Shown piece after piece: positions 1-35,054 of a stretch of 35,054 nt of DNA. The first letter of the stretch is position 1; each line of letters opens with the position of its first letter. The stretch is from a bacterium (GTDB lineage Bacteria; Hydrothermota; Tepidihabitantia; Tepidihabitantales; Tepidihabitantaceae): the NCBI GenBank assembly GCA_035505375.1, contig DATJQV010000059.1, positions 1 through 35,054 on the forward strand, in the 5' to 3' direction. Below the pieces are notes generated by a model. The model saw nothing but the letters and a program-made list of their open reading frames with translations. It had not been told where the DNA came from and did no database searches. The translations under genes were made by a program, and so were the position numbers.

Positions 1-461
1 GCACGGAAGCCTACGGGAAGTCGTCTCCGGACTCAGCACCGTCGACGCGATCCAACGCCGGATGACAGCTTACGTCCGTCTGCATGCACCTTTCACCTGC
101 AATAGCCCCGATTTTCAACAGCATTGATGCCACGCTCCCACTATATTACACAAACGGGATCTGGAATGAGCGATGAAAATGCTGCTCTCCACCCGTGGCT
201 GAAGGACTCGCGGCGTGCCGTCCGGTTCCGACCACTGCAAACTGCCTGCTGGTCTGGTCACTCACGCCAGCGAACCTGCGCCCTCGCCTCCTCGACTTCA
301 TCTCTAATCACTAACCCCCAGCACCTTTCCTGCACACCGCCAGCTCCGCCGCAAACAACCTACTTGGCGCGGCGGATCAGAAACTGAGGACGTGTCCCTC
401 CCCCTTGACAGAAACGCGAAGGGCGACTTGCGCCGCCCTCGATCCAGTCGAACGCCTGCGC
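1..461. other. No convincing gene; possible decayed ORF end
   Basis: One frame is open from the window edge to a TGA near base 126. It gives about 41 residues including SLREVVSGLS and IQRRMTAYVRL. The first part faintly resembles the N-terminal domain of IS4-type transposases, but the stretch is too short to call. The remaining ~330 bases have no coding sequence with a credible start or ribosome site. Just past the stop of the minus-strand gene at 462 is a weak hairpin (GGGCG / CGCCC near 420-440) that might terminate it. Confidence 0.3.
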
Positions 462-2582
462 CTAGCGTCTGTATCCGATGAACGAAACAGAGTTGCCCCG
501 ATTGGCAACATAGACACCGGAACCATCCGGCAGGCTGGCCGCGCCGTAGGGTGTGCTGCCGACGCCGACGGTCTTGACGACGGTGTTGTCCGATGTGCGG
601 ATGATCTCCACGCTATTGGCGTCCCGGTTTGTCACGTAGACATATTGCCCGCCTGGTAACGCAGTGAGGCCGCACGCCCGGCCAGCGGACACCGGGATGC
701 TGTCTACGACGTGATTATCCGACGTGCGAATCACCATCACCGGCGCGCCGTATTCGTACCGGCTGACGTAGACATAGTCGCCGTCCGGCAGGACCGCAAG
801 CCGATGAACTGAGGCGCCGGCATCGATTGTCCTGACGACTGTATTGTCCGAGGTCCTGATGACATAGACCAGACCGGAATAGGAGCAGGTCACGTAGACG
901 AACTGCCCGTTGGGCAGGGCGCCGATGCCGCAGGGCTCGGCCCCGACCGGGATGTTGGTTACGACCGAGAAGTCCGAGGTGCGGATGACGGCCACCTTGT
1001 TGGTGGGGTTGCCCAGCGCGATGTAGATGTACTCGCCATTCGGCAGGCACGCGACGCCGCGCGGGGCGTCGATCAGGTCGACGCTGTCAATGACGGTGTT
1101 GTCGGAAGTGCGGATGGAGTAGAGGCGGTCCGGGGCGTTCGGGTGATACTCATCGAAGCTGCCGACGTATACGTGTCGCCCGTCCGCGTCGCAGTCGATA
1201 TGCGTTGGGCCGCACGCGATGTGCAGGGTATCGACGATGACATTGTCCGAAGTCCGCATGACGTAGACGGCGTCATCGTACTCGCCGGTGATGTAGACCC
1301 GACCGGTGTTGCGCGGGCAGACCAGGTTCTGGGGATGGCCGTCGGTCGTCGGGATGCTTGCGACGACCGTGTCCGGGTACACGCTGCGTTTTCCTGCTCT
1401 CCTGCCGCCTCCGGGCGAAGCCGGTCCTACCAGATCGAGATAGTCGATGCCGAACATGTACGACTGGACCGCTTTGGGGTTGCTGCCCACGATGCGGAAT
1501 TCCAGCGTGTGCTGGCCCTGCTTGAGCGCGTGACTGCCCATGTCCAGGGGACCGGTGGTGGTCACTCCGTGCGAGTTACCGTCTGTGGGCCGACCGTTGT
1601 ACAGGTCCAGGGGTTCGCCCAACTTGCGGCCATCCAGATAGCACTGCTCGATGCCGTAGTCGTTGGCCTTGGTCAACTGGAGTTTCACTTCATATGTGCC
1701 CGTCGTCGCTACGTCGAAGCCCAGCTCAAGCCTGTCACCTAGCTTGGTGTTGCGCCACCACAGGTGAGCGCCACCGCTCCACGAGCCCGCCCACCTTTGG
1801 TCGGAAGGCTGCCGGCCTGCGGTGCCGCCCGTCACGTGCAGGATCTTCATGTCTTCGCCCTCGAACCGAATGACGCCCGGCGGAGGAGGAGGGTACGTCG
1901 GAGGAACGCGTGGCGGGGGCCCGGGCGGGATGTTCTGGGGCCTTGCCTCCGGTCTGACCCAGACCTCACCCGTGCGGGTGATAAGGCCGGTCCGCGAGTT
2001 TACCACGCGGGCCATGACCTTCAGGCCGCCATCCATATGCGCGACCGTGCCTGCTACGATTCCGGAGAGCCGGAATACTCTGACTAAGTTGCGTCGGGCA
2101 GTAGTGTCCATCACCGCGGCCCGCGTTGGCGCGACAACACCGAGAAGCTGCGCGACCGCCTCGCGCTCGACTACCCGGCACCGGCCGGAACTGGTCAGAA
2201 ACGCTTCCAGCGCTTCGGCCATGTAGGCGTCCGTATCGCTTACTGAGCCGTTCAGTTCCTCGAAGGGCGTGACCGCCAGTCGAGGCAGGGACTCGCAATG
2301 GGTGCTGTCGGTCAGCATCTGGGCGAGAGCCGCGAGAGCCGAATCCAGTCCCGCTGCCGGCCTTGGCTCGGCCGGTGCTGGGATATGGGCTCTGAATCTG
2401 TAAGGAGGTGTCGGTACCATTAGCAGGGAGTCCAACCGCTGCCTGGGGCCGTCCTCGAGCACTCCCTGCTCGCTTTCGGCGGACGGAGCATCCCGAACCA
2501 CGGTTTCCGTCGCACGTCCAGACGACAGGACCGTCAGGCACAGGCAGAGGATAACCGGCGTCAACACAGATAGCTTCCTCAC
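462..2582 (-). CDS. Secreted mosaic protein: CsgG/FlgO-like + carbohydrate-binding-like + YVTN propeller
   Basis: About 706 residues, recognised by domains only. The start is taken as GTG at 2582 because AGGAGG lies 4 bases upstream and a signal peptide (SVLTPVILCLCL) begins at once; an upstream ATG at 2639 has no such support. Domain order: signal peptide ~1-25; a CsgG/FlgO/LpoB-like region ~95-205 (LAVTPFEELNGS, CRVVEREAVAQLLG); a proline-rich linker ~215-235; a carbohydrate-binding-like beta domain ~237-390 (FEGEDMKI, AGSWSGGAHLWW, FGIDYLDLV); and a propeller from ~400 with six clear VIRTSDNTVV-type strands plus a closing strand, so probably seven blades. Unlike most secreted proteins in this window it ends without a T9SS sorting domain. 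It is probably a periplasmic or surface protein with binding and scaffold roles; its function is unknown. Confidence 0.8.
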   Translation of the reverse strand: MRKLSVLTPVILCLCLTVLSSGRATETVVRDAPSAESEQGVLEDGPRQRLDSLLMVPTPPYRFRAHIPAPAEPRPAAGLDSALAALAQMLTDSTHCESLPRLAVTPFEELNGSVSDTDAYMAEALEAFLTSSGRCRVVEREAVAQLLGVVAPTRAAVMDTTARRNLVRVFRLSGIVAGTVAHMDGGLKVMARVVNSRTGLITRTGEVWVRPEARPQNIPPGPPPRVPPTYPPPPPGVIRFEGEDMKILHVTGGTAGRQPSDQRWAGSWSGGAHLWWRNTKLGDRLELGFDVATTGTYEVKLQLTKANDYGIEQCYLDGRKLGEPLDLYNGRPTDGNSHGVTTTGPLDMGSHALKQGQHTLEFRIVGSNPKAVQSYMFGIDYLDLVGPASPGGGRRAGKRSVYPDTVVASIPTTDGHPQNLVCPRNTGRVYITGEYDDAVYVMRTSDNVIVDTLHIACGPTHIDCDADGRHVYVGSFDEYHPNAPDRLYSIRTSDNTVIDSVDLIDAPRGVACLPNGEYIYIALGNPTNKVAVIRTSDFSVVTNIPVGAEPCGIGALPNGQFVYVTCSYSGLVYVIRTSDNTVVRTIDAGASVHRLAVLPDGDYVYVSRYEYGAPVMVIRTSDNHVVDSIPVSAGRACGLTALPGGQYVYVTNRDANSVEIIRTSDNTVVKTVGVGSTPYGAASLPDGSGVYVANRGNSVSFIGYRR

Positions 2583-2584
2583 AA

Positions 2585-2594
2585 GACCTCCTTT
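2585..2594 (-). promoter_or_regulatory. Strong ribosome binding site deciding the GTG start
   Basis: On the minus strand AAAGGAGGTCTTGTG places a near-perfect Shine-Dalgarno sequence 4 bases before GTG at 2582. This, with the signal peptide that follows, argues against the longer frame from 2639. Confidence 0.7.
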
Positions 2595-2858
2595 GGGCGA
2601 AGGCAAACCATCCACAGAATGGCAGCCTGGGTGGAACATGCGGCCTGCACGAGGCCCTCAGGGCCACCTATTACCATATACGCGGCTCTTGGAACTCCCT
2701 CCAGCATTCAGTGTCGGATTCCCGGAACATCGGGCGGGGGTGTCAAATGGCGCACGGGGCAGATGTCCGGGCGGAATTGGGGCGCGGTCGATGCCATGTG
2801 AGGCGTGTCGGGGCCGTGATCGGGGAGCTGCCTGCATTGAGTCCTGCTCCTGACATGC

Positions 2859-3749
2859 CTAGAAACCCCTCGAACGGAAGTAGTCTAGAGCGGTCGAGTA
2901 CTTTCGAGCACGGGTTAGTTCGCCCAGCCGCGCCCAACGTTCTTGCTGAGCGACTAGGAACGAGTGGGCTGCACGGGCCTCCTCATCGAATGGGAGTCTA
3001 AGCACGGAGGCGTCTTTCTTCACCTTTTCGCCCAGGTAGTCTAGTATGAACGCCCGATCAGCGGCATCCCGCGACACGAGTCGGCTTGCCTCTTTGGCCA
3101 ACGCCCGTTCCATGATGTAGTCGCCCGTGTTTGGCAGGGCCAAGGCGCTGTCGATGACGCCTAGCAGCCCCGGGCCCACAACTACTCTCAGGGAATCCGC
3201 TATCCGTGATTCCAAGTGGTTTCCGGCGCAGAGCGCGTGGCCGTACGCTTCCCCAGGACTCAGGTTGGCACCGACCTCGACGTCAATCCCGCCACGGAGG
3301 GGAAAGCCCTTGGCCAGCCCCTGCAGATAGAGTAGGGCTGCGCTCATCAGACCGGCCTCAACCGCTGGCATCATGAGGTGGTGGCTGCTTGTCTCATCGT
3401 GCAGCTGGGCAAACATGATTACGGTGTCGCCGAAACTCTGCGACTTGAGTTCGCTGAATGTGTAGCCCGCGTACGTCCCCGCTAGCGTCTTCTGGGCCTC
3501 CCGATACTGCCTGCACAACTCGGCCGCAGCAAGCCGCAACCAGTATATTGGTTGGACCGCTTCTTCGACCGCGGTAATGGCCTCCTGGAGTTGCGCCGCT
3601 TCGGAGTATGGACCATGAGCGCGCCGCAGAATATCCTTTTGTCCGAGCACGTCCAGGTACGTCATGAAGTAGAGCCGTCCACGTATGTCGCCCGGCTGTG
3701 TCAGGCCAGCCTCTTTGATGAATTCGTGATCGAACGTTCGGCCAGCCAT
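2859..3749 (-). CDS. Hypothetical protein with class III cyclase-like fold
   Basis: About 296 residues from ATG at 3749; a TTG at 3779 would add ten residues and neither start has a good ribosome site. No signal peptide or membrane segment, so cytoplasmic. Residues ~27-37 (YFMTYLDVLG), ~105-113 (SFGDTVIMF) and ~151-160 (LRGGIDVEVG), followed by an EAYGHAL...HLESRIA helix, match the spacing of bacterial proteins with a nucleotidyl-cyclase-like palm fold, where D33 and D108 could be the metal-binding positions. This is pattern recognition, not a database match; whether it makes a cyclic nucleotide is unknown. The gene stands alone. Confidence 0.5.
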   Translation of the reverse strand: MAGRTFDHEFIKEAGLTQPGDIRGRLYFMTYLDVLGQKDILRRAHGPYSEAAQLQEAITAVEEAVQPIYWLRLAAAELCRQYREAQKTLAGTYAGYTFSELKSQSFGDTVIMFAQLHDETSSHHLMMPAVEAGLMSAALLYLQGLAKGFPLRGGIDVEVGANLSPGEAYGHALCAGNHLESRIADSLRVVVGPGLLGVIDSALALPNTGDYIMERALAKEASRLVSRDAADRAFILDYLGEKVKKDASVLRLPFDEEARAAHSFLVAQQERWARLGELTRARKYSTALDYFRSRGF

Positions 3750-3779
3750 TCGGAGTGCTTTACGCCCTGCCGACGGCAA

Positions 3780-4213
3780 AACGCGCGTAGCCAGACGGAG
3801 AAGGAGCGCCCAACGTGTTCCGCGCCTCCATCACAGGCAGACCAGACTCAGGGTCTGACATATCGCCGGATTGTAGCTCAAGGCGGATTGGAGTCAATGG
3901 AAGAGGAACAAGGTTTCATGAGGTAGAAAGAGAGATCGAGATGCGGGCACCCGATAATTCAGAAATCAGAGACCAGATACCAGAATGCAGAAGTGATAGA
4001 AGAGGGGTCCAGGATTCAAGGATTCAAGGGATCGAGTGACGGGCAATCCCTTCGGAGCTTCGTGCCTTGGTGTCTTGGTGGTAGAGCTTGGTTCCGGACT
4101 TGGCGATCTTGGCGTCCTTGGCGGCTAACCCATTTTTGATTGACGACTTTGGATTGCCGGACCGGTATCCGAAGCGGAGATCGGTTGGCGGCTAGCGGGT
4201 TACGAGCGGTCGG
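3780..4213. other. Intergenic low-complexity stretch
   Basis: No gene is seen. The region holds short degenerate repeats of a type that recurs in gaps across the window: 'cagaaatcagagaccag' words at about 3960-3990, 'aggattcaaggattcaagg' at 4012-4030, and a 'ttggtgtcttggtggt' word near 4070. The right end is the first copy of the ~95-base direct repeat. Confidence 0.5.
4118..4209. repeat. Direct repeat copy 1 (~92 bp)
   Basis: The segment from ttggcggctaaccc to tacgagcgg recurs at 4649-4747 with a few substitutions and a short length difference. Shared landmarks in order are 'taaccca', 'ttgattgacga', 'ttggattgccgga', 'cggtatccgaagcgg', 'atcggttggcgg', 'tagcggg' and 'cgagcgg'. The two copies flank the DUF2283 gene in the same orientation. 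Confidence 0.85.
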
Positions 4214-4471
4214 TCAGCGGTTTCGGCCCTTGCGGGCCGGTCGGTCGCAGACGGCCAGCGCGTCGGGTTCTTGCTCAATGCCGGCAAGTCGGTACGAGAA
4301 CTCGGCGACGTCAGTCTGCTGCTTGGCGTGCTCAATCGTCATGCTGACCACGCGGCCGGCATCGTCGAGTTCGACCAGAACGTTCTCGTTCAGGTCGTGT
4401 GTCTCAACGATCTTTCTGTCACTGAAGTCAACCAACAGGGTGTCGGTGTCCTGAAAGTACTTTACCTTCAT
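4214..4471 (-). CDS. DUF2283 family protein
   Basis: About 85 residues. ATG at 4471 is chosen because members of this small family start at MKVKYFQDTDTL-like sequence, and AGGA lies 4 bases upstream. The frame stays open another 37 codons upstream, but that part (QIYFSNEVHAALQDE) is not recognised. Core features: KYFQDTDTLLVDFSD at the N-terminus, ETHDLNENVLVELDDAGRVV, and IEHA near the end, which is the usual DUF2283 layout. Function is unknown; such genes are often mobile and sit near toxin-antitoxin genes, although no partner is visible. The flanking direct repeat fits insertion as a cassette. Confidence 0.75.
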   Translation of the reverse strand: MKVKYFQDTDTLLVDFSDRKIVETHDLNENVLVELDDAGRVVSMTIEHAKQQTDVAEFSYRLAGIEQEPDALAVCDRPARKGRNR

Positions 4472-4648
4472 CTCGTCCTGAAGTGCTGCATGAACTTCAT
4501 TGCTGAAGTATATCTGCACGAGCCGCACTAGTCGAGGTCTATCGGCTGGCAGGGATAGGATACGAGGGTCGAGTGGGGACAATCGAAGCCAGATGTCAGA
4601 AGCTAGAAGTCAGAAGTGATAGTTCAGGCTACGCGGACATTGGCGGAC

Positions 4649-4747
4649 TTGGCGGTTAACCCATTCTTGATTGACGATTGCCGATTTTGGATTGCCGGAT
4701 CGGTATCCGAAGCGGGGATCGGTTGGCGGTTAGCGGGCCACGAGCGG
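4649..4747. repeat. Direct repeat copy 2 (~99 bp)
   Basis: Second copy of the repeat at 4118-4209, in the same orientation, ending 4 bases before the hairpin that ends the kbl transcript. The two copies share their long words but differ by several substitutions, so this is not a fresh duplication. The gap upstream (4472-4648) otherwise holds only 'agaagtcagaagtga'-type low-complexity words. Confidence 0.85.
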
Positions 4748-4751
4748 AAAG

Positions 4752-4780
4752 AAACGGGGCGGCAGGATGCCGCCCCGTTT
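4752..4780 (-). terminator. Rho-independent terminator of deoC-kbl
   Basis: A 12-base-pair perfect stem (AAACGGGGCGGC with GCCGCCCCGTTT) around a 5-base loop. On the minus strand it is followed by TTTCTTTCC. It starts 15 bases after the kbl stop. Confidence 0.85.
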
Positions 4781-4795
4781 GATGTCGATTGTGAC

Positions 4796-6046
4796 TTACA
4801 GGCCGTACTTGGCGATTACCTCGTCCTTGGTCTTGTGCAGGATGTCGTACTTCTTGCCGATCTTGGTGAAGGCGGCAACGGCCTTGTCGATGTGCTCCGT
4901 CTCGTGTCCGGCCGAAAGCTGAACGCGGATACGGGCGAGGCCCTTGCCCACCACCGGGTAGAAGAACCCGATGACGTAGATGCCTTCGGCATACATGTCG
5001 CGGGCGAAGTCCTGGGCCAGCTTGGCGTTGTAGAGCATGATCGGCACGATGGGATGCACGCCCGGCCGGATGTCGAACCCGGCGTCGGTCATCGCCTTGC
5101 GGAAGTGCATGGTGTTGCGCTCGAGCTTGTCGCGCCGCTCGGTGGACTTGGACAGGAGGTCGATGATGGTCACGGCCGAGGCGGCGATTACCGGCGGCAG
5201 CGTGTTGGAGAAGAGGTAGGGCCGGGAACGCTGGCGGAGCAGTTCGACTATCTCCTTGCGGGAGGCGGTGAACCCGCCGGACGCGCCGCCGAGCGCCTTA
5301 CCCATGGTGCTGGTGATGATGTCCACGCGGCCCATCACGCCGCAGTGCTCGTGCGTGCCCTTGCCGTGCTTGCCCATGAACCCGGTCGAGTGCGAATCGT
5401 CGACCATTACCAGGGTGTCGTACTTCTCGCACAGGTCGCAGATCTGGGGGAGCAGGGCGACGTCGCCGTCCATCGAGAACGCGCCGTCGGTCGCGAAGAC
5501 GCGGAACCGGGCCTTCTGCACCTCTTCCGACTTCAGCTTCTCTTCGAGGTCGGCGAGGTCCATGTGCTTGATGATGAACCTCTTCGCCTTGGAGAGCCTG
5601 ATGCCGTCAATCACCGATGCGTGGTTGAGCGCATCGGTCATGATTACATCCTCTTCCTTGAACAGGGCCTCGAACAGGCCGCCGTTGGCATCGAAGCACG
5701 ACGAGTAGAGAATCGCGTCGTCGAGCCCGAGGAAGGCTGCGATCTTCGTCTCGAGCTGGCGGTGGATGTCCTGGGTGCCGCAGATGAACCGCACCGACGA
5801 CATGCCGTAGCCCCAGTCGTCGAGCGCCTTGTGCGCGGACTTGACTGTCTCGGGATGGCTTGAAAGCCCGAGGTAGTTGTTGGCGCAGAAGTTCAGGACC
5901 TCCTTCTGGGGCGCGCCGGTCGGGAACTCGACGTGGATGTCGGCACCCTGCGGTCCGTAGATGTACCTTTCCTCTTTGTAGAGACCTGCTTCGCGAACGC
6001 CTTTTAGTTCGGTCTGCAGGAACTCCTTCATTTTGCCGTAGGCCAT
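4796..6046 (-). CDS. kbl: Glycine C-acetyltransferase (2-amino-3-ketobutyrate CoA ligase)
   Basis: 416 residues, slightly longer than the usual ~395-400. A cytoplasmic PLP enzyme of the alpha-oxoamine synthase family that cleaves 2-amino-3-ketobutyrate with CoA to glycine and acetyl-CoA, the second step of threonine breakdown. Visible motifs: [14 protein letters not shown] (52-65), the substrate-site NH in [10 protein letters not shown] (N141, H142), the PLP-binding [10 protein letters not shown] (D216-H219), and the Schiff-base lysine K250 in [21 protein letters not shown] lies 6 bases before the ATG. It follows deoC by 47 bases on the same strand and is probably co-transcribed; no threonine dehydrogenase gene is in view. 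A 7-keto-8-aminopelargonate synthase (BioF) reading is less likely given the kbl-like N-terminus and [11 protein letters not shown] region. Confidence 0.93.
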
Positions 6047-6093
6047 TCGGTCCTCCTTGAGTACAGGGTTCCAGGGTTCAGGGGTTCGAGGGT

Positions 6094-6786
6094 TCAGGCG
6101 GATGCCTCACCCTTGGCCCCTGGTTCCTTGAGCCCTTGATTCCTTTCTTCGTTGACTATCGCGACGCCGGAGCTCGTGCCGATGCGCGTTGCCCCGGCCT
6201 CAATCATCTTCAGGGCGGTGGCGTAGTCACGGATGCCGCCCGCGGCCTTCACTCCAATCCTGCCCGCCGCCGTACGGGCAAGCAATAACACGTCCTCGAC
6301 CGTGGCGCCGCCGGTCGAGAAGCCCGTGGAGGTCTTCACGAACGACGCGCCGGACTCGACCACCAGCCTCGTCGCCCGCGCCTTCTCTTCTTCGGTCAGC
6401 AGGCCGGTCTCGATGATGACCTTCACCGGGCGGTTCTGAGCCGCGTCCAGCACCCGGTGGATGTCCGAAACCACCATCTCGTCCGCGCCCGCCTTTAACC
6501 AGCCGATGTTCATCACCATGTCCAGCTCGTCGGCCCCGAGATTCACCGCGGCCGCAGCCTCTGCCGCCTTGGCCTCGCGCAGCATCGCGCCCAGTGGGAA
6601 CGCCACGACGGTGCAGACTCTTACATTGGTTCCTTCCAACCGTCTGCGGCACAGCGGGACGTAACACGAATTGACGCAGACGGCGGCGAACCCGTACTCA
6701 GCCGCCTCCGCGCATAGCTGTTCAACCTGCGCCGGCACTACCTCGGGTTTGAGCAGCGTATGGTCAATCAGCCGGGCAATCCCCAT
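6094..6786 (-). CDS. deoC: Deoxyribose-phosphate aldolase
   Basis: 230 residues, normal for the short bacterial form. It splits 2-deoxyribose 5-phosphate into glyceraldehyde 3-phosphate and acetaldehyde in deoxynucleoside breakdown. Motifs: IDHTLLKP at the start, [10 protein letters not shown] with the catalytic Asp (D89), the Schiff-base lysine K151 in [14 protein letters not shown], and K180 in [10 protein letters not shown]. The start is ATG at 6786; the frame runs 73 codons further up, but a -10 box 7 bases before this ATG rules the extension out and suggests a leaderless message. The last ~15 residues ([11 protein letters not shown]...) are encoded by repeat-like DNA resembling the nearby intergenic 'gggttcaggggttc' words. 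First gene of a deoC-kbl operon. Confidence 0.93.
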
Positions 6787-6793
6787 GTGATCT

Positions 6794-6821
6794 ATCCTAC
6801 CATAACGGCCGGACGACTCAA
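6794..6821 (-). promoter_or_regulatory. Promoter of deoC-kbl, leaderless
   Basis: On the minus strand TTGAGT (6821-6816), a 16-base spacer, then TAGGAT (6799-6794). Only 7 bases separate the -10 box from the deoC ATG, so transcription should start at or next to the start codon. It is back-to-back with the promoter of the plus-strand gene at 6888. Confidence 0.65.
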
Positions 6822-6851
6822 GCCCTGCCGCTGACCGAATTCCGCCCGGCA

Positions 6852-6879
6852 TTGACTCCCTGCGTCGGGACCATACGAT
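6852..6879 (+). promoter_or_regulatory. Promoter of the membrane protein gene, leaderless
   Basis: TTGACT, a 16-base spacer, then TACGAT, ending 8 bases before ATG 6888. The -35 box coincides with a possible TTG start of a longer frame, which makes ATG 6888 the better start. Confidence 0.65.
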
Positions 6880-6887
6880 TAGCTGCC

Positions 6888-9317
6888 ATGTCCGGCACAC
6901 GGCAGGACGCCCCCAGACTTCTTGAAAACCCCGACTGGCGTCGACGGCCCCGGCCAGGCAGCAGCGCGCTGCTGCTCGCGGCGGTCGGCTGCCTCGGCAT
7001 TGCAACTCAGATAGTCGTTCTGCGCGAACTGATGGCTGCGTACGGCGGCAACGAACTCTCGGCCGGCGTCACGGTCGCGGTCTGGATTCTCTGCGAGGCA
7101 CTCGGCGCCTGGCTTGCCGGGAGCGCTCGTGCATCGTTCATCGTTGAGCGCACGACGTTTCTTTGCGCCCTCTCCGTTATCTGCTCCCTGATTTCGGTGC
7201 CGGCCGCGGTACTGGCGCGGCCGCTGCTTGGAGTTCTGCCCGGCGAGACTCTGTCGATTCCGCTGCTGCTGCTCGCGACATTTGCGGTCGTGTTCTTGCC
7301 CGCGGCATCGCACGGCGCGCTATTCGTGGCCGCGGCGGCCATTCACGCTCAGCCGGCTCCGGACGCCGGGCCGATAGCCGGTGGCGTCGGCTCCGCCTAT
7401 GTGTGGGAGGGGATTGGAACGGCGCTGGCCGGACTTGTCTGTTTCCTTCTGCTCAACCGAATGCCATCGCTTTCGATGGTCGCGCTGTCGGCGCTGCCGC
7501 TTGTCGCGGCTGCGGGATTCGGACAAGGACGGCCACGGACGAAATGGACGATGTGGACCCTCGGATTGGGAGTGCTTGCCTTGCTGGTGCTAGGACTGCC
7601 GGCCGAGAAGTTGGCGTGGGGCGCGGCCTGGCGCGGGCAGCGGGTCACAGCGATCGCCAATTCGCCCTATGGCAAGATTGTCCGGCTCGAACGGGCCGGC
7701 CAGCGGATTGTCCTCTACGACGGCCTGCCGGTCGCCACCGCACCGACTACCGGGACTGAACGGGTTGAGGAGCTCGCGCTGCTGCCGGTGCTCTGCCATC
7801 CCGCCCCCCGCCGCGTCCTCGTGCTCGGCCAGGACCTGGCCATCCCGATCACGCTTGCACGCTTCCGCCCGGACATCGAGGTCACGACCGTCCAGCTCGA
7901 CCCGGCCATGATGCGGGCCGTTCTTTCCGTCCTCGCGACCGATACCTCCGTCGGAATGAATCCATCGACGGCCGGCGCCCCATCGTTCTCATACCGGATC
8001 GCGGACCCGCTCGAATTCCTCGGTCGGCCTCTACGGCACCGGTCGGATAGTATGACCTCCGGTGACTACGATTGCATAATACTGACCGACGCGGCGCCAA
8101 CCAGTCTCGGCGCGAGCCGGTTGTTCACGGCCGAGTTCTACCGGCTCTGCCGTTCGCGCCTCGCGCCCGGCGGAATACTGGCGGTTGCCGGACCGGGAAA
8201 CCCGGCCAGCCTGTCCCCGGACCTGGTGGCGCTCATTTCCACCAGGCAGCAGACCATCATGACCGCATTCAGATACGCCCTGCCAGTCGCGGCCGACTTC
8301 CCACTCCTGCTTGCATCCGACCGCCGGCCGGCCCTCGAAGCCGCGACCCTGTTCCCGCGACTTGCGCGACTTTCACTTTCACCAAGGATGCTCGACTCGG
8401 CCTACCTCGCCGCTTTGCTCGACCCGTTTCGGCAGCGGCTGTTGGCCGCGCAGATCGACATCGGTTCATCACGTCTCGCTGTCGGCCTCGGTGCCCCCAG
8501 TCGGACAGCGCGACTATCGACATCAGTCGTCCCACGAGAATTCTTCTTGAACATGGTGCGGGAGAACCGGCTGGTCTCACCCGGGTTCGGAGCGCTTTAC
8601 GAGAGACTCGGTGGCATGTCGCCGGATGTTCTGCCTCTTCTGATGGCAGCGCTGCTCCTTGTCGGCCTGGTCGGAGCACTCTACCGCCGCCGCCGTGCGT
8701 TGGCGACGGCGGATCCTGCCGGATACTTCAGCCGTGGGTTTGCGGTTCTGACCTCCGGGTTTTCGGGAGCGTCGGTATCGTCGCTGCTCGTGTTTACCTG
8801 GCAGGTCCGGTTCGGCTCGGTCTTTTCAGGCGTCGCCCTCCTGGTGACAGCGTTCATGCTCGGAACCGTGCTGGGCGGTCTCGTCGGTACGCGCTTATCA
8901 CCCGTGCGTCGTTCGTCATTCCTTGCTTGTGCGTTCACCGGCTCCGACCTCGCACTTGCGTCCTGCGCAGCCGCGACTCTGCTTCTGATCCGGAGTGGCC
9001 AGCAATGGTCCTTGCTGCTCGGCAACGGCATCGCGGGCGCCTGCCTCGGATTTCAGTTCGCCGCGGCCGGCAGCGCCGCCACCCACGGAAAAGTGTCTTC
9101 TGCCCCCCGTCGCGCTGCCGGCGTGCTGACCGGACTTGATCTCACCGGCGGCAGCCTCGGCGGAATACTGACCGCGCTGGTGATCGTACCCGTTCTAGGG
9201 CTCGGCGCGGCAGCGCTGTTCGCGGGTGGAATCAAGCTCGCCAGCGCGCTCGTTCAGTCGGTAGGTGCTCGTCCCGGTTCGCAGCCCCGAGTTGACACCT
9301 TGCCTCATGCTCCATAG
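6888..9317 (+). CDS. Multi-span membrane protein with spermidine-synthase-like domain
   Basis: About 809 residues. Architecture: an N-terminal run of hydrophobic segments (SALLLAAVGCLGIATQIVVL; PLLLLATFAVVFLPAAS-like; WTLGLGVLALLVLGL), a soluble Rossmann-like domain in the middle (RRVLVLGQDLAIP as the SAM-binding strand, VTTVQLDPAMM with an acidic residue after strand 2, DYDCIILTDAAPT, LFTAEFYRLCRSRLAPGGIL), then more membrane spans to the C-terminus. This matches the large membrane-bound spermidine-synthase-like proteins of bacteria, whose substrate is generally unknown. The motif is TDAAP where true polyamine synthases have D-x-x-D/P, so aminopropyl transfer is doubtful. It precedes an SLBB export protein by 9 bases, so an envelope role is possible. 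Confidence 0.75.
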   Translation: MSGTRQDAPRLLENPDWRRRPRPGSSALLLAAVGCLGIATQIVVLRELMAAYGGNELSAGVTVAVWILCEALGAWLAGSARASFIVERTTFLCALSVICSLISVPAAVLARPLLGVLPGETLSIPLLLLATFAVVFLPAASHGALFVAAAAIHAQPAPDAGPIAGGVGSAYVWEGIGTALAGLVCFLLLNRMPSLSMVALSALPLVAAAGFGQGRPRTKWTMWTLGLGVLALLVLGLPAEKLAWGAAWRGQRVTAIANSPYGKIVRLERAGQRIVLYDGLPVATAPTTGTERVEELALLPVLCHPAPRRVLVLGQDLAIPITLARFRPDIEVTTVQLDPAMMRAVLSVLATDTSVGMNPSTAGAPSFSYRIADPLEFLGRPLRHRSDSMTSGDYDCIILTDAAPTSLGASRLFTAEFYRLCRSRLAPGGILAVAGPGNPASLSPDLVALISTRQQTIMTAFRYALPVAADFPLLLASDRRPALEAATLFPRLARLSLSPRMLDSAYLAALLDPFRQRLLAAQIDIGSSRLAVGLGAPSRTARLSTSVVPREFFLNMVRENRLVSPGFGALYERLGGMSPDVLPLLMAALLLVGLVGALYRRRRALATADPAGYFSRGFAVLTSGFSGASVSSLLVFTWQVRFGSVFSGVALLVTAFMLGTVLGGLVGTRLSPVRRSSFLACAFTGSDLALASCAAATLLLIRSGQQWSLLLGNGIAGACLGFQFAAAGSAATHGKVSSAPRRAAGVLTGLDLTGGSLGGILTALVIVPVLGLGAAALFAGGIKLASALVQSVGARPGSQPRVDTLPHAP

Positions 9318-9320
9318 AAT
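9292..9320 (+). promoter_or_regulatory. Promoter of the SLBB gene, leaderless
   Basis: TTGACA, a 17-base spacer, then TAGAAT; the start GTG is 6 bases after the -10 box. The promoter lies inside the last codons of the upstream gene. No Shine-Dalgarno is visible before GTG 9327, which fits a leaderless message. Confidence 0.7.
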
Positions 9321-9326
9321 GGCCGG

Positions 9327-10634
9327 GTGAAGACTCCCCTGATTCTGGTACTTTTTGCCTTCTTTACTGCGGCGACGGCCGCCCAAAGCTCGTCCTCAGC
9401 GGCCAACGGCGCGTCGTCCGCAGGCGCGACCGGGCTCAGCGAGTCGCAAGTCCTCAAGCTACCCGGGGTCGAAAGCCCGATCATCTCCGACCAGTACTAT
9501 TTGGCGCCCGGCGACCGCCTTCAGGTCACGGTGCAGGGCAGCGTCGCCTATTCGTACGAGGCGCTGGTGACGTACGAAGGCAAAGTGGACATCAGCATCC
9601 CGGTCAAGGATGAGAAGCAAGAGGTGATTGACGTCATTCCGGTTTCCGGGCTCACGCTGGCCCAGGCCCAGGATACCCTCACGATGGTCATGTGCCGGCT
9701 CTTCAAGACCGCCAGAGTGAAGTTGACTCTGATCGGCCTGCGTTCCGGCATCGTATTCGTGACCGGCGAGGTCAGAAGCCCTGGCGCGTACGACGCTCTG
9801 CCGGTAGAGCGCGTCTCGCAGATCATCACCCGGGCCGGCGGCATCGCGCCGCTCGGCAGCCGGACTCACATCAAACTAATCCGGGGCGGCGTCGTCTACT
9901 CCATCGTCGACATCGAGCGGTTTGAGGTAAGTGGCGATCTGAACGCCAACCCGTATGTGCAATCGGGCGACGTCATCCAGATACCCACGGTTGAGGGACT
10001 GGCGACGGTGAAAGGAGCGGTATTTGGCCGGGGTGAGTCCCGCTTGCGCGCCCCCACGATCGATGCCCCGGATCTGACGAGAGAACGGACAAGTGAGGGC
10101 ATCTACGAACTAACACAGGGCGCGCGAGTGTCCGACGTGATTACCCAGGCCGGCGGCATCACACCGTGGGCAGACCTCACCGGCAGCTACATCGATCGGC
10201 TGGTGGTCGGCGGCAGCGGCGCACGCAAGAGGATACCAATTGACCTCCGCCGCATCATATTTGAGAGAGACTCGGCTGACGATATCGACATGGCTAACTT
10301 CGACGTCGTCGTGGTACCGGCCTTCGATACGCTGGTCTACGTCGAGGGTGAAGTCACGAAACCGGGCCCGTTTCCATACTACGCGGGCCTGAAGGCCGAT
10401 AACTACGTCGGTCAGGCCGGTGGCCCGACCATCTACGCCAGCTTAAGATCAATGTACGTGCTGCGTTCGGGCCGGCGCGTTTCCGGACGCATCAACCCGG
10501 TCGTGGAGCCGGGCGACGTGGTGATGATACCGCGCGTCGGGCTGAAGTGGTGGCAGGACTACGTGCCGATAATCGGCGCTGCTGCCTCCGCCGCCACTAT
10601 CTTGGCGACGCTCAAGGCGTTTAGCATCATATAG
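9327..10634 (+). CDS. SLBB-domain polysaccharide export protein
   Basis: 435 residues with GTG start, supported by a signal peptide directly after it (ILVLFAFFTAATAAQ). Domains: a Poly_export-type region ~50-140 (YYLAPGDRLQVTVQG), a first SLBB domain ~143-215 (VFVTGEVRSPGAY, ITRAGGIAP, VQSGDVIQIP), a second ~225-320 (ATVKGAVFGRGES, VITQAGGITPW), a third ~338-405 (VYVEGEVTKPGPFPYY, QAGGPT, VEPGDVVMIP), and a C-terminal hydrophobic segment (IGAAASAATILATL) that could cross the outer membrane. This is the layout of Wza-like outer-membrane exporters of capsule or exopolysaccharide. No polymerase, flippase or tyrosine kinase gene is adjacent. Confidence 0.85.
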   Translation: MKTPLILVLFAFFTAATAAQSSSSAANGASSAGATGLSESQVLKLPGVESPIISDQYYLAPGDRLQVTVQGSVAYSYEALVTYEGKVDISIPVKDEKQEVIDVIPVSGLTLAQAQDTLTMVMCRLFKTARVKLTLIGLRSGIVFVTGEVRSPGAYDALPVERVSQIITRAGGIAPLGSRTHIKLIRGGVVYSIVDIERFEVSGDLNANPYVQSGDVIQIPTVEGLATVKGAVFGRGESRLRAPTIDAPDLTRERTSEGIYELTQGARVSDVITQAGGITPWADLTGSYIDRLVVGGSGARKRIPIDLRRIIFERDSADDIDMANFDVVVVPAFDTLVYVEGEVTKPGPFPYYAGLKADNYVGQAGGPTIYASLRSMYVLRSGRRVSGRINPVVEPGDVVMIPRVGLKWWQDYVPIIGAAASAATILATLKAFSII

Positions 10635-10651
10635 CCAGGCCGCCCGAACAG

Positions 10652-11092
10652 TCAGACTCGACCAACCCGTCCCAACTTACGGACGCGCCGCGCGTGTCGG
10701 CCCCCGGCGAACTCGGTCGCGAGCCACGTCCGCGTAATCCGCCGCGCCTCCTCGCCGGAGATGACGTCGGCGCCCATGCAGAGCACGTTCGATTCGTTGT
10801 GTTCGCGCGACAACCGCGCGAGCCGTACACTGTCGACCAAGGCAGCGCGCACGCCACGCACCTTGTTCGCGGCAATGGACATACCGATCCCGGTTGAACA
10901 TATCAGGATGCCGCGGTCGGCCCGGCGCCGTGCCACGGCACGGGCGACCTTGAAAGCGTAGTCCGGGTAGTCGACGCGGTCCGGGCTGGCCGGTCCGTAG
11001 TCGACGACGTCAACGCCGCGCGCGGCCAGCCAGCGCTTCAGTTCCTCCTTGAGCCGGAAGCCGCGGTGGTCCGCGCCGAGCGCGACCTTCAC
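10652..11092 (-). CDS. rpiB: Ribose-5-phosphate isomerase B
   Basis: 146 residues, normal for RpiB/LacAB. It interconverts ribose 5-phosphate and ribulose 5-phosphate in the cytoplasm. Motifs: GADHRGFRLK (D8, H9), DYGP, the catalytic cysteine C65 in ILICSTGIGMSIAANK, and the HN pair (H98, N99) in LSREHNESNVLCMG. The start is GTG at 11092. It lies 85 bases after ilvE on the same strand, in a gap made of 'gatgaaggatgaagg'-type words, so it may be co-transcribed with ilvE. It is convergent with the SLBB gene, 17 bases away. Confidence 0.93.
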   Translation of the reverse strand: MKVALGADHRGFRLKEELKRWLAARGVDVVDYGPASPDRVDYPDYAFKVARAVARRRADRGILICSTGIGMSIAANKVRGVRAALVDSVRLARLSREHNESNVLCMGADVISGEEARRITRTWLATEFAGGRHARRVRKLGRVGRV

Positions 11093-11177
11093 GGCCGGAG
11101 AGGGCTGAGGGATGAAGGATGAAGGCGGCCGTTTCCTGGCTTCAGCCTTTCCCGTTTCATCCCTTCCTCTTTCATCC

Positions 11178-12107
11178 TTACCGGACGAATGTCAGCCAGT
11201 TGTACTTGTCCGGCTTCTTGCCGTCGATGATGGCGAAGAATTCCTGCTGCAGGTGCTTGGTGATCGGCCCGCACTTTCCCGCGCCGATGGTGATCTTGTC
11301 CACCGAACGGATCGGCGTCACCTCGGCGGCGCTGCCGGTGAAGAAGACTTCGTCGGCAATGTAGAGGAACTCACGCAGCATCATCGTTTCGATAACGGTG
11401 TACCCGAGCTCGCGGGCGAGGGTAATCACCGTGGCCCGGGTGATCCCGGGCAGCACGGTCGCGTGCAGCGGCGGCGTGTGGATGACTCCGTCCTTGACGA
11501 TGAACAGGTTCTCACCCGAACCCTCGGAAAGGAAGCCGTTGACGTCGAGCGCGATGCCCTCGACGAACCCGTACTTGATGGCTTCCATCTTGATGAGCTG
11601 CGAATTCATGTAGTTGGCGCAGGTCTTCGACATCGCCGGGAACGTATTCGGCGCCATCCGGTTCCACGACGACACCATCACATCAACCCCGGAGTCCAGC
11701 GCTTCCGGCCCCAGGTACTTGCCCCAGTACCAGGTAATCAGCGCGACGTCCACCGGGCAGGTGAACGGATTGACACCCAGTTCGTAGTACCCGCGATAGA
11801 CGATCGGCCGGATGTAGCACTCCTCAAGCTCGTTCTTCTTGACGAGGTCGATCATCGCCTGGTTCGTCTGTTCCTTCGTGAACGGGATATCCATACGGTA
11901 GATCTTCGCCGAGTTGAACAGCCGGTCGGTGTGTTCCTTCTGTCGGAAAATGGCCGGCCCCTTCGGGGTCTTGTAGCAACGGATGCCCTCAAACACGCCC
12001 GAGCCGTAGTGAATCACGTGCGAGCAGATGTGGATGTTCGCGTCCGCCCACGGCACGTACTTGCCGTTTATCCAGACGAACTTCGACTTCGTTTCCTCAA
12101 GACCCAT
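11178..12107 (-). CDS. ilvE: Branched-chain amino acid aminotransferase
   Basis: 309 residues, a fold-type IV PLP enzyme that makes the last transfer in Leu, Ile and Val synthesis (or the first in their breakdown). Motifs: [15 protein letters not shown] (31-45), the Schiff-base lysine K161 in [17 protein letters not shown]195 in [12 protein letters not shown], and the phosphate-binding [10 protein letters not shown]. The start ATG at 12107 has GGAGG 6 bases upstream. Immediately upstream are a hairpin with a T run and a short ORF rich in Leu and Ile codons (see separate entries), so attenuation by branched-chain amino acid supply is likely. A D-amino-acid transaminase is less likely given length and motifs. 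Confidence 0.92.
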
Positions 12108-12186
12108 GTTGCCTCCTGCCTAAGTAAAAGCGGGGCCCTCGGCCCCGCCGTGTGCAATCCATATCGAGAATCAGCAGTAATGCCAT
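12097..12186 (-). CDS. Candidate ilvE leader peptide
   Basis: A 29-codon ORF on the minus strand starting at ATG 12186. AAGG lies 8 bases upstream. It begins [11 protein letters not shown], with five consecutive branched-chain codons (TTA CTG CTG ATT CTC) at positions 3-7. The reading frame then runs through the terminator hairpin (12130-12148) and stops at a TGA a few bases inside ilvE. Clustered control codons ahead of a terminator and an ilv gene is the layout of ribosome-mediated attenuation. Unlike classical leaders the ORF does not stop before the terminator, and no alternative antiterminator pairing was worked out. Confidence 0.5.
12124..12148 (-). terminator. Hairpin with T run between tRNA and ilvE (attenuator or terminator)
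   Basis: An 8-base-pair perfect stem GCGGGGCC / GGCCCCGC with a 3-base loop, followed on the minus strand by TTTTACTT. It lies 22 bases before the ilvE ATG and ~120 bases after the tRNA. It can end the tRNA transcript, act as the ilvE attenuator, or both. Confidence 0.75.
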
Positions 12187-12268
12187 TTTCTGTACCTTCA
12201 GCCGCAACCCGGTGCTCTAATCGAAACCGAAGTCCGCCCTTCGGCGTTCGACATTCGGCATTTGCGGA

Positions 12269-12341
12269 TGCTGGCGAAGGGAGTCGAACCCCTGACACTC
12301 GGATTATGATTCCGATGCTCTACCAACTGAGCTACGCCAGC
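12269..12341 (-). tRNA. tRNA with CAT anticodon (elongator Met, or Ile2)
   Basis: A full cloverleaf on the minus strand: acceptor GCTGGCG / CGCCAGC, D arm GCTC..GAGC, anticodon stem TCGGA / TCCGA around loop ATCATAA, variable loop GTGTC, T arm AGGGG-TTCGACT-CCCTT (one G-T pair), discriminator A. The 3' CCA is not encoded (TCC follows). The anticodon stem lacks the GGG/CCC pairs of initiator tRNA and base 1 pairs with base 72, so it is not tRNA-fMet. It could be elongator Met, or the Ile tRNA whose C34 becomes lysidine. Confidence 0.95.
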
Positions 12342-12350
12342 GGGACGTTC

Positions 12351-12378
12351 ATTCTAGCCATGCGGCCCGAACTGTCAA
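12351..12378 (-). promoter_or_regulatory. Promoter of the tRNA gene
   Basis: On the minus strand TTGACA (12378-12373), a 16-base spacer, TAGAAT (12356-12351), and the mature tRNA begins 9 bases later. Confidence 0.8.
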
Positions 12379-12482
12379 ACCCAACCCGCCGCGCGGACGC
12401 GCAAGGACAAAGCAACGCGGAAAGCATGCAAATCCGAACTTCGGCCTTCCTGCTTTCGTCCTCTTGCTTTGTCCTTACTATT

Positions 12483-12510
12483 TTGTCCTTTGTACTTCCA
12501 TGAGTATACT
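12483..12510 (+). promoter_or_regulatory. Promoter of surE, leaderless
   Basis: TTGTCC, a 16-base spacer, TATACT, ending 5 bases before ATG 12516. No Shine-Dalgarno is visible. The -35 match is modest; the -10 is good. Confidence 0.5.
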
Positions 12511-12515
12511 TGGAT

Positions 12516-13280
12516 ATGCTCAAGACCGGTTCCAAGCCCCTGATTCTCCTGACCAACGACGACGGCGTCGAGGCCCAGGGCATCAAAGACCTGCACGCCG
12601 GGCTGAAGGGCCTGGGCAGGGTCTGGGTCATCGCGCCGGCCGTGAACCAGTCCGCTGCCAGCCATTCGTTCACCCTGCGCAAGCCCATCAAGGTCTGGCG
12701 CCTGCGGCCGCACTGGCTCGCGGTCCACGGCACGCCGACCGACTGCGTGCTCGTCTCGCACCACGGCATCCTGAAACGCGAAATCGACCTCGTCTTCTCC
12801 GGCATCAACGACAGCCCCAACCTCGGCGACGACGTGCTCTACTCCGGGACGGTCGCCGCCGCAATCGAAGGCACGATGCTCGGCATGCCCTCGGTCGCAG
12901 TCTCCTACCTCAAGACCGGAGAGAACCGCGACACCACCATCCGGTTCCTGCGCCGGCTCGTGCCCCTGCTGCTCGACGGCATCCTGCCGACCAAGACGCT
13001 CCTGAACGTCAACATCCCGGCCGGCGAGGTCAAAGGCGTGAAGGTCACCCGGCTGGGCAAGCGCATCTACAAAGACATGGCAATCAAAGGCACCCTGCCG
13101 GACGGCGGCATCTCGTGGACGATTGACGGCGAATTGGCGTTCGAGGGGAGCGAGGGCACGGACTTCGAGGCGGTCTATTCGGGATACATCTCGGTCACGC
13201 CGCTCCACCTGGACATGACGCACCACGCCGAGATCGAACGCTTGCAGAAGGCGTTCGAAGGACTGAGCCTGAAAGGATGA
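12516..13280 (+). CDS. surE: 5'/3'-nucleotidase SurE
   Basis: About 254 residues, normal for the family. A metal-dependent cytoplasmic phosphatase of nucleoside 5' and 3' monophosphates, linked to stationary-phase survival. Motifs: ILLTNDDG with the metal-binding pair D15, D16; PAVNQSAASHSFTL with the conserved Ser; and the SGINDSPNLGDDVLYSGTVAAA region around residues 96-116. ATG at 12516 is used because a -10 box lies 5 bases before it; an in-frame TTG two codons up overlaps that box. The TGA stop is followed by a low-complexity gap. Confidence 0.93.
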   Translation: MLKTGSKPLILLTNDDGVEAQGIKDLHAGLKGLGRVWVIAPAVNQSAASHSFTLRKPIKVWRLRPHWLAVHGTPTDCVLVSHHGILKREIDLVFSGINDSPNLGDDVLYSGTVAAAIEGTMLGMPSVAVSYLKTGENRDTTIRFLRRLVPLLLDGILPTKTLLNVNIPAGEVKGVKVTRLGKRIYKDMAIKGTLPDGGISWTIDGELAFEGSEGTDFEAVYSGYISVTPLHLDMTHHAEIERLQKAFEGLSLKG

Positions 13281-13297
13281 AGGGGCGACGAAGGAAA

Positions 13298-13418
13298 CCC
13301 CAATTCCCAAGTCCCAATGACCAGTCAATGACGAAGGGACAGAGCGCGGTCATTTGAACATTGGGGTTTGATTGGGAATTGGCGCTTGGTCATTGGTCAT
13401 TCTGAGTTCTGCCTTTTG
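13298..13418. repeat. Low-complexity inverted words after surE
   Basis: The gap contains cccaattcccaa and caatgaccag on the left and ttgggaattgg and ggtcattggtcatt on the right, forming imperfect inverted repeats. Similar degenerate words occupy other gaps in the window. No gene is seen here. Confidence 0.5.
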
Positions 13419-13443
13419 ACTTGCCCCGCGCCGTCCCTATAAT
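13416..13443 (+). promoter_or_regulatory. Promoter of the HD-glyQ operon
   Basis: TTGACT, a 16-base spacer, then a perfect TATAAT. The ATG follows 15 bases after the -10 box, with GGAG 6 bases before it, so this gene has a very short leader. Confidence 0.8.
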
Positions 13444-13458
13444 TCCGCTGGAGCAATC

Positions 13459-14004
13459 ATGACACGAACTGAAGCTTACGACCTCGTGACGTCGATGGTC
13501 ACGAACCGGAATCTCCTGAAGCACATGCTCGCTACCGAAGCGTGCCTGCGCGGGCTCGCCCGCAAACTCGGCGAGGACGAAGAAAAGTGGGGACTCGCCG
13601 GTCTGCTCCACGACGTGGACTATGACCAGACGAAGGATGATACGTCCAAGCACGGGTACGTAGGCGCTGAGATTCTGGCCCAGAAGGGCGTGGAACCGGA
13701 CATCATCCAGGCCGTGAAGGCGCATGTCTGCGCCGTGCCGATTCAATCAAGACTCGACCGCGCGCTCTATGCCTCTGACCCTATCACCGGACTCATTGTC
13801 GCCGCCGCGCTGATGCACCCGACGAAGAAGCTTGCGAACGTGGACGCCGATTTCATCCTGCGCCGGTACAAAGAGAAGAAGTTCGCGGCCGGGGCCAACC
13901 GCGAACAGATTGCCACCTGCTCCGAGCTCGGGCTGTCGCTGGAAGACTTCACGACCATTTGCGTCGCCGCAATGCAGGGCATCGCCCCTGACCTGGGACT
14001 CTAG
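13459..14004 (+). CDS. HD-domain protein
   Basis: 181 residues. A putative metal-dependent phosphohydrolase of the HD superfamily: the first His is probably H22 (NLLKHMLATEACLRGLA), the HD pair is H51-D52 in AGLLHDVDYD, and a further His (H65, SKHGYVGAEIL) and the VKAHV segment match the small uncharacterised HDIG-type proteins of bacteria. The substrate is unknown. Its TAG stop is immediately followed by the GTG of glyQ, so the two are translated in a coupled way. Confidence 0.85.
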   Translation: MTRTEAYDLVTSMVTNRNLLKHMLATEACLRGLARKLGEDEEKWGLAGLLHDVDYDQTKDDTSKHGYVGAEILAQKGVEPDIIQAVKAHVCAVPIQSRLDRALYASDPITGLIVAAALMHPTKKLANVDADFILRRYKEKKFAAGANREQIATCSELGLSLEDFTTICVAAMQGIAPDLGL

Positions 14005-14877
14005 GTGTCAGACCCGCTCTGCCTGCAGGATATCGTTGCCCGGCTCCAAGGCTACTGGGCCGCGCGCGGCTGCGCGGTCGTGGCGCCCTACAATTCCGAA
14101 GTCGGCGCGGGCACGTTCAACCCGGCCACGTTCATCCGCGTGCTGGATTCCAGACCCTGGAACGTCGTCTACATCGAACCGTCCAAGCGACCGCGCGACG
14201 GCCGCTACGCCCAGAACCCGCTACGGGTCCAGCAGTTCTGGCAACTCCAGGCCGTCCTCAAGCCCGCGCCCGCTGACGTCCAAGACCTGTACCTCAGAAG
14301 CCTCGAGGCCATCGGCATCGACCTGAAGAAGAACGACATTCGGTTTACGGAGGACGACTGGGAGTCGCCGACCCTTGGCGCGTGGGGACTCGGCTGGCAG
14401 GTCGAACTCAACGGCATCGAAATCAGCCAGTTCACCTACTTCCAGCAGTGCGGCTCGATTGACCTGAAGGTCATCCCGGTCGAGCTTACCTACGGGCTCG
14501 AACGCATCGCCATGTTCGTGCAGAACGTTGACTCCATCTTCAACGTGAAGTGGAACGACACGCTGACCTGGGGCGATGTCTACCGCCAGAACGAAGAGGA
14601 ATTCTCCAAGTTCAACTTCGAGGAAGCCGACGTCCCGCTCTACCGCGAGATGTTCGACAAGTTCGAATCAGAAGCCCAGCGCCTGCTCAAGCTTGGCCTC
14701 GTCTATCCAGGCTACGACCATGTCATCAAGTGCTCGCACTTCTTCAACCTGCTCGAGGCGCGCGGCGCCATCAGCGTCTCCGAGCGCCAGAATTACATCG
14801 CCCGTGTCCGCCGCCTCGCCCGCCTGACCGCAACTACCTACCTCGCCAAGGTCGAACCGGAACCGAAGCCGGCCTGA
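14005..14877 (+). CDS. glyQ: Glycyl-tRNA synthetase alpha subunit
   Basis: 290 residues, normal for GlyQ, the catalytic half of the alpha2beta2 enzyme that charges tRNA-Gly. Conserved segments: LQGYWAARGCAVV, EVGAGTFNPATF, PSKRPRDGRYAQNPLRVQQF, EDDWESPTLGAWGLGW, ISQFTYFQQCGSID, ELTYGLERIAMFVQNVDS and ARGAISVSERQNYIARVRRL near the end. The start GTG directly follows the stop of the HD gene. The beta-subunit gene glyS, often next in line, is absent; instead an ATPase gene and a second copy of the glyQ tail (16232-16288) follow, suggesting that something inserted at this 3' end. Confidence 0.95.
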   Translation: MSDPLCLQDIVARLQGYWAARGCAVVAPYNSEVGAGTFNPATFIRVLDSRPWNVVYIEPSKRPRDGRYAQNPLRVQQFWQLQAVLKPAPADVQDLYLRSLEAIGIDLKKNDIRFTEDDWESPTLGAWGLGWQVELNGIEISQFTYFQQCGSIDLKVIPVELTYGLERIAMFVQNVDSIFNVKWNDTLTWGDVYRQNEEEFSKFNFEEADVPLYREMFDKFESEAQRLLKLGLVYPGYDHVIKCSHFFNLLEARGAISVSERQNYIARVRRLARLTATTYLAKVEPEPKPA

Positions 14878-15005
14878 CCTCCGACCGCACTTCTGACTTC
14901 TGCAATCTCGTCTCTGGCTTCTGACTTCTTCTGCCCTGAACTCCCGCCTTTCCGTATTCCTCCTCCATCCCCTCCTCCCGCTCCCTCTTGCACTTCTCGC
15001 AGTCT
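14878..15005. other. Pyrimidine-rich gap between glyQ and the ATPase
   Basis: No gene. It contains 'acttctgacttctgc' and 'ggcttctgacttcttctgcc' words, the reverse complement of words in the gaps near 3960 and 4590, then a C/T-rich run. Confidence 0.5.
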
Positions 15006-15034
15006 TGAGTAAAATTACTCATGGTATTGAGTAA
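15006..15034. promoter_or_regulatory. Palindromic operator-like site over the ATPase start
   Basis: TGAGTAA-AA-TTACTCA (15006-15021) is a perfect 7-base inverted repeat ending on the A of the ATG, and TGAGTAA recurs at 15028-15034 inside the first codons. Three copies of one 7-base word around a start codon look like a protein-binding operator or an mRNA control site. Confidence 0.45.
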
Positions 15035-16238
15035 ACGGGGTGACGGTGGCGGGTATGTTCGCCCGCATGCCGCGGTGCTAGGCAAGCGTCTCGCCGAACC
15101 CCGGCGATTCATCCAGGTCGTTGCCGGACCGCGCCAAGTCGGAAAGACTACGCTGGTACGTCAGGTGCTCGCGAACCTCGGCACACCGTCGTCGTACGTC
15201 TCGGCCGATGAACCCTCCCTGCGCGGCAGCGACTGGGTCGCCCAGCAATGGGACGCCGCCCGGCTATCGGCCCGAACTGCCGGCCGCAGGGGAGCGGTGC
15301 TGGCCCTGGATGAAATCCACAAGGCGCCGGGCTGGTCCGAGTCAGTAAAGCGCCTGTGGGACGAAGATGCTGCCGAGCGTCTGCCGCTCCGGGTCGTCAT
15401 TCTCGGCTCGGCCCCGCTGCTGATGCAGCAGGGCCTGGGCGAGAGCCTGACCGGCCGGTTTGAGGTCATCTACCTGCCTCATTGGTCGTTCACTGAGATG
15501 CGGGATGCCTTCGGGTTCGACCTTGGCCGCTATCTCCGGTTCGGCGGCTACCCTGGTGCGGCCGCGCTGACTCAGGACCCGGAACGCTGGCGTCGCTACA
15601 TACTCGATGCCATCGTCGAAACCACGCTCTCCCGCGACGTCCTGCTGCTCACGCGGGTGGACAAACCGGCACTGCTGCGCCGGCTCTTTGACCTCGCCTG
15701 CCGGTACTCGGGGCAGGTGCTCGCCTACCAGAAAATGCTCGGCCAGCTCCATGACGCCGGCAACACGACCACACTCGCCCACTACCTCGACCTGCTGTCC
15801 GCAGCCGGCATTGTCACCGGCCTTGCCAAGTATTCCGGCGGCCGCGTGCGCCAGCGCGGCTCCAGCCCCAAACTGCTGGTGTTGAACACCGCTCTGCTCA
15901 CCGCCGCGGTCGGGACCGATCCGGCCGACGTCGGCGCGGATTTCCACGGTCGCCTCGCCGAATCCGCGGTCGGGGCGCACCTTGCCAACGCGGCCGCGGC
16001 CCGGGAATGCGAGCTCTTCTACTGGCGCGAACGTAACCGCGAAGTTGACTTCGTGGTCAAGGTCGGCAGCCGCCTGACTGCTATCGAGGTCAAGACCGGC
16101 CGCTCCGAACCACGGGCCTTGCCCGGAATCGAGGCCTTTGCCGCCGAACACCACACGCACCGCCGGCTCCTGGTCGGCTCGGGCGGCATCCCGCTCGAGA
16201 CCTTCCTGTCCGAACCGGTCCGCCACTGGACCGCCTGA
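15021..16238 (+). CDS. AAA ATPase with DUF4143 domain
   Basis: 405 residues. Order: AAA_14-type ATPase with Walker A GPRQVGKTT (36-44) and Walker B VLALDEIHK (93-101), a sensor-like VVILGSAPLL, then a DUF4143 domain with winged-helix-like middle (YRYSGQ-type segment; AHYLDLLSAAGIV) and a PD-(D/E)xK-like core near the C-terminus (EVDFVV with D343, then AIEVKTG with E356 and K358). These ATPases are widespread, mobile and of unknown function; a nuclease activity is suggested only by the fold. It lies between the glyQ 3' end and a diverged copy of it, and its own last codons overlap that copy. Short palindromes sit over its start. Confidence 0.88.
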   Translation: MVLSKRGDGGGYVRPHAAVLGKRLAEPRRFIQVVAGPRQVGKTTLVRQVLANLGTPSSYVSADEPSLRGSDWVAQQWDAARLSARTAGRRGAVLALDEIHKAPGWSESVKRLWDEDAAERLPLRVVILGSAPLLMQQGLGESLTGRFEVIYLPHWSFTEMRDAFGFDLGRYLRFGGYPGAAALTQDPERWRRYILDAIVETTLSRDVLLLTRVDKPALLRRLFDLACRYSGQVLAYQKMLGQLHDAGNTTTLAHYLDLLSAAGIVTGLAKYSGGRVRQRGSSPKLLVLNTALLTAAVGTDPADVGADFHGRLAESAVGAHLANAAAARECELFYWRERNREVDFVVKVGSRLTAIEVKTGRSEPRALPGIEAFAAEHHTHRRLLVGSGGIPLETFLSEPVRHWTA

Positions 16239-16288
16239 CCGCGACGACGTACCTCAGCAAGGTAGAGCCCGAGCAAAAGCCCTCCTGA
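16232..16288 (+). pseudogene. Second copy of the glyQ 3' end (19 codons)
   Basis: In the frame shifted from the ATPase end, this reads RLTATTYLSKVEPEQKPS-stop. The end of glyQ (14821-14877) reads RLTATTYLAKVEPEPKPA-stop, the same length to the base. Most DNA differences fall at third codon positions, so the copy diverged as part of a working gene before being cut off. It overlaps the last seven bases of the ATPase gene. Confidence 0.85.
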
Positions 16289-16536
16289 TCGAGCGAGTCC
16301 GCAATCCCGCCGCCTTGGCCCCTTCTGGATTCCGCCTTCCGCTCTCGTCTTCGCCATCCAAAGAGTCCGGCCCCGAATCCGAAATAGATTGCCACGCAGT
16401 CACGTGCTGTCCGACAGGGCACCTGAGGCCAGGACGGAGTGAAACGGACATAGGGCACTCTGCACCATTCAGATTCGTGTCTTTCGCGCGTTCGTGGCTC
16501 AACTTCGGGTCTGGGGTCCGGGAGTTGGTCGCGCGG
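16289..16536. other. Gap without a recognisable gene
   Basis: No ORF with a credible start or known motif was found between the glyQ-tail copy and the promoter at 16537. Confidence 0.5.
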
Positions 16537-16564
16537 TTGACAACTGGCACTATTAAGCTACAAT
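16537..16564 (+). promoter_or_regulatory. Promoter of the secreted BNR-like gene
   Basis: TTGACA, a 16-base spacer, TACAAT. The start codon is 72 bases further on, so this gene has a real 5' leader, and a strong ribosome site is present (AAAGGAGG at ~16625-16632). Confidence 0.8.
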
Positions 16565-16635
16565 CCACTCAGTTCTGAATATGTCGGGCTTGTCCGTCAG
16601 GTCCGCGCGGAGTTCGACGCGCAAAAGGAGGTCGC

Positions 16636-18420
16636 TTGAGAACTTTGGTCCTGATCCTGACCAGCATTGTGGTCGTAACGCTCGCTCGCGAGCCGCAATT
16701 GGTGCCGGCAGTCCGTATCCCGCACTGCAACAGTCGTACGCTATCGAATCAATCGCCTCCGTTGGTCTGCATCCCGCGACCAACGGTTGACCCTGCCGAA
16801 CTGGTGGCGCCCCTCACGCGCATGTCGCCGGAGGAACGCGCGAACGGCAGGATGTTCATCACGGCAACCGCGCCCGAGGCGCGGGAAGTCGAGGCGCTGT
16901 GGAACCGGGGCGACTGCGACGCGGCCATCGCCGCGCTGCGACAGTGGGCCGAGCGCACCGAACTGCGGAACACCTACGTGGGCTTCAACTGGCGCGCGCC
17001 GATTGCCCCTTCTGCGGCCGGGTGGGGCGCGAACGTGCGAGTCGGCTCGCGGGACAGCGCGTACCTGGTCTGCTTCCAGCGGGACAACGCCACGGGCAAC
17101 CTGCTAATTGCCTCGGCTTGCCGGGACGGAGCGAACACGGACCTTATCGTCGACCTGTCCACCAACGGCGGCTCGACCTGGAACGAGACCCACTACGGCT
17201 TTTGGACCGGACAGGCCCTCATTCGGGACCTGGAGATGACCGGATCGGCCGGATTCGAATACGTGGCTTACCTTCACAGTTGGGTGCCGGACTCCTGCTA
17301 CTGCCTTCGTCTGAACGCGGCGACGGGCGCCTATGCCAAGATGCCGGACAGCTCCACTGGCAAGACAATCCTCGCCACATCGCGAGTCGGCGACACGCTG
17401 GACCAGATTGCCATCACAAGCTCGGACGACCAAATCCCGGGATGGGAGATCGAAGTGGTCGGCGGTACCCGACAGCACGCGGTCGAGGGCGGGTTCACTG
17501 TCGACCAGGGGGCGAACTGGATCCTCTATGCCGCGTTGGACAGCTTCTACTGGGGCGGTCTCGACTACTGCTACAACCACTATGATTCACTTGTCGCCAA
17601 CCGCTACGTGTTCCTCTCCTGTCTGACCAAACACAGTGGCACATTCTATCCGGGGTACGCTTTCTACGCCGGTGGCTGGGTCCCCGTGTATCTCATCGTT
17701 CCGATGGATTCGCTCGGCGTCACCCAGACGACCGGCATCACCGCGTGGCGCGACACCATCGCCCTGGCCTATTCCCGTACGGCCGGGTCCGGCTGCGTCG
17801 TTACTTGCCTGATCTCAAATGACACCGGCAATGTCTGGGCCCAGCACCTCCTTACTGACTCCTCGGTCGGGCGCGAGAATGTGTCCATCTGCGGTAGACT
17901 CGGAGACGGCATCGGCGTGGCCTGGCGCGACTACGGCGGAGGTTTGCGTTCGATCGTCGGCTGTCACAGCGGCTACGCGGGCTCGACGTGGAACACGCCG
18001 GATACCATCAACGACCACAAACCGGACTGGACGGACAAGCCGCGAGTCGCACGGGTGGCACCGGGTGTCTACGGCGTCTGCTACATCACCTACGATCCGA
18101 CGGCCTATGGCAGCATCTGGTACAACCGCAGCGACTGGAGTGGAGGTATCGCCGGGCCGAATCCGGTCCAGGTCTTGCCGATGAGCTTGTTCGCGACTCC
18201 GCGTCGTGGCGGCGCAAAGCTCAGCTTCGCCAATCCGGTGACGGGTCGGGTCAACTTGTCGGTGTTTGACGCTATGGGGCGCCGGGTGCTACGCCGGTCC
18301 GAACTGCTCAAGGCCGGAGCGCAGATGCTCAACTGCCCGGTGCCGGTGTCGGGCAGCTACATCGCGGTGCTCAAGACGCCGGCAGCGATGGCGACGGCCA
18401 AGTTCTCCGTGCTCAGGTAA
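16636..18420 (+). CDS. Secreted BNR/sialidase-like protein with T9SS sorting domain
   Basis: 594 residues. The start is TTG, chosen because AAAGGAGG lies 4 bases upstream and a hydrophobic signal segment (LVLILTSIVVVTLA) follows. A short helical region (~55-105, MSPEERANGRMF, EVEALWNRGDCDAAIAAL) is followed by a propeller-like part with BNR-type strands (STNGGSTWNETH, SDDQIPGWEIEVVGG, SNDTGNVWAQHLL, GVAWRDYGGGLRSIVG). The last ~75 residues (ATPRRGGAKLSFANP, LSVFDAMGRRVL, GSYIAVL...AKFSVLR) form a T9SS type A sorting domain, so the protein is probably exported to the surface or outside. Binding or glycosidase activity is possible but no catalytic residues can be assigned. Confidence 0.8.
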   Translation: MRTLVLILTSIVVVTLAREPQLVPAVRIPHCNSRTLSNQSPPLVCIPRPTVDPAELVAPLTRMSPEERANGRMFITATAPEAREVEALWNRGDCDAAIAALRQWAERTELRNTYVGFNWRAPIAPSAAGWGANVRVGSRDSAYLVCFQRDNATGNLLIASACRDGANTDLIVDLSTNGGSTWNETHYGFWTGQALIRDLEMTGSAGFEYVAYLHSWVPDSCYCLRLNAATGAYAKMPDSSTGKTILATSRVGDTLDQIAITSSDDQIPGWEIEVVGGTRQHAVEGGFTVDQGANWILYAALDSFYWGGLDYCYNHYDSLVANRYVFLSCLTKHSGTFYPGYAFYAGGWVPVYLIVPMDSLGVTQTTGITAWRDTIALAYSRTAGSGCVVTCLISNDTGNVWAQHLLTDSSVGRENVSICGRLGDGIGVAWRDYGGGLRSIVGCHSGYAGSTWNTPDTINDHKPDWTDKPRVARVAPGVYGVCYITYDPTAYGSIWYNRSDWSGGIAGPNPVQVLPMSLFATPRRGGAKLSFANPVTGRVNLSVFDAMGRRVLRRSELLKAGAQMLNCPVPVSGSYIAVLKTPAAMATAKFSVLR

Positions 18421-18445
18421 CCAATTCCCCGGAATGTCGCACAGG

Positions 18446-18468
18446 GGCGGGCGAAGGCCCGCCTCTTC
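18446..18468 (+). terminator. Terminator after the BNR-like gene
   Basis: GGCGGGC-GAAG-GCCCGCC, 7 perfect pairs with a tetraloop, followed by TCTTC. It starts 26 bases after the stop codon. Confidence 0.65.
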
Positions 18469-18527
18469 ATCTGTGCCGGAACGACGCGGGCGGAGAGCGA
18501 GACTAACCAGGTCCCTGCCTTCGAGCC

Positions 18528-18555
18528 TTGACGCCCGGTCGATGCCGGCTAGACT
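18528..18555 (+). promoter_or_regulatory. Promoter of the TlpA-like selenoprotein gene
   Basis: TTGACG, a 16-base spacer, TAGACT. The ATG is 36 bases after the -10 box, with AGAAAGGA 4 bases before it. Confidence 0.6.
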
Positions 18556-18591
18556 CTGGGCCGTCAGAGCGCGTGACTGGAGAAAGGAACC

Positions 18592-19122
18592 ATGCGAAGC
18601 AGAGCACTGTTCGTACTACCGCTGGTCGTTATCGGGCTGGCCTGCAACGCCTTCGTGGCCACACCCGAAGTCGGTGCCAAGGCGCCGAACTTCAGCCTGC
18701 CGGACACGGCCGGTGTCAACCACTCCCTGACCGAGTTTCGGGGCAAGGTCGTGCTGCTCAACTTCTGGCAGTCGGGCTGACCGTACTGCCGCGCGGAGTT
18801 ACCGCGCCTGTCGGCAATGCAGAGTGACTATGCCACGCGTGGGTTCGCGGCCGTCTCCATCAATCTCGAAGAGAACATGGACGATGTCGTCAAGGTGTGG
18901 GCCAGGCAGAACACAAACCTGTACCTGCGCGACGATGGCTACGAGTGGACGATCTACAAGCACAACGGCTCGATTCCTACGAACTACGTGATTGACACGG
19001 CGGGCGTGGTCCGCTACTGGTCAGAGGGCTTCGACGAGACCGCGGTCCGGGGCGTAATCGAAACCTACCTACCGGCTGCGGGCCAGGTGGCAGCCGTAAC
19101 TGCCAAGTCAATCCGCGACTAG
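18592..19122 (+). CDS. TlpA-like thioredoxin, probable selenoprotein (UGA at codon 63)
   Basis: Read through the TGA at 18778-18780, this is one 176-residue protein; without it the gene would be two unrelated fragments in the same frame. Order: a hydrophobic signal (possible lipobox ending at C18), PEVGAKAPNFSLPDTAG (TlpA/AhpC-TSA opening), FRGKVVLLNFWQSG, then U63-P-Y-C66-RAELP, and GSIPTNYVIDTAGVV with the cis-proline. Relatives have W-C-x-x-C at the redox site, so the TGA sits exactly at the first catalytic Cys. Directly after it lies a hairpin with the geometry of a bacterial SECIS. It should act in the periplasm or on the membrane as a thiol reductant or disulfide-exchange protein. SelB, tRNA-Sec and the other Sec genes are not in this window. 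Confidence 0.85.
18787..18816 (+). promoter_or_regulatory. Candidate SECIS hairpin
   Basis: The inner stem GCGCGG / CCGCGC (18791-18796 with 18802-18807) closes a 5-base loop AGTTA. Outer TGCC / GGCA (18787-18790 with 18813-18816) can extend it past a 5-base bulge. The loop begins 17 bases after the TGA and has G at its second position. From memory, the E. coli fdhF SECIS has its loop (AGGUCU) starting 18 bases after UGA. Confidence 0.75.
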
Positions 19123-19150
19123 CAGAGCTACCGCGAAGCCGGTCCGGCCG

Positions 19151-21310
19151 CTATCGCTCGACCACTAGTTTGAGCGCGGAAGATAGGTTCCCTTCGCTGA
19201 CTCTGACCAGATAGACGCCGGACCGCAGGTTCCCGAGTTCGACCCTTTGCTGCGAGCCGGTGGCGATGACTTGGCGCTTTAGCACGGTGCGGCCGGCAAC
19301 ATCAACGACCGCGATGTCCAGGCGGTCACCGGCTTGCGGGCCGGCAACAAGAGTAACGTATCCCCGGTTCGTCGGGCTGCCACGCAGCTCGAAACGTAGA
19401 GGCTGGCGTAGCGGCTGCGCCTCGCTGACCGCGCCGGGCGTGTACTCGTCCGCGCCGATGTCCGGCGAGAGCGAGTCGCGCCGGTCAAGCTCGATGTCGT
19501 AGGGGAACCCGGCAATCGGAATCCCCGAATCACGGCAGGGCGACGAGGAGGAGAGATGGTAGTTGTCCCCGGTCACGAATAGCGGGTCGCGCGACAGGCT
19601 GTGCGCATCCGGCGTCGCCGGGTACGCGCGCCAAGCGGCCAGCGTCGCGTACGCAGTCTCGTTCACGCGGGCCACGCTGCCGCTGTCCGAAGTACACAGG
19701 TCGTTGTTGTCACTTGCGCCGGGAGCGAATGGAAACGCTTCGGAAATATCGTAACAGGTGGAACCATACCGACCCCGGTTCCAGACGATGTTGTCTCTGG
19801 CCTCGGCCCCGGTTACGTTGGCGAGGTCAACTGCCACATTTCCAGCGCTGTCCTTTCCGACAATCGTGTTGTAGTAGAGCCGTGGCGATTGAACGTTGCG
19901 GAAGGTGACGCCGAGGTCGTTCCAACCCTTGATGCAGCTATTGGCCACGACCGGGCCGCGGCAGTTCAGAGCCGAGATGCCGACCTGCGTCGTGCCCAGT
20001 ATCGTCATCCGCGCGAGCGTGTCGTCGTTGCAGCTATCGCCCAGCACGACCGAAACCGGGGCGGCGCAGACCAGCGAACAGGGCTGTACGCTCACGCCGC
20101 TGCTCTGGCTGAGGGCCATTGCTGCGACTGCGGCGGCGCCGTGCAGCTTGGCATGGGCGAACCGCGTGCCGGAGGAACGGCTGACGCTGAAGCCTGTACC
20201 GTAGCCGCCGTAGAGCTCGGCCCAGCGGAACGAGCAGCCCGGCGACGAGTCGAGCAGCACGCCGACCGCCGTGTCGCTGTTCACACTCACCACCTGCAGG
20301 CTGTCGATGACGCAGCCCGGCGAGTGGTCTAGTTCAAGGCCGCGGATCGGCCCGCTCTGGAGGGTCAAGCGCATGAAGTGGCAGTCGTTGCAGCGAAGAA
20401 GCGTGACCGCCTTCCGCGAGGTCCCGGCATCCATCATCGCGTTCGAGCTGATGGAGTCGCAGGACTCGAAGTAGGCCGCCTGTTTGTGCGTACCGTACGT
20501 CAGGCAACTGTCGAAATGCGCCGACGCGCAGTTGACCGCGTACAGTCCGTTGTCGGTCGAATCATGAACTGAGCATCCGGCCACCGAAATGCGTGGTGAG
20601 TTCACGACGCGGAACCCGGTATCGCTTGCGGCTTTGATGCCGGTCATCATCGTCATGTTGTCACCGCCGCCGGTAATCGAGACGCCGGTGTTGAGCGTGC
20701 CGAGTATCGAGCACTTGCGGACCGAGGCGGACCAGCAGTCCCGGAAGTCGAGGCCGCGGCTTCCCGAAGAGCGCATCGTTCCCTCCACGCGCGAAGTGTC
20801 GAGGTGGAAGTTAACCGCCCGCTCCACCAAAAGCCCGGTCTGCGCCGAGTCCGATACCATCCGGCAGGCCCAGACCGAACCGGAATCGGAGTCGGCGAAC
20901 CGGATGCACGCGCTACCGGTATCTCGCACGCCCTGGAAACGCAGATTCTGCACCGTGACGTTGTGCGTGCTCTCGACCGAGAAGGCAAACCTGGAGCCAC
21001 CCGCGTCAATCGTCGCGCCCGCGGACTTGGGCAGGAACCGAATCTTGTGGGTGCGGCTGTTGGCCACGCTGTGCAGCGCGACTGTGCCGGTGTAGATTGC
21101 CTGCGCAATCGGGAACTGGACGTCGCCGCCCAGCCCGCGTGCGTTCAGCGCGTTGGCCGCGGCCTGTACCGAGGCGAAACTGTCCACTCCCGGCCCGCCT
21201 GACCCGACCGGGTAGACTCCGTTCATAGGCTGGGCAGAAACCACGGCCGCGAACAAAGCGGCGCACGCCAGTAACGGTGCCGAACGTCTAACCGGCAATG
21301 GTTGGAGCAT
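19151..21310 (-). CDS. Right-handed beta-helix protein with T9SS sorting domain
   Basis: About 719 residues from ATG 21310. A longer frame exists upstream, but a -10 box 7 bases before this ATG and the signal peptide directly after it (SAPLLACAALFAAVVSA) fix the start. The body is a chain of short repeats of the parallel beta-helix kind (VTVQNLRFQGVRD, FHLDTSRVEGT, SVRKCSILGTLN, ISVAGCSVHDSTDNGL, VIDSLQVVSVNSD and so on), then a LSPDIGADEY motif common to such right-handed helices, and a T9SS type A sorting domain at the end (LDIAVVDVAGRTVLKR, LRSGVYLVRV). Such proteins are often polysaccharide-binding or lyase-like; no catalytic residues can be named. It is convergent with the thioredoxin gene, 28 bases away. 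Confidence 0.85.
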   Translation of the reverse strand: MLQPLPVRRSAPLLACAALFAAVVSAQPMNGVYPVGSGGPGVDSFASVQAAANALNARGLGGDVQFPIAQAIYTGTVALHSVANSRTHKIRFLPKSAGATIDAGGSRFAFSVESTHNVTVQNLRFQGVRDTGSACIRFADSDSGSVWACRMVSDSAQTGLLVERAVNFHLDTSRVEGTMRSSGSRGLDFRDCWSASVRKCSILGTLNTGVSITGGGDNMTMMTGIKAASDTGFRVVNSPRISVAGCSVHDSTDNGLYAVNCASAHFDSCLTYGTHKQAAYFESCDSISSNAMMDAGTSRKAVTLLRCNDCHFMRLTLQSGPIRGLELDHSPGCVIDSLQVVSVNSDTAVGVLLDSSPGCSFRWAELYGGYGTGFSVSRSSGTRFAHAKLHGAAAVAAMALSQSSGVSVQPCSLVCAAPVSVVLGDSCNDDTLARMTILGTTQVGISALNCRGPVVANSCIKGWNDLGVTFRNVQSPRLYYNTIVGKDSAGNVAVDLANVTGAEARDNIVWNRGRYGSTCYDISEAFPFAPGASDNNDLCTSDSGSVARVNETAYATLAAWRAYPATPDAHSLSRDPLFVTGDNYHLSSSSPCRDSGIPIAGFPYDIELDRRDSLSPDIGADEYTPGAVSEAQPLRQPLRFELRGSPTNRGYVTLVAGPQAGDRLDIAVVDVAGRTVLKRQVIATGSQQRVELGNLRSGVYLVRVSEGNLSSALKLVVER

Positions 21311-21317
21311 TGTCGAG

Positions 21318-21345
21318 ATGATAGCCACGGGCAGCGGCGGCGCAA
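21318..21345 (-). promoter_or_regulatory. Promoter of the beta-helix gene, leaderless
   Basis: On the minus strand TTGCGC (weak -35), a 16-base spacer, TATCAT ending 7 bases before ATG 21310. Confidence 0.45.
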
Positions 21346-21465
21346 ACCATACGTCCACTTGTTCTTTCGTCCTTCGTTCTTCGTCCATCGTTATCCCCGA
21401 CCCTGTCTCTTTGTGCCTTGGTGTCTTTGTGGTTGACTCCTGCTGCGAACGGGGCGGAAAACAGC

Positions 21466-21487
21466 GCGGGCTCCGAGAGGAGCCCGC
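21466..21487 (-). terminator. Terminator of the secreted gene at 21510-22409
   Basis: A 9-base-pair perfect stem GCGGGCTCC / GGAGCCCGC with a 4-base loop, followed on the minus strand by GCTGTTTTCC. It starts 23 bases after the stop codon at 21510. Confidence 0.75.
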
Positions 21488-21509
21488 ACTTCAAGCCTGA
21501 AAGGGCCTG

Positions 21510-22409
21510 CTAGCGCGCGAGCTTAACCAGACGCGCGCTCTGGCTGCCATCCCTGAGCAGGTAGACGCCCGGTTTGAGCCCGGCACCATTGAGGACGGCG
21601 CAACCGGACGCGGGAGCAGTCAGCGTGCGAACCAGGCTGCCGGCAGCATCATACAGGCGTAAGGCGGAGTTGGCGGCAAGGGACGAGGAGCAGCGGATGC
21701 TCGTGGCCGCGGTGAAGGGGTTGGGGTTCGCGGAGAGCGGCGAGGAAACGGTCAGCAGGCTGTGGTCTTCCTCGATACCGGCGGTCGCGAGCGAGACGTT
21801 ATCGGCGGAAACTTCCGCCCAGCCGCCGCTTCAGGTCCCGTTGTCGTACGCGTACAGGTCGATAGTAACCTTCGCCACGCTTTCGCGATTGATGCCCGGC
21901 AGATTCCACCCGAGCTCCTGCCACAGCTTCAGCGTGTACGTATGCCACCCGCCGCCCGTATCGGCAATCGGAATCAGGCTTACGGTATCGCTCTTGGCCC
22001 ACGAGCAATACTGATTGTGCAGATAGAAACGGGTGTTGCCCAGTTCGCTGTCGGACGAATTCATATACCTGACCCATACCGAGGCAACCGGCCAACAGGT
22101 CGATGACCCGCCGCCGATCTTGAACCTGCCGTCGAAACTCAGCGCAAGATAGACGTCGGGCACGTCAACGGTCTGACGCAGCGACGCGAAGTAGGCAAGT
22201 GTCTTGTAGACCTTGGCGGCATAGCCCGGAGTCGGCTGCCCGAACGTATCCGAGCGCGCGAACGAGTCTGACCCGACAACGTTGTTGGCCGTATCAACCC
22301 AGCCGGTAGTAATCGCCTGCTCGAAATCGCCGTTCACCAGATACTCGGTCGCCGCGGCCGGTGCGACGAGCGCTAAAACCAAAACGGAAAAAAGCAGAAT
22401 TCTCTGCAC
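21510..22409 (-). CDS. Secreted carbohydrate-binding-like protein with in-frame TGA and T9SS sorting domain
   Basis: 300 codons including the stop, crossed by a TGA at 21831-21833 (codon 193). The start is GTG 22409 with GGAGG 7 bases upstream, followed by signal peptide LLFSVLVLALVAPAAA. Residues ~22-190 look like a jelly-roll carbohydrate-binding domain (YLVNGDFEQAITTGWVD, LRQTVDVPDVYLALSFDGRF, WHTYTLKLWQELGW). The frame continues past the TGA without another stop: SGGWAEVSADNVSL completes the jelly roll, then NPNPFTAATSIRC and GLKPGVYLLRDG form a T9SS sorting domain. So the TGA is either a nonsense change (for example from TGG) or read as selenocysteine; a hairpin like the one in the thioredoxin gene follows it. 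Which of these is true cannot be decided from one sequence. Confidence 0.7.
21806..21822 (-). promoter_or_regulatory. SECIS-like hairpin after the second in-frame TGA
   Basis: On the minus strand the stem GGCGGA / TCCGCC begins 12 bases after the TGA and closes a loop AGTT whose first base is 18 bases after it. Loop sequence, stem length and spacing nearly equal those at 18787-18816. It may be chance, since the same bases encode a plausible AEVSA turn. Confidence 0.4.
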
Positions 22410-22454
22410 TACATTACCTCCAGGACATGTCGGACGCTTTGGACCGGACAATAC

Positions 22455-22483
22455 ATTATCCCCGCCGCGGCCGACGCTGTCAA
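22455..22483 (-). promoter_or_regulatory. Promoter of the gene at 21510-22409
   Basis: On the minus strand TTGACA (22483-22478), a 17-base spacer, GATAAT (22460-22455), with the GTG start 45 bases downstream. Confidence 0.75.
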
Positions 22484-22511
22484 AGAAGCCCGACCAAGTA
22501 CGCTGCATCAC

Positions 22512-23350
22512 TAGAACACGAGCGCGGCTGCCGAGAAGTCCTTGGCGGACATCGGTGCCGACGTGGAGGCATTGTTCTACCACTGCGCGGCCATCATGCG
22601 TGCGCCTGCATTAGGCAGCGAGAATCGCGGCGTGCTGCGGCAGGGCTGACCGAGAATTCCACTGCCGGACGCCAAGGAACTACTGCTGCGGTCTGCCGAG
22701 TTGGGGAAGTCGGTTGCCGTATTGCTCAACACGGAGAGCGACGTGCGGGGCGTTGCCAGCGGCAGTATCAGGACGGAGTTAAAAACGATGGGAACTGCCG
22801 CGCGAATCGGCGGCGGTAACTTGAACCCGGAGAAGAGTGACTTGGCCGTGAGCGCAGGTTGGAGCCACGCAGGCGATGGCAAACACATCGAGCGCAAACA
22901 CTCTGACGAAGAACTCGCCGCGATTCGCGAGGGTGCAAAGGCGCGGGCGCGGCTGGGCGAAAGTGCGTGTGACGTGTACCTGAACGAGCGTGCATCCCGG
23001 CGGAACGTCTCAGCCCGTGTCTGGGACTTCTACATCGGCCGGTATCAGATCATCAAGAAGTGGTTTCGCATCGCGAGCGTGAACTTCTCAAGCCCGACCT
23101 GGGACCGGAAGAGGCACGGAATGTGTCCGAGATGGTTCTCCGCATAGCGGCAGTACCACTTCTTCGTCCCGCCCTGGACGCCAACTATCAGACCGTCAGG
23201 AATTCGGCTTTCACCTGGCTGGCGCAGCGCCCAGCACAGATGGTGCCGTTCAATCCGATGAGCGCGTCCAAATGCGGTAACCCACGCCGCGGACAGGCAA
23301 TACTACGGACCTGTAGGATGACGCGGGAGCGGCCACTTTGGCCATCTTAG
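22512..23350 (+). pseudogene. Remnant of a type ISP restriction-modification enzyme (C-terminal part)
   Basis: Translation of the plus strand gives the end of a type ISP enzyme in order: EALFYHCAAIMRAPALGSEN, VLRQG-stop-PRIPLP (family members have W at the TGA of 22647), VAVLLNTESDVRGV, ARIGGGNLNPEKSDLAVSAG, CDVYLNERASRRNVSARVWD, FYIGRYQIIKKW; then a one-base frameshift near 23060, and SHRERELLKPDLGPEEARNV and IAAVPLLRPALDANY in another frame. At least one stop and one frameshift break it, and the N-terminal helicase, nuclease and methylase parts are missing. It is a degenerate leftover of a lost phage-defence gene; no other defence gene is near. Confidence 0.75.
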
Positions 23351-23538
23351 GTTGCAGATTGTCGATTGGTGATTGGGCAAGCTTGTATACAAATACAGCT
23401 ACAAGACGCGAGGGCGGATTTCTGGGCTATCTGCTTCCGGCATTGGGCTTTATGCTTGTAGCTGACGAATCGACTCCCCCGCCCGGGTGATTACCCTGCA
23501 GATAGTAGACAGGATTCAGTAGACAGCAGACAGGGGGG
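23351..23538. other. Gap with a 9-base inverted repeat
   Basis: AGCTACAAG (23397-23405) and CTTGTAGCT (23455-23463) are perfect inverted repeats 49 bases apart. 23503-23534 is a 'tagtagacaggattcagtag'-type low-complexity stretch whose words also occur inside two coding sequences downstream. No gene is seen. Confidence 0.5.
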
Positions 23539-23802
23539 TTATCTCCACCGCAATTCTCGGATGAACCTCCACCGGAATTCGAGGGGTTAGTCCACCGGTT
23601 GCTCTCCGACTAGCTCTTAGGGTTAGTCTACGGGTTGCTCCACCGGTTCCTCTCCGGGTTGGTCGGAGCGTTGCGGCCCGGGTAAGTCCACGGGTTCCTG
23701 TCCGGGTTGCTCCCGAGTAAGCTCCGGCCGTTGCTCTCCGGTTTGCTCGGAGAATTGCGTCCCGAGTTGCTCTCCTCGTTGCTCTGCAGGTTGGTTGCCT
23801 GC
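23539..23802. repeat. Degenerate 12-base tandem repeat, about 22 units
   Basis: The 264 bases divide exactly into 22 units of 12 with consensus TTGCTCTCCGGG. Clear units include ttgctctccgac, ttgctccaccgg, ttcctctccggg, ttcctgtccggg, ttgctctccggt and ttgctctcctcg; the first four units are the most worn. In one minus-strand frame the right part reads as a Q-P-G-E-type tetrapeptide repeat, broken by TAA on the left. No start codon, ribosome site or domain supports a protein. Confidence 0.85.
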
Positions 23803-23889
23803 ATCCTGGCTTCGGTCATCCGATGGCCAGGCCGTCCTAAGCCTTTGTGTTTTCGTCTCTTGATGAGAGGAATCGGCCCCAGAAAGACG

Positions 23890-23915
23890 ATGCCCGCCGG
23901 AAGGCCGGCGGGCAT
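23890..23915. terminator. Strong hairpin, possible terminator
   Basis: ATGCCCGCCGG / CCGGCGGGCAT, 11 perfect pairs with a 4-base loop AAGG. Neither side carries a full T run (TCGCTTTC on the plus strand, CGTCTTTC on the minus strand), so direction and role are uncertain. Confidence 0.5.
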
Positions 23916-24040
23916 TCGCTTTCAAGAATCACCGCTGAGAAAGTCATTGCTGTCTTTCCCGGTCGTCCTCAAGGACCCTGTCCTCGGGACTTCCATGCGC
24001 CTGAGCTTAAGTCATCAGGCTGCCAGCGGTCTTAATTGGC

Positions 24041-24105
24041 GTGGGGAGCGGGGAAACAAGGGGGTTATTTTGGTGGGTTGGGAAGGAGGGATACCCGCTC
24101 CCCAC
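24041..24105. repeat. 12-base inverted repeat just after clpB
   Basis: GTGGGGAGCGGG (24041-24052) and CCCGCTCCCCAC (24094-24105) are perfect inverted repeats with a 41-base G/T-rich centre. The right arm ends 5 bases from the clpB stop, so the pair may end or protect the clpB transcript, but no T run follows. Confidence 0.6.
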
Positions 24106-24110
24106 AAATC

Positions 24111-26666
24111 TTAGTCTCCAGATTGTGAAAGAACAATCCTGCCGTCTTTGACAGAAACCACGACCTTCGCAGGTCGGCTTCTGAGAATCAGTTCTGCAAT
24201 CGGATTCTCGACAAGACGCTGTATGACGCGCTTGAGCGGCCGCGCCCCGAAGTCCGGGTCGTAGCCCTGCTCAGCCAAAGCGTCCTCAACACCTGAACTA
24301 AGTATAAGAGCCACCCCCTGCTCTGTCAACATATCTTTGACGCGGGATAGCTGGATGTCCACGATCTTGCGGATGTCGTCCTTAGAGAGCGGGTTGAAGA
24401 CAACGATGTCGTCGATGCGGTTGAGGAACTCGGGCCGGAAGCTGCGCCGAAGTAGCTGCATCAGCTCGTCGCGGTCGAACCGGCCCTGGCGCGCCAGTTC
24501 GGTGCCGAGGTTCGAGGTCATGATGATAATCGTGTTCTTGAAGTCCACGGTGCGGCCATGGCCGTCGGTCAGCCGGCCGTCGTCGAGAATCTGCAGAAGC
24601 ACGTTGAACACGTCCGCGTGCGCCTTCTCGATTTCGTCGAGCAGCACGACTCGGTATGGCCGCCTCCGCACCGCCTCGGTCAACTGCCCGCCTTCTTCGA
24701 ACCCGACGTATCCGGGCGGTGCGCCGATGAGCCGCGACACGGTGTGCCGTTCTCCGTACTCCGACATGTCGATGCGTACGATTGCCTCTTCGGTATCAAA
24801 CAGCACCTGGGCCAGTGTCCGCGCGAGCTCGGTCTTCCCCACACCGGTGGGCCCCAGGAAGATGAAGCTGCCGATGGGCCGCTTCCGGTCGCCGATGCCG
24901 GCCCGGGCCCGACGGATGGCGTTCGCGACCGCGCTCACCGCCTCGTCCTGGCCCACCACCCGCTTGTGAATCTCGTCTTCAAGCCGGAGCAGCTTGTCCC
25001 GCTCCGACTCCATCAGGTTCTTGAGAGGAATCCCGGTCCACTTGGCCACGACCTCGGCGATGTCCTCTTCGGTCACCTGCTCGCGTAGCAGCCGGTTGCC
25101 CTTCTCCTTGGCCGCGAGTTTGGCCAGCTTCTTCTTAAGCTCGGCCAGCTTGCCGTATTCGAGCTCCGCTGCCTTGTTCAGGTCGTATTTCCGCTTGGCC
25201 GCGTCCACTTCGGCCGCGACCTTCTCGATCTCTTCCTGTAGCTTCTGCCGCGACTCGACTTCCTTCCGCTCGGTTTCCCACTGCGCGGTCAGCCGCTTCT
25301 GGTCTTCCTTGAGGTCGGCAATCTCCTTCTCGATTTCCTTGAGCCGCTTCTGAGAGGCTTCGTCGCGGTCGCGCTTGAGCGAGAGCTTCTCCATCTCGAG
25401 CTGCATCAGCTTCCGGTCAACGTCGTCGAGCTCGACCGGCTTGGAGGTGATTTCCATCTTCAGCTTGGCCGCGGCCTCGTCCACGAGGTCAATCGCCTTG
25501 TCCGGCTGGAACCGGTCGGCGATGTAGCGGTTCGACATCGTCGCCGCCGCCACCAGCGCCGCATCGGTTATCTGCACGCCGTGGTGGACCTCGTAGCGTT
25601 CCTTCAACCCGCGCAGAATCGAGATGGTCTCCTCGACCGTGGGCTGGTCCACGAAGACCGGCTGGAACCTCCGTTCGAGCGCCTTGTCCTTTTCGATGTA
25701 CTGGCGGTACTCGTCGAGCGTGGTCGCGCCGATGCAGCGCAGTTCTCCGCGCGCGAGCATCGGCTTCAGGATGTTGCCTGCATCCACCGCGCCCTCGGCC
25801 TTGCCTGCGCCGACCACGGTGTGGAGTTCATCTATGAACAGGATGATTCGACCCTCGGACGAGGCGACTTCCTTAAGCACGGCCTTGAGGCGATTCTCGA
25901 ACTCGCCGCGGTACTTGGTGCCGGCAATGAGCGCGCCCATGTCGAGCGCCACGAGCTTCCGGTCTTTGAGCGACTCGGGCACGTCGCCGCGAATGATGCG
26001 CTGGGCCAGGCCCTCGACGATCGCGGTCTTGCCCACGCCCGCCTCGCCGATCATCACCGGGTTGTTCTTGGTACGGCGGGATAGCACCGTCATCACACGC
26101 CGGATCTCGTCGTCGCGGCCGATGACCGGGTCGAGCTTCCCGTCACGGGCAAGCTGGGTGACGTCGCGACCGAACTTCTCCAGCGGCTGGTATCGTTCCT
26201 CTGCAGCTTGGTCCGTGACGCGCTGGGACCCGCGAATCTCTTTCAGAGCCGCGAGCACCTTGGCCGGGTCGACGCTGAAAGCCTTGAATATCCGCGCGCA
26301 GTCGCCGTCCTTCAGCCCGAGAATCGCAAGGAACAGGTGCTCGGTGGAAACGAACTCGTCCTTGAAGCGCTTGGCCTGGTTCTCGGCTTCGGCCAGCACC
26401 TGCCGGGCGCGGGCGGACGTGTAAAGCTGGCTGTCGCCGCCGGTGACGCGCGGCCGGTCGGACAGGGCGGCCTGGACTTGCTGGTGGATGACCTGCGGGT
26501 CAGCGCCGACCTTCTTGATTAACTGGGGAACCAGACCCTCGTCCTGCTCAAGGAGTGCGAGGAGGATGTGTTCCGCGTCGATTTCGTTGTGCTGGAACCG
26601 TGTGGCAATCGCCTGGGCTGAGGCCACCGCCTCTTGCGCTTTCTCAGTGAACCTGTCTATGTTCAT
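24111..26666 (-). CDS. clpB: Chaperone ClpB
   Basis: 851 residues, normal for ClpB, the hexameric ATP-driven disaggregase that works with DnaK in the cytoplasm. Order: Clp N-domain repeats 1-145, NBD1 with Walker A GEAGVGKT (207-214) and Walker B ILFIDE (275-280), the long coiled-coil middle domain ~400-525 (rich in [17 protein letters not shown]-type heptads) that separates ClpB from ClpA/ClpC, NBD2 with GPTGVGKTE near 600 and [11 protein letters not shown], and the C-terminal D2-small domain. A TAATAT box lies 6 bases before the ATG, so the message may be leaderless; no good -35 box and no CIRCE element are seen. It follows the DUF488 gene by 49 bases. Confidence 0.96.
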
Positions 26667-26715
26667 TTCTCTATATTAGACGAAACCGGTCGCGGCTCGA
26701 TTCGGGGTCGCGCGG

Positions 26716-27252
26716 TCAGTAGCCCGGTATCGCCGGATAGACCAGCCTGCCTTTGCGCACTCTCAGAAACGGCGTGAGCTTGTGCGGCCTGGCGGTCTTC
26801 CGGCTTGAGATCTCCAGGACCTGCCACTTGCGCTTGGTCAGCGCGTCGCCGATGAGCGAACGATGACAGCGCCAGGGGTTTCCCTCGGCGCACATGATCG
26901 CGGTCGGCTCTTTCCGGGCGATGGTTTCCAGGAGTTCAAGACCGAGTACGAACTCGTCGGTCTGCATGTAGTCCGCGAAGCCGCGAAAGGAGAGGTTGCG
27001 CCAGCCCATGTTCACCGAATCGTGGAGCGCGTGACGGAGGCCGCCGAGAGCCTTGAGGTGCCGGTACCCGATTCCCGCACGAGCCAGCGACTTCCTGATC
27101 TCTTGTTGATTGAACTGGGGATTGTGGCGGGACTTCGGAATCGTCCGCACGTCCACTACCTTATCGATTCCGTGAGCTTCCAGCAACGACAGGAAGTCCT
27201 CGATTGGCCGGTTGGAATGGCCTATCGTGTACACGGTTGGCTTTGCTGTCAC
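26716..27252 (-). CDS. DUF488 family protein
   Basis: 178 residues with GTG start. A small cytoplasmic protein of the DUF488 family: YTIGHSNRPIEDFLSLL at the start, VDVRTIPKSRHNPQFN (DVR..P.S..P.F), LKALGGLRH, and AIMCAEGNPWRCHRSLIGD with the conserved C-x-E...CHR set. The function is not established; the conserved Cys and His suggest an enzyme or redox role. It precedes clpB on the same strand and may share its transcript. Confidence 0.9.
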   Translation of the reverse strand: MTAKPTVYTIGHSNRPIEDFLSLLEAHGIDKVVDVRTIPKSRHNPQFNQQEIRKSLARAGIGYRHLKALGGLRHALHDSVNMGWRNLSFRGFADYMQTDEFVLGLELLETIARKEPTAIMCAEGNPWRCHRSLIGDALTKRKWQVLEISSRKTARPHKLTPFLRVRKGRLVYPAIPGY

Positions 27253-27361
27253 TATGTTGTTAGACGCACTTGAACCAGCCCCGGGTCGCTGAAAGGATTT
27301 CCTTCCGGGCCTGTCACGCGCCTCTTCGTCTTGGTGGTGAGATTCGCCGCCCCTCGACTGC

Positions 27362-27389
27362 TTGACGCCTGCCGGGCGGTTGCTACAAT
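27362..27389 (+). promoter_or_regulatory. Promoter of the secreted-propeller operon
   Basis: TTGACG, a 16-base spacer, TACAAT; the ATG is 21 bases after the -10 box, with AAAAGGGAG between them. No other clear promoter was seen before the end of the window. Confidence 0.7.
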
Positions 27390-27410
27390 CTGCAAAAGGG
27401 AGCGCCCTAA

Positions 27411-28847
27411 ATGCATCGTCTTACTCATCGTGTGCGGCCGTCTTGTCTGTTGCTTGCGGTCGGCTGTTTGCTGTCGGCGGTGCTTGCCCAGTGGGAGCCG
27501 GACCGGAAGCTGTCGACCACAGACAGCTCGGCGGCCCTGAATGAGAACATGGGGCGGTGCATCGTCACCTGCGCGGACACGGTGCACGTGGTCTGGTACG
27601 ACACGAAGAACAACGGCAGCGCTATCTACTACAAACGTTCGAGCGACCAAGGCGCGACTTGGGGCCCTGATACGAGACTCTCCTGCAGTCCCGGCTACTC
27701 TGACTTCCCGTCTCTGGCAGTGTCAGGCACAAACGTGCACCTCGCGTTCCGCGACCAGCGGACCGGTCGCTACGGCTCGTGCTACAAGCGCTCGACCGAC
27801 GGCGGCCGGAACTGGGGACAGGACGTGTTCATCTCGGACTCAGCCCTGTTCAACTGGTGGCCGTCCGTCGCCGCGGTCGGCCCGATGGTCTACGTTGCGC
27901 TGAACCTGGACACTGTGAACAGCGAAGTCTACTTTCGGCGCTCGACCGACAATGGCGAAAACTGGGACACGATCCAGCGCATCTCCAACGCACCGCAGCG
28001 GTCCGAGGACCCCTGCATCGCGGCATCCGACTCCAACGTGCACATCGTCTGGAACGACTTCCGCCACGGCGGTGGCGGCCATAGCGAAGTCTACTATCGC
28101 CGCTCTTCAGACCAGGGCGTGACGTGGGGGCCGGAAACCCGGCTGACGTTTGATACCGCGATGTCCTACAGCCCGACGGTCTATCCGTCCGGCTCGAACG
28201 TTGACGTAGCGTGGGAGGACAACCGCGACGGTAACTTCGAGATCTACCATAAGCGCTCGACCGACTACGGACTGACCTGGGGCCCGGACCAACGGCTGAC
28301 GTTTGACTCGGCGACCTCCGTCTATCCTTCAATCGTTGCGGACGGCGGGAACGTCCACATCGTCTGGTTCGGCCTCAGCGGCGGTGCCGGGATCTTCTGT
28401 CTTCATTCCAGCGACGGCGGCGCAAGCTGGGATTCGGCAGCTACCCTGGTCAGCGGCTCATCCTCGCCCGCAATGCCGTTCATTGATCTCTCGGGCTCTG
28501 TTCTTCATGTCATCTGGAAGGACACGCGCGACGGCCACGGCGCCATCTACTACAAGCGAAACCCAACCGGCAATCTCGGAATCGAGGAAAGCCTCAAACC
28601 GCAAGCTGCAAGCCACAAGCCCGTAGCCACGATCATCCACGGCGTGCTGTTCCTGAACGGGGACTGTCCCCGCATGGGGGCTGTCCCCAAAACCGTCCTG
28701 CTCGACGTCTCCGGCCGTAAGGTCATTGACCTGTGCCCCGGCCCGAACGACGTCTCTCGCCTCGCACCCGGCGTGTACTTCGTGCGTTCGGCGTCAGACG
28801 TAATGGGCGATGCGTCGAGCGTTCGCAAGGTTGTTATTCAACGCTAG
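27411..28847 (+). CDS. Secreted BNR/sialidase-like propeller protein, T9SS cargo
   Basis: 478 residues. Signal peptide (VRPSCLLLAVGCLLSAVLAQ), then six or seven repeats with the BNR signature, each a short strand like YYKRSSDQGATWGPDTRL followed by VHIVWNDFRHGG-type strands. A linker encoded by repeat-like DNA (SLKPQAASHKP) leads to ATIIHGVLFLNG and the sorting domain (LLDVSGRKVIDL, LAPGVYFVRS, VRKVVIQR). BNR propellers occur in sialidases and other glycan-handling proteins, but the catalytic residues of sialidases were not found, so binding or a structural role is more likely. First gene of the operon; the next starts 9 bases after its stop. Confidence 0.85.
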   Translation: MHRLTHRVRPSCLLLAVGCLLSAVLAQWEPDRKLSTTDSSAALNENMGRCIVTCADTVHVVWYDTKNNGSAIYYKRSSDQGATWGPDTRLSCSPGYSDFPSLAVSGTNVHLAFRDQRTGRYGSCYKRSTDGGRNWGQDVFISDSALFNWWPSVAAVGPMVYVALNLDTVNSEVYFRRSTDNGENWDTIQRISNAPQRSEDPCIAASDSNVHIVWNDFRHGGGGHSEVYYRRSSDQGVTWGPETRLTFDTAMSYSPTVYPSGSNVDVAWEDNRDGNFEIYHKRSTDYGLTWGPDQRLTFDSATSVYPSIVADGGNVHIVWFGLSGGAGIFCLHSSDGGASWDSAATLVSGSSSPAMPFIDLSGSVLHVIWKDTRDGHGAIYYKRNPTGNLGIEESLKPQAASHKPVATIIHGVLFLNGDCPRMGAVPKTVLLDVSGRKVIDLCPGPNDVSRLAPGVYFVRSASDVMGDASSVRKVVIQR

Positions 28848-28856
28848 GAGGTATCT

Positions 28857-30104
28857 GTGAAGAAGCTGGTTTTCATCATGATTACAGGTGTGCTGGCCGC
28901 TTCGGCCGCGCACGCTGACTCGCTCAACTGCCGGCTGGTAGGACACTGCAGCACTCCCGGCAACGCCGAGGGTGTGGAGCTGGTCTACACCAGGGGCATC
29001 ATTCTGGTCGCGGACGGAGATTCCGGTTTGCGAGTGGTTAGCTACGATAGTGCAGTTGAAATCGGGCACTGCAATACCCCGGGCGAGGCCCACGCCGTGG
29101 CCGTCTATCCGACCCGAACGAACCTGGCCTTTGTTGCGGATGACACGTGCGGTCTGCTGGTCATCTCGATCGCCGACCCGGCGCATCCGGCCATCCTCGG
29201 TCGCTGTCACACACCCGGCACGGCCCTGGCCGTAGCCATCGGTCCCTACGGATATGCCTATGTTGCGGACATGGATGGTGGTCTCCGCGTCATCTCGGCT
29301 GCGGATTCCACGAATCCGGTTGAAGTCGGGTTCTGCGGCACGCCGGACTGGACCTGCGGGGTGGCCGTGAAGGCGGGCTTCGCCTACATGGCGGATGAGG
29401 ACTCCGGCCTGCGCGTCATCTCGATTCAAAACCCGGCCAATCCGGTTGAAGTCGGACATTGCCGAACCGCGAATCTTGCCTATGGCGTATGCACGGACGA
29501 TTACGTCTATGTCGCCGATGACCTCGGCGGCTTGCGGGTCATCTCGGCGGCTGACTCGTCGGATCCGCTTGAACTCGGAAGCTGCAGCACTCCAGGGAAT
29601 GCCTATGCTGTGTCGGCAAATGGCCACCACGCCTTCGTAGCCGATTATGGTTCCGGCCTGCGCGTGATCTCGACTTCTGACTCGTCGCATCCGGTTGAGG
29701 TGGGATACTATGACACGCCGGGCTATGCCTGCGGCATCTATGCCGCGGGGACCCGAGCCTACATCGCGGACTACAACTATGGGCTCGAGATCATCGACTA
29801 CAACGCTGCGGGCGTCGAGGAGAGCCGCAAGCCGCAAGCCTCAAGCTGCAAGCGGGCGGCGACCATCGTGCGCGGCGTGCTCCGCCTCGGAGTAGACAGT
29901 AAACAGTATTCAGCATACAGGGCCGTACCGTCTGACGGGGGCCGCTGCGGCCAACTACTGGACGTGAACGGACGTCGCGTCGCGGCGCTACATGCCGGGG
30001 TGAATGATGTGAGCGGGCTTGCGCCCGGGGTCTACTTCGTGCGTCAGGCGTCAGGCGGGGAACGTACGGCGTCGCCCGTCCGAAAGGTGGTCATTCAACA
30101 CTAG
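28857..30104 (+). CDS. Secreted LVIVD-repeat propeller protein, T9SS cargo
   Basis: 415 residues, GTG start with GGAGG 5 bases upstream. Signal peptide (LVFIMITGVLAASAAHA), then about seven LVIVD-type repeats of the form GHCSTPGNAEGVELV...ILVADGDSGLRVVS, each with 'TPGxAxxV' and 'AYVADxxxGLRVIS', making a beta-propeller. The linker (ESRKPQASSCKR) is encoded by a 'cgcaagccgcaagcc' repeat; RGVLRLGVDSKQYSAYRA is encoded partly by the 'agtagacagtaaacag' repeat; then comes the sorting domain (LLDVNGRRVAAL, LAPGVYFVRQ, VRKVVIQH). LVIVD proteins are poorly characterised surface proteins. Nine-base gaps on both sides. Confidence 0.88.
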   Translation: MKKLVFIMITGVLAASAAHADSLNCRLVGHCSTPGNAEGVELVYTRGIILVADGDSGLRVVSYDSAVEIGHCNTPGEAHAVAVYPTRTNLAFVADDTCGLLVISIADPAHPAILGRCHTPGTALAVAIGPYGYAYVADMDGGLRVISAADSTNPVEVGFCGTPDWTCGVAVKAGFAYMADEDSGLRVISIQNPANPVEVGHCRTANLAYGVCTDDYVYVADDLGGLRVISAADSSDPLELGSCSTPGNAYAVSANGHHAFVADYGSGLRVISTSDSSHPVEVGYYDTPGYACGIYAAGTRAYIADYNYGLEIIDYNAAGVEESRKPQASSCKRAATIVRGVLRLGVDSKQYSAYRAVPSDGGRCGQLLDVNGRRVAALHAGVNDVSGLAPGVYFVRQASGGERTASPVRKVVIQH

Positions 30105-30113
30105 GAGGCACAC

Positions 30114-31688
30114 GTGAAGCACAGCAGTCTGATAGTCATTGTGGCTTCTCTCTTCTCCCTGGGTCGGGCCCAGCCGGATACGGTCTGGGCGCGCATCTAT
30201 GACGACACGACCCAGCACGGCGACGAGGCCAAGGCCGTCGCGGTCGACGACTCGGGCAACGTCTACGTTGCCGGGTTCAGCCACGGAATCAGCAACGACG
30301 AGGCTCTCCTCGCCATCAAGTACCGCCCTAGCGGCGACACGGCATGGGCCCGGAGGTGGAACCCGACGGCCCTTCGAGACGAAGCCAACGCTGTTGCGCT
30401 GGACCATGCGCACAACGTGATTCTGAGCGGCTGGTGCGGCGGCACGTCCTAAGGTGGCGACTGGGCAACCATCAAGTTCAGTCCGTCCGGTGAATCGCTC
30501 TGGGCGCACACCTACGACTATGGCTCGCAGGACATGGCGACTGCCGTGATGGTCAACGACTCGAATGACATCTATGTCGTCGGCGAGCTGGGTGCCAGTC
30601 TTGGCTACCGCTACGGCGTCATCAAGTACACCCCGACCGGCGAGACGCTATGGACGCGCGCGTACAGCTTCCCGTCGGGCACAACTCAGGTGCCGTCGGC
30701 AGCCGTGCTCGACCACCACGACAATCTTCTGGTCACCGGCTTCAGCACTGGCGCGAACCGAAGGGTCGCGACCGTCAAGTACAAGCCGAACGGAGACACG
30801 GCCTGGACCCGAGTCTGGGATGGCCCAAAGCACAAGGGAGCGGACGGCGGGGCGGTCGGCGTCGATGCCGCCGACAACGTCTTTGTCTCAGGCACAACCT
30901 ATGACTCGAGCGGTTACCAGAAGTTCCTTGGCCTCAAGTACGACAGCCTGGGCGATACACTCTGGACCTCGTCGGGCGGCCCGGATAGTGAGCAGATTCA
31001 GATTTCCGCCGGGGTGACGGACCGAACCGGCAACACGGTGGTCACCGGCTATTGCGGAGTCAGCCACGGCCAATTCTTCGATATCTCGACCGACAAGATC
31101 CGGCCCAATGGCGACACGGCCTGGACTGCGCTCTACAACGGAACCGGATACGGCAACGACATGGGCCGGGCGCTTGCGGTGGACTCACTGGGAAATGTCT
31201 ATGTGGCCGGGCAGAGTCTAGGCAATGGCACCGGCTACGATGCGGTGACACTCAAGTACGATTCCTCGGGCCATCTGCTCTGGGTCGGCCGCTTTCCCGG
31301 GCCTTCGAACTGGAGCGACGCCCGTGCACTGGCGCTCGGCCCCGGCGCTACCACGGTGGCGGTCACCGGCAAAGTCAGCACACTCGACGGCTACGGTGGC
31401 GCGCTGACCATCTTGTACGGGACCACCAGTGCCGCTCAGGAGCCACGGCCGCCTGCGACTAACCGTCCGCCTCGTATTGCCACAGTCGTACGCGGAGCGC
31501 TCTGCCTGCCGGCGACCTCAAGCCCCAAGCCGCAAGCTGCAACCTGGCTGCTGGACGCGACCGGGCGTCGCGTCGCAACGTTGCGCGCGGGCGCGAATGA
31601 CGTGAGCTGGCTTGCACCCGGGGTCTACTTCGTTAGAGTAGCGCAGGATGGAGCTCAGACCGTCCGCAAAGTTGTTCTGACCAGATAG
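30114..31688 (+). pseudogene. Secreted SBBP-repeat propeller gene interrupted by an in-frame TAA
   Basis: GTG start at 30114, signal peptide (SLIVIVASLFSLGRA), then SBBP-type repeats (AVDDSGNVYVAGFS, IKYRPSGDTAWARRW). TAA at 30450-30452 (codon 113) breaks the frame, which then continues without shift as GGDWATIKFSPSGESLWA to a full sorting domain (LLDATGRRVATL, LAPGVYFVRV, VRKVVLTR). The paralogues have Tyr at this position (SSYGPW, SGYGDW), so one base change from TAC or TAT explains it. Read through, the gene is 1575 bases, exactly the length of the next paralogue. It is either a recent pseudogene or a sequence error; TAA is not a known recoding signal in bacteria. Confidence 0.75.
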
Positions 31689-31697
31689 GAGAAAGAC

Positions 31698-33272
31698 ATG
31701 AAGCATGTGCTGTCTTTGTTGGCTGCTGGATGTCTGCTGACGGTCGTGTCAGCCGACCCGCTATGGGTGAGGACCTACGGCAATCCGTACGGTGCGTTCG
31801 ACGAGGTCCACGCCATCGGCGCGGACGACTCGGGTGACGTCGTCGTCTCCGGGTTCAGCCAAATCAGCTCCACCGACCAGGAGTTCGTCACCATCAAGTA
31901 CAAGCCCAACGGCGACACGGCCTGGGTGCGGCACTTCAACCCGGGCAACGGGCGCGACGGCGCAACCGCGCTCGCCGTTGACCGCTCGGGCAACGTCATC
32001 GTCACGGGCTACACGGGCGACGCCAGCTCGTCGTACGGCCCGTGGACCACTATCAAGTACTCACCCGCCGGAGAATCGCTCTGGGCCACGACCTGGGAAT
32101 ACAGCGTGTACTGCCTGGCCACGGACGTAGTGGTTGACTCGGCGGGCAACAGCTATGTGACGGGCAGAGCGGGTTCGCTGAACTACCTGGACTTCGCGGT
32201 TGTGAAGTTCGACCCGGCCGGCAACCTGGTATGGCAATGCATCTACGACGGCGGCAACAACGACTATGCGGACGCGGTTGCGGTCGACCTCGAGGGCAAT
32301 GTGTATGCCACCGGCTCCACGGTAGTCAGCGGCAACGATGGATTGCTCATGACCATGAGAATCAGCCCGGCCGGTGACACGCTCTGGAAGAACATATACC
32401 CCAATGCCAACAACCGGGGTGACCGGGGCATGAACATCGCGGTTGACAATTCGGGCAGTGCCATCGTCAGCGGAGACATATCGGATTCTGCCGGTCATAC
32501 CGGGTACATCACCGTCAAGTACGCTCCCGGCGGTGACACGGTCTGGTCCCGCCGCTACCACGGGCCGGGCAATCAGTCCGACAATGCAATGGCACTCGCT
32601 CTGGACGCGGCCGGCAACGCCTACGTGACCGGCAGCACCTGGGCCGACGCCCACCACTACGACTTCACAACCATCAAGTACGCTCCGGATGGAACCGAAC
32701 GCTGGGTCGTCCACTACCCCGGCGTCAGTCACCGTGCCTTTGCCGACGCCATCGGGCTGGACGTGAATGCCAACGTCTACGTCAGCGGCTACAGCTACGA
32801 CTCGACCGGCGGATCGGACGTGGTGACGGTCAAGTACGATTCGGCGGGCACTCAGCGCTGGGCCGAGCGCTACGACGGGGGGTTCGGAGAAGATGAGGCC
32901 TCCGTGTTGGCGGTCGGCCCGGACAGCAGCATATTTGTCGGCGGCCGGACAAACAGCGACTCCGGTGGCATGGACTACATGACGCTCAAGTACGGCGTGG
33001 CGGGAGCGGTCGCGGAAACGCCGAGCGCCGAAGTCCGAACGCCGAACGTCGGGCCGACCATCGTCCGTGGAGTGTTGAACTTGGGAGTAGACAGTAGACA
33101 GCATTCAGCATACAGGGCGGAACTGCTCGACATATCCGGGAAGAAGGTGCTCAACCTGCACGCGGGCCCGAACGACGCATCGCGACTCGCGCCCGGAGTG
33201 TACTTCGTGCGTCCGGCGTCTGGCGTCGAGCGTGAAGCGTCGAGTGTCACCAAGGTCATCATTACCAAATAA
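31698..33272 (+). CDS. Secreted SBBP-repeat propeller protein, T9SS cargo
   Basis: 524 residues; ATG with GGAG overlapping the preceding stop (TAGGAGAAAGACATG). Signal peptide (LSLLAAGCLLTVVSADP), then roughly eight SBBP repeats, each with a D-x-x-GNVxVTGY strand and a VKYxPxGDTxW strand (AVDLEGNVYATGST, TIKYAPDGTERW). The linker (PSAEVRTPNVGP) and the segment after RGVLNLG (VDSRQHSAYRA) are encoded by short repeats also seen in intergenic DNA. The sorting domain ends LAPGVYFVRPASG...KVIITK. Closely related to the next gene along the whole length, so the two arose by tandem duplication. Confidence 0.88.
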   Translation: MKHVLSLLAAGCLLTVVSADPLWVRTYGNPYGAFDEVHAIGADDSGDVVVSGFSQISSTDQEFVTIKYKPNGDTAWVRHFNPGNGRDGATALAVDRSGNVIVTGYTGDASSSYGPWTTIKYSPAGESLWATTWEYSVYCLATDVVVDSAGNSYVTGRAGSLNYLDFAVVKFDPAGNLVWQCIYDGGNNDYADAVAVDLEGNVYATGSTVVSGNDGLLMTMRISPAGDTLWKNIYPNANNRGDRGMNIAVDNSGSAIVSGDISDSAGHTGYITVKYAPGGDTVWSRRYHGPGNQSDNAMALALDAAGNAYVTGSTWADAHHYDFTTIKYAPDGTERWVVHYPGVSHRAFADAIGLDVNANVYVSGYSYDSTGGSDVVTVKYDSAGTQRWAERYDGGFGEDEASVLAVGPDSSIFVGGRTNSDSGGMDYMTLKYGVAGAVAETPSAEVRTPNVGPTIVRGVLNLGVDSRQHSAYRAELLDISGKKVLNLHAGPNDASRLAPGVYFVRPASGVEREASSVTKVIITK

Positions 33273-33281
33273 GGAGAAAGC

Positions 33282-34847
33282 ATGAAAACAGCCTTGGTCT
33301 TCTCTGTGGTCTGCCTGCTTGCTGTACTGTCGGCCCTCTGGGCCGCGCCGCTCTGGCAGAGAACATACAATGGTCAGAGCAATCGGGACGATGAGGTCCA
33401 CGCCATCGGCACGGACGACTCCGGCAACGTCGTTGTCTCGGGCTTCAGCGATCTGAGCTCGACCGACGCGGAGTTTGTCACAATCAAGTACAAGCCAAAC
33501 GGCGACACCGCCTGGCTCCGCCACTTCAATCCCGGCAACGGGCTGGACGGGGCTACGTCGCTGGCGATTGACCGCCGAGGTAACGTCATCGTCGACGGGT
33601 ATATCGGTGGCTCGACTTCAGGGTACGGCGATTGGGCCGTAGTTAAGTACTCGGCCGCCGGCGACTCACTCTGGACGGCAACCTGGAATCTCGGCGCCAA
33701 CGACCGACCCATACAAATCGTGGTCGACACGGCGGGCAACAGCTATGTTACCGGAAATGCGGGGTCGCAGAACTACATGGACTTCGCGGTCGTCAAGTTC
33801 GACGCCTCGGGCAACAAGGTCTGGCAATTCATCTACGACGGCGGCGACAACGACGGCGCGGCCGCGGTCGCGGTTGACTTCGCGGGCAATGTCTATGCCA
33901 CTGGCTACACTGTACTCGGCGGCAACTACGGTCACCTGCTGACGATGAAACTCAACCCTGCCGGCGATTCGCTCTGGAAGAACATATACACCGGTCCGGC
34001 CGGCAAGACGGACATGGGCTCGTACATCGTGGTCGACGGCTCGGGCAATGTCATCGTGTCCGGAGTCAGCAATGACACGGCCGGCCGCAGCGACTACATC
34101 ACCATCAAGTACTCCTCGAACGGCGACACGCTGTGGACCCGCCGCTACAACGGCCCGGGCAACCAAGCAGACGTCCCCTTAGGGCTCGTCCTGGATGCGG
34201 CCGGCAATGCCTACGTGACCGGTTGCAGCTACGACGTGAACAACCATTACGACTACGGGACCATCAAGTACTCCCCGGATGGAGCCGAGCGCTGGGTCGC
34301 CCGCTATCCGGGCGCTAGCCACCAGGCCGGCGCAACTGCCATCGGGCTGGATGCCGACGCCAACGTCTATGTGACCGGTACGAGCCTCAGCGCCAGCTAC
34401 TTTTGGGGCGTGGCTACCGTCAAGTACGATTCGGCCGGTGACCAGCGCTGGGCTGAAAGCTACGCCGGGGACAGTGGAGAAACTGAAGCCTACGTTCTGG
34501 CGGTCGGCTCGAGCAGTAGCGTGTACGTCGGCGCCCGGATGGGAGTCAGCAACGAAGGGATGGACTACCTGACGCTGAACTACGGCGCGGCCGGCGCGGT
34601 CATGGAAACGCCGAACGCCAAAGTGCGAACGACGCATGCGGCCACTATCGCCCGAGGCATCCTCTTTCTGCCGGCTCCGACTTTCACTCTTCACTCTTCT
34701 CTCTTCTCTCTTTCCGGTCAGAAGGTGCTCGACCTCAACCCGGGCGCGAACGACGTCAGTTCGCTTTCGCCCGGCGTCTACTTTGTCCGGGCCGCCGGCG
34801 GCAAGCTGTCAGCCATGAACTGTCACAAAGTCGTGATCCAGAAGTAA
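33282..34847 (+). CDS. Secreted SBBP-repeat propeller protein, T9SS cargo
   Basis: 521 residues; ATG with GGAG directly after the preceding TAA. Signal peptide (ALVFSVVCLLAVLSALWA), then the same SBBP propeller as its neighbour (AIDRRGNVIVDGYIGG, VVKYSAAGDSLWTATW, VVDTAGNSYVTGNAG, TIKYSPDGAERWVARYPG). The linker (TPNAKVRTTHA) and the part after RGILFLP (APTFTLHSSLFSLSGQ) are encoded by a 'ttcactcttcactcttctc' low-complexity run that even forms the first strand of the sorting domain. The end is LSPGVYFVRAAG...HKVVIQK. Probable surface protein of unknown ligand. Confidence 0.88.
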   Translation: MKTALVFSVVCLLAVLSALWAAPLWQRTYNGQSNRDDEVHAIGTDDSGNVVVSGFSDLSSTDAEFVTIKYKPNGDTAWLRHFNPGNGLDGATSLAIDRRGNVIVDGYIGGSTSGYGDWAVVKYSAAGDSLWTATWNLGANDRPIQIVVDTAGNSYVTGNAGSQNYMDFAVVKFDASGNKVWQFIYDGGDNDGAAAVAVDFAGNVYATGYTVLGGNYGHLLTMKLNPAGDSLWKNIYTGPAGKTDMGSYIVVDGSGNVIVSGVSNDTAGRSDYITIKYSSNGDTLWTRRYNGPGNQADVPLGLVLDAAGNAYVTGCSYDVNNHYDYGTIKYSPDGAERWVARYPGASHQAGATAIGLDADANVYVTGTSLSASYFWGVATVKYDSAGDQRWAESYAGDSGETEAYVLAVGSSSSVYVGARMGVSNEGMDYLTLNYGAAGAVMETPNAKVRTTHAATIARGILFLPAPTFTLHSSLFSLSGQKVLDLNPGANDVSSLSPGVYFVRAAGGKLSAMNCHKVVIQK

Positions 34848-34856
34848 GGAGTAACC

Positions 34857-35054
34857 ATGACCAGGAACGTACATTTCCTGCTACTAGTGATGCTGGCAGG
34901 CGGCCTCTACGGACAGGTGCTTGAAGCGACGATCGACGTGCCGGACTCATTCAGCGCCATCACGATGCCCCAGGCGCTGGGGTTCAACCCGACAAACAAC
35001 AAGGTGTACGTCGGCGGCAACTACGGCGACTTCGCGGTCGTGATTGACGGAGCC
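34857..35054 (+). CDS. Secreted YVTN-type propeller protein, 5' part only
   Basis: 66 residues before the window ends. ATG lies 9 bases after the previous stop with GGAG (TAAGGAGTAACCATG), repeating the operon's junction pattern. Signal peptide (VHFLLLVMLAGGLYG), then ATIDVPDSF and LGFNPTNNKVYVGGNYGDF, the first blade of a YVTN/NHL-like propeller. A sorting domain is expected but lies beyond the window. Confidence 0.75.
   Translation, partial: MTRNVHFLLLVMLAGGLYGQVLEATIDVPDSFSAITMPQALGFNPTNNKVYVGGNYGDFAVVIDGA

Follow-up and report, generated by a model that had tools for sequence, protein, structure and literature searches.

An in-frame UGA very probably encodes selenocysteine in a new family of secreted jelly-roll proteins

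The window analysed here, the whole stretch of 35,054 nucleotides of bacterial DNA, carries on its minus strand a gene for a predicted secreted protein that is interrupted by an in-frame TGA, which raises the question of whether this codon marks a damaged gene or is read as selenocysteine (Sec). The gene occupies positions 22409–21510 (minus strand), as delimited by translation through the UGA and by full-length alignment with relatives of 63–66% identity in which the UGA recurs. It starts with GTG at 22409–22407, comprises 299 codons when UGA is counted as Sec, and ends with TAG at 21512–21510. Its sole internal stop is the TGA at 21833–21831 (minus strand), codon 193, after which 106 codons remain open, as a preliminary description of the locus had reported with coordinates that all proved right. 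A Shine–Dalgarno-like GGAGG is visible in the sequence itself 7 nt before the GTG (22417–22421, minus strand). The N-terminal signal peptide, VQRILLFSVLVLALVAPAAAT (22347–22409, minus strand), is predicted from a basic residue, a hydrophobic stretch and AxA, and residues 1–14 have low pLDDT in the AlphaFold2 model. It is followed by a jelly-roll domain at residues 22–209 (21783–22346, minus strand), assigned from AlphaFold2, Foldseek and alignments, and by a type A sorting domain of the type IX secretion system (T9SS) at residues 229–296 (21522–21725, minus strand), which scored 23.9 bits with TIGR04183 (curated cut-off, 23) and stayed under the cut-off of the Pfam model PF18962.

Among 100 relatives searched, approximately 90 homologous stretches were found, and almost every one of them contains a single in-frame TGA. 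The DNA of these stretches was translated with TGA as U and aligned, giving 112 distinct domains, 108 of which cover the position of codon 193. The preliminary description had proposed that Cys at this position in homologues would favour Sec, and Trp or Gly a nonsense change; the codon is UGA in 107 of the 108 homologues, Cys in one and Trp in none. The closest relatives share 63–66% identity with the window protein over its full length and have the same UGA, which is kept across many species down to relatives of approximately 30% identity. Conservation is 72% downstream of the UGA compared with 63% upstream of it in the relative L031. Six of the nearest loci have public names, and all six belong to candidate division WOR-3. 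A profile search of 390 genomes plus one other phylum yielded further members, and in that other phylum three of the four genomes searched have members, all with UGA. The family has more than 100 members in about 50 genomes, all of them from uncultured bacteria and mostly metagenome assemblies; because the relatives are phylogenetically linked, member counts are not independent events. No second copy was found in the window's own genome by a profile search, and 24 other weak matches from a separate search mostly reflect T9SS tails in common.

In a single draft genome, a lone TGA would look the same if it were a plain nonsense mutation, or an error of sequencing, in a decaying gene (for example TGG to TGA). 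That explanation fails because the UGA is common to relatives of 66% and approximately 30% identity in many species and in two phyla; in addition, the part behind the UGA is conserved and its hairpin covaries, leaving this account with a negligible probability. Both the change from Trp, which the preliminary description had raised against Sec, and an assembly error are ruled out by the residues at the aligned position. The single Cys form of the family, L121 (G007:C1:2500112-2500666), occurs in a genome with several Sec paralogues, and pairing persists in its hairpin region (GTCAGAGTCCTGGC), as though the gene had lately been converted from Sec.

The putative bacterial Sec insertion element (bSECIS) is a hairpin at 21804–21819 (minus strand), which is paired in all relatives with compensatory changes. 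Its core, GCGGAAGTTTCCGC, lies at 21818–21805, 12 nt past the UGA, and one more G–C pair extends the stem to GGCGGA/TCCGCC; the loop AGTT begins at nucleotide 18 past the UGA, leaving 17 nt between them. The hairpin named in the preliminary description is therefore present, with a stem that is standard-paired in all UGA homologues. Folding of the window gene alone was no better than that of shuffled sequences (z = −1.05), so the case for the hairpin rests on covariation. The 14-nt core occurs in 14 versions in the 107 UGA genes, including, besides that of the window gene, GCGAAGGTCTTCGC, GCGGAGGTCTCCGC, GCAAAGGTCTTTGC, GCGAGGGTCCTCGC, GCACAGGTTTGTGC, GCGTGGGTTTACGC, GCTGAGGTCTCAGC and GCCGAGGTCTCGGC. 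In these genes each of the 535 cells for the five stem pairs holds a standard pair, and all variable stem positions covary, whereas sliding the partner by 1–3 nt as a control lowered the proportion of standard pairs to 23–67%. When synonymous codons were redrawn 1000 times for the same peptides, 415 ± 7.5 Watson–Crick cells were obtained (maximum, 440), compared with 530 of 540 observed, approximately 15 s.d. above this codon-preserving null, and the pairing is thus not explained by protein conservation.

The peptide residues encoded by the two stem arms are themselves coupled as K–F (57), E–S (35) and R–L (7), with a mutual information of 1.09 compared with 0.08 in shuffles, and the hairpin, judged from these patterns, dictates the peptide at the stem as AKVFAD, AEVSAD or ARVLAD. 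These residue pairs offer a clear example of protein sequence being set by an RNA element. Loci of the second phylum, left out when the pattern was derived, have new compensated stems, GCTAAGGTCTTAGC and GCCAAGGTCTTGGC. In the distant homologue L171 (G280, 131 bits), which lies outside the family proper and has no residue equivalent to Sec, the pairing is lost (GCCGACGTGTATGC). Two-sided stem changes in many lineages, as read from the alignments, cannot come from common descent alone, although the relatives are not independent. The preliminary description had also suggested comparing TGA and hairpin jointly in related genomes, and both are kept there. The published bSECIS model has a loop of 3–9 nt, a stem of 4–16 bp, a G within the first two nucleotides of the loop and 16–37 nt between UGA and loop (PMC13188914). 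The window gene has a stem of 5–6 bp, the loop AGTT and a spacing of 17 nt; family-wide, G and T of the loop are invariant and the spacing is 17, 20 or 23 nt.

The genome that carries the window encodes tRNA-Sec (72.9 bits, anticodon UCA), SelA (537.6 bits), SelB (339 bits) and SelD, that is, all the machinery for Sec synthesis and insertion. Its selD (L183, G000:C89:15467-16372), which adjoins selB on the same contig, has one in-frame TGA of its own and is probably the known Sec form of SelD. In 100 genomes, selA was found in 44 of the 49 with the family and in 12 of the 51 without it (p = 7e-12, with no correction for relatedness); conversely, of the 56 genomes whose selA exceeds the cut-off, 44 have the family, compared with 5 of the other 44. 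These five genomes (G015, G018, G029, G055 and G063) all have selB, complete in three and partial in two, and incomplete assembly thus probably explains them. Furthermore, a family gene lies within approximately 10 kb of selA in six genomes, where 0.75 would be expected by an estimate from genome sizes (Poisson probability near 1e-4).

In the AlphaFold2 model of the window protein (mean pLDDT, 88.6; mostly 94–99 over the jelly roll), Sec 193 is placed in the loop that joins the last two jelly-roll strands, 180–189 and 197–209. The best solved structures in Foldseek were CBM4, FBG3, MAM domains, CBM61, CBM16 and CBM11, with E values from 1e-9 and a probability of 1.00, and the modelled domain is a CBM4/11/16-type jelly roll. 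The 'carbohydrate-binding' label in the preliminary description finds support in the fold alone: CBM sequence models were not reached, with no match for the window protein and a best Pfam value of E = 0.0099 (CBM_4_9) among 55 members, and the domain could not be assigned to a named family by searches of Pfam, NCBIfam and PDB sequences. CBM4/9, CBM11, CBM16, FBG3/Fbs1 and MAM modules thus have the predicted fold in common with the new family, whereas the Sec loop and the invariant NGDFE/Q/E/AxVxAD motifs are particular to the latter, which in the alignments shows NGDFE, ELxxNLPG, U and AEVSADN in this order. The fold similarity, taken from the models, points to binding rather than catalysis. 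Like T9SS type A cargo recognized by TIGR04183, the window protein combines a signal peptide with a C-terminal sorting domain; unlike such cargo, it contains a predicted Sec. Two nearly full-length T9SS sortase-like ORFs in its own genome scored 387 and 365 bits (cut-off, 420).

Short members consist, as the window protein does, of the jelly roll and a tail, whereas long members, which make up most relatives, have 250–580 more residues past the domain, and several of these end in T9SS-type tails. Single-domain members also occur, some with lipoprotein-like starts, and comparison of the three kinds shows Sec in the secreted module throughout. Matches of a structure model of the long member L102 (pLDDT, 82.3) were mainly to multi-domain glycoside hydrolases, with low TM-scores, and were not taken as evidence of an enzyme. 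These architectures bear on a further explanation, in which UGA would be read as another residue or would serve for programmed partial termination, so that one product would have the T9SS tail and another would lack it. Stopping at the UGA would indeed yield a jelly roll without its last strand and tail, and every SelB system is expected to make a certain amount of truncated product. However, a product ending at residue 193 would lack the final strand 197–209, most relatives continue far beyond the domain, and the full Sec machinery, the fitting bSECIS and the co-occurrence with selA all speak for Sec, making the explanation very improbable. The preliminary description, which had placed the end of a jelly roll and a T9SS sorting domain behind the UGA, agrees with strand 197–209 of the model and with the TIGR04183 score.

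On comparative evidence, recoding with its SECIS element is shown, as are the family, its fold and the sorting tail. We put the probability that UGA 193 encodes Sec and that the gene belongs to a new secreted jelly-roll selenoprotein family at about 0.93, a figure that covers the recoding and the family and not a redox role. The suggestion of Sec and of a possible new selenoprotein family in the preliminary description is borne out to this extent by UGA conservation, hairpin covariation and the complete Sec machinery. We propose the following scenario. SelB with Sec-tRNA(UCA) would read UGA 193 as Sec, directed by the short hairpin inside the coding sequence that starts 12 nt downstream. The signal peptide would export the chain, and the type IX system would carry the protein to the cell surface via the C-terminal sorting tail. 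The mature part would be a CBM-like jelly roll exposing Sec in the loop that links its final two strands, where Sec could form a selenylsulfide with a nearby Cys, namely the preceding residue in most relatives and probably Cys105 in the window protein. The protein could then act on extracytoplasmic substrates by thiol/selenol redox chemistry, jointly with thioredoxin-like UxxC selenoproteins that are secreted as well and whose genes lie nearby.

The Cys inventory and the gene neighbourhood are the basis of the redox reading. At least one Cys is present in the domain of all 104 Sec members, and in 59 of the 104 a Cys immediately precedes Sec. Cys105 of the window protein (22095–22097, minus strand; alignment column 115) is the candidate redox partner: the column holds Cys in 33 of the 45 members in which another residue precedes Sec, compared with 10 of the 59 in which Cys does, so that the two positions substitute for each other (p = 7e-9, relatedness uncorrected). 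Cys135 (22005–22007, minus strand) lies in a column that is Cys in 73 of 107 sequences and is retained in each of the 12 members with neither of the other two candidate partners. A partner Cys that moves but never vanishes fits, we infer, a selenylsulfide redox pair. That Sec does thiol/selenol redox work at the surface has, on these patterns, about an even chance, and the odds are similarly balanced for the fuller proposal of a selenylsulfide with a nearby Cys and redox chemistry beside UxxC selenoproteins.

Sec might instead bind a soft metal, a metalloid or selenium at the surface of a real selenoprotein without redox catalysis. The Cys–Sec pair of the 59 members also occurs in the metal-related SaoL (MerB-like), HgcA and MbdU (PMC13188914), and the jelly roll is a binding fold. 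However, the partner Cys wanders between the vicinal position, column 115 and column 146, which suits a selenylsulfide over a fixed metal site, and many neighbours are thioredoxin-like UxxC proteins; we regard metal binding as unlikely, at perhaps half the weight of the redox reading. Less probable still is a structural role, in which a selenylsulfide cross-link would stabilize the apical loop of a surface module that binds carbohydrate, with no turnover. The CBM-like fold and the constant presence of Cys in the domain are compatible with such a cross-link, but a disulphide would normally suffice, yet Cys replaces Sec only once in 108 homologues, which suggests that Sec is so firmly retained because its reactivity is needed.

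The nearest of the neighbours considered in the redox reading is a TlpA/AhpC-TSA-like redoxin gene (stop-to-stop frame 18553–19122, plus strand; PF00578, 73.2 bits after read-through), approximately 2.4 kb from the jelly-roll gene on the opposite strand. Its UGA at 18778–18780 lies in a UPYC motif and is accompanied by a similar hairpin with AGTT in the loop (−18.2 kcal/mol), as the preliminary description had noted for a thioredoxin-like gene, and its product is a predicted selenoprotein of known type. When 19-kb regions around family genes were compared with arbitrary regions of the same genomes, an Omp28-family (PF11551) ORF with UGA in a UxxC motif, for example ELYSETUPSCPTAS, was present in 8 of 20 family-gene regions and in 0 of 20 others (p = 0.003). 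Such ORFs, each with a PF11551 match and one UGA, are L184:5832-6917, L184:12650-13750, L185:10447-11253, L186:13980-15089, L186:15194-16000, L188:12275-14484 and L189:14775-15866. They encode secreted or lipoprotein thioredoxin-like proteins, often two or three together, and likely constitute a second new selenoprotein family, which is absent from the 119-family catalogue discussed below. None was found in the nine regions around family genes in the window's own taxonomic family, where the TlpA-like gene alone lies near the jelly-roll gene. The Omp28-family and TlpA-like selenoproteins resemble the jelly-roll family in being secreted or lipid-anchored, often with T9SS-type tails, and in having one UGA, but belong to different protein families with a thioredoxin-like UxxC motif. 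Tentatively, and at somewhat less than an even chance, T9SS-exported jelly rolls with Cys–Sec or Gly–Sec loops and Omp28-like selenoproteins may be partners in selenium-dependent chemistry on an extracellular substrate at the cell surface, with the RNA signal having fixed the sequence of the last strand.

Like the catalogued SelB/bSECIS selenoproteins, the family has an in-frame UGA, the full selA/selB/selD/tRNA-Sec set and a hairpin that directly follows the UGA, with a G among the first two loop nucleotides and 17–23 nt from UGA to loop. It differs from catalogued bacterial selenoproteins in having a jelly roll instead of the usual thioredoxin-like fold and almost no Cys homologues. The mechanism is thus of the ordinary SelB/bSECIS kind, and the novelty lies in the protein family itself, in its fold and in its almost complete lack of Cys forms. 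To our knowledge, nearly all known selenoprotein families were discovered through Cys homologues. According to the deep-Sep paper, every known selenoprotein now appears to possess Cys homologues, and a candidate that lacks them may be discarded by filtering (PMC12013277); a family with more than 100 members and practically no Cys form shows what methods of this kind miss. No jelly-roll, CBM-like or T9SS family is among the 119 families and subfamilies of the 2026 prokaryotic selenoprotein catalogue (PMC13188914), and NCBIfam release 20, which has models for many selenoprotein families, gave no match for 55 members. Searches of the open-access literature on selenoproteins with WOR-3, Stahlbacteria, T9SS or carbohydrate-binding modules gave no report of the family and no account of WOR-3 selenoproteins, and neither of the two papers there that contain both 'selenocysteine' and 'T9SS' was, by title and abstract, about such a protein. 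Standard annotation would truncate the family genes at the UGA and so overlook the last strand, the middle domains and the sorting tail of proteins that would place Sec in a binding-type fold at the cell surface.

Some loci showed further features. At G021:C10:37789-38496, G014:C123:1894-2595 and G061:C196:4683-5291, the homologue matches contain additional stops (TAG/TAA or a second TGA) and are probably match overruns or decaying copies. In the C-terminal extension of L131, a frame free of TAA and TAG after the jelly-roll UGA contains two more in-frame UGAs (ESDUPPAURRDCPGTC), which may represent a second Sec motif or an overrun past the true stop. Directly downstream of the jelly-roll gene, an ordinary secreted protein, a right-handed beta-helix with a T9SS tail, is encoded at 19151–21388 (minus strand).
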